From Rubidibacter lacunae KORDI 51-2 (GTDB lineage Bacteria; Cyanobacteriota; Cyanobacteriia; Cyanobacteriales; Rubidibacteraceae): a DNA stretch of 64,000 nt. A program made the translations under genes and the position numbers. Each line of letters begins with the position of its first letter. Position 1 is the first letter of the stretch. The notes under the pieces were generated by a model that worked only from the letters and a program-made list of their open reading frames with translations, was not told where the DNA came from and did not search any database. Shown piece after piece: positions 1 to 64,000 of this stretch. Location: positions 62,001 through 126,000 of the forward strand of contig NZ_ASSJ01000081.1 in assembly GCF_000473895.1 (NCBI RefSeq), written 5' to 3'.

Positions 1-646
1 CGCTGGTGCGCTCGTCAAGTGCCTGACGCGCCTGCGCGCCTTCACTGACTAACGGGACGACACGGTCGTAGTTGATCTGTGCTAAATCCAAGTCGGCTTC
101 GCGGCGGCGAACGTTAGCCTCTGCACGCCGCACCTCTGCTTGGCGGCTGGCAACGTTCGCCTCGACAACGCGCACTTCGGCTTGCGCGCCATTGAGCGCC
201 GACTGCTGGATGCTCGCGTTCGCGATCGCGGCGTCGACCTCGGCTTGGTTGCGATCGGGACGCAGCTGGATAATCGGCGTCCCGGCACTAACGCGATCGC
301 CTTCGTTGACGAGAATTTCGACGACGCGACCTTCGATGCGCGGACTCAAGTTCACCCGCTCGCTTGCTTCGAGCAACCCGACGAACTCCGATGTCTCGCG
401 CACGGTATGGGAAATAACTGGGGCGAGCTTGACGCGAACGGCGGGAACGTCCATCATCGGCGGACCGCCCCCGCGAGCGAAAATGAAGCGCCAGAGCAAG
501 CCGCCACCGAACAGAAATAATAAGGGGACGAGTAACAACCAAAGGGAGGGTCGGCTACTGCTTTCGTTGGGCACTGGCTGCTGCCCGTTGCCATCGGGCA
601 ATGGCTCTATGGGCTGCAAGTCGCGATCGGTGTGGGGAGTTGACAT
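1..646 (-). CDS. RND efflux periplasmic adaptor (HlyD/MFP family), 5' part only
   Basis: About 215 codons of the N-terminal part are visible; the gene runs off the left edge. A cytoplasmic, Pro/Gln-rich leader of about 34 residues is followed by one transmembrane segment (about residues 35-56). Next comes the half-motif of a biotinyl-lipoyl-like domain (GRVVEILVNEGDRV, about 106-119), then an Ala/Glu/Arg-rich coiled-coil hairpin from about residue 132. This is the domain order of membrane fusion proteins that link an inner-membrane RND or ABC pump to an outer-membrane TolC-type channel. The ATG at 646 is the only reasonable start ahead of the membrane segment. The substrate cannot be told, and any pump gene would lie outside the window to the left. 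Confidence 0.88.
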   Translation of the reverse strand, partial: MSTPHTDRDLQPIEPLPDGNGQQPVPNESSSRPSLWLLLVPLLFLFGGGLLWRFIFARGGGPPMMDVPAVRVKLAPVISHTVRETSEFVGLLEASERVNLSPRIEGRVVEILVNEGDRVSAGTPIIQLRPDRNQAEVDAAIANASIQQSALNGAQAEVRVVEANVASRQAEVRRAEANVRRREADLDLAQINYDRVVPLVSEGAQARQALDERTS

Positions 647-969
647 AGCACGTCGGACTCTGGTGGAGAAATTTCCTTAAGAAAATTTTGGGTCGCTGTT
701 GGCGATTATCGACCGCGCGCGGTGAAACCGAGATTCATATTAGTAAATAGCGATCGAACACGATGCTGGTATCCATCTGAAGCAAAATTGATGTCGGTAA
801 GCGCGCCGGAAGGTTAACAGGATTGCAACGGACTTGCCAACCAGAGTCCGAACGCCAGTTACGCCGACTGTAGCAAAGAGTTTTAGTTGGGCAGAAGGGT
901 GACTTGCGTAGGCGGTCAAAGCTCATACCCATCAGCCGACCGACACTCATGCCACGCTGCAAGCAAGAA
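647..969. other. spacer without a recognised gene
   Basis: About 320 bases lie between the start of the HlyD-type gene and the first recognisable codons of the IS256 remnant. Short open frames are present but none shows a family resemblance. The leftward promoter of the adaptor gene must lie here, but I see no clear -35/-10 pair. Confidence 0.4.
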
Positions 970-2168
970 CTCTCTATAGCCGGCCAACATCTTGACGAAA
1001 TCCTTCAGGATTATTCCGGTCCGTCGAAATCCCTGTTAAGTCCCGGCTGCTAAACAGCTTACTGCCTGACTCGTCGACCGCGCCCTCCAGGGCTAGTTGA
1101 CCCACCATCTCGACCAGGCTGGTGCTAACCCCGACGCTGCCCGCGACAGCCGCAACGGATCTACACAATAAAACGGTCATACCGATCGGGGCAGCCTCGA
1201 CTTGAAGATTCCCCGCGACCGCTGCAACGAGTTTCAAGCCGTGCTCGCGCCCAAGGGGCTGTGTCACCTCTCCGGACTCGACGAGAAGATTCTCGCCCTC
1301 TCCCCCCGATGAGTCACACCTGCGTTTTTAAAGGCCAACTTCACGACCTCTAAAGGTTGACATTTCCCACGTGTTGCTTAGCCAAGTCACCGACGTCGTC
1401 CTGCCGGAACTGAAACAATGGCAAGCCCGCCCGCCCGCTCTGGTCTACCCCTTCGTCAGGCGCGACGCGCTGCCGGGAAGGTACGCCGCGACGGGGGAGT
1501 GCAGCAGACCGCCATCTACCGGGTGCTGGGAGTTAACCGCGACGGGTACCAGGAACTGCTCGGGATGTGGAGTGCGCCCGATGACAGGGCGAAGTTCTGG
1601 ATGTCGGTGCTGACAGACCTGAAAAATCGGGGCGTGCAGCGCATCTGCATTGCTGGCGTGGACGGTCTGACCGGCTTTCCCGAAGCCATCGCTGCCACGT
1701 TTCCCGAGGCACGAGTGCAATTGTGCATCGGGCATCTGGTGCGGAACTCGCTGAAGTACACGAACTGGAAACACCGCAAGGAAGTTGCCGGTGACCTGAT
1801 GACGATTTACCGTGCCCCGATGGTGTCAGCTGCGGAGGATGCCTTGACGGGGTTCGCGCAGAAATGGGACGAGACGTATCCGACCTCGGCGGGCAGTGGC
1901 TGCGGGAGTGGGAGCAGGTTACCCGCGGTTTGACTACCCGCCGGACATCCGACCGGTAATGTACTCGACCAACCCGCTTGAGTCGTTGAACCGGTCGTTG
2001 CAGAAGGTGCTGAAAACGAAGGGTGCGTAGCCGTCAGAGGAGGCGTTAATGAAACCGATGTACCTAACGCTAGGTCACATCAGCAGGAAATGGACGCGAC
2101 CGATTGGGAACTGGAAGCCAGCGCTGGAGAGCTTTGCCATTGAGTACCTCAACTGGTTCGCGGACTGA
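970..2168 (+). pseudogene. degenerate IS256-family transposase
   Basis: Conceptual translation in shifting frames gives a near full-length IS256/MULE-type transposase. N-terminal pieces resemble the usual LLDQLLKDY region (988-1045). The segment around 1195-1310 contains KIPRDRCNEF and LDEKILAL. The segment 1381-1930 contains TDVVLPELKQW, LGVNRDG and FWMSVLTDLKNRGV. The C-terminal part (1960-2168) contains STNPLESLNRSL. In-frame stops (TAG near 1094, TAA near 1168, TGA near 1310, TAG near 2027) and at least three frame changes make it non-functional. A sequence resembling an IS256 right end (about 2182-2206) follows the stop. No matching left terminal repeat was found, so the element cannot be bounded exactly. 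Confidence 0.85.
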
Positions 2169-2327
2169 AAGCGAAGCTTAAACAAAATACGTGACACTCT
2201 GGTCCTGGCAACTAAACGCAGTGGTGAATTTTCCGTTGCTGTTATGCGCGAATGATAGTCTGGTTTGCCATGGAGCGATCGCGAAGACGCGCAGATAGAT
2301 CTGCTCGCCGCGCGCGCTGCAGTCTCT

Positions 2328-3425
2328 TTAGCCGAAGCCTTTGTCGCGATTTGGGGCCGGGACCTCAAGGCACAACTCCAGTTGATGGCGGAGTTCCGGC
2401 AGGTCTAGATCCTGACCGATTAGCACGAGTTGGTTCTTCTGCTTGCCCTTCCACTTGTAGTCCTCGATGGAGAAACGCTTGCCACTGAGATGGAAGACGT
2501 GGCGATCGGGACTCGTGTCAAACCACAAGATTCCCTTCGCACGGAACACTGCTTCGGGCAGCTCGTTGTCCAGGAAAGACTGGAACTTGCGAATTGAAAA
2601 AGGGCGATCGCTTTCAAACGACAGAGACACGAACCCGTCGTTTTCTAGATGATGCGAGCCATCGTGGCTGTGGTCGTGATGGTTGTGATGGTCGTGGCGA
2701 TGATCGTGATGATGGTCGTGGTGAGGGTGATGGTCGTCATGGTCGCAGTCGGGTTTGAAATATTTGTCCGACTCGAACAATCCGATACTGAGGATCAGCG
2801 GCAGCGGCACCTCCGAGTTGCGAGTGCGGATGATGCGGGCGCCTGTCTTCACATCGCGAATGCGTTTTTCGAGATCCGCAATTTTCTGCTCGTCCACTAA
2901 GTCAGTCTTGTTCAACAGGATGATATCGCCGTATGCGATCTGGCTGCTAGCCGCTTCGCTGTTGAAGAGATCGAGGCTGAAGTTCTCTGCATCCACCAAC
3001 GTCACGATCGAGTCGAGGCGCGTCATGTCGCGCAGCTCCGTGCCCAGGAAAGTCAGCGCCACCGGCAGCGGGTCGGCCAGACCGGTCGTTTCTACTACTA
3101 GATAATCGACTTTATCCTCGCGCTCCAGCACGCGATAGATTGCCTCCACAAGGTCGTTGTTGATCGTGCAGCAGATGCAGCCGTTGCTCAACTCCACCAT
3201 TCCTGCACTGCTGTCGGTGTCGATAATTAGCTCGTTGTCGATGCCAATTTCGCCGAACTCATTGACCAAGACTGCAGTTTTGACACCTTGATTGTTGCTA
3301 AGGATGTGGTTGAGAAGTGTGGTTTTACCGCTGCCGAGGAAACCCGTGATGATCGTGACGGGCAAGCCGAGCTTGGGAGCGTCCATCGGTGCGGCGGCGG
3401 TCGGCTGGAGGTCAGGAGTTTGCAT
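2328..3425 (-). CDS. COG0523 (CobW/ZigA-like) GTPase, metal chaperone type
   Basis: This 365-residue G3E-family GTPase has a Walker A motif GFLGSGKTT (residues 28-36), the family's metal-binding CICC motif (83-86), an ETTGLADP switch region (112-119) and the guanine-specificity motif NKTD (172-175). A CobW C-terminal domain follows. A striking His/Asp-rich loop (about 227-259) carries about 19 His residues and could bind Zn, Co or Ni. Family members insert metals into client enzymes or act in zinc homeostasis; the metal here is unknown. No cobalamin or zinc-transport genes are adjacent, so the neighbours do not settle its role. The ATG at 3425 sits just before the Walker A region and fits family length. 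No clear Zur-type palindrome was seen upstream. Confidence 0.92.
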   Translation of the reverse strand: MQTPDLQPTAAAPMDAPKLGLPVTIITGFLGSGKTTLLNHILSNNQGVKTAVLVNEFGEIGIDNELIIDTDSSAGMVELSNGCICCTINNDLVEAIYRVLEREDKVDYLVVETTGLADPLPVALTFLGTELRDMTRLDSIVTLVDAENFSLDLFNSEAASSQIAYGDIILLNKTDLVDEQKIADLEKRIRDVKTGARIIRTRNSEVPLPLILSIGLFESDKYFKPDCDHDDHHPHHDHHHDHRHDHHNHHDHSHDGSHHLENDGFVSLSFESDRPFSIRKFQSFLDNELPEAVFRAKGILWFDTSPDRHVFHLSGKRFSIEDYKWKGKQKNQLVLIGQDLDLPELRHQLELCLEVPAPNRDKGFG

Positions 3426-3562
3426 GGCGGTGCCTGGGGAGCGTCACAGTTAAGATGGAGTCCGGAAGCGGGAATTCGCCGAGGGCTAACTGCCTGTGCG
3501 TACTTCCTGCTTCTGAATAGTGTTTATATTATGCTCGCCTCGATTCGCGAGTTGCCAGCACG

Positions 3563-5008
3563 ATGACCCTGACTGTTTACAATACGCTCGCCCGCCGTTC
3601 GGAACCCTTTGAAACCGTCGAACCCGGAAAGGTGCGGATGTATTGCTGCGGCATTACGGTATACGACTTGTGCCATCTGGGTCACGCCCGCACCTGCACG
3701 ATTTGGGATGTGGTGCGGCGGTATTTGCGCTGGCGCGGCTTCGCAGTGGAGTACGTTCAAAACTTTACCGATATTGACGATAAGATTCTCAACCGGGCGC
3801 GTACGGAAGGCGTCTCGATGCAGGAGATTTCCAATCGCTACATCTCTGCATACTTCGAAGATATGGACCGCTTGGGCGTGCAACGTGCCGACGCTTACCC
3901 GCGCGCCACCGACGCGATCGACGGCATCCAGCGCTTGGTGCGCGACCTCCAGGTCAAAGGGTATGCTTATCCATCCGGCGGCGACGTCTATTATGCAGTC
4001 CGCAAGTTTTCCGACTATGGCAAGCTCTCCGGACGCGATTTAGACAATCTGCAAGCGGGGGCGAGCGGTCGCGTGGACGCTGGAGATGCCGCAACATCGC
4101 AGAAACGCGACCCACTTGACTTCGCACTGTGGAAAGCGGCCAAGCCCGGCGAGCCGTTTTGGGAGTCACCATGGGGTGCGGGCCGACCGGGCTGGCACAT
4201 TGAATGCTCTGCGATGGTGCGCGATCGCCTGGGCTCCACCATCGATATCCACACCGGCGGCGGCGATTTGATCTTCCCGCACCACGAGAACGAGATCGCT
4301 CAATCGGAAGCGGCAACCGGCAAGCCACTAGCGCGGTATTGGTTGCACAACGGCATGGTCAAGGTCGGCGGCGAAAAAATGTCGAAGTCGTTAGGGAACT
4401 TCATTACCATCCGCGACTTGCTCGACAAGCCAACGGATCCGATGGTGGTGCGGTTGTTCATTCTGCAAGCCCATTACCGCAAGCCGATCGACTTTACAGA
4501 TGAAGGGCTGCAAGCAGCGGCGAACGGCTGGGAAACGCTCAAGGACGGTTTGCTATTCGGCGATCGCTTTGCCGATCGACTGGGCTGGAGTTCGACCGAG
4601 GCACGCGATCTCGATGCTGAAGCCCGCTTCATCGCTGCTGCAGACGACGACTTTAATTTCACCAACGGTTTGGCGATTCTCTTCGAGCTGGCGAAAGAAC
4701 TGCGTAAGGCAGGCAATTTGATCGTCCACAACGGAAAAACGGCCGTCCGCGCTGCTGAACTAGAGGGGAAATGGCGATCGCTGGTGGAGCTGTCCTCCGT
4801 TCTGGGGGTGGTGGCGCAACCGGAAACCGAAGCGGCGATCGCCTCCGGTCCCAGCGATGCCGAAGTCGAAGAACTTATTCGCCAGCGGACGGCGGCACGG
4901 AAAGCCAAGCACTTCGCTGAAAGCGATCTCATCCGCGACGAGCTTCAAGCCCAAGGGATTACTCTCATTGACAAACCTGGCGGTGTCACGGATTGGCATC
5001 GCACTTGA
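3563..5008 (+). CDS. cysS: cysteinyl-tRNA synthetase
   Basis: Class I aminoacyl-tRNA synthetase of 481 residues that charges tRNA-Cys with cysteine. The first zinc-binding Cys follows MY (residue 28), the HIGH-type motif is HLGH (38-41), the second zinc-binding region is GWHIECS, and the KMSKS motif lies in GEKMSKSLGNF. A DALR-type anticodon-binding tail with a C-terminal extension follows. Length is normal for the family. The gene diverges from the COG0523 GTPase gene with a 137-base spacer. A -10-like TATATT/TATTAT stretch is visible around 3526-3533. The ATG at 3563 is preceded by a weak GCCAGCACG leader without a strong Shine-Dalgarno sequence. Confidence 0.98.
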   Translation: MTLTVYNTLARRSEPFETVEPGKVRMYCCGITVYDLCHLGHARTCTIWDVVRRYLRWRGFAVEYVQNFTDIDDKILNRARTEGVSMQEISNRYISAYFEDMDRLGVQRADAYPRATDAIDGIQRLVRDLQVKGYAYPSGGDVYYAVRKFSDYGKLSGRDLDNLQAGASGRVDAGDAATSQKRDPLDFALWKAAKPGEPFWESPWGAGRPGWHIECSAMVRDRLGSTIDIHTGGGDLIFPHHENEIAQSEAATGKPLARYWLHNGMVKVGGEKMSKSLGNFITIRDLLDKPTDPMVVRLFILQAHYRKPIDFTDEGLQAAANGWETLKDGLLFGDRFADRLGWSSTEARDLDAEARFIAAADDDFNFTNGLAILFELAKELRKAGNLIVHNGKTAVRAAELEGKWRSLVELSSVLGVVAQPETEAAIASGPSDAEVEELIRQRTAARKAKHFAESDLIRDELQAQGITLIDKPGGVTDWHRT

Positions 5009-5182
5009 TATCGGATGATGCTTTAAAAACAGCGCGGTTTCAGCATAAAGGTGTCGGAGCGGATAGCAAGGAAGGGGCGATCGCCAATAATGTCCAAAAA
5101 GTAGGGTCACAAGTTTCTGCTCGGAAACCTCGGTCTATGTGACTAAGAGCTAGGGGCGCGTGTAACCTTCTAAAGAGAGAAT

Positions 5183-5359
5183 TTACAGCTGTTTGCTGAG
5201 TTTGGCGGACAATGTGCCGCGGGCGTGTTCGACCAAGCGGGTGATGAGCTGTTTGAGCAGCTCCTACTCGCCCAGGATTTGCTCGGAACCGAAGTAATGT
5301 TGCAGGAGTTGGTTGAGGAGCTGGTCGGTTTTGGAGGGTTCTGGCTTGCGTCTGGGCAT
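5183..5359 (-). pseudogene. IS256-family transposase N-terminal fragment
   Basis: Read leftward from an ATG at 5359, the frame gives MPRRKPEPSKTDQLLNQLL, then SEQILGE, a TAG stop, ELLKQLITRLVEHA and a TAA stop at 5183. This matches the start of IS256-type transposases, which usually read LLDQLLKDY then LLGEDGLLKQLTKRLVE. Only the first 57 or so residues remain, and they carry an internal stop. No downstream transposase domain is found, so this is a relic of a second IS256 copy, separate from the one at 970-2168. Confidence 0.7.
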
Positions 5360-5472
5360 GGGTTGCGGTCTCCTATTGAGTTATCTCTCAGACCGCTTAC
5401 ACAAAAAACTTTGCAGGCTTGGGCTTGGGAGGCGATCGCCTCCGATCGAAGCAACCGACGCGATCGCCAGAT

Positions 5473-6555
5473 TTAGGAAGCTAGTGCCGACGCACGCGGT
5501 TTGGCGAAGATCATCCGCCCGGCTGACGTTTGCAGCGCAGAGGTCACAATGACCGGCAACTCGGCTCCGAGGTGCTCGCGTCCATCATCTACAACAACCA
5601 TCGTGCCATCTTCAAGGTAGCCGACGCCCTGGGCTGGCTCCTTACCTTGCTTGAGGATCTTGAGCTGCAAGGTATCGCCGGGGAGATAGAGCGGGCGTAC
5701 TGCCTGTGCGAGGTCGTTCACATTGAGCACTGTCACCTGCTGCAGATCGGCCACCTTGTTGAGGTTGTAATCCGTAGTGAGCAAGACGCCGTCGATGTCC
5801 TGAGTCAGCCGTATGAGCTTAGCATCAACGGTTTGAACGTCCTCGTAGTCGCCGGCGTGAATTGTCAACCGACCGGGATATGCTTCCTGCATGCGCTTGA
5901 GAATGTCGAGGCCTCGCCGCCCGCGTCCGCGCTTCCGATCGTTTGCGGCATCTGCTAGACGCTGCAACTCCTCGAGCACAAATGCTGGTACGAGCAGTTG
6001 ACCCTCGATGAAACCGGTACCCAACAGTTCTTCAATTCGACCATCGATCGCGCAGCTCGTGTCGAGTACCTTCGTGGCAGCGGGCTTGAGCGTGCCCTCA
6101 GCAACCAGGATCGACTGCATGCTGTTGGGGTTGATCAGGCGTAGGAACGATCTTCCGTGGGTATCGGCAAGACTGACTCCCATAAACGCAAACATCACGC
6201 TGCCCAGAACGGCAACCAGCGGTTTGATGAAAGCCAGCTCTGTTGGAATCGGCAATAGGAACAGGGGGGCGAGCATGAGATTGGCTAGCAAAAGCCCGAT
6301 CGCCAATCCAGCCGAACGCGTCAAAATGATTTCTACGGGCGTGTTGCGGATTTGCGCTTCCAGACGGCGGTAACTGGCTTGCGCCCATAGTCCGACTGCC
6401 AGACCGAAAATCGCGGTAAACCCAGCCGTCACCCAACGCAAGGCATGCACGTTGCTGACAGTTGCTTGTATCGATTCAGGAAGCAGATCCACGGCATCGT
6501 AGCCGATTCCCGCAGCTGCCAGGATAAAAAGAGCAATGATGATGGCGTCAACCAT
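5473..6555 (-). CDS. membrane PIN/TRAM-domain protein (YacL-like)
   Basis: 360 residues. Four hydrophobic segments occupy about the first 150 residues. A PIN nuclease-type domain follows, opening with VLDTSCAIDGR and containing further acidic residues typical of the metal-binding site (ELQRL..., DAKLI..., TTDYN). A C-terminal TRAM domain (about 290-350) is predicted to bind RNA. This matches the YacL family found in Firmicutes and cyanobacteria, whose exact substrate is not well established. PIN domains are usually metal-dependent ribonucleases, so a membrane-tethered RNase role is possible. The ATG at 6555 opens the first membrane helix. Its coding strand is opposite to that of the neighbouring hemW-like gene. 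Confidence 0.9.
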   Translation of the reverse strand: MVDAIIIALFILAAAGIGYDAVDLLPESIQATVSNVHALRWVTAGFTAIFGLAVGLWAQASYRRLEAQIRNTPVEIILTRSAGLAIGLLLANLMLAPLFLLPIPTELAFIKPLVAVLGSVMFAFMGVSLADTHGRSFLRLINPNSMQSILVAEGTLKPAATKVLDTSCAIDGRIEELLGTGFIEGQLLVPAFVLEELQRLADAANDRKRGRGRRGLDILKRMQEAYPGRLTIHAGDYEDVQTVDAKLIRLTQDIDGVLLTTDYNLNKVADLQQVTVLNVNDLAQAVRPLYLPGDTLQLKILKQGKEPAQGVGYLEDGTMVVVDDGREHLGAELPVIVTSALQTSAGRMIFAKPRASALAS

Positions 6556-6926
6556 TAGATTCGGGTGCAGAGAACTTGCACGGATGAATGGTTTGGCAGA
6601 CTCGATTTCGCAAGAATTTCGTGCGAAAACAGAAGTGGGCTTCGTTCATTATATCGGGCGCGAATCGCGCGATATTTGACGGGAATATCGACCGTGCTGT
6701 TGCTGATAAACAAGCACTCGACGCGCCTCTTCCCCCTTTGCTGAGGGGCACTCGCAGGGCTACGGCTGTGAGAGTCTCCAGCTTTTAGGCATTTCCTGGG
6801 GGCTGCAGTTAAGTGAGGGAAATACGGCAAATGTAGTGCGAGCTTTTGCAACAATTTGCGAAGAAACGCGACCGAGTTTGCGTTAACGTAACGAATATTG
6901 ACGCTCCTAGTCATCGTTTTCACGGA
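6556..6926. other. divergent spacer between PIN/TRAM gene and hemW-like gene
   Basis: This 371-base spacer must contain promoters for both divergent genes. A TTG at 6846 is in frame with the hemW-like gene and could extend it by 27 residues, but I treat that part as leader. No repeat or RNA gene was recognised. Confidence 0.35.
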
Positions 6927-8198
6927 ATGCAGTTTTCTCCTGTCGTCCGCGGGCCCGACTTGCCCGAAGCCGTCGCCGAGTGCTCGCCAACGGCAGCCTA
7001 CGTTCATATTCCGTTTTGCCGTCGTCGCTGCTTCTACTGTGATTTTCCGATCTCGGTTGTTGGCAATCGCGCTACAGCAGGGTTCGAGAATGTAGTCGAG
7101 CGTTACGTAGAAGCATTGTGTCGGGAGATCCGAGCCACTCCGCTTACGAATGCAAGGCCGCTGGCGTCGGTATTCTTCGGCGGAGGGACGCCTTCTTTGT
7201 TGCCGGTCGCTCAGCTCGCGCGCATCCTGGAGGTGCTAGGAGAACGGTTTGCGATTGCGACTAATGCCGAGATTGCCATGGAGATCGATCCCGGTACCTT
7301 CAATGTCGAACAGCTGCGCGGTTATCGCACGGCAGGGGTCAACCGCTTCAGTCTGGGCGTGCAAGCCTTTCAAAACGAGTTGCTCGAATTGTGTGGGCGA
7401 TCGCATTGCGGTCAAGACATCATGGCGTCGATCGAGATCGTCCGTCAGGTAGGGATTACCAACCTCAGCCTCGATCTGATCTCCGGGTTGCCACACCAAA
7501 CCTTGGTGCAATGGAACGCTTCGTTGCAACAGGCGATCGCGATCGCGCCCCAGCACCTCTCTTGCTACGATCTGGTCTTGGAGCCGACGACCGTCTTTGC
7601 CCGTCGTTACCAGCCGCAATGCCCTCCGCTGCCGTCCGACGAGACCGCCGCCCAAATGTACCGCCACGCACAGCAGGTGTTGGGGGCTGCCGGTTACGAG
7701 CATTACGAGATCGGAAACTACGCTCGCGCGGGTTATCAGTGCCGACACAACCGCGTTTATTGGGAAAATCGTCCTTATTTCGGCTTTGGTGTTGGTGCCG
7801 CTAGCTACACGAATGGGCAGCGCTTCACGCGTCCTTGCACGCGCACGAGCTATTACGCGTGGCTTGATGCCTACGAAGCGGCTGGGGGCACGATTGACGT
7901 CCTGCCCAACACGCCGACAGAGGAGTTACTGGAAACACTGATGTTAGGTTTGCGCTTGGTTGAAGGGATAGATTTGACCGCGCTCGCCGCTCGATTTGGC
8001 TCTAAGTTGTTGGGTGCACTTGCACCCTGCCTGCGACGCTACGAAGGCGCGGGTTGGGTTGAAGTCGTCGCAATAGATGGGAGCAGCAGTGAGGTAGGCG
8101 ATCGCCTGCCTGCCGCCGGGCGCTTACGTCTGAGCGACCCAGAAGGTCTGCTATGCTCGAATACGGTGCTGGCAGCGCTCTTTGAGATACTGTCGTGA
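6927..8198 (+). CDS. hemW: HemW-like radical SAM protein (coproporphyrinogen III oxidase family)
   Basis: 423 residues from the ATG at 6927. The radical-SAM cluster motif appears in YVHIPFCRRRCFYCDF (CX3CX2C with the HIPF lead-in), followed by the glycine-rich FFGGGTPS motif that contacts S-adenosylmethionine and the EIDPG motif. A C-terminal HemN_C-type region is present. Proteins of this type with CX3CX2C but lacking the longer HemN N-terminus are usually heme chaperones (HemW) rather than true oxygen-independent oxidases. An upstream TTG (6846) would add 27 residues with no homology I recognise, so the ATG is preferred. No other heme gene is adjacent. Confidence 0.88.
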   Translation: MQFSPVVRGPDLPEAVAECSPTAAYVHIPFCRRRCFYCDFPISVVGNRATAGFENVVERYVEALCREIRATPLTNARPLASVFFGGGTPSLLPVAQLARILEVLGERFAIATNAEIAMEIDPGTFNVEQLRGYRTAGVNRFSLGVQAFQNELLELCGRSHCGQDIMASIEIVRQVGITNLSLDLISGLPHQTLVQWNASLQQAIAIAPQHLSCYDLVLEPTTVFARRYQPQCPPLPSDETAAQMYRHAQQVLGAAGYEHYEIGNYARAGYQCRHNRVYWENRPYFGFGVGAASYTNGQRFTRPCTRTSYYAWLDAYEAAGGTIDVLPNTPTEELLETLMLGLRLVEGIDLTALAARFGSKLLGALAPCLRRYEGAGWVEVVAIDGSSSEVGDRLPAAGRLRLSDPEGLLCSNTVLAALFEILS

Positions 8199-8285
8199 CA
8201 ATGCTCGCGATCGCTCGGCGATTGCCGAACACCATCTACACGTAGGTCCGACAGCGGTCTGTCGTGTTTCAAGCAATCGCATTTC

Positions 8286-9455
8286 CTACTGCGACCGGGC
8301 AAAATCGGTTATCCGGGTCGCTGCCATTTCCAGCGTCGGGATATCGCGCACCAATGCCACGCGCACGTATCCCTCGCCTGCTTGCCCGAACCCCGAACCC
8401 GGAGCCAGTGCCACACCGGTTGTTTCTACAAGCTGCGTGCAAAACCCCAGCGACGTGCCCGACCAAGTGTCGGGCAGCTGCGCCCACACGTACATCGTTG
8501 CCGGCGGGAGCGGCACGTCCCACCCGTGACGGTGCAGGGCGGCGACAAAGGCATCTCGACGGGCGCGAAACGCGGCTACAGTTTGTCGAATGCCCTCCTG
8601 CGGTCCTTCCAACGCCGCGATCGCGCCATTAGCGATACCGCGGTACTGGTTGAAGTCAATAACGGATTTGACCTGCCGCAGGGCTAAAATTAGCGCCCGG
8701 TTGCCAATTGCAAAGGCAATCCGGAAGCCGCCCATATTATAGGATTTTGAAAAAGAATAAAATTCAATTGCGATATCTTTATTGCGATCGGCTTCAAATA
8801 CCGAGGGCGCGCGCCCGGCAAAGACTACTTCAGCATAAGGAAAGTCGTGAACAAGTGCGATCGCGTGTCGGCGGCAAAATGCCACGGCTTCCTCGAAAAA
8901 CGATCGCGGTGCCATCGCCGTTGTCGGATTGTGCGGGTAGCTCAGCACCATCATCCGCGCGCGATCGCGAATCGCCGGAGGAATGTCGTCGAGCACGGGT
9001 AAGAAGCCGCACTCGACCCGAGCGGGCATGAGGCTCACTTCGCCGCCTGCTAAATGCACCCCACCGGCGTGAGAAGGATAGCCAGGATCCTGAAGCAATG
9101 CAACGTCACCCGGGTCGAGCAGTGCCAGTGGTAAATGGGCGGTGCCTTCCTGACAGCCGATCAGCGGCAAAACCTCTGTCTCCGGATCGACCGGCAATCC
9201 GTATCGGTCCTGATACCACCGAGCTACTGATTCTCTGAACGCTTGCGTGCTGTGAAATAAGGCGTAACCGTGCGTCTGGGGATCATGTAGCGATCGCGCG
9301 ATCTCGTCGAGTACCCAGTCAGACGCCGGCAAATCCGACGAGCCCAAGGACAAATCGACGATCGCTTGACCGGACGCAATCGCCCGCGCCTTCGCTCGAT
9401 CCATGTCGGCAAAAACATTGGACTGGAGAGCCTGCATGCGTCGAGCAAGGTGCAT
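8286..9455 (-). CDS. PLP-dependent class I/II aminotransferase
   Basis: 389 residues with the fold-type I aminotransferase pattern. A PHNPTTA segment holds the conserved Asn (176), the cofactor-binding Asp lies in LVHDFPY (204), and SFSKSYNMGGFR contains the Schiff-base Lys (237). The C-terminal Arg region is also present. It resembles the aspartate/LL-diaminopimelate-like aminotransferase group, but it lacks the usual DapL N-terminal sequence, so the substrate is left open. The ATG at 9455 lies close to the first conserved residues. It lies 68 bases downstream of the thioredoxin gene and both are leftward, so they may be co-transcribed. Confidence 0.9.
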   Translation of the reverse strand: MHLARRMQALQSNVFADMDRAKARAIASGQAIVDLSLGSSDLPASDWVLDEIARSLHDPQTHGYALFHSTQAFRESVARWYQDRYGLPVDPETEVLPLIGCQEGTAHLPLALLDPGDVALLQDPGYPSHAGGVHLAGGEVSLMPARVECGFLPVLDDIPPAIRDRARMMVLSYPHNPTTAMAPRSFFEEAVAFCRRHAIALVHDFPYAEVVFAGRAPSVFEADRNKDIAIEFYSFSKSYNMGGFRIAFAIGNRALILALRQVKSVIDFNQYRGIANGAIAALEGPQEGIRQTVAAFRARRDAFVAALHRHGWDVPLPPATMYVWAQLPDTWSGTSLGFCTQLVETTGVALAPGSGFGQAGEGYVRVALVRDIPTLEMAATRITDFARSQ

Positions 9456-9523
9456 GAGCGTTTAGTCGTCGAGATAGTTGGCGCAGAGGTCCGGAGCGCC
9501 TAGCGCGGGATCGCTGCAGATGT

Positions 9524-9850
9524 CTAGCCTAGATGGTCGTCCAGATTGGTTTTCAACTTATCCCGAACTAGTGCACCTTCGTGAGACCACACCACCTCGT
9601 TATCCTTAAGTAAGCGTAGCGCCGGCACACCTTCTACTTTGTAGGCTTTTACGGCACCGGGACTGGGATCGACTTCCATCTTTACCACTTTAAGGCGATC
9701 GGCATACGCCTGAGCCGCCCAGTCGATCGAAGTCGAAGTTAGGCGACAAGGACCGCACCACGGTGCCCAGAAATAAACCAGCACCGGTTTGTCTGCCTGC
9801 AACACTTCACTGTCAAACTGACTGTCTGCAATCGCGATCGCTTGACTCAT
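9524..9850 (-). CDS. thioredoxin-family protein
   Basis: 108 residues, the size of a single thioredoxin domain. The redox motif WCGPCR (Cys 32 and Cys 35) and the cis-proline (VEGVPAL) are both intact, so dithiol-disulfide exchange is expected. No signal peptide is seen, so it should be cytoplasmic. The sequence departs from the classic TrxA after the active site (RLTSTSIDW), which suggests one of the divergent cyanobacterial thioredoxins. An upstream GGAG lies a few bases before the ATG at 9850. Confidence 0.93.
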   Translation of the reverse strand: MSQAIAIADSQFDSEVLQADKPVLVYFWAPWCGPCRLTSTSIDWAAQAYADRLKVVKMEVDPSPGAVKAYKVEGVPALRLLKDNEVVWSHEGALVRDKLKTNLDDHLG

Positions 9851-9992
9851 CTCGCGCTTTCTCCTCCATCTCGAACGCGGCGGATGGCGTCCGCCTGCCT
9901 TCCTAAATTACCGCGCACACATTCCCCTCGACTGGGTAGTACGCTTTCTTAAGACCTTCTCGGCATTCGATTCGGGGTTCGAACTGATACGA

Positions 9993-10036
9993 GTCCCGCA
10001 CTGTTCGTGCGAGACAGTGCGCGAACAGTGCGGGAC
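9993..10036. repeat. strong palindrome (15-bp perfect arms)
   Basis: The arms 9993-10007 and 10022-10036 are perfect reverse complements, separated by 14 bases; pairing can extend inward with two wobble pairs. The sequence lies downstream of vipp1 and upstream of the thioredoxin gene. On neither strand is the stem followed by a T-run, so it does not look like an ordinary intrinsic terminator. It could be an RNA-stabilising hairpin, a small mobile palindrome or a protein-binding site. Confidence 0.8.
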
Positions 10037-10152
10037 CTCTTGAAGAGCAAACCGACATCAGCTGAGTTGCAACGGCCGTTGGCACCAGACATTTTCTAGC
10101 TCGCCTCGGCATGCGACCCCGCGGGCATGCCCGATGCAGTTGCTAACCCCAG

Positions 10153-10935
10153 TTACTTGATATCGTCGAGTTCGGCACGCAAATCGGCTAGCTCCGCGTC
10201 GATTGCCAAATCGCCTGCTGCTGGGGCATCCACAGACGTTGCTGATGCTTGCGGTAACGCCCCAGCGGGCTCGGCACCGCCCAGCATCTGTGCTTTCAAC
10301 GCCGACAACTCGTCGTCGACATCGCTCCCAGCTTCCAGTTGTGCAAACTGTTGCTCGATACCCATGCCGCCAAGCTCTTGGGCTGCCTGCGATTCAGCCT
10401 CAATCGACAGTACTCGCTCTTCCATACGTTCGAAAGCAGCTAGGGCGCTACCCGTCCCCATCGTGCCGACTTCAGCCTGCAATCGCTTGTTGGCTTCGGC
10501 AGCTTTGAGACGCGCCTTGTACATATTTTTCTTGGTCTTCGCCTCGGAGATTTTACCCTCCAACGCGATGAGGTTGCGGCGCATACCGTCGACCGTAGAA
10601 GATTGTTGGTCGAGCTGCTGCTTGAGCATGTTGGCCGCATCAATTGCAGTTTTCTTGCGCTGTAATGCTTCGCGTGCCAAGTTCTCGTCGCCCTTGGTCA
10701 AGGCTAGTTGGGCCCGCTGGTGCCATTTTGCTGCTTCCGATTGATTCTGCTCGTACTGCTGCTGCGTGCGCTTTTGCGCCCCGATCGCCTCGGCAGTTGC
10801 CTTGCGGAGTTGAACGAGATCTTCCCCCATATCGATCACGGCCTGCTCGAGGATTTTCTCCGGATCCTCGGCTTGGCTGACCAGATCGTTTAGATTGGCA
10901 CGCACGACGCGACCCAAGCGATCGAAAAGTCCCAT
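10153..10935 (-). CDS. vipp1: VIPP1/IM30, PspA-family membrane-remodelling protein
   Basis: 260 residues. The PspA/VIPP1 signature opening MGLFDRLGRVVRANLNDL forms the amphipathic membrane-binding helix, followed by long coiled-coil helices (about 25-215). A C-terminal extension (about 225-260, AELADLRAELDDIK) distinguishes VIPP1 from bacterial PspA. VIPP1 is an ESCRT-III-like protein that builds rings and rods on the thylakoid and plasma membranes and is needed for thylakoid maintenance. The gene stands alone, leftward. The ATG at 10933-10935 begins the amphipathic helix directly. Confidence 0.96.
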   Translation of the reverse strand: MGLFDRLGRVVRANLNDLVSQAEDPEKILEQAVIDMGEDLVQLRKATAEAIGAQKRTQQQYEQNQSEAAKWHQRAQLALTKGDENLAREALQRKKTAIDAANMLKQQLDQQSSTVDGMRRNLIALEGKISEAKTKKNMYKARLKAAEANKRLQAEVGTMGTGSALAAFERMEERVLSIEAESQAAQELGGMGIEQQFAQLEAGSDVDDELSALKAQMLGGAEPAGALPQASATSVDAPAAGDLAIDAELADLRAELDDIK

Positions 10936-11204
10936 GACGCTACTTTCCCTTGCAATTTACCGAAGCCGGTCTACCGCTTCAACGACATACCTGCCACGCC
11001 CGCTTGCCGCAGCCTCAGCCAACGAGCTGCAGCGTTTCGCCGCTGCTGCCAACAAGACATCAAAATCGGGGATAACCGATTGCCAGGCACGACAACATCA
11101 TTACCCCCGCATCCAATCGTTCGGGCAGGTTTTGCCCAAATGTTAACATTCCCGCTTACAGGCGGTCCGCCGCGCCGCTCGCGATCGCGCGCCGAACCCG
11201 ACCG

Positions 11205-11489
11205 CTATGACGCTTGACCGCTAAGCGTCGGGATCTTTTCCAGAGCGGACTGCTCCCCATCCTCGCCATAGACGGTCAGATCTTCGGGTTTACAGCGCTC
11301 GACGATTAATGCCGCTATCGTCGCGCCCTCGCTCTCGAGATCCTCGATGTAACCGTCCTGGGATGCTTCTGCCTCCCGTTTGTTCGCGAACGGACCGAAA
11401 CAATAGGTGCACTGGGGATTCTCCGTTTTAATACGAACCCACCAAGCAGCACCAAGCGAATCCAGGATGTTGACTAGGAGCTTCATCAT
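11205..11489 (-). CDS. DUF1816 domain protein
   Basis: About 94 residues from the ATG pair at 11484-11489. The core AWWVRIKT, CTYCFGPF, YIEDLESEGA and ERCKPEDLTVY matches DUF1816, a small domain largely restricted to cyanobacteria and sometimes found near phycobilisome linker-type sequences. Function is unknown. The frame stays open upstream to a TTG at 11525 (adding 12 residues), but the tandem ATGs fit the family start better. It is separated from rlmB by 91 bases on the same strand. Confidence 0.85.
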   Translation of the reverse strand: MMKLLVNILDSLGAAWWVRIKTENPQCTYCFGPFANKREAEASQDGYIEDLESEGATIAALIVERCKPEDLTVYGEDGEQSALEKIPTLSGQAS

Positions 11490-11579
11490 TAGAATTGCCC
11501 AAAACTTTGCCTTCAAGCCAAGCAAACAGCAACTAGACTGCGAGTACCCGCTTTATGAGCAGCTTTACATTTCTGCACT

Positions 11580-12725
11580 CTAGGGTTTTAAACCATCGGT
11601 CCGGGGCACGTCAAGAAGGATAGGCGGCGCGTAGTGCTGTCGGCACACTTCGTACAAAGCGATCGCGGTAGCAACCGAGGCATTGAGACTCTCGGTCTTC
11701 CCAACGGTAGGGATTGACAGCAAGCCGTCGCAGTGACGGCGCGCGAGCAGGCTCAGCCCCTTATCTTCCGAGCCCACCACCAATACTACCGGTCGATCGA
11801 AATCGATGCTGTGTAGTGCTTGACCGCCAGTAGCAACGGTGCCGTAAACCCAAAACTCGGCTGCCTTCAGCTCCTCTAAAGCCCGCGACAGGTTGACCAC
11901 GCGCGCTACCGGGAAGTATTCGAGTGCTCCGGCAGCTACTTTCATAACCGTTGAGGTGATTCCCACCGCACGCCGCATGGGGATCGCCATGCCCTGAGCC
12001 CCGAGCGCTTCGCCCGTCCGTGCGATGGCACCGAGGTTGTGGGGATCGGTAATGCCGTCTGCGACGATCAGGATCGGTCGAGAACTATTAGCTTTGGCCC
12101 GCGCGATCAGCTCGCTAAGTTCTACATAGGCATAGGGTGCAACTTGTGCGACGACCCCTTGGTGGTTGCCACCTTCAGTAAGCTGGTCGAGACGCTGGAG
12201 ATTGACCTCGTCTACAGTGCAGCCGCGACTCTTGGCAGTTTCGAGCGCGGCGTGAAAGTTAGAGCTGTGGCGCAGCCGTGCCGTGACCCAGATGCGATTG
12301 AGCTGGCGGCCGGCATGCAGTGCCGACAGGACGGCGTGCCGGCCGTAAATCGTGTCACTTTCAGTTTCAGTAGTAGCAACCGCCGAACTGTCCCGGCGAT
12401 CGCGCAACGATCCAGCAGCAACTCTATCGCGCGGGTGCAGGCGCGGGGCCTGAGGACGTTCGTCATTGCGCCCGCGGCCGGAACGACGTTCGCCACGATC
12501 GAAACGCTTGGGGCGGCTGTCGCGTTCGGACCGATTGGAACGCTCGTCGCGGCTGATTTGCTTTGACCCTTCGTCACGGCGGCGGTAACGATCGCCGCCG
12601 GTGCGATTGCTGCCGTCCCCGGTGCTGTCCCCGCGACTGCGAGGAGCACCATCGCGCGTCGATCGCGAGCGGTTGGGATAAGCAGGTTTGGCTGGCATTC
12701 GCTTGCGCCGTGTCGGTTCGGACAT
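11580..12725 (-). CDS. rlmB: 23S rRNA 2'-O-methyltransferase, TrmH/SpoU (RlmB) family
   Basis: 381 residues from the ATG at 12725. The C-terminal two thirds are a SPOUT methyltransferase: a substrate-binding region starting [12 protein letters not shown] (about 125), then [27 protein letters not shown] and [19 protein letters not shown], the three motifs that form the trefoil-knot SAM site. The first ~120 residues are an unusual Arg/Asp/Ser/Gly-rich low-complexity tail. RlmB methylates a conserved guanosine in 23S rRNA. The frame is open upstream into mrnC, but that would put two genes in overlap. The chosen start leaves an 86-base gap after mrnC. Confidence 0.92.
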
Positions 12726-12811
12726 GAGGATTTGGGGGTGAGCTAAGGGTGGAAGACTCGTTCCGAGCCGTTTGGCTCGGCAGTCGATTGAGGAAACCGA
12801 GTGTAGATCGC

Positions 12812-13315
12812 CTACGCACAGAGATCGAGCCACTGCAGGACCTGCAGCAGGCGTTCGCGATCGCAGAGGAAGAGATAACCGATCAGCGTTTCCAAGCTCG
12901 TCGCTTGCTGATAAATGAGGGGTGAGAGCCGACGCGGACGACCCGAAGCAGCATTGCGTCCTCGTCGGAGGATATCGCGCTCGTCTGCGTTCAGATAAGG
13001 CTCCAGGGTCTGCAAACGCTCCGCTTGGGTTTCGGCACGAACGGCACTGACAACGAGTCGGTGATAGTCGGATAGGCGCTTGGGCGGAAGCAGATAGCGC
13101 GATCGCGCGCAAACCTCGTAGACGGCATCGCCCAAATACGCCAACACGGCCGGCGACAAACGCTGGGCAGCGAGAGCGCTAGTGGGGTCGGTGTCGAACC
13201 CCGCACGCAAGCAGTCGAGTTGCACGCTCAAAAATTCGCGCGCGTCGCCATCAGTTGGCAACGCCCTGGAGGAAACTACATCTGGCGTAGCATCGTCGCG
13301 AGCTGCCGCTGACAT
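12812..13315 (-). CDS. mrnC: Mini-ribonuclease 3
   Basis: 167 residues from the ATG at 13315, which has an AGGGGGG ribosome-binding site just upstream. It is an RNase III catalytic domain (signature region [15 protein letters not shown]) without the double-stranded RNA-binding domain, the hallmark of Mini-III. Mini-III matures 23S rRNA precursors in Bacillus and in cyanobacteria. It sits directly upstream of rlmB, another 23S rRNA modification gene, and is probably co-transcribed with it. A longer reading frame to 13432 exists but lacks the strong ribosome-binding site. Confidence 0.93.
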
Positions 13316-13432
13316 GGGGACCCCCCTAACGAACCCGCCAGCGGGAGTTTGCCGACGACCCAAACGCTTCCGATAGTAGCATTGCTCCCTAGCAGGCAGA
13401 TTTGGGTATTTGCCAGCCCGACAGATGAGCAA

Positions 13433-13807
13433 CTACTGGGTCTCAGCCTGGGCGATCGCGTCTTCGAGCGTCGGTTTTAGGGATAAGAACTTCTCCAAGC
13501 GCACGAGCTTAACCGTCTGTGTCACGCGGGCGTTGGTTACAACTTGGAGAGAGCCACCGGCTGTTTGAGCGAGTTTGACGAGCTGTACAAGCGCGCCCAG
13601 TCCGGAGCTATCGATGAAGTCAATCTGCGCGAGTACGAGAATGACGTGTTTCGGCGCGTTTTCTTCTTCAATGAAGGTGCCAATAGTCTTGCGCAGGGCC
13701 GGCTCGGAAAAGGCATCGAGCAAGCCGGTCAAGCGAAAAATTTGTATGTTGTCCTTGACTTCGCGCGTGCCTCTGAGGCTGACAGTCAGGGTGAGCGGTT
13801 CAGGAAT
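13433..13807 (-). CDS. STAS-domain protein (anti-sigma factor antagonist type), probable ATT start
   Basis: STAS fold: the opening strands LTLTVSLRG and IQIFRLTGLLDAFSE, then the conserved IDFIDSSGLGALVQL with the phosphorylatable Ser pair, typical of SpoIIAA-like antagonists. Such proteins bind anti-sigma factors or act in phosphatase-linked partner switching. No ATG, GTG or TTG lies before the first strand. A TTG at 13732 would remove it. An ATT codon at 13805-13807 is preceded by a strong GGAGGAGGG about five bases upstream, so ATT is the most likely start (124 residues). The reading frame closes just above, at a TAG near the end of carA. The gene is 56 bases downstream of carA on the same strand. 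Confidence 0.8.
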   Translation of the reverse strand: MPEPLTLTVSLRGTREVKDNIQIFRLTGLLDAFSEPALRKTIGTFIEEENAPKHVILVLAQIDFIDSSGLGALVQLVKLAQTAGGSLQVVTNARVTQTVKLVRLEKFLSLKPTLEDAIAQAETQ

Positions 13808-13863
13808 GGCTCCCTCCTCCGGCGTTGGCAGTGCCGGTCGGTATTGCGAAACCGTATTCTAGC

Positions 13864-15036
13864 TCATCGCGCGGTCGCAGAGGACGATAGGTTTTCAGCC
13901 GTGCGATCGCGCATCATACTGACGAATTGTGCGAACAAATAATCGGCATCGTGGGGACCGGGACTGGCTTCGGGGTGGTACTGCACCGAGAAAATTGGCA
14001 AGGTTTTGTGGCGCAGGCCGGCCACCGTGCGATCGTTCAAGTTGAGGTGAGTGATCTCGACGTCGGGCCCGAGCGACTCTTCGCGTAAAGCAAAACCGTG
14101 ATTCTGGCTGGTGATTTCCACGTGCTGGCTCAACCCACAGGGCTGGTTGAGACCGCGATGCCCGAATTTGAGCTTAAAGGTTTCGCCGCCAAGGGATAGC
14201 CCGACAATCTGGTGCCCCATACAGATCCCGAAAATCGGCTTGTCGGCTGCCAATAGAGCGCGCGTGGTAGCAATGCCGTCGCCGACGACGGCTGGGTCGC
14301 CCGGACCGTTGGACAGGAAGATCCCGTCGGGTTCGTATTTGAGAATGTCCTCAGGTGGAGTGCCGGCCGGCACCACGATAACGCGGCATCCGTAGCTCGC
14401 CAGGCGACGCAGGATATTGCGCTTGACGCCGAAGTCGATCGCGACGACCGTCAGGGGCGACCCGCCGCCGACAGCATCGGTCGGGCGATATTCCCAGATG
14501 CCATCCGTCGGGTCGGACCATTCGTAGATGTCTTTCGTCGTTACTTCGTTGACGAGGTTGAGCCCTTCCATACAGGGAGCGGCTTGCACTTTGCGCAGCA
14601 ATTCGTCGGCATCGAGCACGGTGTTAGAGATCGCGCCGTTCATCGCACCGGAGGAGCGCAGGATGCGAGTAAGAGCGCGGGTGTCGATCCCGTAGATGCC
14701 TGGAATACTGTTCTCTTGGAGATATGCGTCGAGGGTGCGTTGCATTCGCCAGTTGCTGGGCGTGCGGCACAGGTTGCGGGCGACGACACCCCTGACATGG
14801 GGTTGCGCCGACTCTTCGTCTTCGTCGTTGACACCGGTATTACCTAGCTCGGGGTAAGTGAAGGTGATAATCTGACCGCGATAGCTGGGATCGGTGAGGA
14901 CTTCCTGGTAGCCGGTCATGCCGGTGTTGAACACGACTTCGCCGATCGCCGTGCCGGTTGCGCCAAAGGCACGACCGCGGAATACCGTGCCGTCAGCGAG
15001 GACGAGAAGAGCGGGTTTTACGTCTGCAAGCGCCAC
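13864..15036 (-). CDS. carA: carbamoyl-phosphate synthase small subunit
   Basis: 390 residues. The N-terminal CPSase small-chain domain ([29 protein letters not shown]) is followed by a class I glutamine amidotransferase domain with the nucleophile in GICMGHQ (Cys 272) and the His/Glu pair in [10 protein letters not shown]. It supplies ammonia to CarB for arginine and pyrimidine synthesis. The start is GTG at 15034-15036; no ATG is available at the N-terminus. carB is not in the window, as is usual in cyanobacteria. trpD lies upstream on the same strand with a 179-base gap. Confidence 0.97.
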
Positions 15037-15215
15037 AATTTCTGTTTGACTCCGTACCGAACGACCTTACGCCTGGGAGCGACTGCCCCGCCGGCGTGAG
15101 TTCGCTCCTTACTCTACCAGCTCCGTGCCAGCGCGCTGCCGCCGGCGTCAGGCTTTGATGACGCGCTTTTAGCAAGGCGATCGCCACGTCGGTAGCAAGT
15201 CTGTCGGAGCAAGTC

Positions 15216-16280
15216 TTAAGTGTTGTCTTGATTGCTTAGAAATTGCACGAGCGCCTGCAGTTTTTCCCATGCTGCCCCGCTTTTGAGAAGCTCGCGGGCG
15301 CGATCGCAGCCCTCCCGATGCGCGCCGAGGGTGACAACGCCACCCACTTGCAGGGCTAGCGACGCGTTTAATGCCACCACATCTTGCTGGGCTGCAGTGC
15401 CTTTGCCTTGCAGGACAGCGGTCAGAATTGCAGCGTTTTCCTCGACTTCACCACCGTGCAAAGCCCCAGTTGGTGCAGTTGCCAAGCCCAGTGCCTGTGG
15501 GTCGAGAACGGACAGAGCGATCTCGCCGCGATCGAGTACCGCCAGATCGGTCGCATCGGCCAGACCGGCTTCATCGAGGCGCTCGCGGCCGTGTAGCACG
15601 ATCGCCCGCTCCATCCCCAACTCGCGCAAGGCTTGCGCCACTGTGTCGACGAGTCCCGAGTCGAACACTCCCAGCACTTGCCCGGTCGGGTGCAGCGGAT
15701 TCACCAGCGGTCCGAGCAAATTAAATGCCGTACGCACCTTCAGGGTTTTCCGCAGCGGTACGACGGCTTTCATAGCTGGGTGCCAACCCGGTGCAAATAA
15801 AAATGTAATGCCGACTGCCGCGAGCGCCGCCCGCGCGGCATCTGGTGTCGCGGTTAAGTTGACCCCGAGAGATTCCAAGACATCTGCCGAGCCAACTTTG
15901 CTCGACGCGGAGCGGTTGCCGTGCTTGGCAACCTCGATCCCGGCCGCTGCCGCCACGAACGCCACTGCCGTGGAAATGTTGAAGGTTCCGGCCCCGTCTC
16001 CACCCGTCCCGCAGGTGTCGATGACCGGCGCGGTATGTGCGATCGCCTCTGCTTGCCTCGATTGAGCTTGCAGGACTTGGGCCATTCCTGCCAGTTCGAA
16101 GGCCGATACCCCTTTGGCTTGGATCGCAGCCAAAATTGCCCCAGACAGCACGGGCGGGATCGCTTCGTCGAGCCAGCCGCGCATCAGTTTTGCAGCCTGC
16201 TCGCGGGTTAGCGATTGGCGGTCGAGCAATTGTTGTAGCAGTCCGGACCAGTCCGTCGCGATCGCATCATCTTGCACCAT
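15216..16280 (-). CDS. trpD: anthranilate phosphoribosyltransferase
   Basis: 354 residues from the ATG at 16280. The PRPP-binding motif DTCGTGGDG and the following NISTA and KHGNRS segments are typical of TrpD, which joins anthranilate to phosphoribosyl pyrophosphate in tryptophan synthesis. A longer frame starts at a TTG (16358) and would add 26 residues of no recognisable family sequence, so the ATG is chosen. No other trp gene is nearby, which is normal for cyanobacteria, where the pathway is scattered. Confidence 0.95.
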
Positions 16281-16410
16281 TGGGTTCTTATCGCCAGTCT
16301 CGATGTCGTTAGTAGTTGTGTCGTCTGGGTTGACGACCTCGATTTTACCCGCGGGCAATCGTCCTTGGGTGGTCTTCCCAACTTCGGTATATCGGAAGAC
16401 TACAAACCCT

Positions 16411-16429
16411 CGCGTCGATGCTCGACGCG
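16411..16429 (-). terminator. 8-bp GC-rich hairpin between the 41-residue gene and trpD
   Basis: CGCGTCGA at 16411-16418 pairs perfectly with TCGACGCG at 16422-16429 around a three-base loop. It lies 67 bases past the stop of the small membrane-protein gene, read leftward. Only a weak T-containing tail (GGGTTTG) follows, so it may be a poor terminator or a leader hairpin of trpD. Confidence 0.35.
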
Positions 16430-16495
16430 AACGCCTGTATTTTCAATGATGCTGGCTCGTCCCAGCCATCGCTCCAGCTAGCGCCCTGCAGGCAG

Positions 16496-16621
16496 TCAGT
16501 TGATAAATCCGCTCAACACGACAAGCAAACCGCCAACAAGGGCCAGAATGGTTAGCACGAGGCCGGCATTTGGACTGCCCTGCCAAGAGTAGTTCTCGTC
16601 GCCGTTCTTTCGGTCTGCCAC
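16496..16621 (-). CDS. small single-span membrane protein (41 residues)
   Basis: A GTG at 16621 is preceded by a strong GGGGAGGT ribosome-binding site seven bases upstream. It opens a 41-codon frame that starts MADRKNGDENYSW, continues with a hydrophobic segment of about 18 residues (LVLTILALVGGLLVVLSG), and ends in FIN and TGA. The polar, acidic N-terminus plus one membrane helix looks like the many tiny thylakoid or plasma-membrane subunits of cyanobacteria, but I do not recognise the family. An ATG seven codons upstream (16642) is in frame but would contain the ribosome-binding site inside the coding part. It lies 215 bases upstream of trpD on the same strand. Confidence 0.6.
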   Translation of the reverse strand: MADRKNGDENYSWQGSPNAGLVLTILALVGGLLVVLSGFIN

Positions 16622-16692
16622 GGGAAGTACCTCCCCTTGCATTTCTGCTTTTTATGATGGCATTTGCTGGGCGGGGTGTAGCGCGATCGCGG

Positions 16693-17187
16693 CTAGTTTA
16701 CGGCCACCGGACTACCTTGAACTACCAGCACCGAGCACGGTGCATTGTGCACAACGTAGTTGCTGACACTGCCGAGGAGCAGTTCGGCAACACCGCGCCG
16801 CCCGCGCCGCCCGATAACGATCAAATCGGCACCCCAGGTATCCGCGACATCCACAATCCAGTGGCCGGCTTCGCCCATGCGCCACTCGGCCGATACATTA
16901 ATTACTCCGTTCTTCTCTGCCTCCTTGCGGAAGGACTGCAACCACTCCTCGGATTCAGCAACGCTGCGCTCGATGTGATCCTGCAACAGCTGCGAATTGA
17001 TCAGTCCGCTTTGCCCGTAAAGCGTCCCGTATGTTCCAATACCATCTTCTCCAAAGGGGATCGTATTCAGCAGCATGAGTTCCGCCTCGTCAGACGCTGC
17101 GACGACTCGCGCGCGAGCAAACACCTCCTGACTCTCGGGCGAACGATCCAATGCAGCGAGAACTTTGTTGTATCCCATGACTGACAT
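16693..17187 (-). CDS. universal stress protein (UspA family)
   Basis: 164 residues forming a single Usp domain. It opens with YNKVLAALDRSPES. The nucleotide-binding signature near the C-terminus reads GRRGRRGVAELLLGSVS (G-x2-G-x9-G-S), so it probably belongs to the ATP-binding branch. A longer insert around residues 45-75 (FGEDGIGTYG) is typical of cyanobacterial members. Role: stress response, client unknown. The ATG at 17187 follows GGAG by a few bases. Confidence 0.93.
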   Translation of the reverse strand: MSVMGYNKVLAALDRSPESQEVFARARVVAASDEAELMLLNTIPFGEDGIGTYGTLYGQSGLINSQLLQDHIERSVAESEEWLQSFRKEAEKNGVINVSAEWRMGEAGHWIVDVADTWGADLIVIGRRGRRGVAELLLGSVSNYVVHNAPCSVLVVQGSPVAVN

Positions 17188-17485
17188 TTCTCCATCAACG
17201 TGCGATCAGTTGTTTTGGCTTCAATATTCAGTAACGACTGACGTGCATGCCATCGCGGCGCGGCGCGGCTCGCCCGCTACCCGAGTGTAGGGATCGGTGG
17301 GGGCGGTTGCGATCGCAATCGTTACCTCCAATTCCGTAGTAACACTGCAACATCGCCACACGGCGATCGCGATAGAAAACGCAACCTGCGCGCTTACTGC
17401 TGGCACGCAGTTGAGCGAGTATCCTTTGAGAAGGTAAATCGAGTGCGTTTTTCGCCCGAGCTCACCCTTTGCTTACCTGCCTTGT

Positions 17486-18475
17486 ATGGAAGTCAGCGAA
17501 CTCCTTTCTCGCTACGCCGCCGGACAGCGGAAATTTGCCAACGTCGATCTCAGCGGTCGCAATCTCTGGGGGGCAGATCTCGTCGACATCGTTCTCGAGG
17601 GTGCCAACCTGCAGGGCGCGTCGCTCACCTTTGCATACCTCACCGGAGCCGATTTCACCGGTGCTGATTTCACCGGTGCCGTCCTCGGCGGTGCCAATCT
17701 CAATCAGGCTTGCTTGCACGCAGCTTGCCTGCATAATGCCGACTTCCACGGTGCAAGTTTGGCGAAAGCCGATCTCGGCGATGCCAATCTCAGCCTAGCC
17801 AGCCTCCTGGATGCTAATCTCTGCGAAGCCGATCTGCGCGGCGCGAACTTGACGCGCGCAAACCTCAATGGTGCTTGCTTGCGCAGTGCCAACTTGCGCG
17901 AAGAGCAGCGCAAGATCGTCAAGCTGACGCACGCGACGCTCCGTAAAGCCGATCTTAGAGAGGCTAACTTACGCCATGCCGACCTCAGCGGCGTCGACTT
18001 GCGCGGTGCAAACGTGCAGGGAGGAAACTTGCGCGGTGCCGATCTCGCGGCGGCCGATCTGAGTTATGCCGACTTCAAGCGGGCTATGTGCGCGGATGCC
18101 AACTTCTATCGCGCGCAGATGCGCGGGAGCGACCTCGCAGCTGCCAATCTCGAACGGGCAGTATTATCGGGTGCCAATCTCAGCGGAGCAGATCTCCGCA
18201 ACGCCATAGCTCGCGATGCCAAGTTTGACGATGCCAATCTATCGGAAGCTATTCTCGTTGCGGCAAAGCTCAACCGCGCCGACCTGCAGCGGGCGAATTT
18301 GTCCGAAGCCGACCTCCAAGAAGCAGTTCTCATCGAGGCCTACCTGGCCCGCACGCAGTTCAGAAACACCGATCTCACGGCCGCTAACTTCCTACGCGCT
18401 GAACTGAGCAGCGTCGATCTCACGGGCACGATCCTCAGCGAGACGACTATGCCCGACGGGACGGTGCAGTACTGA
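17486..18475 (+). CDS. pentapeptide-repeat protein
   Basis: 329 residues built almost entirely of A(D/N)LXX repeats (for example GADFTGADFTGA, ADLRGANLTRANL), which fold into a right-handed quadrilateral beta-helix. A short non-repeat N-terminus (MEVSELLSRYAAGQRKF) precedes the helix. One break in the repeat register occurs around residues 139-153 (EEQRKIVKLTHATLR). No signal peptide is seen, so it is likely cytoplasmic. Such proteins are very common in cyanobacteria and mostly of unknown function; some mimic DNA. The ATG at 17486 has no obvious ribosome-binding site. It is monocistronic by spacing. Confidence 0.93.
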   Translation: MEVSELLSRYAAGQRKFANVDLSGRNLWGADLVDIVLEGANLQGASLTFAYLTGADFTGADFTGAVLGGANLNQACLHAACLHNADFHGASLAKADLGDANLSLASLLDANLCEADLRGANLTRANLNGACLRSANLREEQRKIVKLTHATLRKADLREANLRHADLSGVDLRGANVQGGNLRGADLAAADLSYADFKRAMCADANFYRAQMRGSDLAAANLERAVLSGANLSGADLRNAIARDAKFDDANLSEAILVAAKLNRADLQRANLSEADLQEAVLIEAYLARTQFRNTDLTAANFLRAELSSVDLTGTILSETTMPDGTVQY

Positions 18476-18629
18476 AGCCCGACTCCACTGTTCGATTTCG
18501 ATGCAAGCGGGAGGGCGCGTGCAGACGGCTCGCGGAATGGTTAAATAACATTAAGAAAGTTTTCGCCCGCCTGCTTGCGGTGCGTCTCTCCGTCATTCGC
18601 GCCGATTCAATTCATCTTAAGAACTGGCT

Positions 18630-20921
18630 ATGGTTGCACCGGAACAAGTCGATCGCATCGTTTGGAATCTACATCACGACCCGTTTGAGATTTTGGGACC
18701 CCACCTCGTTGATAGCGATGACAGCACGCGTGGGTGGGTCGTTCGTGCTTATCTTCCGCAAGCAGAAGCTGCTTGGGTGGTTCGTCCCGACGCGCGCCGC
18801 GAATACCCAATGCAGTCGGTGCATAACCCACACTTTTTTGAGTGCGAAATTCCCGTTCCCGACTTGGCGAATTATCAACTGCGCGTTAAGGAAGCCGAAC
18901 GCGAGCGAGTCATCTACGATCCCTATGCGTTTCGGTCTCCAAAGCTATCGGAGTTCGACCTCCATCTATTTTCCGAAGGAAACCATCACCGCATCTACGA
19001 AAAACTCGGGGCGCATGTAACGACAATCGACGGTGTTTCCGGCGTTTACTTTGCCGTGTGGGCACCTAACGCGCGCAATGTTTCCGTTTTAGGGGACTTT
19101 AACTCTTGGGACGGGCGCAAGCACCAGATGCGCAAGCGCAACTTCAGCGTCTGGGAACTCTTTGTTCCGGACGCCACCTACGGTGCATCCTACAAGTACG
19201 AGATCAAAAACTGGGAAGGTCATATTTACGAAAAAACCGATCCCTACGGATTCCATCAGGAGGTTCGCCCCAAGACCGCATCCGTCGTTGCCGATCTCGA
19301 AGACTACTCATGGAACGATTCCGAGTGGCTGGAACAGCGCCGTCACACCGACCCGCTTTCGAAACCGGTCTCGGTATATGAGGTTCATTTGGGGTCTTGG
19401 CTGCATACCTCAATAGACGACCCCGTGCGATCGCTCAACGACAACGTTGCTCCCGTGCAGGTGTCGGATTACAAACCGGGAGCGCGTTTCCTCACGTACT
19501 ACGAACTTGCCGACAAACTGATTCCCTACGTTAAAGAACTGGGCTTTACCCATGTGGAGCTGCTGCCGATCGCCGAGCACCCCTTTGACGGTTCTTGGGG
19601 CTACCAAGTAACGGGATATTACGCGCCCACCTCCCGTTTCGGCACGCCGCAAGACTTCATGTACTTTGTCGACAAGTGCCACGAAAATGGCATCGGCGTC
19701 ATCGTCGACTGGGTACCCGGGCACTTCCCTAAGGACGGTCACGGTCTTGCCTTTTTCGATGGCACGCACCTGTACGAACATGGCGACCCCCGCAAGGGCG
19801 AGCACAAGGAATGGGGCACGCTGGTCTTCAACTACAGTCGCAACGAGGTGCGAAACTTCCTCGTTGCCAATGCGGTGTTTTGGTTTGACAAGTACCACAT
19901 TGATGGCATTCGCGTCGATGCCGTAGCGTCGATGTTGTATCTGGACTACCAGCGCAAACAAGGTGAGTGGGTCGCTAACGAGTACGGCGGTCGCGAGAAC
20001 CTAGAGGCTGCGGAATTCCTGCGTCAGGTTAACTCTGTCCTGTTCGGTTACTATCCGGGCGTGCTGTCGATCGCGGAGGAATCAACAGACTGGCCGATGG
20101 TGTCGTGGCCGACATATGTGGGCGGTTTGGGCTTCAACCTCAAGTGGAACATGGGTTGGATGCACGACATGTTGGACTACTTCCACATGGACCCTTGGTT
20201 CCGCCAGTTCCATCAGAACAACATCACCTTCAGCATGTGGTATTTTCACAGCGAAAACTACATGCTCGCGCTTTCCCACGACGAAATCGTCCACGGCAAG
20301 AGCAATATGCTCGGCAAAATGCCGGGTGACGAATGGCAAAAGTTTGCCAGTTTGCGTGCCCTCTACGGCTACATGTTTGCCCACCCCGGCAAGAAAACGC
20401 TGTTTTCTTGTATGGAATACGGGCAATGGAATGAATGGAATGTCTGGGCGGATTTGGATTGGTGGCTGCTTCAATTCGAACCGCACCAAAACCTCAAGCG
20501 ATTCGTGGGCGACCTCAACGCACTGTATTGTCGCGAACCGGCATTGTACGAGCGCGACTTCGAGCGCGACGGTTTTGCTTGGATCGATTGCAGCGACAAC
20601 CGCCACAGTGTTGTCTCGTTCTTGCGCCGCGGCAAGGATCCGGACGAACTCATCGTGGCTGTATGCAACTTTACACCCCAGCCCCACAGCCACTACCGCA
20701 TTGGCGTGCCGGAGGCAGGTTTTTACAGCGAGTTGCTCAACAGCGACGCAGGTCAGTATGGCGGCAGCAACATGGGCAATATGGGCGGTAAGTGGACCGA
20801 CGAATGGGCGTATCACAACCAGCCGTATTCGCTCGACTTGTGCTTGCCGCCGCTGGGCGTCCTGCTCTTTAAGCGCGATCGCGATCGCTCGGAAACGGTT
20901 GAGACCGAAGCTGAGAGCTAA
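18630..20921 (+). CDS. glgB: 1,4-alpha-glucan (glycogen) branching enzyme
   Basis: 763 residues, GH13 family. An N1 domain (about 1-110) and a CBM48 domain ([24 protein letters not shown]) precede the catalytic barrel. The nucleophile Asp is in [15 protein letters not shown], the acid/base Glu in [10 protein letters not shown], and the transition-state Asp in [11 protein letters not shown]. An all-beta C-terminal domain follows. It makes alpha-1,6 branches in glycogen, the main carbon store. The ATG at 18630 follows CTTAAGAACTGGCT. The preceding spacer (18476-18629) includes an AT-rich stretch near 18540 that could hold the promoter. No other glycogen gene is adjacent. Confidence 0.97.
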
Positions 20922-21027
20922 TACAGCTGCCTTACCGCTCTGCCGGTCGGTGTCAATTGCACGTTCGACTAAGTGGTAAGGTTGCTTGCCGAACTATCGG
21001 GTCTTGAGCGATCGCGTCTGGCTGCGT

Positions 21028-21666
21028 TCAGATTGTGACGGGCGACCGCACGAGACTCACGAAATTCGCAAGCAGCTGCAAGCCAGCGTGGGATGATTTT
21101 TCCGGATGGAACTGCGCGGCCATCACGTTGTCGATCGCGATCGCAGCGGTGACGGTTTGGGTGCCGTGGGTCACCGTAGCGGCATCAACCTGTTGCGGGT
21201 CCTGCGGGGCGACGTAGTAGGAGTGGACGAAGTACATCTGTGGGTGCAGTGGCATGTCTCGCCAGAGTGGATGCTGCGGCTGCACCAAATTCAGCGCGTT
21301 CCAACCCATGTGCGGGATGGCAATGCCCGGTTCCGGGTGAAAGTGCCGCACCGTTCCAGTAACGATGCCCAAACCAGGCTCGTTGCCTTCCTCGGATGAA
21401 TCGCACAGCACCTGCATCCCCAAGCAAATGCCCAGAAATGGCTTACCCGAGGCGATCGCGGCTTTGATAGGTTGTTCTAGATCGCGCTCGCGCAGGCGGC
21501 GGGCGGCCGGATCGAAGGAGCCGACACCGGGCAGGACGACGGCATCGGCGTGCAAAATGACCTCGGCATCGGCGGTGACCTGGGGCATTGCACCCGCGCG
21601 TTCCAGTCCCTTGCACGCCGAATGCAAGTTGCCCATGTCGTAGTCGATGACGGCAATCGTCGGCAC
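21028..21666 (-). CDS. hisH: imidazole glycerol phosphate synthase, glutamine amidotransferase subunit
   Basis: 212 residues from a GTG at 21666, which has GGAGG six bases upstream. Class I amidotransferase: LPGVGSF oxyanion strand, nucleophile in LGICLGMQ (Cys 81), and the His-Glu pair in QFHPEKS. HisH supplies ammonia to HisF, making imidazole glycerol phosphate for histidine synthesis. The open frame extends far upstream to 21927 without homology, so the GTG with its good ribosome-binding site is chosen. It converges with glgB. Confidence 0.95.
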   Translation of the reverse strand: MPTIAVIDYDMGNLHSACKGLERAGAMPQVTADAEVILHADAVVLPGVGSFDPAARRLRERDLEQPIKAAIASGKPFLGICLGMQVLCDSSEEGNEPGLGIVTGTVRHFHPEPGIAIPHMGWNALNLVQPQHPLWRDMPLHPQMYFVHSYYVAPQDPQQVDAATVTHGTQTVTAAIAIDNVMAAQFHPEKSSHAGLQLLANFVSLVRSPVTI

Positions 21667-22133
21667 GATCGTCCTCCTTCTCGGGATTGGTTGTGGTAGT
21701 GTCTCCCATCTTCGCACTGCATCTCCGCACTGCCTAGGAGATTTGGAACGGCGATCGCGCTGCCACCCTCCAAAACAGCCCAGCGACAGACCCAGCTGCA
21801 CGCCCAGTCGGAACGTAGCGTCGGAACAAACCTCATCCCGATGACGGAGTCTAATTCCATCCCCGTAACCATCCCGTCCTGCCAGTTTGCCCTTCACCGA
21901 GCCGATTTGGCAGGTGCTGCACGCCACACTTCAATCCGGCTAAACCTTAACTGCCGGAATTTCAAGCCTGTGGGGCAACTGCAGGCGGACGGCCCGCGAC
22001 CCGATTCACGCAACCCGATTCAAACGTTTGACAGAACGATCGCGTCGAGCGAGCGGCAACGGGGCGATCGCATTCGGCGAGTCGCATGCAGATTTGTGAT
22101 AATCGAAGGAATTCGTTCGCAAACACGGTCGGA

Positions 22134-22406
22134 ATGTTCACGATTGACTTAACCCTGAAGTATTCGCCCCTGCCGCTGTCGGTTCAGCGTAAAGAACAAG
22201 AGGGCGCTGAGGCTCTGTACCAACAGATTACGGCTGCGATGCGCGGCGAGCCGACCTTGCTGGAGCTGACCTGCGAGAAAGACGATGGCAAAAAGATCGC
22301 GGTCTTCAGCGACCAGATTAGCGGCGTCATTCTCTCGCAAAAAACTGGAGCGGCTGCAGCCGGACGCGCACCCGGTTTCTTCACCCCCACGGACGATCGC
22401 ACCTAG
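22134..22406 (+). CDS. UPF0367 family protein
   Basis: 90 residues from the ATG at 22134. The pattern [26 protein letters not shown], with VILSQKTG and a final GRAPGFF segment, matches UPF0367, a small cyanobacterial family of unknown function. A longer frame begins at 22086, but the family starts with MFTIDL. The next gene begins 8 bases after its stop, so the two are almost surely co-transcribed. Confidence 0.88.
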
Positions 22407-22414
22407 AATCGAGC

Positions 22415-23089
22415 ATGAGCGAACCGGCAATTCGCACGCGCGATCTGGGATTTCGGTGGCGACGTTCGACGCCCGTCCTTCAGGGCTGCACGCTTAACGT
22501 GCCGCAGGGCGAGTTTTGGATGCTGTTGGGCACGAATGGGAGCGGTAAGTCCACACTTCTGCGCTTACTGGCAGGGATTTTGACGCCCCAAACAGGCGAG
22601 CTGGACGTATTGCCGCCGTTGGGCTTTGTCTTCCAGAACCCCGATCACCAGCTCGTGATGCCGACGGTGGGTTCGGATGTGGCCTTCGGACTTGCCGCCG
22701 AACGGTTGACCTTCGTGCAAGTGCGCGCGCGGGTCCGAGAAGCCCTGACTGCGGTGGGGTTGCTCGACCTCGAACGGCGGCCGATCTACGCTCTCAGCGG
22801 CGGTCAGAAGCAGCGCGTGGCGATCGCGGGCGCGATTGCCCGTCACTGCCAGGTGTTGTTACTAGACGAACCAACGGCACTGCTGGACCCGGACGCGCAA
22901 CTGGATCTCGTCGCTCAAGTCCGCGAACTCGTGCGATCGCGCGGCTTGACGGCTTTGTGGGTAACCCACCGCCTTGAAGAACTAGATTACTGCGACGGCG
23001 CGATCTTGCTCGAACGCGGCTGTGTTGCCGACCGCGGCGACCCCCATCGCTTGCGCCAGCGCCTCGAATGCCAGCAAGCGCCGCTCTAG
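22415..23089 (+). CDS. ABC transporter ATP-binding protein (CbiO/EcfA-like)
   Basis: 224 residues, one ABC ATPase domain: Walker A GTNGSGKST (39-47), the Q-loop FQNPDHQLVMPTV with the NPDHQ pattern of cobalt/energy-coupling-factor ATPases, signature LSGGQ (127-131), Walker B LLLDE (148-152) and the switch His in VTHRLEE. Partner membrane genes (EcfT or S-component) are not adjacent, so the substrate is unknown. It is tightly linked to the UPF0367 gene and converges with the OpuA-like permease gene. Confidence 0.92.
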   Translation: MSEPAIRTRDLGFRWRRSTPVLQGCTLNVPQGEFWMLLGTNGSGKSTLLRLLAGILTPQTGELDVLPPLGFVFQNPDHQLVMPTVGSDVAFGLAAERLTFVQVRARVREALTAVGLLDLERRPIYALSGGQKQRVAIAGAIARHCQVLLLDEPTALLDPDAQLDLVAQVRELVRSRGLTALWVTHRLEELDYCDGAILLERGCVADRGDPHRLRQRLECQQAPL

Positions 23090-23208
23090 GGTCGGTCTGA
23101 ATTGATGCGATCTACTGCACCTTCTGACGTTGAGTTGAAAAGAATTTCTTGACTTTCTCGGACTCAGAAAGGCGAAGGGTGCGTGCTGGTTTGATACCGA
23201 ATCGGAAC

Positions 23209-24201
23209 CTATGATGTAGCAGCAGGCGATCGGCGGCCTGTGAAGAGTTTTCGCAGCGCGCCGAGCGGACCGCGCTCCTTCCACGGCAGCGCATCTGCAC
23301 CGGCGTTACCCAGCGCCTGCGTGATGCGATCGAGCACGATCGCCAGGATGACGATGCTGATGCCTCCCACGCCGGCCAGACCGATATCCAAGCGACCGAT
23401 GCCGCGGTTGACCATTTGCCCGAGACCCCCGACAGCAATCAGCGATGCAATGACGACCATTGAAAGTGCCAGCATCAGCGATTGATTGATGCCTGCCAAG
23501 ATCGTCGGCATGGCCAGAGGTACCTGTACCTGCCAGAGAGTTTGGCGCGGCGTTGCTCCGAAGGCACGCGAGGCTTCGACAACATCGCTCGGAACGCCGC
23601 GGATGCCGATGTTCGTCAGACGAATCAGCGGCGGCACTGCAAAGACGAAGGTGACGATCGTACCCGGCACTTCGCCTGTACCGAAGAGCATTACCACGGG
23701 GACCAAGTATACGAACGCGGGGAGCGTCTGCATCGCGTCTAGCACCGGGCGAGCTGCCCGTTCGGCATGCTTGTTGCTAGCCGTCCAAATTCCCAGAGGA
23801 ATTCCCACAACCGCACACAAAATCACCGCAGTCAGAATCAACGATAGCGTCACCATCGCGTCATCCCATGCTCCGATCGCGCCGACGACGGCCATTGCTA
23901 CCACGCTGAAGATTGCCGTGTTGCGACCGGCAATTTGCCACGCGATCGTCAGTAGTCCCATCAGAAGGGTGAGGGGGTGGACGGCATCGACGAAGAACCA
24001 CTGGATGCCGTTCAAGACGATGCGAATGCTGTCGCTTAGAACTTGGAAAAACGGCCGACAATACTGGACGATGATGTCAACAATGACAAACTCGAGCCAC
24101 CGATCGAGTGGAATTAGCGCGTCATTCCCAAACGGCCATAGCTCGGCAGGAAGGGGAGTTGCACTCAGTGAAGAAAACAGCTCGATGGCGACATCAGACA
24201 C
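23209..24201 (-). CDS. glycine betaine/proline-type ABC transporter permease
   Basis: 330 residues. Multiple membrane helices with a BPD_transp_1 domain; the EAA loop reads VVEASRAFGATPRQTLWQVQVPLAMPTILAG in outline, the ATPase-contact motif. It resembles OpuAB/ProW permeases for quaternary-ammonium osmoprotectants. The start is GTG at 24201; no in-frame ATG is close by. The coupled ATPase gene lies 117 bases upstream on the same strand. A substrate-binding protein gene is missing from this locus and no binding domain is fused to the permease. Confidence 0.92.
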   Translation of the reverse strand: MSDVAIELFSSLSATPLPAELWPFGNDALIPLDRWLEFVIVDIIVQYCRPFFQVLSDSIRIVLNGIQWFFVDAVHPLTLLMGLLTIAWQIAGRNTAIFSVVAMAVVGAIGAWDDAMVTLSLILTAVILCAVVGIPLGIWTASNKHAERAARPVLDAMQTLPAFVYLVPVVMLFGTGEVPGTIVTFVFAVPPLIRLTNIGIRGVPSDVVEASRAFGATPRQTLWQVQVPLAMPTILAGINQSLMLALSMVVIASLIAVGGLGQMVNRGIGRLDIGLAGVGGISIVILAIVLDRITQALGNAGADALPWKERGPLGALRKLFTGRRSPAATS

Positions 24202-24318
24202 GATTAAAGAGTCTCCTGGCTTCTACGGGAGAAGGTGTCGGGGCAGCGATCGCAGGACGGCAAGACTTCGGATTTGGCTGGGAGGACCGTATTGCATGCA
24301 GAGCTGCGTGGGGGTCTT

Positions 24319-25569
24319 TTAGATAATCGCCTGAGGTTTGGCAGCTGCAACTGCCGCGATCTCTTCGGCGACCGCGCGCTGGCTGAGGCGACCGATGCTG
24401 CCTAAGATGTCGGCTGGATCGACGACCCCTGCCAATTGACCGGATTCGTCAACGATCGCAACGGGGAGGCCGAAGCGACCGAGGTGCGCCACCTCCTCGA
24501 TCGATGCCGAAGCAGTCGCCTGTGGAAATTCTGCGCGCAGTACCGTGCGGATGTCCTCGCAACCGCCTGCCAAGGCCGCGGCTAGCGCCCGGGCTTCAAC
24601 GATGCCGGCGGGTCGGCCGGTGCTATCGACGAGGTAGGTCTGTTGGCGATCGCAGTCTTGCAGGTGCTCTAGGGCTTCCCGGACCGAACTCTCGCCGAGG
24701 ACAATCGGCTGGACGATACGGACGATCGAACCGGTTTTAAGCACCTGCGCGCGATTGACATCGAGCATGAAATCGCGGATGTAATCATTCACCGGATGGG
24801 TGACTAGTTCTTCTGGGGTTCCTACCTGCTCGAATGCGCCCGCCTGCATCACAGCTACGCGATCGCCGATTTTGAGCGCCTCGTGAATGTCGTGGGACAC
24901 GAACACGATCGTTTTGTGTAGCTCGCTTTGCAGGCGGAGTAGCTCCGCTTGCATGTCGCGGCGGATCAGCGGGTCGAGGGCGCCGAAGGCTTCGTCCATA
25001 AGCAGTACATCTGCTTCCGTCGCTAGCGCCCTTGCCAGGCCTACGCGTTGCTGCATACCACCGCTCAACTCCGCAGGCAAGCGGTCGGCCCACTGGCTCA
25101 AGCCCACGACCTCGAGAGTTTCTAGCGCGCGTCGTCGCCGTTCGCGTGCGGCCATACCGCGCACGGTCAGACCGTACTCGGCATTTTCAGCAACGGTCAA
25201 GTGCGGAAAGAGGGCAAACTTCTGGAAGACCATTGCCATCTTCGTGCGGCGGATATCTCGCAGGCGATCGGGCTCGGCATGGGTAATATCCTCGCCATCG
25301 AGATAAACGGTGCCGCTGGTCGGTTCGATCAAGCGATTGAGACAGCGCAGCAGCGTCGATTTACCCGACCCCGACAGTCCCATGATGACGAACAGTTCTC
25401 CGGGCTGAATTGCAAAAGAAACGCCTGCAACACCGAGAACGTCGCCGGTTTGCTCCAAAATCGACTCGCACGTACCGCCTGCCCGGAACAATTCCAGTGC
25501 CGACCGCGGTTTCTTGCCGAAGATTTTGACCAAGCTCTCGACGCGAATCTTCGGCTCGGAACTGCCCAT
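24319..25569 (-). CDS. glycine betaine/proline-type ABC transporter ATPase with CBS domains
   Basis: 416 residues from the ATG at 25569 (a GTG one codon earlier is also possible). N-terminal ABC ATPase: Walker A GLSGSGKST (near residue 65), signature LSGGMQQR, Walker B VLLMDE, switch His in VSHDIHEA. A C-terminal tandem CBS region (about 285-405, with QTYLVDSTGRPAGIVE and GLPVAIVDESGQLAGVV) matches the ProV/OpuAA architecture, where CBS domains sense ionic strength or nucleotides. It probably powers the permease encoded just downstream in an osmoprotectant importer. Confidence 0.94.
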   Translation of the reverse strand: MGSSEPKIRVESLVKIFGKKPRSALELFRAGGTCESILEQTGDVLGVAGVSFAIQPGELFVIMGLSGSGKSTLLRCLNRLIEPTSGTVYLDGEDITHAEPDRLRDIRRTKMAMVFQKFALFPHLTVAENAEYGLTVRGMAARERRRRALETLEVVGLSQWADRLPAELSGGMQQRVGLARALATEADVLLMDEAFGALDPLIRRDMQAELLRLQSELHKTIVFVSHDIHEALKIGDRVAVMQAGAFEQVGTPEELVTHPVNDYIRDFMLDVNRAQVLKTGSIVRIVQPIVLGESSVREALEHLQDCDRQQTYLVDSTGRPAGIVEARALAAALAGGCEDIRTVLRAEFPQATASASIEEVAHLGRFGLPVAIVDESGQLAGVVDPADILGSIGRLSQRAVAEEIAAVAAAKPQAII

Positions 25570-25855
25570 CACTGCGCTCTCAAAATTCTACTAGCTGCAA
25601 GCCCCCGACATCGCGAACAACATCAATCCAGCTGCCGCTCTTGCCGCTAAAACCTTCGTTGCACGATTCTATCACCGCATTCCGCAGGCTCCAGACACGG
25701 GTTCGCTCCAGGGTGACAGGCAGGTCAACGAAACCCCGGAGCGCATCAAACAGGGCGGTGGTTGGGGGCGCTAGAGCGAGGAGTTATAGAGAAGAGATCG
25801 AAAGCATCGTCGCTCAAGGTAATCGAACTCTCCAACGCTCGACGGACCGCGTGCA

Positions 25856-28249
25856 TTAGCGACTTGCTTGGAGAACCAACTCCTTTTGCTCCCGTGCGGC
25901 GATCAGAATGTCTCCATCGGCGGCGATGTCTGCAACAGCTATATTGCCGGCACGTAGGGCGTCGGCCAAAATCGCTTCTGCCAGTCGATCCTCCAGCATG
26001 TGTGTCAGCGCCCGGCGCAACGGACGCGCCCCATACGCTGGATCGAATCCGACCTCGATAGCACGAGCCTTGAACGCTGCGGTAACCTCAAGGCCGATGT
26101 CTTGCTGCTCGTGTAAGCGCGTGCGGATGTCCTCGAGAATAAGGTCGGCAATGCGTGCCAATTCGTCGCGGAGGAGCTGTCGGAAGACAACTACTTCATC
26201 GAGGCGGTTGATGAACTCGGGCCGGAAAGTATTCTTCAACTCCTCGTTGACGCGATCGCGGATGCGCTGATAGCGAGCGCTGTCGGCGTCAGTTGCCAAC
26301 TCGAAGCCCAAACCGCCACCGCCTTTTTCGATCGCCTTCGAGCCGAGGTTGGACGTCAAGATCAACACGGTATTGTTGAAATCGACTGACCGACCATGGG
26401 CATCCGTCAAATGCCCGTCATCGAGGACCTGCAATAGCAAATTGAAGATATCCGGGTGTGCTTTTTCAATTTCATCGAACAGCACCACGGTGTACGGGCG
26501 GCGGCGCACAGCCTCGGTCAGCTGGCCGCCCTCGTCGTAACCGACGAACCCAGGCGGCGACCCGATCAACTTCGAAACGCTGTAGCGGTCCATGTATTCG
26601 GACATGTCAAGGCGAACCATTGCTGCTTCGTCGCCGAACATATAGGCAGCCAAGGCTTTTGACAGTTCCGTCTTCCCCACGCCTGTCGGTCCGCAGAAGA
26701 TGAAACTGGCGATCGGACGGTTTGGGTCCTTAATGCCCGCGCGCGCGCGCCGCACGGCTCGTGCCACGGCGGTAACGGCTTCGTCCTGACCGATCACCCG
26801 TTGGTGCAAGGATTCCTCGAGGTGCAGCAACAGCTCCGACTCAGTTTCGGTCAACTTGCTGACTGGAACGCCCGTCCAGGATGCCACGATCTGGGCAATA
26901 TCCTCGGAACTGACGACGGGATACTCGCAACTAGTATTGTCATCGAGGCGATCGCCCGACGGCTCTCCACCGATGGTGGCTTGCTTGCGCTCCATCGACT
27001 GACGCAAATGCAGGCGGGACCCGGCTTCATCGATCAGATCGATTGCCTTGTCTGGTAGGAAGCGATCGGCAATGTAGCGATCGGAAAGCTTGGCTGCGGC
27101 TTCCATTGCGGACTCGGCAATCCGCACCTTATGAAACTCCTCGTAGGGAGCACGCAGACCCTGCAAGATTTCAATGGTTTCATCGACCGTTGGTTCGTCA
27201 ATGAGAATGCGCTGGAATCGACGTTCGAGCGCGGCGTCCTGCTCGATGTACTTCCGGTACTCATCGAGAGTGGTCGTTCCCAAGCACTGCAGCTCGCCGC
27301 GCGCAAGGGCGGGTTTGAGCAAGTTCGCCGCATCCAAGCCGCCGTCCATGACGCCACCGCCAATCAGGGTGTGGATCTCGTCAATGACCAAAATGATGTT
27401 TCCCGCCTCACGAACCTCGCTCACAATTGCCTTTAAGCGCTCCTCAAACTCCCCGCGGAAGCGCGTACCGGCAACCAATGCCGCCATGTCTAGGCCGATC
27501 ACGCGGCGGTCTCGCAGAGCTTCAGGAACGTCGTTACGAACGATGCGCTGGGCAAGACCCTCCGCGATCGCCGTCTTGCCCACGCCCGGTTCGCCGACCA
27601 GGATGGGATTATTTTTTGTGCGGCGTCCGAGGATCTGAATGGCGCGCTCCACCTCTTTGTCGCGGCCGATAATCGGGTCGAGCCGATCTTCGGCTGCTTT
27701 TTGCGTCAAATCGGTGCCGAACTCTGCCAAGCTGCCCCGAGGCGAGCGGCTGTTCGAACCGAAGGCACTGCGAGTGGGGCGCCCACCCACAGTTGCTGCT
27801 TCTGACTTTACCGAGGAATCGGTTTCAAAGAATGCTTGCAAGTTTTCCTGCAGCTGCTCTAAGTCTACGGACAGCTTGCCCAGGACTTTAACCGCAACGC
27901 TTTCTTCAGTTATCAACGCGTAGAGCAGGTGTTCGGGGCTAATGTGCTTGTGTTCGTGCTGGCGGGCAATTTGCAGTGCTTGCTCGAAAACGCGCTTGGC
28001 TTTGGGTGTAAAGGGAATATTTGCTGACGAGCCGAACGACCCTCGACCGATCGACTCTTCTACAGCCTGCCGTCCGACTTTGAGGGTCACGCTCTGCTCG
28101 GCGAGTAGCCGTGCAGCCGTGCTCGTTCCCTCGCCGACAAGCCCTAACAAAATTTGCTCGCTGCCCACGAGGTTTTGCCTCATGCGCCGGGCTTCTTCTT
28201 GGGCAAGCATAACGGACTTAATTGCCTTGTCTGTAAAATGCTCAAACAT
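25856..28249 (-). CDS. clpC: ClpC-type Hsp100 ATPase lacking the middle (UVR) domain
   Basis: 797 residues. A Clp N-domain with two repeats (1-140) is followed by AAA-1 with Walker A GEPGVGKT (219-226) and Walker B ILVIDE (286-291), then AAA-2 with Walker A GPTGVGKT (520-527) and Walker B VLFDE (589-593). A GGGGLGFE loop (about 643-650) keeps the hydrophobic tripeptide that docks on ClpP. Cyanobacterial ClpC normally has a coiled-coil middle domain with a UVR motif between DEAGSR and the EEDIAQIV segment. Here only about 34 residues (412-445) fill that place. The enzyme therefore looks like a ClpC paralogue able to partner ClpP but altered in self-inhibition or adaptor binding. The ATG at 28249 matches the family start MFE. 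Confidence 0.92.
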
Positions 28250-28463
28250 GTTTAAGGTGTGAGCGCTGGCTCAACGTGTATTTTTTTCTTTACGCTTCCT
28301 CTAACCCTACCGCCAAGGGGGTAGATCATTCAGTAGGGGAACCCGCACGACTAACGATTTGGGTCCGAGCGAAAACTTGTGTTAACTTTTATAAATTTTG
28401 CAGGCTTCTGCGGCATCCTGCCTCACTCACAAGATGCATATTCCGCGCCAGTACTCGCCTGGC

Positions 28464-29219
28464 TTAGGCCCGACAAGTCTCGGGGGCGGGGGGAGTGGTC
28501 TCGACGCGCACTGAGCCCCGCCCGGATGCTGCCAGCAACTGTGCGACGGCCAGCCGAGCGCGATTGTTAGCTTCTTCGAGCAAACCGCTAGCACAGGCTG
28601 ACGTTACGATTTTGTCCAGTGTTTGATGGGCGGCCAGAGTTTGTAATTGCGGAGCGACATCCGGGCCGAGTCCTAGAAACCCGCGGTCGTAGGTGTATAC
28701 GCGCGACCGACGAACGTCGATTTTGCTGTCGAGGATCTCGGGAGCGGGCAGCCGAATTCTCACGGCATTGCCATCAAGAACGGTTACGCGATCTGGTGTC
28801 AACTCCTGCAAGTCCACCCCCGCCCGCACTTGTCCGTGAGCGATGTAGAGAAGACGCGTAGAGGCGATCGGTACGTTACCAACGCGTCGCTCCTGCTCAA
28901 CGGGAACGACAGCTTCCATCGAGAAAACGGCAGTGGTTAGTTCGCTTGCCCCTCGGACTTGGGTGACGACTAGAGTTGGCACGTCTACTTCGGGAGCAGC
29001 CGGCGGCGCGCCAACCAGGTCGTCCAGCCAGGTGAACGCGCTCGTGCCCGCTCTCCAGATTCCGATGAGGATCAAAAGCAGCATCAATCCAAGACCGCTG
29101 GTCGTTGCCAACAACAGGTTCTTTAGAAACCTTCCATATTGGTCGGGCGATGCAGACGTGCGAGCGGTTGATGCAATGTCGGGCTTGTCGGTCAGGGTCG
29201 GGCGATCGTCGAGTTTCAC
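28464..29219 (-). CDS. DUF4230 domain protein
   Basis: About 251 residues from a GTG at 29219; a TTG at 29228 is also possible. A charged N-terminus is followed by a single membrane helix (about 35-58) and then a DUF4230 domain with LTTAVFSMEAVVPVEQ, LLYIAHGQVRAGVDL and VRIRLPAPEIL. These proteins are membrane-anchored with the domain probably outside the cytoplasm; function is unknown. The gene lies 214 bases upstream of clpC on the same strand and 90 bases downstream of the desaturase/SDR gene. Confidence 0.82.
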   Translation of the reverse strand: MKLDDRPTLTDKPDIASTARTSASPDQYGRFLKNLLLATTSGLGLMLLLILIGIWRAGTSAFTWLDDLVGAPPAAPEVDVPTLVVTQVRGASELTTAVFSMEAVVPVEQERRVGNVPIASTRLLYIAHGQVRAGVDLQELTPDRVTVLDGNAVRIRLPAPEILDSKIDVRRSRVYTYDRGFLGLGPDVAPQLQTLAAHQTLDKIVTSACASGLLEEANNRARLAVAQLLAASGRGSVRVETTPPAPETCRA

Positions 29220-29317
29220 GGCGGGCAACCTGTGGCGGCGGCAAAACGCAATCGCCGTAAAGGAGGAGCGGGCTGATTCGGTCGCGATCGCTACTCCATT
29301 TTAGCCATTCGTCCGAG

Positions 29318-30595
29318 CTAGGGCTGAAGAGGTTTTTTTGCCCCGACAACGGATACCTTGGGAATGTCAACTGCTTTCGAGGGGGCGACGTTGGCGTCGG
29401 ATCGCGACGCTCGGCCGAACAGTCGGAAATAGGCCGAAACGCAGCACTCCTTCATCGGGAAAGCCAAAAACGTCAGCGGATTGACCGTGACGACGATATT
29501 CCGTGCATCGCGAACGGCCAAATTCAGAATTTGTGCGGCAACCCAATCTGCAGACATGACCCCAATCGGATTGAGATTGCTCTTAAACGGTCCCAAGATC
29601 AACTTGCGAATCGTACAGGGAGCGTCCAAGCGGCGCAGCGTTACTAAGTCACCGAGCGCGCGTTTGGACAGTTCGTATAGCGGGCTGATTGCCGGACCCA
29701 CTTCAGCTTCCGACGTGTTTACCCACACTTCCTTACGGGCAATGTCGGTGTTGGTGCGGACGGTTTGCAGGAATGCCTCCATTAACCGCCAGCTCGAGAA
29801 GGTATTGACCTCGTAAGACTGCGCGATCGCGGCGGGGGAACGGTCGCCGTGCACGTTAATGCCGTGATTGAGCACGAGGATGTCGATGCGCTCTAGCATT
29901 GCAATGAGCTCAGTTTCCCCACCAACTTTCCACGTCAGCGTTTCCAGCTCCGTGCCGTCGGAAAGCACGACCGGTTGCGATCGCGAGCTGAGCGCGACGA
30001 CCTTCGCACCGCGAGCGCGGAGCTGTTCCAGGAGCGCCCGGCCGAGCGTTCCGGATGCACCCGTAACGGCAACGCGTTTGCCAGAAAGTGAAAGTGCCGT
30101 ACCCATGAGCTTGTCAAAAATGGTTAAAGTGCTGCAATAGTAGGCGCGCTGGTTGTCGAAGTGGTGGCGCCAATGATATTCGCGATTGACAAACCAGTTG
30201 CCAGGCCGGCCTGAGAACTTACCCGGCTGGTGCGTGAGATCGGTAAGCTCGTCCGCACGAGCCCAGCCGCTGCCGCGCGCGATCGCCCCGAGCAAAAAAA
30301 CTGTCGTATATGCCGTGCCTGCTAAGGCCGTCCATTGGGGCCACACGTACCACGGGAGCAAGCTCAACAGCAGCATGACCAGACATTCCGGCACGTCGTT
30401 AATCCACTGCGAGCGTCGGTAAAGGCGCAAATCGGCTGAGAGATCGGGGCGGAAGGTGCGGTGGTGGATGCCGTGCAGCCGATACAGCCAAGACCACCGG
30501 TGCGATAACCAGTGGTAAGTATCCCGAACCCACTCAACCCAAACGATTGCCGCAGCCGCGACCGCGATCGTTCCCAGTCCATTCAATCCGGTCAT
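29318..30595 (-). CDS. fused fatty acid/sterol desaturase-like and short-chain dehydrogenase protein
   Basis: 425 residues. The N-terminal part (1-165) is a membrane di-iron hydroxylase/desaturase-type domain with hydrophobic helices and His motifs HWLSH (28-32), HGIHH (41-45) and HWRHH (141-145). The C-terminal part (170-400) is a short-chain dehydrogenase: the Rossmann motif TGASGTLG (178-185), NHG, and a YELSK active-site motif after a Ser-rich strand. Cyanobacterial genomes often annotate such fusions as bifunctional sterol desaturase/short-chain dehydrogenase; the substrate is not known to me. It diverges from the mgdA-like gene with a 191- to 221-base spacer, so a lipid-related role is plausible but inferred. 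Confidence 0.88.
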   Translation of the reverse strand: MTGLNGLGTIAVAAAAIVWVEWVRDTYHWLSHRWSWLYRLHGIHHRTFRPDLSADLRLYRRSQWINDVPECLVMLLLSLLPWYVWPQWTALAGTAYTTVFLLGAIARGSGWARADELTDLTHQPGKFSGRPGNWFVNREYHWRHHFDNQRAYYCSTLTIFDKLMGTALSLSGKRVAVTGASGTLGRALLEQLRARGAKVVALSSRSQPVVLSDGTELETLTWKVGGETELIAMLERIDILVLNHGINVHGDRSPAAIAQSYEVNTFSSWRLMEAFLQTVRTNTDIARKEVWVNTSEAEVGPAISPLYELSKRALGDLVTLRRLDAPCTIRKLILGPFKSNLNPIGVMSADWVAAQILNLAVRDARNIVVTVNPLTFLAFPMKECCVSAYFRLFGRASRSDANVAPSKAVDIPKVSVVGAKKPLQP

Positions 30596-30816
30596 TATTC
30601 GCTTGCTATTCGTTTCGACCCATTGCCGATGATAGGCTAATGCTAGGTAAAAATTACTCCCTCCCCGCCGGAACGCTCGCGTTTGCTCGGCGGTTCTTGA
30701 GAAAACGCTGCCTGTCCAAGGACCTTACCGCAGTATCTTTACAAAAGTTTATGGTTCTCGGATAAGCTATTAGAAACTGTTGCCCTATGCCGCTGCGGCG
30801 GCAATCCGGACGCACT

Positions 30817-32250
30817 ATGCCCGAACCATCCTGGACCGAGCGCGACCGCTTCGACAAGCTGGATCCCATCAGCTCATTCCTAGCCGATTGGGTCGATCCG
30901 ACCGAAGACGAGGACGAATTTCGCAGCGACTTCTTCGACGGTATGGCCGGCAGGCGCCGCAAGGCAGCCTTTGCGCTGATGATGGTCTGGGGAACAACGA
31001 TCTCGCTGCATTTGGTGTCGTGGGGAATTTGGGTCGTTCTCGGTGCGACTGCCTTGGCAGGGGTGTATTTGTTGCAGCTGGCATTGCGGCGGCCGCGTCC
31101 GCTCCCGGAGCCATTGGGGACCTTGGATTCGGATAAAGTGCCATCCGTGTCAATTTTGGTGTCCGCCCGCAACGAGGAATCGGTCGTCGGCGAACTCGTC
31201 GAGTCGCTTTGCAACCTGGACTATCCTGTCGATCGCTACGAGGTCTGGCTTGTTAACGATCGGAGTACTGACGGTACGGGTGCCGTGCTGGATTCCTTGA
31301 CTCGCCAGTACGATCGCTTGCAAGTCTTGCATCGACCGGCGATCGCGGGAGGCGGCAAATCTGGAGCCCTCAACGACGCTCTGGCTCGAACGCGGGGCGA
31401 GATCGTGGCCGTGTTTGATGCTGACGCACAGGTACCGCGTAATTTGCTGCGGCGAGTTGTTCCCCTATTTTTGGCATCGGAGCGTGTGGGGGCAGTGCAA
31501 GTTCGCAAAGATATTGAAAACGAACCGCTAAACTTTTGGACGCGCGGGCAGTGGGCCGAACAAGCTCTCGATGCTTATTGGCAGCAACAGCGTGTTGCAG
31601 CGAGCGGGATTGGAGAGTTGCGCGGTAACGGTCAGTTCGTGCGGCGGGCAGCGCTGATGCGATGCGGGCGCTGGAACGAGCAAACAATCACAGACGACCT
31701 CGATCTAACATTGCGCCTGCAGCTGGACGATTGGGAAATTGATTATCTTAGCGACCCCCCAGTGGGGGAAGAAGGCGTCACGCGAGCGATCGCCTTATGG
31801 CATCAACGTAACCGTTGGGCTGAAGGCGGCTACCAGCGCTATCTGGACTACTGGAGGTTGCTGGCGCGCAACCGGTTGGGCTGGCGCAAATCTGCCGACC
31901 TCGCTGTTTTTGCGTTTCTCCAATACGTGCTGCCGACGGCAGTCATCCCCGATACATTGATGGCTCTGTGGCGACATCGCTTGCCCTTGTTGGCACCTCT
32001 TACTAGCCTCAGCTTGTTAGCGATCGCTTGGGGGACCTGCGCGGGGGTACGACGCGTGCGCGACAAGGAGCTAAATCTGAGGGCGATACTGGCAATTCTC
32101 GTCAGGAGTCTGCGCGGCGCCATCTACATGCTGCATTGGACGCTGGTAATTCCGAGTATGACCGCCCGGCTATCGGTGCGTCCGAAGCAATTGAAGTGGG
32201 TGAAGACCGTCCACCAAGGCACTAACGAGCAACAGGCGCGCTCGGCTTGA
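30817..32250 (+). CDS. mgdA: GT2 glycosyltransferase, probable monoglucosyldiacylglycerol synthase
   Basis: 477 residues from the ATG at 30817; an ATG at 30787 would add ten. Two membrane helices follow an acidic N-terminus (GRRRKAA at about 45-51, then helices to about 90). The GT2 catalytic region has VNDRSTDGT (Asp 148), DADA (201-204), TDDLD (292-296) and QRNRW (330-334), the processive-type D,D,D,Q(Q/R)XRW set. C-terminal helices follow. The N-terminal pattern and layout resemble Synechocystis Sll1377, which adds glucose to diacylglycerol as the first step of galactolipid synthesis in cyanobacteria. The assignment is by recalled similarity, so moderately confident. Confidence 0.82.
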   Translation: MPEPSWTERDRFDKLDPISSFLADWVDPTEDEDEFRSDFFDGMAGRRRKAAFALMMVWGTTISLHLVSWGIWVVLGATALAGVYLLQLALRRPRPLPEPLGTLDSDKVPSVSILVSARNEESVVGELVESLCNLDYPVDRYEVWLVNDRSTDGTGAVLDSLTRQYDRLQVLHRPAIAGGGKSGALNDALARTRGEIVAVFDADAQVPRNLLRRVVPLFLASERVGAVQVRKDIENEPLNFWTRGQWAEQALDAYWQQQRVAASGIGELRGNGQFVRRAALMRCGRWNEQTITDDLDLTLRLQLDDWEIDYLSDPPVGEEGVTRAIALWHQRNRWAEGGYQRYLDYWRLLARNRLGWRKSADLAVFAFLQYVLPTAVIPDTLMALWRHRLPLLAPLTSLSLLAIAWGTCAGVRRVRDKELNLRAILAILVRSLRGAIYMLHWTLVIPSMTARLSVRPKQLKWVKTVHQGTNEQQARSA

Positions 32251-33042
32251 TGAGTGCAACGCTTGCAGTTTTCTAGCGTTTAGCAGGCAATAGAGTCCTG
32301 CAGGCGAAACGAGTGAATGCTGCGCTTGCCCAAAATCACGATGGTTCCCGGTCGGATGCCAGTGGCTGTTAGTTCTGCCGTCGTGAATTTTTTCCCTCCA
32401 GACATTTTCCCAATACTGGATCGATCGACTGTTGGGCATGCTGCGGCGAATCCTGGGACACGTGAAGCGGACCCGATACTAAAAATTCCCGACATCTTCC
32501 CGCGATCGCCGATGATATCGAGAACCCCTTCGCCCTAGAGTCACGGAAACGAATTGCCGAGCTCGCGCGCTCTCAGCCGGCCGTCCTTGCCCACGGACTT
32601 GACGAGTGGACCGATCTCTCGTTGACTGCCGCAATAGCAATCGCGCGTCCAGCGTCAGAATCTGGGGACTTTGGTAACAATATTGCCGGCAAAATTTAGA
32701 CAGTGTTCGACACCGAAAATCGCAAGCGGGAAAAACAGCGCGTCGATCTCGCGCTCCCACCCGCTGGCGGAATGGCAGAGAACGAGTTCGGGCATCGCGT
32801 GGAAAAGGCGATCCATGTCGTAGAATCTATCGATATTGCAGTGACAGTACCGGGCCGATCGCCCGCACGTGCGCCCTAACGACGCGATCGCGCCTCGGTC
32901 CGAATTCCTCGCGCGTGGCGGCGGCCGGACTCGGCAACCGAACTCGTTCAGTTAGGGCTGTTGCTACTGACACTTAACAGCGCTTGCTACGATCTTCGAA
33001 TATACTCGCGTATCGTCGAAACCTAAGATAAACCCAAGATTC
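32251..33042. other. 792-base region without a confident gene
   Basis: No recognised gene lies between mgdA and the DUF3318 gene. Two small leftward frames are open: 32280-32405 (41 codons, from an ATG in MSGGKK) and 32655-32816 (53 codons, with a hydrophobic stretch around LFFPLAIFGV). Neither has a strong ribosome-binding site or a family I recognise. The region may hold gene remnants. Confidence 0.35.
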
Positions 33043-33720
33043 ATGGCCTCCTACACCGCTACTGCCCGCGCCGAGATGAGCGAGCTGCGTCGTTTGAAAA
33101 CGCTGCTGCCGCCCGAGTTGCAAAGTTGGGTGATGGTCGAAGCCACAACAGAAGTCAACCCGCCGCTGATTCGCTGCGAAGAAATCGGTCGCGACGAAGT
33201 TGAAATTCAGCTCGATTTGGCGAAGTGGGACGTTCTCGCGATCGACCAACGCAACTTAATGTTCTGGCACGAGGTCGCGCGCATCCAAAACGACACGATT
33301 CCTCGCGAAGGCTGGGAGATGGCTGCCCTGGCGATCGGTCTCGGCGGTGCCGTTGGCGAGCTATGGGTTCAGGACGGTTTGCTGCTAATTTTGGCACTCG
33401 GGTTGTGCGGAATCTCCGGGTATCGCCTCTGGCAGAAAAACAATGGCGATCGCACCCTCAAAGAGGCGATTGAGGCCGATGAAAAGGCGATCGCGTTGGC
33501 GACGCGTTTTGGTTACACGCTCCCCAATGCTTACAAAAGCTTGGGTAGTGCATTGAAAACCCTCGCCGAGCGCACGCCGAACAAGCGCGGTCGCAAGCGC
33601 TACGAAGCCCGTCTGCAGTCCCTGCGTCGCAGTGCTTCTAAGGCAAAAGCCCGAGCGCAGAGCAAGCGAGATGGGACGGGCGAAGAGCGAGGCGTTCGCG
33701 AAGGTCGCCAACCGATCTAA
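33043..33720 (+). CDS. DUF3318 domain protein
   Basis: 225 residues. The N-terminal region (ARAEMSELRRLKTLLPPELQ) and central part (EIQLDLAKWDVLAIDQRNLMFWHEVARIQ) match DUF3318, a cyanobacterial family of unknown function. Two hydrophobic segments (about 88-125) suggest a membrane hairpin. The C-terminus is basic and low-complexity (SASKAKARAQSKRD). The ATG at 33043 follows an AT-rich leader with no clear Shine-Dalgarno sequence. It converges with the nurA gene; the stops are about 100 bases apart. Confidence 0.88.
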   Translation: MASYTATARAEMSELRRLKTLLPPELQSWVMVEATTEVNPPLIRCEEIGRDEVEIQLDLAKWDVLAIDQRNLMFWHEVARIQNDTIPREGWEMAALAIGLGGAVGELWVQDGLLLILALGLCGISGYRLWQKNNGDRTLKEAIEADEKAIALATRFGYTLPNAYKSLGSALKTLAERTPNKRGRKRYEARLQSLRRSASKAKARAQSKRDGTGEERGVREGRQPI

Positions 33721-33819
33721 GTCCCCAAGCGCTCTGCGTAATGGCGGCAAGATCGTCCGGACCGACACCTCACTCGTGCTGCGGGGCCGGCAGCCTTGTG
33801 CCAGTTGGCTTCATTGCCG

Positions 33820-35013
33820 TCAAGCGATGCTGCCGCGTTTGCGCGCTTCTTTATAAGACGTGCCGACATTCTGCAAGCCGGCACGAATCATCTGTTGTTC
33901 GAGTAGGGCAAAGAACCGGGCGCGATCGCCGCCGCGCACGACCGCTTGGTTGTGGGCCTCGGCCAGCGCGACGGGGTAACCGAAGCCTTTGTGGACTTGT
34001 GCCAGTACGATACCGAGCGTACGGTCCAGCAGTTTGGCATCTTCAGCAACCCAGGCGGGAAGGTCCACGCGCGCGATTTCCGTACCGACGTGCAGATAGC
34101 AGAAATAGACGCGCGATCGCTCGTCGTACCAATCCAGCACCCGTGCGGAGCTGCGCCATAGCGGGCCGCGCTCGCCCGGCTGCAGTAGTTCTTGCCAAAA
34201 GGTTGCGTCGCGCAGCGGGTGGACCCGCTGGCATGGCAGGCGATCGCTAGCGTCGCTGCAATGTTGCGAGCAATTCGGTACGGGATAGGGACATGCCTGC
34301 AAGCGCAGGAAATTCAAGGCCTCGCTGCTGCGCGAGGCGCTGAGGTAGCCTGCCAGGGGAATGCGCGCCGCTCGCAGCTGCTCCCACGCGCTCAATATGG
34401 GGATCAATAGGCGATCGCGTGCTCCTGAAGGCAGGGACTCGAGAAACCAGAAGACGAGCGAGCCGTCCAACAGAGCCAGGCTCGGACCGGGATGGGCGCC
34501 GGGTGGGTTGACCCATCGACAGGCCATCTCGGCCAGTGCTTGGGCTTCCGAAACCGTGCGGCGATACCCTAGCCACTCTTCGGTGCGAATGCCCCACTGC
34601 CGCGATTCATTGAGATCTTCGGGACGATAAAACACTTCCGGCAGGCTGTCGAGCAGTGGAAACAGGTTCTGCCCGTAATGCAGCATGACGCGCCCGATGT
34701 TAATCAAGTAGCAGTAGGCAATTTCGTGGTGGGACGGAGAAATCTGCGATCCGTCGGTGGCAAAGACGCTATGCGCAGTTGGCGGCGGCACGACTGGCAC
34801 CCGAGTTCCCAGAGGTTCCGTGGGCTCCGCGGCGGTGAAGAAGAGGCGATCGCGCCACTCTTGCTGGACTGCACGCAGCTCGGCACGACGCGCGTCGGCG
34901 GCGAGCTGCAGCTGCGCGGCTCGTTCCAAGCGCTGGCGACCTGCGCCGGCCTCGTGCTGTAAGTGTTGGCTGATGCCAGGAAGCTGCCGTGCCAGTTTGG
35001 CTAAGTCGAGCAT
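33820..35013 (-). CDS. nurA: NurA-domain nuclease
   Basis: 397 residues. The NurA fold is marked by FATDGSQISPS (metal-binding Asp 87) and a second acidic site LALLDGSLVFW, with a C-terminal acidic/Gln-rich motif region. A coiled-coil N-terminal segment (about 10-55) precedes the catalytic part. NurA proteins are 5'-3' single- and double-strand DNA nucleases working with the HerA helicase in archaea and some bacteria in DNA end resection. No herA is in the window, as is common for cyanobacterial homologues. An SOS-box-like palindrome lies 46 bases upstream of the start. The ATG at 35013 opens the coiled coil. Confidence 0.88.
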   Translation of the reverse strand: MLDLAKLARQLPGISQHLQHEAGAGRQRLERAAQLQLAADARRAELRAVQQEWRDRLFFTAAEPTEPLGTRVPVVPPPTAHSVFATDGSQISPSHHEIAYCYLINIGRVMLHYGQNLFPLLDSLPEVFYRPEDLNESRQWGIRTEEWLGYRRTVSEAQALAEMACRWVNPPGAHPGPSLALLDGSLVFWFLESLPSGARDRLLIPILSAWEQLRAARIPLAGYLSASRSSEALNFLRLQACPYPVPNCSQHCSDASDRLPCQRVHPLRDATFWQELLQPGERGPLWRSSARVLDWYDERSRVYFCYLHVGTEIARVDLPAWVAEDAKLLDRTLGIVLAQVHKGFGYPVALAEAHNQAVVRGGDRARFFALLEQQMIRAGLQNVGTSYKEARKRGSIA

Positions 35014-35388
35014 CGCTCTCCCCGCGTATCGGGTTGTACTGACCTAGTCAACAGGAATAGTATACAGGTACTGTTTCCATTAATGTCTGTTAGGGGCATG
35101 CCTCTGGGGGAGCGAGCAGCAAGTTGGGTGATGCATTCTGAGGCTATTGCTTTGGAGCGGGCGCTGAAAAAACTCACCCGCGAACGTTGGGTTTGCTCGA
35201 GCTCGTCGAGTTCCGTCGAGAGATACCAGATTAGGGAGATTTTGTCGCAGATCGCGCGACTGGATCGAAATATTTTCCCGGATCCGAGGCGATCTAGGCG
35301 TAACACAACGTTGGAGAGCTGGCGTAACACTACATCATTGAGGTTGGTCGGGCAGCGACGTCAAACCAACCAAGATCTTGCTATTCAG
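35014..35388. other. spacer upstream of nurA
   Basis: This 375-base spacer lies between two leftward genes. It contains a candidate LexA site at 35059-35072. Rightward open frames starting near 35083 run on into the next gene in the wrong direction and look non-coding. Confidence 0.35.
35059..35072. promoter_or_regulatory. candidate LexA (SOS) box upstream of nurA
   Basis: On the minus strand the sequence AGTACCTGTATACT fits the reported cyanobacterial LexA consensus RGTACNNNDGTWCB with one mismatch (A for G at the start of the second half-site). It ends 46 bases before the nurA ATG. Placement in front of a DNA-repair nuclease gene adds weight, but a single imperfect site may be chance. Confidence 0.35.
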
Positions 35389-36504
35389 TTAGTAGTTTGT
35401 GCTCACTTTAGTTGCGTCCAGAGCAGTTCGGACCTGCTCGAACCAAGAAAACCTTTTATCCCAGGGCGTGCCCCAGTTCCACAAGTGTCGTTCGGCAGCT
35501 CGAGCGCAGGCGATCGCCTCATCTTCGTTACCGGTGCTCCGCGCGATTGCGGCCAGTGCCAAATGCGGTTCGGCAATCCACGGATTGAGTTGCGCAATCG
35601 CTTCTAGCACGGCGCGATCGCTTTTTGTAATAACAGATTGCCCGGGTAACCGCAGATAAAGGTCGAGTGCTTTCCGTTCCCGATCTCGGTCGAGAGTCTG
35701 CGTACAGCGATTGAAGATCGGCGGCACGACTGTGGGAAACCCCGACAAGCTTGTCGAGCGTTCTGGCGACAGCAACGTTGCCAGCCTCGATACCCGATGC
35801 ATCCACAATCCCGGTCGCTTCCCCAGCCGGCAGGTTTGCTCGGCGATATTTGCCAGCTCGACGATTAGATATGCCGCAATTGCGGCAGGTGGCAAGTCCA
35901 ACCATTCGCCTGTTGCCCAATTCTTGGCTGGCAAGCCCACAGATGGAATACAACCGGCTGCCAGCAGGTCGCGTTGTAAGCGGCAGCGATCGAGCGTACA
36001 GAACAAAAACACCAAGGCTTCAGCAGTCGGACCGATTGCAGCTTGCAATACCTCGCGCCGGGCGGGCGCGATCGACGGTAGCGGATAGGCATCGGTAGCG
36101 TAAGCGCTGTGAAACCAACCGCACCGGGCAATCGGATGGGGTTGCTGCCAGCAGGTCAAGATCCGCCAGGTGCCGATAAGATGAGCGTCAAACGTGCCGA
36201 CATCGTGGGGAAATGCGGCTGCTTGTTGGTGCTCCAAGCACGCCAGCATTGCCGGTACCTGCGGATCGATTGCGGCAAGAGCGTTTCCAGATGGTGCCAG
36301 GGCTGCGAGTGGAAGGGCTGCTGGGTCGGGATGGCGAGGTGCTGCGCTCAACTCCTCAGCAATGTCAACAAGACAACTTGCAAAGCCTGCAGTTGTCCAA
36401 CTGAGAGCGGGATCGGGCGGGCGCAGCGGTCGAGTCGCAAGCGCGCCGACAAAACGCATCAGGGCTACAGCACGCGCGTTGAACGGGGTGGTTGGGGACG
36501 GCAT
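35389..36504 (-). CDS. DUF6817-like protein with helical C-terminal region
   Basis: 371 residues with no signal peptide. The middle (about 86-185) has an HD-like arrangement: CLEHQQAAAFPHDVGTFDAHL, then CGWFHSAYATDAY and a GPTAEALVFLFCTLD segment. It resembles DUF6817, a family distantly related to HD-domain hydrolases. The last ~100 residues are helical with a TPR-like run (NPWIAEPHLALAAIARSTGNEDEAIACA). The enzyme activity, if any, is unknown. The same-strand neighbour nurA lies 375 bases downstream. The ATG at 36504 was chosen because the frame closes soon above it. Confidence 0.7.
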   Translation of the reverse strand: MPSPTTPFNARAVALMRFVGALATRPLRPPDPALSWTTAGFASCLVDIAEELSAAPRHPDPAALPLAALAPSGNALAAIDPQVPAMLACLEHQQAAAFPHDVGTFDAHLIGTWRILTCWQQPHPIARCGWFHSAYATDAYPLPSIAPARREVLQAAIGPTAEALVFLFCTLDRCRLQRDLLAAGCIPSVGLPAKNWATGEWLDLPPAAIAAYLIVELANIAEQTCRLGKRPGLWMHRVSRLATLLSPERSTSLSGFPTVVPPIFNRCTQTLDRDRERKALDLYLRLPGQSVITKSDRAVLEAIAQLNPWIAEPHLALAAIARSTGNEDEAIACARAAERHLWNWGTPWDKRFSWFEQVRTALDATKVSTNY

Positions 36505-36985
36505 GGCGATCGTGTTTGCAGAGTAGACAATTTGCTTCAGGCTACGTGCGCTCGAGCCCAGGCCGGTTGTAGCGACTTACCAATAGTGGCGGGCCGCAGC
36601 CAAGCCAGGGCATGGCTTGCAGGGAATCTCGGTCAACACGATCGATTGGGAAATGTAGCATCCACACCTCGGTTTCTCCTGACAACGTTTGCCTTGCCCC
36701 TTTCCTTTATCTCATTGCCTGCTTCATTCACGATGCTAAGTAACTAGGAGAGCCAGGTCTGGAGTCCTGAACAGTGAGGGTGGTGCAGGTGCGGAACCCT
36801 CCCTTTGCGATGCTCCTAGCCCAACACGAGCATCACACGTCTCAATCACACCATTTGGTACTTCGAGCACGGCCATCATCCATAGATTGCAATGGTTTGA
36901 ACCTCCAGTACGGTCAAGCGATCGCGACTCGTTTAGGGTTGGCAGCTTGCCCGTGTGCCTCGTACGCGAGGTCGCTCCAGTCGCG
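36505..36985. other. 481-base spacer, no gene recognised
   Basis: This spacer lies between the ends and starts of leftward genes ribD and the DUF6817-like gene. Short open frames here show no family resemblance, codon pattern or ribosome-binding site. No repeat or RNA gene was seen. Confidence 0.35.
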
Positions 36986-38101
36986 CTAGTTCATTCCCCA
37001 GACAGGCCGTAGATATCCTGACAGCAACCAGTCCGGTGCAAACGACTCAATTTTTAAGTCGGTCAGGGCTAATGCTTTCTCCATACTTGTTATGCCCAGA
37101 TCGCCTACGGGCGATGGGGCTGTCGCACCGCCTACGATCTTTGGCGCAATGAAAGCTAGCACCTTTTGCACCGCACCTGCCGCGATCGCTGCCGCTGCCA
37201 GGGTGCCGCCGCATTCCCACAGCACCCGCGACAGCTGTCGTTCGTAGAAATACTCCATGACTCGCGTGGGGGTCAGTTCTTCCAGGACGACCACCTCCAC
37301 ACCGCGATCGCGCAGCGCTGCTTGTCGGTCTGGATCCGCACTCGGTGCGGTTAGCACTAATGATGGCGCGACGTCCGTCCGCCACAACCTGGCATCGGGC
37401 GGCAGTTCGAGCGTTCGGCTCAACACGGTGCGGAGCGGGTTGCGATCGCCCATCGCGTGGGTCGTCAACAGCGGGTTGTCCTGGCGAAGGGTATTCCCGC
37501 CGACGACGACAACGTCAGCCGCTAACCGTTCTTGGTGAACGCGGCGTCGGGCCGCTTCGCCACTAACCCAGGCACTGTGACCGTTAGCTGTGGCAATTTT
37601 GCCATCGAGAGTCATTGCATATTTCAGAATGCCGAATGGCTGTTGGTGGCGCGCCCAATGTGCAAAGGCTTCATTGAGTTCGCGACATGCGGCTGCTTCC
37701 ACGTCTGTTTGAACCTCAATGCCCTCTGCTTGCAAGCGATCGCGCCCACCCGCTGCGACGGGGTTGGGATCGCTCATACCGATAACGACCCGTGCGATTC
37801 CAGCTGCAATGACTGCCTCCGAGCAAGGCGGCGTCCGTCCGAAGTGGTTGCACGGCTCTAGGTTGACGTATATTGTCGCTCCGCGCGCCCGCGCGCCCGC
37901 TGCCCGCAATGCAAATACCTCCGCATGAGGCTGGCCGGGGCCGGGATGGAAACCTTCACCGACGATCTCGCCGTCGTTGACGACAACCGCACCAACGAGC
38001 GGGTTGGGTGAGGTTCGTCCGAGCGCCTTACTCGCTAGTTCCAGGCAGCGCCGCATCATCGCCCGGTCGAAGTCAGAGACCCTTTCGGCTCGCTCGTCCA
38101 T
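36986..38101 (-). CDS. ribD: bifunctional riboflavin biosynthesis deaminase/reductase
   Basis: 371 residues from the ATG at 38101. The N-terminal deaminase domain has the zinc site in PHAEVFAL and PCNHFGRTPPCSEA. The C-terminal reductase domain has KYAMTLDGKIAT and a VVVGGNTLRQDNP segment. Together they perform steps two and three of riboflavin synthesis (pyrimidine deamination and side-chain reduction). The usual DPNPLVAGKG segment reads DPNPVAAGGRDR here, a small variation near the deaminase end. The frame is open to 38176, but the extra 25 residues have no counterpart I know. No FMN riboswitch was seen upstream. Confidence 0.95.
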   Translation of the reverse strand: MDERAERVSDFDRAMMRRCLELASKALGRTSPNPLVGAVVVNDGEIVGEGFHPGPGQPHAEVFALRAAGARARGATIYVNLEPCNHFGRTPPCSEAVIAAGIARVVIGMSDPNPVAAGGRDRLQAEGIEVQTDVEAAACRELNEAFAHWARHQQPFGILKYAMTLDGKIATANGHSAWVSGEAARRRVHQERLAADVVVVGGNTLRQDNPLLTTHAMGDRNPLRTVLSRTLELPPDARLWRTDVAPSLVLTAPSADPDRQAALRDRGVEVVVLEELTPTRVMEYFYERQLSRVLWECGGTLAAAAIAAGAVQKVLAFIAPKIVGGATAPSPVGDLGITSMEKALALTDLKIESFAPDWLLSGYLRPVWGMN

Positions 38102-38842
38102 GATGTTCGTGTCGATCGCATTTGTGTTGAGTGTACGCTGGGTTGCCCCGGTCGCGCCCAACCCCCAGCGTTTCACTTGGGCAAAAACTTATGCGAAATC
38201 CAATTCTCTCTTTTGCAAGAATAGGGGCTCGAATCCGGCGAATCGAGAATGAAAACTGTCCTTCGCGACGTTTGGATTGCTCAAAACCCAATCTTCTCGT
38301 GAAGTCTAAATCAGTGTGCGTTTGCCCAAGCGTTTCAACCTATGCGATGCCAACGACTGGCGACATGGCTTAGCTCGAATCGGCGGGGTACACTCCAAGC
38401 CAAGCCACTAAAAGGCTCTGTCTTTCCTGGGGCACCCCATTTACTGAACAGTGCTATGACGCGCGAACGATAGCAACTGCCGTCTTCAGGTGTGATGTAG
38501 ATCGCTCGAGCAACCCCGCCGTTTAGCCAGGAGGAGCGTGCCGTCCTGCTGCAGGAACCAGATACGCCTCCGAATCCGAAACACTCCCCCGAGGCTGCCA
38601 TCTCGGGAGCAGAACCCCGAGTTTCACCAACCAATCTGCTATTGGTCCAGGCAGACGAGCAAGCTCCGTTAGCACGGCCAGTAAGCGACTGCCACGGCAA
38701 GACCGCGTCCGCTAGGGTTTGAGTTGTGAGGGCAATGCACCGCGTACGACCAGACAGAGCGTCGATGGGAAAACTGCTAGGGTTGAGGCATCTTTTCGTG
38801 ATGCGCCGGCTCGCACGATGTTCACTCCCTACCGTTGCAATC
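38102..38842. other. 741-base region with only doubtful ORFs
   Basis: The spacer lies between divergent ribD and the HAD gene. A leftward 169-codon frame (38335-38844) is open but has odd composition (many Ser/Arg, no hydrophobic pattern) and runs into the HAD gene's start. A different leftward frame around 38520-38720 reads more protein-like (LTELARLPGPIADWLVKLG) but is short and closed at both ends. These may be gene remnants. Confidence 0.35.
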
Positions 38843-39577
38843 ATGGACCGATTTGCTTTGCCGGCCGCGGGCTTTACTGTCTTTTGTGACTTCGACGGCC
38901 CGATTGTCGATGTCTCCGAGCGCTACTATCGCACCTATCGCCTGTGCCTGGAGGGCACTTGCGCCAAGGCTGTTGAGCGGGGTGAACCTTTGTCCGCACA
39001 GCCCTTGGTCAAGACCGATTTCTGGGAGTTGAAATGCGATCGCGTGCCGGATACAGAGATCGCACGCCGCTCGGGGCTGGGTGCCGAGAACATCCCGCAT
39101 TTCATCCGCTGTATTCAGGGCACGGTCAATCAACCACACTTGCTAGGGCTCGATCGCCTGCAGCACGGCGTCGACCGCGCACTGATGCTCTTGCGGGCAA
39201 GCGGCGTCCGCGTCGTGATTGTTACCCTGCGCTGCCGCGACCAGGTCACGCGTATCTTGGACGAATGTGGACTCCTATGCTTGCTGGAGGGAGTCTACGG
39301 CACCGACGATTGCACGATCGCCTACCGCAATACTGTCGAGCAAAAGCGCCGTCTTTTTGAACTTGCCCTTGCCGATAGCACTACTTTCGTCGAGTATGCA
39401 ATCGGCGACACGGAAGCCGATATCCTTGCTGCCCGTGCCTTGGGCATTCCCACGATCGCGCTGACCTGCGGCATTCGCAGCCACGCCTATCTAAAGCGCT
39501 ATCAGCCCGAATACTTGCAAACCGACTTAGCAAGTACGACTGAGTTCTTGCTCGGGCAGCTCGCGCAAACCCTGTAA
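38843..39577 (+). CDS. HAD-family hydrolase
   Basis: 244 residues from the ATG at 38843. HAD motif I is FCDFDGPIVDV (nucleophile and acid/base Asp), motif II is VVIVTLRC (Thr), and motif IV is YAIGDTEADILAARALG with the paired acidic residues; the Lys of motif III is in EQKRRLFELAL. A helical cap lies between motifs I and II. It is probably a small-molecule phosphatase; the substrate is unknown. The frame is open further upstream to 38726. The ATG just before the motif-I strand is preferred, though an upstream ATG at 38801 cannot be excluded. Confidence 0.88.
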   Translation: MDRFALPAAGFTVFCDFDGPIVDVSERYYRTYRLCLEGTCAKAVERGEPLSAQPLVKTDFWELKCDRVPDTEIARRSGLGAENIPHFIRCIQGTVNQPHLLGLDRLQHGVDRALMLLRASGVRVVIVTLRCRDQVTRILDECGLLCLLEGVYGTDDCTIAYRNTVEQKRRLFELALADSTTFVEYAIGDTEADILAARALGIPTIALTCGIRSHAYLKRYQPEYLQTDLASTTEFLLGQLAQTL

Positions 39578-39946
39578 AGACGGCATAAAGAGGGCACTTG
39601 CACAAGCGGCTCGCATCTCTAGCCTGAAATATTCATGAACTCTTATGCGGAGACCCTAAACCTTTTGCCTTGCAAGGCTTGCAGACGTTTTCGCTTAATG
39701 ACAGTGCGTTTCTATAAACGTAGATTGGAGCCTAGTCAGAGCAAGGTTTGAGGCTTCGTCAAGATCTTCGTGAATAATCCAGGCTAGGTCACCGGGGTTT
39801 CACCAGTTGCGCTGGCTGTGAGCGATCGACGTGAGGGTATCGAATCACTTGAAAACGCTACTTGGGCCTGCCTGCCCATCCCTGCCTATATCAGCTAGTT
39901 GCGATCCCCATCTTTCGAAACGGGCTTTCAGCATCGATACGGTACC
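39578..39946. other. spacer between HAD gene and pfkA (convergent)
   Basis: About 370 bases without a recognisable gene lie between the stops of two convergent genes. No clean stem followed by a T-run was found, although transcription from both sides should end here. Confidence 0.35.
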
Positions 39947-41098
39947 TCACCCTCCCCCGTGCGGGACTGGAAGTCCAAGATCGACCGAAGATTGAGGATA
40001 AGGTGGATGCGGTCGATCTACTTCTCCGATGTAAGTGTTGAGACCCAAAGCAGTTTCAACCAGAGCCCCATCCAGTTCCACAGAGCGGTATTGAGCGATC
40101 GCCTCCGCGATCGGTACGTCCACTACGCGGCGATTTTGCCAAGCCACCATGCGACCGAACTTGTTCTGAGCTACCAAGTCTAAAGCTGCTACTCCAAAGG
40201 CAGCTCCAAACAAGCGATCCAGAGCCGAAGGAGTTCCCCCCCGCTGCAGGTGACCCAGGATAGAAACCCGAGTTTCAATTCCCGTGCGTTTGGAGATCTC
40301 GTTGCCGATATAGTGCCCGATGCCCCCATAAAGGGTCTGTCCCAAGCTGTTGGTGTAACGAACCGGCTCTCCCGATTCAGTTTTTACAGCTTCGGCAACC
40401 ACCACAATACTGTAGTTATTACCTTGTTCTTTGCGCTCCAAAATCTTCTCGCAAACCTTCTCCAGCGAATAGGGGAGTTCGGGAATCAGAATCACATGGG
40501 CTCCTCCGGCGATCCCGGCACCAATTGCAATATGGCCGGCATCGCGCCCCATTACTTCCAACACCATGACACGACTGTGGCTGATGGCAGTATAGGTGAG
40601 CCGATCCAGCGCCTCGACAGCGATGCTCAAGGCAGTGTGAAACCCAATCGAATGCTCGGTCGTACCTACGTCATTATCGATAGTTTTTGGAACGCCAACG
40701 AGGTTCCAGTTTCCCTGACGAGCTAGTTTGTCCAGAATCGCCAAACTGCCATCCCCACCAATCCCGATCAACGCATCCAACCCAAGTCGGTGATAGCCCT
40801 CAATCGCTTCTTCGGACCGATCTACGAGGCTGCCGTCGGGCATGGGAAATGCAAAAGGATTGTTTTTATTGATGGTGCCTAAGATCGTGCCGCCATACCG
40901 GAGAATACTTGAAACTCGCTTGGTGTCCAAGAGTTCAGCTTCCACGGGGCGACTCAACAACCCCATCGTTGCATCCTTGATGCCGTAAATAGCAAACCCG
41001 TAATCGCGTGCGCGGCGAACAACTGCTCTGGTTACAGCATTCAGCCCTCCGCAGTCGCCGCCACTCGTCAAAATCCCTACACGTTTCTGTCGTGTCAT
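39947..41098 (-). CDS. pfkA: 6-phosphofructokinase (ATP-type)
   Basis: 383 residues. The N-terminal GILTSGGDCGGLNA loop, the GGDGS motif that marks ATP rather than pyrophosphate use, the catalytic PKTIDNDV segment (Lys where E. coli PfkA has Gly), and the MGRDAGHIA substrate motif are all seen. It phosphorylates fructose 6-phosphate in glycolysis. The GGDGS plus PKTIDND combination places it in the divergent group of ATP-PFKs common in cyanobacteria. The ATG at 41098 directly precedes the first beta strand. Single gene. Confidence 0.95.
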   Translation of the reverse strand: MTRQKRVGILTSGGDCGGLNAVTRAVVRRARDYGFAIYGIKDATMGLLSRPVEAELLDTKRVSSILRYGGTILGTINKNNPFAFPMPDGSLVDRSEEAIEGYHRLGLDALIGIGGDGSLAILDKLARQGNWNLVGVPKTIDNDVGTTEHSIGFHTALSIAVEALDRLTYTAISHSRVMVLEVMGRDAGHIAIGAGIAGGAHVILIPELPYSLEKVCEKILERKEQGNNYSIVVVAEAVKTESGEPVRYTNSLGQTLYGGIGHYIGNEISKRTGIETRVSILGHLQRGGTPSALDRLFGAAFGVAALDLVAQNKFGRMVAWQNRRVVDVPIAEAIAQYRSVELDGALVETALGLNTYIGEVDRPHPPYPQSSVDLGLPVPHGGG

Positions 41099-41529
41099 GA
41101 GATATCTACCCGTTCATCCCAATGATTTGTGTATCCGATCCTTGACTCTGAAACCTTGCTGACTGACACATCTCCTGAAACCCCTGCAAACCCTGAAATC
41201 TCTATACGAGCTTGCTTGGTTTGAGGCACTTGTGTCAGTCAGCTCTGAAACTGCACCTCAATCGGTTGGTCTGCCAATGCTCTGCCAAAGAGAACGACCT
41301 GCCGAGAGGTGCCGGGAAGCAGCGCCTTTACCGTTTCAATCCGAACCATATACTAGCAGGATCTCTTACTGCTTTAATAATCTCTGGATTGCGATCTCAT
41401 CAGCAAGATCTCAAGATGGCAATGGCAACTTAAAGATATGTTTCAGAAAATCTATACTTTTTGTCGTATGGATGCCTCGGGCCGGTGGCTACGCAGCCGC
41501 GTTAAATTCCTGTCAAATCCCATCAATTT
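41099..41529. other. spacer upstream of pfkA
   Basis: The spacer lies between pfkA (leftward) and the IS6 relic. It is slightly more AT-rich than the neighbours and may hold the pfkA promoter plus decayed insertion-sequence ends. No intact gene was seen. Confidence 0.35.
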
Positions 41530-42194
41530 TTTTAGATCGCTGGCTTACAATCTCTCGATATTCTCCTTTGCTCAGTTTGTGCTGATAAGAGTAGAAATGT
41601 CCTCGTCAAGGTTCGTAAGCAGACCGAAAGTCCCGGGCTTGACCTGGAGATTTGAACCAATCTATCCGCATTTCCTTCACTTGCGTTGATCGGTGCGAGT
41701 TTTCTGCTCGGGACTTCAAGTCTCTGAGCTATCAGCACTTACTCACCTTTGAGCAGCTTCTTCCTCGTCGCACCGTAGCCTTGAGTTTGTCCGTGACGAG
41801 CATTCCAGGTGGACGCTCCTGGGACTTGGGTGAGTGCAGAAGAACTGTCGGCGGCTGCCTCGGCTCACCGGCTCCGTACCAGGATGTCAATGACCTGACC
41901 GTGCCAGTAGACAGCACGCAATAGATAGTAAAGCTGACTCTTGATTTTGATGACGACTTCGTCAAGATGCCTCTAATCGGTGAGTCTGAGTCGAAGGCAA
42001 CGAATTTGGGTGGTGTCAGCTCGGTCCAACAGTCGGCACCACTTCCGAATTGACTCGCCGGTGACCGGGATGCTGCGTTAGAGCATCATCATCTCGATGT
42101 TGCGGAAGCATTGGGGGAAGGAATTGGAGAGCCAAATGCAGTAGTAGATGATTTCTGCCGATAAGTGGGGGTACTGGTAGAAAAAATTGCTCAT
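41530..42194 (-). pseudogene. degenerate IS6-family transposase
   Basis: Read leftward in changing frames from the ATG at 42194, the product gives PHLSAEIIYYCIWLSNSFP, VTGESIRKWCRL, then HLDEVVIKIKSQLYYLLRAV and HGQVIDILVRSR, VTDKLK, and RAENSHRSTQVKEMR with WFKSPGQARDF. These are the recognised blocks of IS6/IS26-type DDE transposases (DEV first Asp, VTDKL second Asp, RAENSH third acidic residue). Stops (near 42080 and 41960) and frame changes show it is dead. It lies immediately downstream of narB on the same strand. Terminal repeats could not be identified. Confidence 0.78.
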
Positions 42195-42339
42195 CGGGCG
42201 AGGGGATTGCGAACCGAGACACCAGGCAAAACGGTTAAATTATCATTCCTCCTCATCCTAGGAGGTTGGTACTCTCGGCTCGATCGCCTCTCAACATCTA
42301 CAGGAGTAGCGAAACCCATCAGAACTCTGGGGTTTGCTG

Positions 42340-44568
42340 CTAAAGACTACCGGCGTCCTGCCCGGATGCAGCCAGTACTGCCGGTCGTTTGCCGGCCGCA
42401 GACTGCTGGGCTGACGGTTCTGCACCCGCAGGCACGACACACACCGCGCAGGCCTTCAACTCCGGTTGCAGCGACGCCGGACATGACTCTGGATGGGTTA
42501 GTGCATTTGCCTCTGACTGTTCTGCCCACAGCGCGCCCCAATGCATCGGCACGAATACCGTCCCCGGCGCGATCGCCCGAGTCACCTTGGCCCGGAACCG
42601 CGCTGCCCCCCGACGCGATTGTGCTTCTACCCAGGTTTTGTCTTCAATACCCCAATCCGCTGCATCGCGCGGGTGGATCTCCAACTCCGGCTCTGGGTGC
42701 AGCTTGAGGATTTTGTCGATGCGGCCCGTTCGCGTTTGCGTGTGCCAGTGTCCGTAAAGCCGTCCCGTCGTCAACACCAACGGATACCCGGAATCAGTGG
42801 GCTCCGCTAGCCCTCGCGAATGGAATGCCGCGAACTGTGCCCGTCCATCCCCAGTTTTGAATCGCAGATCTTCGTACAACCGTTTCGACTGTTGGTTCTC
42901 CGCCGCCGTCATTCCCTTAGGGCACGGCCATTGAATCGGACCCTCTGCAGCCAAACGCGCGTGACTGAGTCCCGTGCAGTCGCAGAGGCGATCGCGCGTC
43001 AGCGCCACGAATTCTGCATACACTGCGGCCGAATTGGCGAGATCGAACTGTTCGGTGAAGCCCAAACGTCGCCCGACCTCAACCATGATTTCCCAATCAG
43101 GTCGGGCTTCCCCCGGCGGTTGGCGAAAAGTCGGACAAAGCGTCACCACTCGTTCCGAATTGGTCATCGCGCCGGTTTTCTCGCTCCACTGGGCTGCCGG
43201 TAGCAGCACATGCGCGTAGTCCGCCGTCTCTGTCGGGTAGTAGGCATCTTGATAGACCGTAAACGGCGATCGCCGCAGCGCTGACTTCGTGCGCTCGATG
43301 TCGGGCATGCTCACTGCCGGATTCGTCGCTGCCACCCAAAACACTTGTACTTCGCCGGTTTCCAAGCCAGTAATCATGTCCCAGGCCGGCCGCCCCGGTA
43401 TCGGGGAGATACTGCCTGGTGGCAAGCCCCAGCCGCGCTCCACCTCTGCCCGATGCTGGGGGTTCTTCACCAAGCGATAGCCGGGGAGAATATGCGCCAG
43501 CCCACCAGCCTCGCGACCGCCCATTGCATTCGGCTGTCCCGTCAGGGAGAACGGACCCGCTCCTGGCTTGCCGATGTCACCCGTCATTAAATGCAGGTTG
43601 ATCAGCGTCCGCACCTTCGCCGTCCCTTCCGACGACTGGTTCATTCCCATCGACCACAGGGACAACACGCGCTCTGCCCGCGCCCAATACCGAGCAGCCT
43701 GGACCACATCGTCGATGCGAAGACCGCACGTGCGGGCCACCCGCTCCGGGGGATAGTGACTGATGACCTCAGCAAACTTCTCGAACCCACGGGTACACTC
43801 GTCGACAAATACGGGATCGATAAATCCCCAGCGCAACAGTAAATGAGCTATCCCGTTGAGTAAATCGATATCCGTGCCGGGCTCGATGGCTAGATGTAAA
43901 TCCGCTGCCTCAGCCGTCGGCGTGCGACGCGGATCTACGACGATTAGCTTCACTTTGCGAGTGCGCTTGTGGTGCTTGCGCAATCGATTGAACACGATCG
44001 GGTGGCACTCGGCTGTATTAGTCCCGATGAGGAAAGCGCAGTCGGTCCGCTCCAAATCGTCGTAGCAACAAGGCGGTCCGTCTGACCCGAAGCTTTGGAT
44101 GTAGCCCGCCACTGCCGAAGACATGCACAACCGCGAATTCGCGTCAAAATTATTCGTTCCCAGACAGCCCTTCAGCAGCTTCTGGGCGATGTAATAATCT
44201 TCCGTTTGCAGTTGTCCGGAGCCGTACATGCAGATCGCATCCGGACCGAACGTCGAGTGCGCTGCCTGAATGCGCTCGGCAACCCGATCGAGGGCTTCGT
44301 CCCAACTGACGCGACGAAAGGGTTCGTCAAGAGAATCCCGCAACATCGGATGCTTCAGGCGGCTCTTGCTGAGAGACTCGCCGATCGTCGCTCCTTTCAC
44401 GCACACCATGCCCTTGCTCGACGGATGGTCGCGATCGCCGCGCGCCTGCCAGACCGGATTGCCTTCGCTATCGCGAGCAACGGGCTTGCCGGGCTGAGCG
44501 GGGGGGAGCACCTCCAAACCGCAGCCAACTCCGCAATAAGGGCAAAGCGTCTTCGAGAGCGAAACCAT
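42340..44568 (-). CDS. narB: ferredoxin-nitrate reductase (assimilatory)
   Basis: 742 residues from the ATG at 44568. An N-terminal [4Fe-4S] site, CPYCGVGCG followed by a distant Cys in GMVCVKGA, precedes molybdopterin-oxidoreductase domains and a C-terminal molybdopterin dinucleotide-binding domain. This is the short, ferredoxin-dependent NarB of cyanobacteria. It reduces nitrate to nitrite in the cytoplasm using photosynthetic electrons. The C-terminus extends past the usual end with an Ala/Gln-rich tail ([19 protein letters not shown]). It follows nrtP on the same strand (227-base gap), forming the reductase end of the nitrate cluster. Confidence 0.96.
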
Positions 44569-44795
44569 CAATGTTATCCTCCATTGTCAGCGGTCTGCGC
44601 GTATCTGCAGCCGATGCATTCGCCCGAAGCAATCGGATCTGTCCAAACTATTGCGAGGTACCACAAAGCAATTGGCGATCGACCTGTCAGAAAGTTAAAA
44701 AGAAATTTATCGAATCGAGTTCGGGAGATCTGGGAAAGCGGGGGTCGTTCGCTCGATCGCCCCCCGCTGCAGTCGTTCCGACCGGACCGAGTCGC

Positions 44796-46313
44796 TTACG
44801 CTTGGTGTGCGTCGAACGCCGGTGCAGTAGCCTCGATTGCCGCGTCCTCCCCTTCGTGGAACTCGGAGAACGAGCCCTTTGGCTCTTTAAGCACGAAGAC
44901 ACAAAGAAAACCGACGATCAATCCAGCAGTTCCCAGCACGTAGAAGAAGATGCGATCGCCCGCGGGATTGTCGGACACAAGGCTGTAGAGTGTCGTGTAA
45001 AGAACTGCACCCACGGTGCCGTATGCACCAACGTTACCCGCTATCTGACCCGTCACGCGGCGCTTGATCAACGGCACGATTGCGAAGGTCGAGCCCTCAG
45101 ATGCCTGTACGAAGAACGAGCAGCCCATCGTCAGCAGCACCGCTGCCGGCAGCCACCAGCCCCCGGTGACCGTCCCCATCAACATGTAGCCGATGCCCAT
45201 GCCGAACAACAGGATTGCCATGGTCCATTTGCGACTGCCCATGCGATCGGATATCCAACCACCTCCCGGACGCGACATCAGGTTCATGAACGCGTAGGAC
45301 GCTGCAATCATGCCTGCCAGCTCCTTGGAGAGGCTGAAGGTCAGCTCGAAGAAGGCAGGCAGCATCGACACCACCGCCAACTCGGAGCCGAAGTTCACGA
45401 TGTAGGTCAGATCCAGAATTGCGACCTGGGAAAACTCGTAGCGATCCGAAGGCTCGTAGCGCTTCTTGCCGGTCATCAAGTCTTTGTTGACGTCGAAGGC
45501 TTTGTACGACTGGAACAAGAATAGAGCTGCTAATCCCGCCCACACCAGGTACATCTGGGAGTTATTCAAGAAACCAACGTCCCTCAAGCGCCAAGCCAAC
45601 AGTCCCAGGACGCCGATCAAGGGCACGTTCATGACCAATAAGAACCAGAAGTCGCGCTTCGTGGTAACTTCCATACTGCCGTGACGCTTGGGTCGCTGGT
45701 AAACCTTGCCGGCCGGGGTGTCCTCAGCACTATAGAAATAAATGACACCGTAAATAGCGGCAATAATTCCGGTCATCGCGATCGCCAAGCGCCAGTTCAA
45801 TGGAGAGCCAGGCGCGCCAAAGGCCAGCCAGCCTGCAATAACCGGCAGGGCGAACGATGATGCCGCCGAGCCGAAGTTGCCCCAGCCGCCGTAAATACCT
45901 TCAGCGGTGCCGATTTCCTTCGGCGGGAACCACTCGGCAACCATGCGGATGCCAATCACGAAGCCAGCCCCGACGATGCCGAGCAGCAGGCGACCGATAA
46001 CCAGCATATTGAAGTCCTGGGCGGTCGCGAAAATCAAACACGGAAAGGCTGCGTATACTAGCAACGTCGAATAGGTAATGCGCGGACCGAAGCGGTCGAG
46101 CAGCATCCCGATGATGATGCGCGCGGGCACCGTCAGCGCCACGTTACACATTGCCAGGGTCCGGAGCTGTCCGACTTCCAGTCCGAAGGCTTCTTTAACT
46201 GTCGTTGCTAGCGGTGGGAGATTAAACCACACCACAAAGGTTAGAAAGAACGCAAACCACGTCAAGTGCAAGATGCGGTAGCGTCCCGAGAACGAGACGA
46301 GATTTCCAAGCAT
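44796..46313 (-). CDS. nrtP: nitrate/nitrite transporter, MFS (NrtP/NarK type)
   Basis: 505 residues, about 12 membrane helices. The MFS and nitrate-signature segments (LLDRFGPRITYS, GWGNFGSAASSF with its Gly-rich nitrate-porter motif, GWISDRMGSRKW) are present. A large soluble loop occurs in the middle (about residues 200-300), as in cyanobacterial NrtP. It carries nitrate and nitrite inward, an alternative to the ABC-type NrtABCD system. The ATG at 46313 precedes the first helix. It is followed by narB; an NtcA-type palindrome lies about 240 bases upstream. Confidence 0.95.
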   Translation of the reverse strand: MLGNLVSFSGRYRILHLTWFAFFLTFVVWFNLPPLATTVKEAFGLEVGQLRTLAMCNVALTVPARIIIGMLLDRFGPRITYSTLLVYAAFPCLIFATAQDFNMLVIGRLLLGIVGAGFVIGIRMVAEWFPPKEIGTAEGIYGGWGNFGSAASSFALPVIAGWLAFGAPGSPLNWRLAIAMTGIIAAIYGVIYFYSAEDTPAGKVYQRPKRHGSMEVTTKRDFWFLLVMNVPLIGVLGLLAWRLRDVGFLNNSQMYLVWAGLAALFLFQSYKAFDVNKDLMTGKKRYEPSDRYEFSQVAILDLTYIVNFGSELAVVSMLPAFFELTFSLSKELAGMIAASYAFMNLMSRPGGGWISDRMGSRKWTMAILLFGMGIGYMLMGTVTGGWWLPAAVLLTMGCSFFVQASEGSTFAIVPLIKRRVTGQIAGNVGAYGTVGAVLYTTLYSLVSDNPAGDRIFFYVLGTAGLIVGFLCVFVLKEPKGSFSEFHEGEDAAIEATAPAFDAHQA

Positions 46314-46550
46314 ATCTTAGACTTCCTCAAGCCAGAACGTTACGGAAACGAGTATTGCGACCCTAAAGCTCGAATTGTGCGATTGTTTCAGCATCTGCTA
46401 CGAGCAGTCCGCGATCGCGTCATCCCGACTTTTTCAGTAACCTCAGCTGCCAAACTCCGATCGAGATCGAACTGAGCTTGCTGCCAGAGCGATTGCTTGT
46501 GCGGGTCGAGTAGTATGCATGCAGAATCGCATCTACGCCACACGTGGTTG

Positions 46551-46564
46551 GTACTTCTTGATAC
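46551..46564. promoter_or_regulatory. NtcA-type binding site upstream of nrtP
   Basis: The sequence GTACTTCTTGATAC is an exact GTA-N8-TAC palindrome, the NtcA consensus. No TAN3T box lies at the usual 22-base distance in the nrtP direction, so it may act from an unusual position or be chance. It lies about 238 bases before the nrtP ATG. Confidence 0.5.
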
Positions 46565-46796
46565 ATAAAAATCGGTTTTATGCGCCAAATGCATTGAAAC
46601 CAAATGCCGAATGCATGGAATATCCCTACCATTAAGAACTCGATACAAATGTCGTTTTGTGTCAGAATCTGTGGTGGAAACTCCTTACAGGGCAGATATT
46701 TTAGGCGATCGTACTGATGATTCGACCGACCGTTCCTTGCGGATGTAACGCGAGTAGGTGAGTGCCTACTGTCGCGAACTACAATCCCCAAAACAA

Positions 46797-46829
46797 ACCA
46801 AAAGGCGATCGCAGCGATCGCCTTTTGGT
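46797..46829 (-). terminator. hairpin terminator after nirA
   Basis: Arms of 16 bases (46797-46812 and 46814-46829) are perfectly complementary around a single base and are made from two HIP1 octamers with CCAAAA/TTTTGG ends. On the nirA transcript the stem is followed by TTTGTTTTGG, a partial U-tract. It lies 72 bases past the nirA stop, so it most likely ends nirA transcription. Confidence 0.65.
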
Positions 46830-46900
46830 AGCAAATCCAAGCCCCTCAGTTCCTATGAGAGGCTAGAGTATGTGTATAAAAGTTGTAGGCGATCGTGCGC

Positions 46901-48457
46901 TTACTGAACTGAAGCTACACGCGGCTGGGCGGCAAACTTTTCGATGAGGATCTCGCTCAATACCCCGGGCAATTCTTCACACGGAATGGCTTTGCGAACG
47001 CAGTTTCCCAGTTGAGCGTCCTTGCCAACTTTGCCGCCCATATATAAATCAACGGCTTCAACTGTTTTGCCGTCCTTGCGCGTTTTCGTTCCCATCAAAC
47101 CGATATCTGCTACTTGCGGTTGACCGCAGGAGTTCGGGCAGCCCGTCCAGTGCATCCGCACACCCTTGGGAAGCTCCAGCTCGGCATCGAGTTGGCGCGC
47201 AATGTCGAGGGCGCGGCTCTTCGTTTCGACCAATGCAAAGTTACAAAACTGCGCGCCCGTGCAGGAGACCAGTGCCCGTTCGAGTGGCTCAGGTGTTATG
47301 CTGAAGCGCTCCAGAAGCGGCTCGCTGAGGAAGGACTCGAGGCGATCGTCCGGGATGTTGGGGACAATGGCATTCTGCTCGACGGTCAACCGTACTTCGC
47401 TGCTGCCGTATACCTCGGCCACCTGTGCGAGCTCGAACATATCTTGGGCTTGCAGCCGACCGACCGGTACGTGCAGGCCGACATAGTTTAAACCCGGCTG
47501 TTTCTGAGCGTGGACGCCGAGACAGTCCCGCTTTTCCCAGCAAATTTCGTCTTCGGGAGCGGCTGTTTCCAGAGCAAACCCGCAAGCGCCTTCGATCTCT
47601 GCCCGGAATTTCTCAATTCCCCACTCGTCAATCAGCCACATCAAGCGCGCTTTCTGGCGGTTTGCGCGCAGACCGTTGTCCCGGTATGCCAATAAAATCG
47701 CCCGGCACAAGCTCACAACGATGTCTTCTTTAGGGGGTACCCAAACGTCCATCGGAACTGCAGCTGCACAGCGTTTTGCAGAAAAGAAGCCGCCCACGAG
47801 GACGTTGAAACCGAGCCGACCGTCTTTGTATGCCGGTACGAAAGCGATGTCGTTGATCTCGGCGTGGACGGAGTTGTCGCGCCCACCCTCGATCGCGATG
47901 TTGAACTTACGGGGCAGGTTAGTGAATGCTGGGTTGCCCGAGCCGGCAGCTGTAATCATGTCCTGGACGCTTTTTACGAGCGCTCGGGTGTCGATCAGTT
48001 CGTCGGCGTCGAGGCCGGCCATCGGCGAGCCGGTGATATTGCGGACGTTGTCCATACCCGACTGCATCGAGGTCATCCCTGCAGCATGAAGGCGTGCGAA
48101 TATCTCTGGCACGTCTTCAAGGCGGATACCGCGCAATTGCAAATTCTGGCGTGTAGTGATGTCGGCACTCCCATCTTCGCCATAGCGTTGCACGATTTCG
48201 GCGAGTACTTGCAGTTGAGCGCTGGAGAGTATCCCGTTGGGCATCCGCAACCGCAACATGAATTTTCCGGGAGTGACGGGACGGTAAAAGACCCCGACCC
48301 ATTTCAACCGATGCTCCAGGTCGGTCTTGTCGAGAGCTTCCCAACCGATTTTGGCGAAGCCCTCGAGCTCGTCTTTGACGGCGAGCCCGTCCTTTTCGGC
48401 TTTGAACCTCTCAAACTTGTTTTTAGCAGCGGCTGCTTGGGTGCTCGTCATAAACAT
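46901..48457 (-). CDS. nirA: ferredoxin-nitrite reductase
   Basis: 518 residues. Two ferredoxin-like/sulfite-reductase half repeats are followed by the siroheme-[4Fe-4S] ligand pattern: CTGAQFC (CX5C) and GCPNSCG (CX3C). It reduces nitrite to ammonium with six electrons from ferredoxin. Two in-frame ATGs exist (48457 and 48451); the first has AGAGAG close upstream. A complete NtcA-activated promoter lies about 100-140 bases upstream. It heads the cluster nirA - nrtP - narB, all on this strand. Confidence 0.97.
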   Translation of the reverse strand: MFMTSTQAAAAKNKFERFKAEKDGLAVKDELEGFAKIGWEALDKTDLEHRLKWVGVFYRPVTPGKFMLRLRMPNGILSSAQLQVLAEIVQRYGEDGSADITTRQNLQLRGIRLEDVPEIFARLHAAGMTSMQSGMDNVRNITGSPMAGLDADELIDTRALVKSVQDMITAAGSGNPAFTNLPRKFNIAIEGGRDNSVHAEINDIAFVPAYKDGRLGFNVLVGGFFSAKRCAAAVPMDVWVPPKEDIVVSLCRAILLAYRDNGLRANRQKARLMWLIDEWGIEKFRAEIEGACGFALETAAPEDEICWEKRDCLGVHAQKQPGLNYVGLHVPVGRLQAQDMFELAQVAEVYGSSEVRLTVEQNAIVPNIPDDRLESFLSEPLLERFSITPEPLERALVSCTGAQFCNFALVETKSRALDIARQLDAELELPKGVRMHWTGCPNSCGQPQVADIGLMGTKTRKDGKTVEAVDLYMGGKVGKDAQLGNCVRKAIPCEELPGVLSEILIEKFAAQPRVASVQ

Positions 48458-48836
48458 CGCTCTCTTGACTCATCTGAAGCTATCGGGCACGCACCTAAAG
48501 TGACGGCATACCGTTACCTTCGCGCGATCGCCCAAAGCAGTTAGGGGATGGTGTCACAGTATGGCGATTGTGTCGCCAAGAAGGTATTTTTAGCTACCGA
48601 CACCACCGTTTCACCCTGAAAGCGCATAATCTAGACGCAATTTCTGCATCAACGCTGGCTGCCAGGACAGTTGATGCAGAACAGTTGAGGGAAGGGTGGG
48701 TGGGACGATCCCTTTAAACTGGGTTGACCGCCCTCGCGTCCAGAAGAGACTCGTTGCGAACTGCAAGCAGGCGATCGGTTGGAACTGTCGTCCGGCGGTC
48801 TGCAAACGAAGCGACTTTCACAAGTTGATGTCAGCT
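48458..48836. other. spacer upstream of nirA
   Basis: 379 bases lie between nirA and the saccharopine-dehydrogenase-like gene (both leftward). It holds the NtcA promoter (48556-48597). The rest has no recognised gene. Confidence 0.4.
48556..48597 (-). promoter_or_regulatory. canonical NtcA-activated promoter of nirA
   Basis: Read leftward: GTAGCTAAAAATAC at 48597-48584 is a perfect GTA-N8-TAC NtcA site, then exactly 22 bases, then TACTGT at 48561-48556, which fits the TAN3T -10 box. This is the textbook structure for NtcA-dependent promoters used under nitrogen limitation. Confidence 0.85.
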
Positions 48837-49928
48837 CTAGTTGAGGGGCGCAATCTCGCTTGCGATCGCCAAGTCACGCTGGGTCATGAGGGCTTGAAAG
48901 AGTTTAGTCGGAACGGCGGCTTCGGGCGTCCAAATACCGGGTTTGCGGAGCCTGCCGTCCAGCACGGCTTCAGCCAGGCTCCCCGTGCCACAGCCGGCTG
49001 CGACGGCCGTATTGTCGTGGGTAAAGGTCGCGCGGTACCGAGCGGGGTGACCGTCGCGGATGCCTGTCACCGTGACACCCATGGCAATACCGATGCCGCT
49101 GAAGCGATCGCTGAAGTCGGTCATCTGCTTGCTGGTCCGGGCGAGGAACTCCACGGCTGCTGGGTGCTCCAACCAGCGAGACGGAACCAACCGCGCAACC
49201 GCCCATGTCAGACGATTATAGAGGTCTGGAACGGATCCGAACTTGGTGATGACGCGATCCACCGTAAAAGTTTGAGCTAGGCTTTCTGTTTCCGCCACGT
49301 CGAACCAATACACGCCAACGCGACCGAACGGCGGCGGAAACCTAACCGTCTCGCGATCGCTGAAGGGCAACACTGATTGCCAGCGGCCGTCGAGCCAGGC
49401 GTCGAAGGCGCGCTGCAGTCCCAAAAAGGTCGTTCGCATGACCGTCGGTCCCGCACCGCCCGACCCGGCAACGGCGTAATCCAGGCGAATTTCCTCGACG
49501 CGCTCGAACTGCTCGACGCCCTGACGAGCAATGCAATTGGAGATGCCGGGAAACACGCCCGTATGCAAAATGGCTGTTACCCCGGCTGCCACCGCGCGCT
49601 CGTGCCAGGGGAGGACGCGTCGGGCAAAAGAGCGGTGATCGCTGACGTCAAGGTAGTGAATGCCGCGCTCGATACATGCTTCCAACACTCGACCGTCGCG
49701 GTCGTGGAAAGGTCCAGCACAATGGACGACTAAGTCGCACTCCGCGATCGCCCGGTGCAGCGTGGCGCGATCGTTGAGGTCCAGCCGCGCAAAAATCTGA
49801 TGCGGTCCGAGGCTGGGGGGCTCCGCTCGCCCGGTCACGACAACATCGATCGACGCGTGCGCGACTAAGTCACGTGCAACTTGCTGCCCAATGCGCCCGC
49901 AGCCTCCTACGATCGCGACCGCACTCAT
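48837..49928 (-). CDS. saccharopine dehydrogenase-like NAD(P)-binding protein
   Basis: 363 residues from the ATG at 49928; a GTG at 49940 would add four. A Rossmann domain opens with VAIVGGCGRIGQQVARDL, and DLVVHCAGPFHD plus ACIERGIHYLDVSD match the saccharopine dehydrogenase/trans-acting enoyl reductase superfamily. The substrate is unknown; cyanobacterial members are not linked to lysine breakdown. No partner gene is adjacent. It is not closely linked to nirA. Confidence 0.85.
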   Translation of the reverse strand: MSAVAIVGGCGRIGQQVARDLVAHASIDVVVTGRAEPPSLGPHQIFARLDLNDRATLHRAIAECDLVVHCAGPFHDRDGRVLEACIERGIHYLDVSDHRSFARRVLPWHERAVAAGVTAILHTGVFPGISNCIARQGVEQFERVEEIRLDYAVAGSGGAGPTVMRTTFLGLQRAFDAWLDGRWQSVLPFSDRETVRFPPPFGRVGVYWFDVAETESLAQTFTVDRVITKFGSVPDLYNRLTWAVARLVPSRWLEHPAAVEFLARTSKQMTDFSDRFSGIGIAMGVTVTGIRDGHPARYRATFTHDNTAVAAGCGTGSLAEAVLDGRLRKPGIWTPEAAVPTKLFQALMTQRDLAIASEIAPLN

Positions 49929-50022
49929 ACGCGTTGACACAAAAATAGTCCGCCATAAAAGAATAAGCGATCGCGTCGGTTACGCTCGTTTCCGGTCCAG
50001 CCGTTGCGTTTGCAGTGAAACA

Positions 50023-50049
50023 AACAAAACCCCTCGAAAGGTCGAGGGG
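50023..50049 (-). terminator. intrinsic terminator after the DUF4278 gene
   Basis: CCCCTCGA (50030-50037) pairs with TCGAGGGG (50042-50049) over a four-base loop. Read leftward, the stem is followed by TTTTGTTTGTTT. Good stem plus U-tract, 50 bases past the stop of the small gene. Confidence 0.75.
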
Positions 50050-50098
50050 CGGCTTAAACAAGCGCTCGACACCCGCATTGGAGCGATCGAGCCCTACT

Positions 50099-50263
50099 CT
50101 AGAACTTCACCCCACGGTAAGTCCGACGACCGGCAGCATGGGATACGGCGGCTTCGAGATCGACAAACTCGACCTCAGTGCCGCGATACTTGCCGACTTC
50201 GACTTCTCGGACGACTTCGAGGTCGATAGCAGGCTTGGTGTAGTGGTTTCCGCGATATTTCAT
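50099..50263 (-). CDS. DUF4278 family small protein
   Basis: 54 residues: MKYRGNHYTKP at the start, VGKYRGTEVEF in the middle, RRTYRGVKF at the end. The repeated YRG pattern matches DUF4278, a tiny family common in cyanobacteria whose function is unknown. It was not long enough for most gene finders. It is monocistronic, with a clear terminator just downstream (50023-50049). A GGCGAAC stretch lies a few bases before the ATG rather than a canonical ribosome-binding site. Confidence 0.8.
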   Translation of the reverse strand: MKYRGNHYTKPAIDLEVVREVEVGKYRGTEVEFVDLEAAVSHAAGRRTYRGVKF

Positions 50264-50803
50264 GACGTTCGCCTCCGGTTAGATACGTTTTCGAGGCGCG
50301 TTCCTTCAGGGCAAAACCCTTACTTCCGTCCCCTCAGTGGCGCTGGGGAGATGAACGATTCATGTTTCTGTAGCTAATGATACCGTTTGTCGCACGAATG
50401 TCAAAACCTTGGGTTTCGGTTTCATGACATTAATGACCGACCTAGCAACAGAATGGAGCGTCCGGACAATCCCAGGGCCGGAAGCCCGGTCGCTCGATTC
50501 TTCCGTTTAAATCCGAGGAATTACTTGCAGTACCAGAATCTTCAGTTGAGAATGCTATCAGAATTGCTGCGATCTGACTCGAATAGCGATCTGGCGGATT
50601 GTGTATCAGCATTGGGATGCACGAACCAGCTGCTTAAATGTCATATGCAAGCCATATCTCTGAAGGTGCGTTTCCCAGAAAAAAAATTTGCCTGCGATCG
50701 CGGGCTTGGGTTTTCCTTCCGTCGCGGCACGTGCGGTTCGCAGACGTCGCGCTCGCTGGTGCCGGGAGAGGTCTGTCGACAGGGACGACCAAAACGGCTG
50801 GTT
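50264..50803. other. 540-base spacer without a recognised gene
   Basis: The spacer lies between icd (leftward) and the DUF4278 gene. A rightward 155-codon frame (50387-50854) runs into the 3' end of icd and has no recognisable domain, so it is treated as chance. A small CCCC/GGGG-stem hairpin occurs near 50329-50350, in the leader of the DUF4278 gene. Confidence 0.35.
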
Positions 50804-52225
<1,422 letters not shown>

Positions 52226-52515
52226 GGGTCGCGCGCGTCGGTAAACGGCAAAGATTGATAGGCAGCTTACCAGAAACCGAGAAACCTCCGCTCGGATTGC
52301 CCTGATGTTCGCGCCAAAGCACTCTGACCGCGCTCGGACCAATCAGATTCGTTAAAGGGGCCGGCCGGTCGCGGTTGCCGATGCATCGTTGCCCATCCCG
52401 AGCTGCCGATCGCAATGCCGGGCATCACACTGCCAAGGCTGAGGACGCGATCGCCAGAGTTCGGACGTTTCGCACCGCGACTCGCATACCCCAACAGCCA
52501 CTACCCAATCGGCAA

Positions 52516-53163
52516 CTAGGTTTCGACTGGATGCTGGCCGTAGAACGGCACGGCGTCAGACCAGTGCGATCGCGTCCCTTGTGCCCATTCCCAACGCGCG
52601 AGTTCTAGCAACCCCGTGACGGTATCGCCGAGGTTTTCGGGAGCCTCTAGTAAGCGGATGGGTGGAGCAATTGCTGCCAGTTCCTGTTGCCACTGCTCGG
52701 GGGCGATCGCGGTTTCCGTACGCCATGTCTGCCAGGTGCGCCCATCAGACGATCGTCGATAAATTGCAGCAAAGACCTGCTGACGGCGGGCGGGAAGCTG
52801 GATGGCAACGAGTTCGTTGGGGGCGGCGTCGGCAACCGTCATTTGCAGAAATGCTGCTAGTGCGGAAAGCGAAAACAACGGGATGTCGAGCTGCTGAGCC
52901 AGCACGCGCGCGGCCGTAACGCCAATCCGCGTGCCGGTGAAGCTACCCGGTCCGTTTGCCACCGCCAAGAATGCCAAATCTTGCCACGTTTGCGGTGGCA
53001 GAAACTCGGCTAGCAACCGATGCATGTGCACCGACAGCTCGCGACCGAGGTCCCAGACGCGCGATCGAGGCGTTCCGACACCGTCACTTAACGCCAGTCC
53101 GAATTGAGGACTTGTGGTATGCAGTGCCAATCCGTATCTAGTTGCTTCAGGCTCGGCCATCAT
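52516..53163 (-). CDS. tsaB: tRNA threonylcarbamoyladenosine biosynthesis protein TsaB
   Basis: 215 residues. ASKHA-type fold: YGLALHTTSP at the start, then VANGPGSFTGTRIGVTAARVLA, the most conserved TsaB block. It forms the TsaB-TsaD-TsaE complex that puts t6A on ANN-decoding tRNAs. The gene starts at a tandem ATGATG (53163 or 53160) that overlaps the TGA stop of the upstream kinase gene, so translation is probably coupled. The frame is open inside the kinase gene for 78 more codons, but the homology begins only here. Confidence 0.92.
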   Translation of the reverse strand: MMAEPEATRYGLALHTTSPQFGLALSDGVGTPRSRVWDLGRELSVHMHRLLAEFLPPQTWQDLAFLAVANGPGSFTGTRIGVTAARVLAQQLDIPLFSLSALAAFLQMTVADAAPNELVAIQLPARRQQVFAAIYRRSSDGRTWQTWRTETAIAPEQWQQELAAIAPPIRLLEAPENLGDTVTGLLELARWEWAQGTRSHWSDAVPFYGQHPVET

Positions 53164-56123
53164 CCGTCGCTCGGCAGCTCCAGTGCTAGATCGATTTGAG
53201 CGAGGAGTTCTACCATCGATTGTGAATGGCCGGGCAGTATGTGCGTCGCCACTTGCTGCAACAACTCGATTTGGTCGGGCGCGATCGCTGCCGCATCGGC
53301 TTGACTGGCAAGCGCTACCACCGGCAAATTGCCATACTGCTGGAGTAGCTCTTTCAGGGCGGCGATCGCGGTGGCATCCCACGGCGGCATGCCGCAATCG
53401 AGCAGTAGCAAGTCAATGCTGTGGTGATGGATCTGGCGGTAAGTTTCCGTCCAGGTCCGGGCCAAGGAACTGCGATAACCAGCCGTTTCGAGGTACTGTG
53501 TCAGTGCCTGCAACCACTCACTGCTGCGTTCGGCGTGCGTTTCGCGCGCGTCCGCGACCAGGATATGAGGGGCGTCCTCCTCTCGTGCGGAATTGGCACC
53601 AGCATTGGCAGCGACGCGGACGGCCGAGCGCAGGGCGGTAACTTGCGATGCATTTGGAGCCGCAAGACATGGAAACACCGACAGCGTTCCCAGATGGTGC
53701 GCGCGTTGCGCCGTCGCCGCATCCAAAATCACTAAAGGTAGGGCTGCCAGCTGCCGGAAACCGGTCAGGCGTTTCAGGTCTGCCAGCGGGATGTCGGTAT
53801 CGACCAGCACGATCGCGTCCGGCCGCCAGATGCGTGCTAGCAAGTCTGCTTGATCGAGGTCGTCGGCTTCCAGAACTCGATATCCGAGCTGCCCGAGCTG
53901 TGCGACGAGTTCGCGCTCGGTGTTGTGAAGGTCGGCAACACCCTTGTACGTACCCACGGTCAGCTGCAGCACTGTAAGGTCGTTTAGCGCGTTCGCCGGC
54001 GTCGCCACGATCTCTTGCTCGTCGTCCAAGTAGCGCCGCAGCGAGTCACCATCCACCGGCAAGTTCAGGAATCCGTTAGCACCGCAAGCAATGGCTCGGT
54101 CTTTCTCGGCGCTGGTAGAAGTAACCAATACGGGAATTTCTCGGGTACGCGCATCTGCTTTAAGCAACGTCAGGACATCCCATCCCGATAGCTGTGGCAG
54201 TAGCGGATTGAGGAGAATCGCCCGCGGTTGGAAGGTACGGGCTTTTTCTAATGCTTCGGTGCCAGAGCGCGCGATCGCCACGCGGTACCCGAGCTGCCGC
54301 AGTTGCCCGTTGAGATTATCGATGTACTGGGGAACGGCTTCGATCGCGAGCACGAGCTTGCTGCGCCCGACGGTGCTGCCGCCGCGAGCGGGATAGCGGT
54401 TATCCGGTGGCGGACAGGGCGGCATTAACAGCGTGAACTCACTGCCCTTGCCGACCTCAGAGATAAAGGTGATATCGCCGCCATGGGCGCGCGCCAACCG
54501 CTGGGCCAGCACCAATCCCAGTCCCGAGCCTTCAAACTGCCGCGTCAGCGGGTTTTCGAGTTGCTGGAACTTTTGAAAAATCATGTGCTGAGAGCCTGCT
54601 GGAATGCCGATCCCCGTATCCCATACGGCAAAGGCTACCCAGCCTTCCCAGTGGTTGACGCGTAAACCTACTTTACCCCCTGCTTTTGTGAACTTGAGTG
54701 CGTTCGAGAGCAAATGCACTAGCAATTGCCGTAAGCGCAAGTCATCGGCAACGATGCGCTCTAAGCCGGGCTCGACCTCCAGGGAAAATCCCACGTGCAG
54801 ATCGGACTGACCGCGTTCGATCAAGGCAGCGGCGGCATCGCGATAGGCGCGATCGCAGACATCCGCGAGCGACACCGACTGCGGATTGAGCTTGAGTTGA
54901 CCGGATTCCAGCCGCGTTAGGTCGAGGATGTCGTTGACCAACGTCATCAATTGCCGACCGCTCTGGTAAATCAGTCCCGTGTAGCGCTCTTGGCGTTGGT
55001 TGAGTTTGCCTAGGGTTTGTTCTTTGAGCAGGCTCGACAGTCCGACAACCGCCGTTAGCGGGCTTTTGAGCTCGTGGCTGATGCAGGCTAAGAACTCGTC
55101 CTTCAACCGATTGAGTTGCACCAGGTCGGCATTCTTCGCGGCAAGTTCGCGGCACAATTGCCGTTGTTCGCTGATGTCTGTTGCCAACACCAGCCATAAG
55201 GGTCCCGTTGCTACCGTTGGTAGCGGGGACTCCCAACCCAAAGCACTTGCTGTCGGGCCGGAGAGAGGCAGCTTCGCAAATTGCCACGCACCGCATGCCC
55301 GAGCGCGCTCCCCGTCCGCACAGAATGCACAACTATTGCTGCAGGCTGCCGGTGGGTCGTAAAATGCGGACGCTGAAACAAGTGCGGTTGATGCAATTGT
55401 CGCCGCTTTTGCTCCCAAGTCGCGCGGATCGCTCAAATTACACCACTGCTGCAGTGGTGCGTCAGCTGTTGGCGGTACGCCGGCCGATGCGAGCGGGGCT
55501 TTCTGCTCGCCAATCAATGGGCAACCATCGCATCGAGGGCAAATTTCCTCGCGCCAGCGATCGTTCTGGGCGATCGCGCGGCCGCTAGCATCTTGCATCA
55601 TGAGTGGTAGAGGCAGATGCTCCAACAACTGCAGCAGCGGCGCGAGTACTAGGGTCCTGGATGGCATCAGCTCCAGGCTAGACGCTTGCGCGGGGGACAA
55701 AGCTGCTGCGAGCGGCGGCGGCATGCCAATCGGCGGCGACGCTGGGTGGGGGGGTGCCAGTAGGGTTGCCAATACCTGACGGCTGTCGAGCAGTCCGAGC
55801 AACCGACCGTCCGCTGCGACCACGGCACATGCGGCAGCTGTAGAGTTCACGTAAGCGCCGACTTCAATCGGGGCAATATCGACCGGCACCACGGCAATCG
55901 GGTCGAGTAGTGTTGCCAAGTCTGGCAGCGGCGATCGCCCCACATACTTTAGCAACCGTGCCGGGCGCAGGAGCCCGAGGGGCGCTCCCCGATCGTTCAC
56001 GACGGCGATCGATTCATCAGGATCGGTTTGCAACTGCGCCAGAACCGTGGCGAGGTTGGCTGCGATCGCGCATGTTGCCACCGGGCGAACGAAGGGGCAG
56101 AGCGATTGGACGGGGGAAGACAT
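53160..56123 (-). CDS. hybrid histidine kinase: CBS pair, Cys-rich PAS-like region, kinase, three receiver-like domains
   Basis: 987 residues from the ATG at 56123. A tandem CBS-like region (about 8-125) is followed by a PAS-like segment with clustered Cys (CPRCDGC at 195-201; Cys 228; CSNSCAFC at 261-268; Cys 277). Then a histidine kinase: H-box SHELKSP (His 350), N-box LLSNALKF (471-478), G1 DTGIGIP (502-508), G2 GSGLGL (532-537). Three receiver-like domains follow. The first (about 588-700) has Asn in place of the acceptor Asp (LLNP, 637-640) and lacks the Lys; the second and third keep Asp (LVDTDIP; LLLDCGMP). No output domain or DNA-binding domain is present. The ORF continues upstream to 56429 without recognised sequence. 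It overlaps tsaB by four bases. Confidence 0.9.
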   Translation of the reverse strand: MSSPVQSLCPFVRPVATCAIAANLATVLAQLQTDPDESIAVVNDRGAPLGLLRPARLLKYVGRSPLPDLATLLDPIAVVPVDIAPIEVGAYVNSTAAACAVVAADGRLLGLLDSRQVLATLLAPPHPASPPIGMPPPLAAALSPAQASSLELMPSRTLVLAPLLQLLEHLPLPLMMQDASGRAIAQNDRWREEICPRCDGCPLIGEQKAPLASAGVPPTADAPLQQWCNLSDPRDLGAKAATIASTALVSASAFYDPPAACSNSCAFCADGERARACGAWQFAKLPLSGPTASALGWESPLPTVATGPLWLVLATDISEQRQLCRELAAKNADLVQLNRLKDEFLACISHELKSPLTAVVGLSSLLKEQTLGKLNQRQERYTGLIYQSGRQLMTLVNDILDLTRLESGQLKLNPQSVSLADVCDRAYRDAAAALIERGQSDLHVGFSLEVEPGLERIVADDLRLRQLLVHLLSNALKFTKAGGKVGLRVNHWEGWVAFAVWDTGIGIPAGSQHMIFQKFQQLENPLTRQFEGSGLGLVLAQRLARAHGGDITFISEVGKGSEFTLLMPPCPPPDNRYPARGGSTVGRSKLVLAIEAVPQYIDNLNGQLRQLGYRVAIARSGTEALEKARTFQPRAILLNPLLPQLSGWDVLTLLKADARTREIPVLVTSTSAEKDRAIACGANGFLNLPVDGDSLRRYLDDEQEIVATPANALNDLTVLQLTVGTYKGVADLHNTERELVAQLGQLGYRVLEADDLDQADLLARIWRPDAIVLVDTDIPLADLKRLTGFRQLAALPLVILDAATAQRAHHLGTLSVFPCLAAPNASQVTALRSAVRVAANAGANSAREEDAPHILVADARETHAERSSEWLQALTQYLETAGYRSSLARTWTETYRQIHHHSIDLLLLDCGMPPWDATAIAALKELLQQYGNLPVVALASQADAAAIAPDQIELLQQVATHILPGHSQSMVELLAQIDLALELPSDG

Positions 56124-56480
56124 AACGAGCCTGGATGAACCGGCCTTAAGGCCGGGTGCACCGGTCGAGCGGACGGAGCGAATCGGAAAGCGGCAAGACG
56201 ATCGACTCACTCGATCCGGTCCCGCGAACTGGGTTTTAAAATCCACGTTCGGCCGGACGTTAGCGGTCGCGCGATCGGTTTGCAGGCGAAAACAACAAAG
56301 CGCCCTCAAAACAGAGAGCGTCGTTGTCGTGTTAGAGCGAGCAGTACTTTCAATCTTGCGGCGTGTTTTCTCTAAAGCAGCAGATTGCTTACAATAAATT
56401 ACATTTTTGTCGGCGCTTGCGCCCCGCACGGTCTTGCCCTAGTTCGGTAAGGTGTTGTTTGTTCCCGACAGCCGCGCCCG
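56124..56480. other. divergent spacer between the hybrid kinase and recF
   Basis: 357 bases. The kinase frame stays open through most of it, but without recognised domains. Promoters for both divergent genes should lie here; none is obvious. Confidence 0.35.
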
Positions 56481-57623
56481 ATGTATCTGGAGACGCTCCA
56501 CCTGCGCTCATTTCGCAATTACACCGACCAGCGCGTTACGTTCTCCGCACAAAAAACGATTCTGGTTGGCAACAACGCCCAGGGCAAATCAAACGCGCTC
56601 GAAGCCGTTGAGTTGCTCGCCACGCTGAAGAGCCACCGTACTTCGCGCGATCGCGATTTAGTCCGCAGAGATGCCGAGAGCGGGCAAATTCGCGCAACAG
56701 TTGCTCGTTCCAACGGCAGTTTGGAGCTGGCCATGACGCTGCGCGGGAAGGGCCGCCGTACTCTTGCCATCGAGGGCGAAGTGCTGCGCCGCCACCTCGA
56801 TTTTTTGGGCGCGCTCAATGCTGTTGAGTTCTCTAGCTTGGACTTGGATTTGGTGCGCGGCGCACCTGAATATCGCCGCCATTGGCTTGACGCCCTATTG
56901 GTTCAAATCGAGCCGATTTACGCCTACATCTTGCAAGAATACGTTCGCGTTGTTCGCCAGCGCAATGCATTGCTGAAATCGATTCGCAAGTCTCTCGGCG
57001 ACGGCGGTGATGCGACTACTGTGCCGCGTTCGGACTGGGACCAACTGGCCTTGTGGGACGCGCAGTTGGCAGCAGGCGGCTCGCGGGTGATGCGCCGCCG
57101 CGATCGCGTCTTGCAGCGCCTGATTCCCCTTGCCCAGCGGTGGCACGATCGTATTGGCGGCGGTACCGAACATCTGAGCGTGATCTACGCACCCAATGTC
57201 GAGTGCGATCGCGACGACCCGGCAGGTGTTCGCGCTGCCATCCTGGAGAAAATCAAGGAGCGCCGCCTCGCCGAACAGCACCTCGGTACGTCGGTTGTCG
57301 GTCCCCACCGCGACGAGATCGACTTGCAGATCGACGACACGCCCGCGCGAGCTTACGGTTCTCAGGGACAGCAGCGCACGCTCGTACTGGCATTGAAGTT
57401 AGCCGAGCTGGAGTTGATCGAAGCCGTGATCGGCGAGCCGCCCCTGTTGTTGCTCGATGACGTCCTGGCTGAACTGGATCCGATGCGCCAGAATCAATTG
57501 CTGGATGCCATTCAAGATCGCTTTCAGACCTTGATTACCACTACCCACGTCGATACCTTCGACGCACAGTGGCTGTCAGCATCGCAAGTGCTAGTCGTTG
57601 AAGCCGGACGGATTTCCCCCTAA
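56481..57623 (+). CDS. recF: DNA replication and repair protein RecF
   Basis: 380 residues. SMC-like ATPase: Walker A VGNNAQGKSN near residue 30, the characteristic opening MYLETLHLRSFRNY, and a C-terminal signature/Walker B region (GSQGQQRTLVLALKLAELE, LLLLDDVLAELD). RecF loads RecA at single-strand gaps with RecO and RecR. The ATG at 56481 is the first and fits the family start. It lies alone on this strand. The nuclease NurA, another repair protein, is 21 kb away and not linked. Confidence 0.96.
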   Translation: MYLETLHLRSFRNYTDQRVTFSAQKTILVGNNAQGKSNALEAVELLATLKSHRTSRDRDLVRRDAESGQIRATVARSNGSLELAMTLRGKGRRTLAIEGEVLRRHLDFLGALNAVEFSSLDLDLVRGAPEYRRHWLDALLVQIEPIYAYILQEYVRVVRQRNALLKSIRKSLGDGGDATTVPRSDWDQLALWDAQLAAGGSRVMRRRDRVLQRLIPLAQRWHDRIGGGTEHLSVIYAPNVECDRDDPAGVRAAILEKIKERRLAEQHLGTSVVGPHRDEIDLQIDDTPARAYGSQGQQRTLVLALKLAELELIEAVIGEPPLLLLDDVLAELDPMRQNQLLDAIQDRFQTLITTTHVDTFDAQWLSASQVLVVEAGRISP

Positions 57624-57893
57624 CCGATCGTTCGCTTGCCCTCGAGCGCTTTCGATTTGTCTCGGTGCATCCCTAAGCCTCGATCGCAATAGGTCAACTC
57701 AAATCTCGAGTTCCGTCTCGGTCCCGCGAAAAACGCTTTCGTAGTGGCTCCCGAACGTTGCATGACGAACGAACCGCCGCAAGTCTCGAGCCAGTGCTGC
57801 GATCTTGAGATGAGTAGTTGCCGGAACTGGTCTTGGCTATACCGGCCCTCGAATCCAACAGGTTCTTAGGGCACTTCGAACGCATGGTTGCCC

Positions 57894-60170
57894 TTAGGAT
57901 TTGACATGGGGTTGACGGCGGCGCGATCGCCACCACCACCCCCCTGCGATCGCCAGTGCTATCGCGGCGGCTCCACCAATCCACTGCAGCACCGTCACCA
58001 GAGGGGTGGCGCGATCGGCAAGGGCAAATTGCCCAGAGAAGATTGCTATGAAGTTGGCTTCGGAGCGTGCTTTCCAAAAGGCCCTCAATGCTCTGAGCTT
58101 GTCGAAAGCATCACCTTCGCGCAGCGATCGGCCGATATCGTAGTCGAGAATTTGCAATCCCGGTTCGCTACTCGCGTGACGCGCAGCGGCAATGGTACGA
58201 CGGGCTTGTTGCTCTGCCAGGTCGAGCATGCTGGTCAGCCCTTGCGTGTTGTCAAACTCGGTTGGCACCCTCAGTCCGACTGTTTCGAGTTCGGGGTCGA
58301 ACTTGGCCTTCAAAGAATAGTATTTGGCAATCAGCGAATTCGCGCTGAGGTAGGCGAGGAGCGAACCACCGAGCTGCAGATAGGGGAGGTTGGTGCGATC
58401 GTCGAGTTCCTCGGCCAGCTCGGTTGTAGCCGCGAGTGCTGCATGCGCTAAGTAATAAGTTGCGTCAATAGTATTAAACTCTTCGCGCACGACATCGATT
58501 GCAACCGCTGTTGACTTGGCATGAGGTTGGATTGTCAGGGCTTCGAAGGCTTTGAAACTAGCATTGGCGGCTTGGAACAGGGTATTGCTGAAGCGCAATA
58601 CGCGATCGCGCTGCAAGACCGGTCCGGTGCCGTCGAACCCGAGCGCCAATGTATCCTCAACGATCTGCAGCCGTTCATCGGCTAGAGCAGGGGCAACAGC
58701 AGAATAAAACAGTGCCTGCTCGGTTTTTGTAGTGGAAGTATTGAAAGGCAATTTGCCAGACTCTAATTCCTGGAGTGACTGCTGGGCAAGTTTTTGGAAT
58801 CCGTTCGCAGCAATCCAATCACCGTAGGCACGCATTAGGTTAACGGCGTCGGACGCCGATCGCGCCTCGGTTCCGGCCAAACGCGCGAACAGTTCCTCCG
58901 CCCGCGAGTCCACCTTCGACCAGTGTGCGGCAGCTTGGGCAATCAAGTCGCGCTGCTGGCGGTGCGACTTGGTCTGGGCACCTGCGTCTGTATTGGAGGC
59001 AATAACCGAAGTTTCCGTGCGATCGGCATCAATCGCTGCGTTTGAATCGACTGCTGGATTTGTATTGGGAGCGTCGACCCTTTCAGAGGACGACGTAACA
59101 GCGTCGACGGCCAAAAGATTCCGAACGGCTTTAGCGAGCCACAATGCACTGAGGGTTTGGTGATAGGCATCGGCTAGATCGCCGTCTTTAAGGGATTGCT
59201 TGGCCGCGCTGAAGTTCTCGGTGGCGCTGACGAAACCTCTCCGGGCAAACGCTACCGGACTCGTGCCATCTTCAATGTCCGCAGCATCTGAGACTTCATT
59301 CTCCAATCCCAGTTCGCTGCCCAGAAATTTCCGCGGTTCTATCTTGCGGTAACGTGCTTGTAGAGCTTCCACCTGTGCAGTTGTCGCTGCATAGAACTCC
59401 GGGGTTAACTGCGGGCGCTCGTCCTTTGCACCGATCGGCAGCGGTAGCGGCCGCCCGGTCAAGAACCGATAGGCGTCGAAGATATTAGCAGCTTCGAATA
59501 CCTCCAACCCTGTCTCCTGACGGACGGCATCGACTTCCGCTGTTAGCTGCCCGGCCGGGATTGCAATTCGTCGCTTACCAGCCTCGCTCGCCCCTTGCAG
59601 CTTCAGAGGAATGCCGCCAACCGGTCCGATCGTGCCATCGGGGTTGATCGTACCGGTCATGGTGGTGTCGGCACGCACTTTATCGCCCAGCGCCAAAGCC
59701 AGGACGTGAACGGTAAATAGACCGCCCGCACTCGGTCCGTCTATCGAGCCGTTGTACTCGAAGGAAAACCGGCGGTGACCGAAGTCGCGGCCCAGCAAGA
59801 AGCTGGTGGTGGCGATCGCGGACCAAGCGGCCGATCGCCACTGGTCGCCAGCATTATCCAGACGCGATTCGAAGAACCCAACTTTTAATAACGGTGCGGG
59901 GTCGCGCTCGATACCGATCGTTGCCTGTCCCACACCGCCGGTCGGCGGCGTCGTCTGGCGAAAAACCATTACGTCCGCGTTGGATTCGCGGCGGCCGAAC
60001 GCCAGGGGCATTAATGCCAACACGGAAGGCGATCGCGACATCACTAGTGACGAAGTCGCGGCGATCGCTGCCAAGAAAGCGCCATGAAAGGCAATTGCGA
60101 CCGCCAAGCCGAGTGCCAGCAAGCTTGAGCCCGAGCGGAAAATACGTCGTCGAGATAAGCGTTGGAACAT
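57894..60170 (-). CDS. membrane-anchored Lon-type (S16) peptidase without AAA+ module
   Basis: 758 residues. An N-terminal signal-anchor (about 14-38) precedes a Lon protease domain (about 65-240). The catalytic Ser is in GPSAGG (Ser 147) and the Lys in GGIPLKLQGA (Lys 190), the same 43-residue spacing as in E. coli Lon. A long helical region follows (about 260-720) with many Ala/Leu/Gln, then a C-terminal membrane helix (about 722-745) and a short basic tail. There is no AAA+ ATPase domain, so it must use another partner or none. The domain is probably outside the cytoplasm. Its start ATG at 60170 begins the signal. Substrate unknown. Confidence 0.85.
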   Translation of the reverse strand: MFQRLSRRRIFRSGSSLLALGLAVAIAFHGAFLAAIAATSSLVMSRSPSVLALMPLAFGRRESNADVMVFRQTTPPTGGVGQATIGIERDPAPLLKVGFFESRLDNAGDQWRSAAWSAIATTSFLLGRDFGHRRFSFEYNGSIDGPSAGGLFTVHVLALALGDKVRADTTMTGTINPDGTIGPVGGIPLKLQGASEAGKRRIAIPAGQLTAEVDAVRQETGLEVFEAANIFDAYRFLTGRPLPLPIGAKDERPQLTPEFYAATTAQVEALQARYRKIEPRKFLGSELGLENEVSDAADIEDGTSPVAFARRGFVSATENFSAAKQSLKDGDLADAYHQTLSALWLAKAVRNLLAVDAVTSSSERVDAPNTNPAVDSNAAIDADRTETSVIASNTDAGAQTKSHRQQRDLIAQAAAHWSKVDSRAEELFARLAGTEARSASDAVNLMRAYGDWIAANGFQKLAQQSLQELESGKLPFNTSTTKTEQALFYSAVAPALADERLQIVEDTLALGFDGTGPVLQRDRVLRFSNTLFQAANASFKAFEALTIQPHAKSTAVAIDVVREEFNTIDATYYLAHAALAATTELAEELDDRTNLPYLQLGGSLLAYLSANSLIAKYYSLKAKFDPELETVGLRVPTEFDNTQGLTSMLDLAEQQARRTIAAARHASSEPGLQILDYDIGRSLREGDAFDKLRALRAFWKARSEANFIAIFSGQFALADRATPLVTVLQWIGGAAAIALAIAGGWWWRSRRRQPHVKS

Positions 60171-60328
60171 GGGAGCCGCCTTTCGTGCGTCGATACCGTT
60201 AAATTTCGCGCGCGCGGGGTCTGTATTGGCTGGAGCGGCAATTTCCTACTTGTGGCAATCGCGTTTCAATGAATCAATGTTATTGAAGCGGCAGCGGAAA
60301 CCGTCCTCAAGCCAAGGCTAACGGCCAG

Positions 60329-60583
60329 CTAGCGGTTGCCATCGGGAGTGGGCGAACTCGCCGGCTCTGCTGATGCTGGTGGGCGTTCGCGTCCGAGCCA
60401 GGCGATCGCCCGCGGGTCGAAGGAGTCGAACTGGAGCTTGCGAGCGTTAGATGCTGCGGCCAGGGCGATACCGGCGATCGCGTAGACGGGGAACGGCACG
60501 GCTGGCAACTGCAGGTGCAGCATCCACTGCACCAACTCTACCAACACGAACATGAAAAAAAATGCGACCAGCCACAATCCCAT
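60329..60583 (-). CDS. small two-helix membrane protein
   Basis: 84 residues from the ATG at 60583, which has AGGAG eight bases upstream. Two hydrophobic segments (about 2-25 and 33-51) precede a soluble, Pro/Ser-rich C-terminus (FDPRAIAWLG, then PPASAEPASSPTPDGNR). A GTG at 60607 would add eight residues but has no ribosome-binding site. I do not recognise the family. The nearest gene is the nucleosidase, divergent, with 129 bases between starts. Confidence 0.6.
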   Translation of the reverse strand: MGLWLVAFFFMFVLVELVQWMLHLQLPAVPFPVYAIAGIALAAASNARKLQFDSFDPRAIAWLGRERPPASAEPASSPTPDGNR

Positions 60584-60712
60584 CGCCAGCACTCCTCGCA
60601 AACGCACATTATTCTAAACGCCATTTCTAGGAGGCGGGTTTCCCTCGGGTGCCGCAAGCTTCACTACACTGCAAAGACGGCACCCTTGCCGCGCTATTGC
60701 AAGAACCCGGTT

Positions 60713-61378
60713 ATGACCGCATCACCTGCCTTGCCGATCTCTGCCATTCTCGTGCCACAGGGTGCCGAATATTGCGCTGTCCGTCGCGGATTGCCGCGCG
60801 CATCTGCTCCCGTCGCGATTGCGGTTCCGGCCGGCAGCGAGGCGATCGCTCGCTTCGTCCGCGCGCATCCCCTGCCCACGAGCGGTTCGCTGCTTCTAGT
60901 TGGATTGTGCGGCAGTCTGTCGCCCGACTTGCCCGTGGGTACTGCGGTACTCTACCGCGACTGCCGCGATCGCGACCGGACACTCGCCTGCGATCGCGTC
61001 CTGACTGCCCGGTTGCAAGCGCAACTGCCAGCGGCGGCTATCTCGTCGGGGTATACAGCGGATCGTGTTATCTGCTCGGTTGCCGAAAAGCAAGCACTGC
61101 GAGCGGAGTTCGGTACCGATGTCGTGGATATGGAAGGCAGCGGACTGCTGGCAGCCTTGCCGAACCGGTCGATTGCCATGCTGCGTGCGGTCAGCGACGG
61201 GTGCGATCGGGACTTGCCCGACCTCAGTCGGGCCATTGATGCCAGCGGACAACTGCAACCGCTGACCGTTGCCGCCGAGTTACTGCGCCAACCCGTCGCA
61301 TCTGTCCGCTTCGCACTCGCTGCGACCCGCGCGCTCTCTGCTCTGACAGATGCAGTTGCTTGCGTTTTTGCATCGTGA
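60713..61378 (+). CDS. nucleoside phosphorylase/MTA-SAH nucleosidase-like protein
   Basis: 221 residues from the ATG at 60713. PNP_UDP_1-type fold: LLLVGLCGSLSPDLPVGTAVLY near the start and the catalytic VDMEGSGLLAAL with the adjacent AMLRAVSDG. It resembles the HpnG/MTA-SAH nucleosidase group, which splits the glycosidic bond of adenosyl compounds. No hopanoid gene is adjacent, so the substrate is uncertain. The frame is open upstream to 60515, but the family starts here. An IS630 remnant abuts its 3' side. Confidence 0.85.
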   Translation: MTASPALPISAILVPQGAEYCAVRRGLPRASAPVAIAVPAGSEAIARFVRAHPLPTSGSLLLVGLCGSLSPDLPVGTAVLYRDCRDRDRTLACDRVLTARLQAQLPAAAISSGYTADRVICSVAEKQALRAEFGTDVVDMEGSGLLAALPNRSIAMLRAVSDGCDRDLPDLSRAIDASGQLQPLTVAAELLRQPVASVRFALAATRALSALTDAVACVFAS

Positions 61379-61399
61379 GTGGCAGTCCGCCAGCAGCTA

Positions 61400-61533
61400 A
61401 TACTAAATCCGGGAAAATGTGATACGAGTAGTAGGTGTCAGATTCGCGAGATGAGTCACCATGCCGGGAAAGCTCTACATCGATATCGCCGAGTCCGCTG
61501 AAGAACTGCGCTCCCTACTCCTCTCAACCTCTA
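61400..61533 (+). mobile_element. truncated IS630-family copy (5' end only)
   Basis: The sequence from 61400 (ATACTAAATCC...) is an inverted near-copy of the opposite end of the next element (62540-62674), including the first 24 codons of its transposase ORF (ATG at 61461, MPGKLYIDIAESAEELRS). It stops at 61533, where the second element begins. It is a 5' fragment of an IS630 element in rightward orientation. Confidence 0.75.
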
Positions 61534-61556
61534 ATACCAATTCCTCAAAGTCCTGA
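61461..61556 (+). pseudogene. truncated IS630 transposase N-terminus
   Basis: 31 codons from the ATG at 61461. The first 24 match the N-terminus of the leftward copy (62613 downward) with a few changes; the last residues read into the abutting element. No function. Confidence 0.7.
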
Positions 61557-62674
61557 CACGGATAGCTGGTCGATGAGCCACCACCACCCGGTCAGCGAGG
61601 CGATGAGGTCCCGTCCCGCCAGCTGCAGTCGCGTCCTGACCTGCTCTCGGAGTTCCTCCAAGTCACCGCAGGTCAGCCACTTCAGTCCGCTCTTTAACCA
61701 TTCCCAGCACCGCTCGATTGGATTCACCTGGGGACTGTAAGCCGGCTGAAACAGCAATATTACGATCTCCGGCACTTTCAGCGCTCCCGCTCGGTGCGCT
61801 CCCGCTCCATCGACCTGCATCACGTGCAGCTCCCGCGGATACGCCGCTGCAAACTGCTCCAGGTACTGCTCGAAACACCGACTGTCGAGATGGCTGAACT
61901 CCCAGAAGTAGCTTTCCCCCGTCATCGGCTCCACCGCTCCGTACAACCAGAACGCCTGGAAGCGCCACTGCACCTCCCCCACCGGCTTCACCCCAGGAGC
62001 GGTCAGTACCCGCCCGGTCTCGGTGTGCAATCCAAAGCGGCTCTCGTCCTGGCACCAGTAACGCACCCACTCGTAGTCCACCACCGCTTCGACCCGGCTC
62101 TTCAGTTCCTGGGCAATGCGCTCGGGCAGTTTTTTTAAACTCATCCACGGCATCGGCGTCTTGCTTGACGTCGACGGGACGCGGCGCCTTCGGCTTCGCC
62201 CCGAGGCGGTAGCGCACGGTGTCGTGGACGGTGGAATAGGGCAGCTTCAGGTCCTAGACGGCTTCGAGCCAGGTCTGGACTTCCACATAACTGGAGAAGC
62301 TGCGCTCGTTCTGGAGCTCTTGCTGCAATTGGGCGAGGGCATCGCCAGAGATCTCTGGCGGGCGACCGGAGCGCGGCTTGGGCTCGGTGAGGGCGCTCAA
62401 GCCGCCGCCGCGGTAGTCTCTGAGCCAGCGCGAGACGGTGACGCGAGTACGCCCGAGGAGGCTGGCAACCTGGGTTGCTTGGGAAGCATGCCCGCACTTG
62501 AGCCAGTAGAGAGCCTGCAGCTTTTCCTTGACTCTGGCATTGGAGGCTGAGAGAAGGAGGGAGCGCAGTTCTTCAGCGGACTCGGCGATATCGATGTGGA
62601 GCTTTCCCGGCATGATGACTCAACTCGCGAACCTGACACCTACTACTCGTATCACATTTTCTCGCATTTGGTAT
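61534..62674 (-). mobile_element. IS630-family insertion sequence (about 1.14 kb)
   Basis: Ends resemble each other: ATACCAATTCC at the left end and ATACCAAATGC (reverse strand) at the right end, next to TA or a decayed TA, the usual IS630 target. It holds a transposase in two frames (61545-62153 and 62254-62613). It lies directly against the inverted fragment at 61400-61533, suggesting insertion of one copy into another followed by loss. Confidence 0.78.
61545..62613 (-). pseudogene. IS630-family transposase, interrupted by a stop and a frame change
   Basis: The N-terminal part (62613-62254) has a helix-turn-helix region (QVASLLGRTRVTVSRWLRDY) and a GRPPEIS linker, ending in an in-frame TAG at 62254 where homologues continue (DLKLPYSTVHDTVRYRLG follows). 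The C-terminal DDE part (62153-61545) has the first Asp in CQDESRFGLH, the second in MQVDGAGAH and the final Glu in SPQVNPIERCWEWLK. The two parts are one base out of register at an A7 run on the coding strand (62130-62136). The repair needed is removal of one base or a +1 shift, not the -1 shift common in IS630 elements. All three catalytic residues are kept, so decay is recent. Confidence 0.85.
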
Positions 62675-62763
62675 CACCTCCGTCAAGGAGTCTGTCCGGG
62701 AGCTCCATGCTGCCGCTATTCGTTCAAGGTTGGTTCTAAAGCAGGGTTTGGCGATCGCGAGAT

Positions 62764-62797
62764 CGCCCATCTATAGATCTCGCCCATCTATAGATCT
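62764..62797. repeat. 17-bp perfect tandem repeat, two copies
   Basis: CGCCCATCTATAGATCT occurs twice in a row (62764-62780 and 62781-62797) with no spacer. It lies in the spacer between the IS630 element and the DUF3120 gene. Each unit contains the palindrome AGATCT and TCTATAGA. Function unknown. Confidence 0.9.
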
Positions 62798-62946
62798 GTG
62801 GAGGCATGAACCCGGGTTCGGACTTGTCTGCCGTCTCAATGCACCCGAGCCTTAGAACCCGGGCTTAGAATTTGCTGCTGCGATCGCTTGCAATATCCCC
62901 CCAGGGGGCATATGCTGCCGTATGGTAAACTGTGGCAAAGTAAAGA

Positions 62947-63699
62947 TTGGTAACGATTCCTAATAAAGCTTTGTTAAAAACTTCCCACTACCCCAGCGTC
63001 GCGGTTGTTGCTGAGGCTCGGCAAGAGCGGCCCGTTATTTGCCAGTCGCAGCCCGATATGGATCGGCGCAGTCGCTGGCAGGCATTTTGGGCGGCTGTCT
63101 TTCTAGTGTCGGTTCCCGTGTTTGCCGAAGCACCTTTGGTGCGTCAGGTGCCATGGTTGTGTTTGCTCCTCACGTTGGGCTGGCTCTGGATGGCAACACG
63201 GTTGCGATCGCGTCCCCAAACCGCCCTCTGGGGCGATATCTTGCTGGGGTTTGTCTGGACCTGGGTGACGGGCGCGATTTACTGGGGCTGGCTGCGCTGG
63301 GAACCGCTCGCGCACATTCCCGTTGAGGCATTGGGGCTGCCGCTGGCAGTATGGTGTATTCTGCGCGGCTGGGGCTTGCTCGGTAATTGGTTTTATCTGG
63401 GCTCTCTATTGGGAACGGCATTAACTGACGCGTACTTGTATCTGACCGATCTGACGCCGTATTGGCGGGAAGTGATGCGCGTCGATCCACAGACAGCCGT
63501 GTTGCTTCTGCGCGAAGCTGCTCTTCAAGTACAGACGCCTTGGGGGATTGCCAATGCGATCGCCATTGCCGCATTACTCGTCGCGATCGGGCTGTGGGCG
63601 CTGCAAAAACCACAACCGCACTGGCGGGCGTTTGCCGGTGCGGTACTGTGCACGATCGTCGTGGATGGTTTGTTCTGGACAGTTGCCTTATTGGGATAG
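62947..63699 (+). CDS. DUF3120 membrane protein
   Basis: 250 residues from a TTG at 62947. Several hydrophobic helices with WGDILLGFVWTWVTGAIYWGWLRWEP, IPVEALGLPLAVW and GNWFYLGSLLGTALTDAYLYLTDL match DUF3120, an integral membrane family of unknown function in cyanobacteria. An ATG at 63058 would start just before the first helix and drop the 37-residue polar leader. Homologues I recall have such a leader, so the TTG is kept with reserve. It converges with the polysaccharide export gene. Confidence 0.85.
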   Translation: MVTIPNKALLKTSHYPSVAVVAEARQERPVICQSQPDMDRRSRWQAFWAAVFLVSVPVFAEAPLVRQVPWLCLLLTLGWLWMATRLRSRPQTALWGDILLGFVWTWVTGAIYWGWLRWEPLAHIPVEALGLPLAVWCILRGWGLLGNWFYLGSLLGTALTDAYLYLTDLTPYWREVMRVDPQTAVLLLREAALQVQTPWGIANAIAIAALLVAIGLWALQKPQPHWRAFAGAVLCTIVVDGLFWTVALLG

Positions 63700-63725
63700 C
63701 GCAGGCGAGTTGCCGATGCGGATCT

Positions 63726-63743
63726 AAGCTTGAAGACAAGCTT
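63726..63743. terminator. short hairpin between convergent genes
   Basis: AAGCTTG (63726-63732) pairs with CAAGCTT (63737-63743) around a four-base loop, between the stops of the DUF3120 gene and the export-protein gene. No T-run follows on either strand. It might help end transcription from both sides. Confidence 0.3.
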
Positions 63744-63781
63744 GGAGGCTGTGCTCCAACCTCACGACGGGCTTCCGCAAG

Positions 63782-64000
63782 TTAATCGATGAGTCGGTCG
63801 AGCCCGACCACTGCATTGAGGATTCTGGCGAACGGATCTAAAACAGTTGCAATCGTGTCGGTTGTAGCGGCAAGTCCAGAGCGGCGCACGATAATCACGT
63901 CCTCGTTTCGCATCGCTGGATTGTTCTCGGGGTCGAGATCGGTCTCGAAGTCGACGGGGATCTCGCGTTTGGTTACCGTACCATCCGGATTCAAACGTAC
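63782..64000 (-). CDS. polysaccharide export protein, C-terminal part
   Basis: About 72 codons of the 3' end are present; the rest lies beyond the right edge. The visible part (VRLNPDGTVTKREIP, then NPAMRNEDVIIVRRSG and a C-terminal helix ending GLDRLID) matches the end of Wza/BexD-type outer-membrane export proteins with SLBB domains, where the NEDVI(I/V)V segment closes the last SLBB repeat. It probably exports capsule or exopolysaccharide. Any partner genes are outside the window. Confidence 0.75.
   Translation of the reverse strand, partial: VRLNPDGTVTKREIPVDFETDLDPENNPAMRNEDVIIVRRSGLAATTDTIATVLDPFARILNAVVGLDRLID

Follow-up and report, generated by a model that had tools for sequence, protein, structure and literature searches.

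A hybrid histidine kinase of Rubidibacter lacunae with three degenerate receivers belongs to a cyanobacterial family encoded mostly back-to-back with kaiA

The window, a stretch of 64,000 nucleotides, carries on its minus strand an open reading frame of 987 amino acids (53160-56123). The earlier note had read it as a hybrid histidine kinase, and both the gene and the proposed domain order were borne out. HisKA (residues 341-408), HATPase (460-568) and a receiver (591-698) passed the Pfam thresholds, and the start is backed by homologues, with Met at the residue-1 column in 47/60 and 73/81 sequences of two alignments, query counted. The best partial NCBIfam matches were HrmK, TorS and ArcB at about residues 316-701, with scores far under the curated cut-offs (272 bits for HrmK where 725 are needed). 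Over that part these generic hybrid kinases likewise combine HisKA/HATPase with a receiver, but the window protein has a CBS pair in front and a first receiver that lacks the acceptor Asp. A downstream minus-strand gene with a TsaD-family domain (52519-53163), which we take to be TsaB-like, has a four-base overlap with the stop codon of the kinase and lies outside the kai neighbourhood shared by homologous loci. The divergent plus-strand neighbour (56481-57620) encodes a RecF/RecN/SMC-type protein, presumably RecF, in the place held by kaiA in most homologous loci.

The N-terminal CBS-like repeats span residues 8-60 (55944-56102, minus strand; Pfam, model, fold search and alignments) and 66-125 (55749-55928, minus strand; model, fold search and motif check). 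In the window protein itself they fell below the Pfam cut-off (E 0.014). The CBS model was matched at E<=0.01 by 41 of 48 aligned members and the predicted fold of residues 1-120 is a CBS pair (block pLDDT 72-98; top structure match 5iip_A, Z 13.3, 114 residues, rmsd 2.6), which upholds the tandem repeats proposed previously. The fold stands, but the binding of adenosyl nucleotides attributed to such pairs is not to be assumed, because the usual ribose/phosphate-binding motif of CBS domains, G-x-x-[ST]-x-x-D, is absent from both repeats in all 136 aligned sequences, a set from which rows with identical last 400 residues had been removed. Cys18 of repeat 1 is Cys in 125 of these 136. Searching solved structures by sequence with residues 1-340 gave weak CBS matches. 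Among them was the CBS-rubredoxin protein Ta0289 (PDB 2qh1, 1pvm; residues 39-113, E 0.12-0.14), also matched by fold. Ta0289 likewise has a CBS pair with a Cys/metal part, but the match covers the CBS part and not the Cys part, and Ta0289 has no kinase. Matches to the Cys region (E 0.67-0.74) look like chance and were rejected.

A PAS-like core (residues about 155-320, 55164-55661, minus strand), broken by an insert, follows the CBS pair. It is plausible at about residues 155-192 and 279-320, where PAS_4 was matched by 6/48 members and the elements of the predicted model agree. The PAS assignment thus holds for the core, whereas the Cys stretch placed within it is a low-confidence insert (residues 193-278, 55290-55547, minus strand), variable in alignments and, judging from a pLDDT below 50 over residues 199-203 and 205-272, probably disordered. 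The eight Cys within its 86 residues are where the earlier note had listed them. C195, C201 and C228 are Cys in all five sequences compared from the window's own taxonomic family (query plus four), and the additional insert Cys are confined to the window copy among these five. Across the phylum the Cys are not conserved: in 60 aligned sequences (a split gene, L034, and L082, a duplicate of L014, having been removed) C195 is Cys in 5, Cys falls outside the six most frequent residues at the C198 column, and C277 was found in the query alone. At the level of the phylum this argues against the Fe-S or metal sensor that had been suggested, as the earlier note had itself named unconserved Cys as grounds for refuting it. 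Insert Cys content across the kinase family was 2.99% and 3.35% in two alignments, compared with 0.08-2.3% elsewhere in the protein and 1.1-1.2% in the kinase core, and because of this enrichment the insert may yet hold a lineage-specific thiol or metal site.

The kinase core is complete, as had been proposed, with the His and the N, D and G residues of the ATP site all present. The DHp helices (residues 335-410, 54894-55121, minus strand) carry the phospho-acceptor His350 in an HELKS motif, and the N, G1 and G2 boxes of HATPase_c (residues 411-568, 54420-54893, minus strand) are intact in the window protein. Across 136 aligned members His350 is kept in 136, E351 in 133 and T/S/N354 in 136, and 9 have a change at one or more of six ATP-site positions. 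Decayed ATP-binding motifs occur in members beside kaiA in two Thermosynechococcus-type genomes and in three other lineages. These members still hold the phospho-acceptor His, the HExx[T/S/N] motif and the second receiver. Among 25 hand-picked divergent rows, the identity of four ATP-decayed members to the others was 0.38 in receiver 2 (all-pair mean 0.39), 0.29 in the ATPase domain (0.47) and 0.23 in receiver 1 (0.42), making receiver 2 the best-kept module upon decay of the ATP site. When the DHp was compared with those of 27 kinases, two of them family members, from five genomes, it was closest by a small margin (0.48; next 0.46 and 0.45) to that of a CikA-like kinase in an S. elongatus-type genome, the CikA label being assigned by us from the sequence.

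Three receiver-like folds were seen in the predicted model, in agreement with the three modules recognised before. Receiver 1 (residues 588-700, 54024-54362, minus strand) indeed has Asn639 for the acceptor Asp and lacks the Lys, but it is not the only receiver of the protein that looks dead. With catalytic columns assigned by us from the alignment, none of the three has the full set of acid pair, Asp, Thr/Ser and Lys, and on these residues all three look unable to accept phosphate. Receiver 2 (residues 716-850, 53574-53978, minus strand) is a pseudo-receiver: Val774 occupies the acceptor column of the alignment, next to Asp775, the first strand has no acidic pair, and Cys stands at the presumed Lys column. 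Receiver 3 (residues 852-982, 53178-53570, minus strand), delimited from model and alignments, keeps Asp909 and one acidic residue without the Thr/Ser and Lys. Of 136 members, 82 have Cys at its acceptor column, 18 a gap, 14 Tyr and 7 Asp. Exit of the signal through receivers 2 and 3, as put forward in the earlier note, is therefore unlikely.

In profile comparisons receiver 1 scored 99.7 against ordinary receivers and 92.5 against the CikA receiver (three CikA sequences), and receiver 3 had a probability of 97.8 against ordinary receivers. Receiver 2 scored 21 against ordinary receivers and <1 against either the N-terminal domain of KaiA or the receiver of CikA, and receiver 3 likewise showed hardly any likeness to the latter. 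The comparison is weak, because its control of KaiA against the CikA receiver gave 0.10 (KaiA against ordinary receivers, 4.9), and the receivers may yet be related to these domains. A shared origin of the receivers with the KaiA/CikA pseudo-receivers was dropped as an explanation. A second structure search was filled by receiver 1 and the CBS pair and scarcely covered receivers 2 and 3 and the PAS core.

The window protein shares with its homologues the CBS pair, PAS, HisKA core, receiver 1 Asn, a VFPC-type motif in receiver 2 and end-to-end homology. A profile of the receiver part found the kinase in 65 of 244 genomes of the phylum, where KaiA is present in 101. All 65 kinase genomes have KaiA, and in 57 of them the kinase divergently adjoins kaiA. 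Two further genomes (G134 and G215), in which the kinase was found with the full-length profile and is also divergent to kaiA, bring this to 59/67. The full-length profile was run on four genomes, and the threshold of the receiver-part profile misses the two Thermosynechococcus-type members. An initial search with the sensor part gave an undercount of 55/244, and the receiver profile was used instead. With at most seven candidates scored per genome, a single locus was found in each of the 65, two of which have two pieces of one gene. A contig break falls within the kinase gene of G142, leaving the sensor part beside kaiA; in the assemblies of the window's genome and six others the kinase lies away from kaiA with no break inside the gene to explain it.

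Among 80 named homologue loci, kaiA, kaiB and kaiC were found upstream on the opposite strand in 76, 74 and 74, counted from BLAST clusters that we recognised as kai; a motif-based recount of kaiA gave a lower number, 67. Beyond kaiABC, the next commonest neighbour occurs in 7 of 20 loci (19 families) picked for their kaiA adjacency, and the kaiA linkage is therefore not a matter of general gene-order conservation. Counted by hand, 20 of the 28 KaiA-bearing families in the phylum sample have the kinase, beside kaiA in 19. For 34 of the 101 KaiA genomes no family member was found, as judged with the full profile in G090 (S. elongatus-type, kaiABC present) and G213 and with the stricter receiver profile in the rest, some with tblastn around kaiA. 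In G185 kaiA lies next to fragments of a decayed kinase, so the kinase is dispensable there.

The protein was compared with known components of the clock. CikA is likewise a HisKA kinase, and it ends in a receiver without the usual phosphorylation chemistry, to which the degenerate receivers of the window protein may correspond. It differs in having a GAF domain before the kinase core, for which the window protein gave no match at E<=1, in place of the CBS pair and PAS, and the window protein has three receivers. The three CikA-like genes found sit elsewhere in their genomes, whereas the family kinase is beside kaiA in most. CikA is tied to KaiABC by the literature (passages of PMC13421787), the window family by gene linkage. 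SasA, described in the same passages as the histidine kinase linking KaiC to RpaA (PMC13421787), has a different architecture: its KaiB-like N-terminal domain gave no match at E<=1 in the window protein, whose residues 1-125 are predicted to form a CBS pair. The N-terminal pseudo-receiver of KaiA is, in those passages, a receiver fold without phosphorylation (PMC13421787), and in this it resembles the pseudo-receivers of the kinase whose gene kaiA mostly adjoins, with no sequence relation found by the weak profile comparison.

The mostly back-to-back position with kaiABC suggests that the family may be part of the clock and has been overlooked, and we lean slightly towards a CikA-like clock input/output protein, differently built, with docking pseudo-receivers. 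The CBS/PAS part would read a metabolic signal, and the pseudo-receivers would serve docking, not phosphotransfer: receiver 2, joined by receiver 1 where kept, may dock with a partner, which could be a Kai protein or the kinase's own core. The DHp helices would have a separate response regulator as their substrate, RpaA being the simplest candidate. In every lineage they would serve it as phosphatase or phospho-exchanger, and those lineages with an intact ATP site, the window protein among them, would also phosphorylate it. A bolder version, in which the kaiABC-linked kinase or pseudokinase replaces or supplements CikA in many cyanobacteria, its receivers docking the Kai complex and its DHp dephosphorylating RpaA, we consider doubtful. 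A search of the open-licence literature returned no description of a kaiA-linked kinase family and no paper with 'kaiA' together with 'CBS domain'. The Anabaena PCC 7120 and Thermosynechococcus members are, by our guess, all2883 and tll0480; tll0480 returned no paper in that literature, and all2883 returned one, which lists it in a table on CRP regulons (PMC2633013).

The kaiA linkage could instead come from a shared promoter region. An ordinary orphan hybrid kinase without a clock role, its response regulator encoded elsewhere, could have stayed beside kaiA because the two share an old divergent regulatory region whose disruption would be costly. This reading would suit the S. elongatus-type genome that has kaiABC without the kinase, the persistence of the gene at sites away from kaiA in a few genomes, the window's included, and a neighbourhood in which nothing besides kaiABC recurs in more than 7/20 loci and no response regulator was recognised among the listed clusters. 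We nevertheless judge it rather unlikely, as the 57/65 adjacency and the presence of KaiA in 65/65 stand out against those same other neighbours, and an ordinary kinase should not retain its locus and receiver 2 after its ATP site has gone. The idea of a kinase that senses redox state or metal by an Fe-S or Zn site within the PAS insert, with output through receivers 2 and 3, is very improbable. It accords with the density of Cys in the insert, the three positions kept in the five sequences compared from the window's own taxonomic family and the enrichment across the kinase family, but most of the Cys are unconserved, the insert has none at all in 8/60 and 2/81 aligned members, most of it has low model confidence, and the catalytic set is missing from receivers 2 and 3.

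For the window copy a clock role is less certain than for the family, because the gene lies beside recF on contig C81 and kaiABC is on C52, so that the divergent adjacency is absent. The KaiA of this genome is a 162-aa frame missing its N-terminal part (276-323 aa in four same-family genomes), and these circumstances, together with the Cys peculiar to this copy, would fit a clock-linked kinase that was re-used for a different present role after its uncoupling from kaiABC and the loss of the KaiA N terminus. That course of events seems improbable to us, in that all domains and all tested catalytic residues are retained and over almost its entire length the protein shares 43.7-45.4% identity with kaiA-linked homologues from three same-family genomes.

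Most knowledge of the cyanobacterial clock comes from S. elongatus, and Thermosynechococcus is one of the standard organisms whose clock proteins are used in structural studies. If the family is indeed a clock component, the persistence of a pseudokinase beside kaiA in Thermosynechococcus would mean that its essential job does not need ATP. A 2025 study sought CikA substitutes in Nostoc punctiforme via GAF and kinase domains (PMC12691664), and a family with PAS and CBS domains in place of GAF need not pass such a screen. For the entry and exit of clock signals in filamentous cyanobacteria the kaiA-linked kinase would be a direct and deletable candidate, given that 20 of 28 KaiA families have it, 19 of them beside kaiA. 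The several lineages that have lost the ATP site while keeping the His and receiver 2 would provide a clean natural case in which kinase, phosphatase and docking functions are separated.

Neighbouring genes were clustered at the best 80 loci of a longer list obtained from a scan of named genomes (Spirulina, Nostoc, Anabaena, Microcoleus, Fischerella, Tolypothrix and others). Clusters that we take to be kaiA, kaiB and kaiC were present at 76, 74 and 74 of these loci, respectively, upstream of the kinase gene and on the opposite strand. The association was evaluated further in 244 genomes drawn evenly from the phylum, where KaiA (PF07688) was found in 101 and the kinase in 65 (receiver-part profile, E<=1e-30). 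All 65 kinase-bearing genomes also carry KaiA, and in 57 of them kinase and kaiA lie within 6 kb on one contig, divergently in every case. Of the remaining eight, G142 has a kinase gene that is itself cut by a contig break, with its sensor part adjoining kaiA, and G242 involves contigs C171 and C172; in the window's genome (G000) and in G032, G057, G149, G195 and G238 the two genes are on separate contigs. None of the 143 KaiA-less genomes gave a kinase match, which is weak evidence alone since many of them are distant. In a gene-order control of 20 loci from 19 families, selected for kinase-kaiA adjacency, the kaiC cluster was present in 19 and kaiB in 18, followed by neighbours shared by 7 and then 3 loci. 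Because so few further neighbours are shared, the linkage between the kinase and kai is specific.

The kinase of the window is encoded by a minus-strand ORF (53160-56123) of 987 aa. The open frame extends farther upstream, to 1089 aa; despite this, the Met chosen in the earlier note was taken as the start because homologues begin there, the column being Met in 47/60 and 73/81 rows, query included, of two homologue alignments. Strong matches (E<=1e-60) were obtained in 46 of 60 relatives' genomes searched, some covering only the kinase core of other kinases, and long homologues are about 32-45% identical to the window's kinase. Of the domain order proposed from the sequence, HisKA, HATPase_c and one receiver were confirmed by Pfam, and AlphaFold models built from relatives' alignments support the CBS pair, a PAS-like core and three receiver folds. 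The CBS pair falls under the Pfam cut-off in the window's kinase itself; among 48 aligned members, 41 are matched by the CBS model (E<=0.01), and comparisons with PDB structures back both the CBS pair and receiver 1. The usual nucleotide motif is found in the CBS pair of 0/136 aligned members.

The PAS-like core is interrupted by a Cys-bearing insert, modelled mostly at low confidence. The positions given for Cys195 to Cys277 in the earlier note were confirmed; most of these residues vary among 60 aligned members. Cys was found at C195 in 5, C201 in 5, C228 in 11, C261 in 27, C265 in 11 and C277 in 1, and at C198 and C268 it is outside the six commonest letters. Within the window's own taxonomic family, each of the five sequences compared (query and four relatives) has Cys at C195, C201 and C228; at C198, C261, C265, C268 and C277 Cys occurs solely in the query. 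The insert is nevertheless richer in Cys (2.99% and 3.35% in two alignments) than other regions (0.08-2.3%); three Cys occur in 26/60 and 53/81 proteins and none in 8/60 and 2/81, with placement differing from lineage to lineage. The best conserved Cys lie outside the insert, namely C18 of CBS repeat 1 (125/136), C347 and C423 of the kinase core (56/60 and 59/60, respectively) and C819 of receiver 2 (103/136).

The catalytic columns of the receivers, which we assigned from alignment and secondary structure, look degenerate in most of the 136 aligned members. In receiver 1, residue 639 is Asn in 130 and Asp in 3, and at the presumed Lys column 125 members have Leu and 1 has Lys. The acceptor column of receiver 2 is Asp in 110, with Val in the window's kinase adjoining Asp775; its first strand has no acid pair, and Cys or Tyr occupies its Lys column in 133. 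Receiver 3 has Asp at position 858 in 105, and its acceptor column is Cys in 82, Tyr in 14, Asp in 7 and a gap in 18. Most of the family thus appears to have abandoned phosphorylation of its receivers, and an output through receivers 2 and 3, as envisaged in the earlier note, is unlikely.

In some members the ATP site itself has decayed. The KaiC of G134 is identical to a PDB 7dy1 chain, presumably from Thermosynechococcus, over 518 residues, and its genome encodes a 710-aa family kinase (L206 3950-6082) divergent to kaiA (6299-7150). The front part of this kinase matches the family profile (3-198) and was not reached by the Pfam CBS model. The N-box Asn is replaced by Trp, the G1 Asp by Glu and the G2 motif GTGLGL by EVTMGL; the HATPase fold is still recognised by Pfam (31.5 bits vs a cut-off of 26.4), the acceptor position of receiver 1 is Arg, whereas receiver 2 is retained. 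G215 has the same arrangement and decayed motifs (665/713 residues identical). Several ATP-site residues are also lost in the members of G207, G026 and G041, all adjoining kaiA; Pfam detected HisKA and no HATPase in the first two, and a partial HATPase below threshold in the third. One or two changes were seen at L031, L036, L200, L202 and L225, where single changes may be alignment errors. All tested residues are retained in the window's kinase. The acceptor His is retained in 136/136 aligned members. In HisKA kinases, HExx[T/N] is a motif for phosphatase activity; nearly all 136 retain the HExx[T/S/N] positions, with Ser in 16 including the window's kinase. Among 25 hand-picked divergent rows, identity of four decayed members (G134, G207, G026 and G041) to the others, compared with that over all pairs, was level for receiver 2 (0.38 vs 0.39) and fell for the ATPase (0.29 vs 0.47) and receiver 1 (0.23 vs 0.42), with 0.44 vs 0.58 for DHp and 0.23 vs 0.26 for CBS. 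This pattern points to receiver 2 and DHp as parts of importance once kinase activity is lost.

The kinase of the window is an odd one out. It adjoins recF and overlaps a TsaB-like gene by four bases, and kaiABC is on another contig (C52), where KaiA is a 162-aa frame (L188 8291-8776, +) without the N-terminal domain, aligning only to the C-terminal half and followed by kaiB and kaiC. In four genomes of the same taxonomic family kaiA frames are 276-323 aa, and in a fifth (G005) no kaiA was found in the stretch read. The kaiA-adjacent kinase of G006, also of this family, is broken into two frames, 548 and 526 aa long (L203 about 3484-6215, -), by either a frameshift or a sequencing error. The window also encodes, near recF (57894-60170, -), a protein of 758 aa that carries one hydrophobic stretch at either end and matches the C-terminal domain of Lon protease over a short length.

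The receiver profile gave no match in 36 of the 101 KaiA genomes. The full profile, applied to four of these, recovered members in G134 and G215, whereas G090 and G213 yielded none. Searching kaiA surroundings in 16 of the 36 by tblastn yielded one member (G134), fragments in G185, other kinase or receiver pieces in three and nothing in 11. G090, whose KaiC aligns end to end with a PDB 1u9i chain and which we take to be of S. elongatus type, had matches confined to the kinase core and the region of receiver 1. Its kaiA is preceded, at a distance of about 1 kb, by a single CheY-like response regulator (L205 4177-4548, +), in the place taken in other lineages by the kinase on the opposite strand. 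The G185 fragments (L220 8311-9597, +) are 65-79% identical to the homologue at L099 and are separated by a gap in which the kinase core is largely absent. They mark a decaying copy, so that the kinase can be lost with kaiA retained. In G001, of the window's own taxonomic family, kaiA contains stops (L189 about 5594-6505, -) and lies beside a kaiC frame of 520 aa; the genome gave no match to the family kinase.

Hybrid kinases and clock-associated kinases are already known as a kind. No description of this architecture, its kaiABC linkage or its pseudokinase members was found in the open-licence literature searched. A clock-associated role of the CikA-like kind, in which the CBS/PAS part would sense, receiver 2 would dock and the DHp would act on RpaA, is somewhat favoured. 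A stronger form, in which the DHp would dephosphorylate RpaA and docking would be to Kai, is doubtful. Support for RpaA as the partner is thin: a CikA-like kinase has the nearest DHp, narrowly ahead of the next (0.48 vs 0.46 and 0.45).
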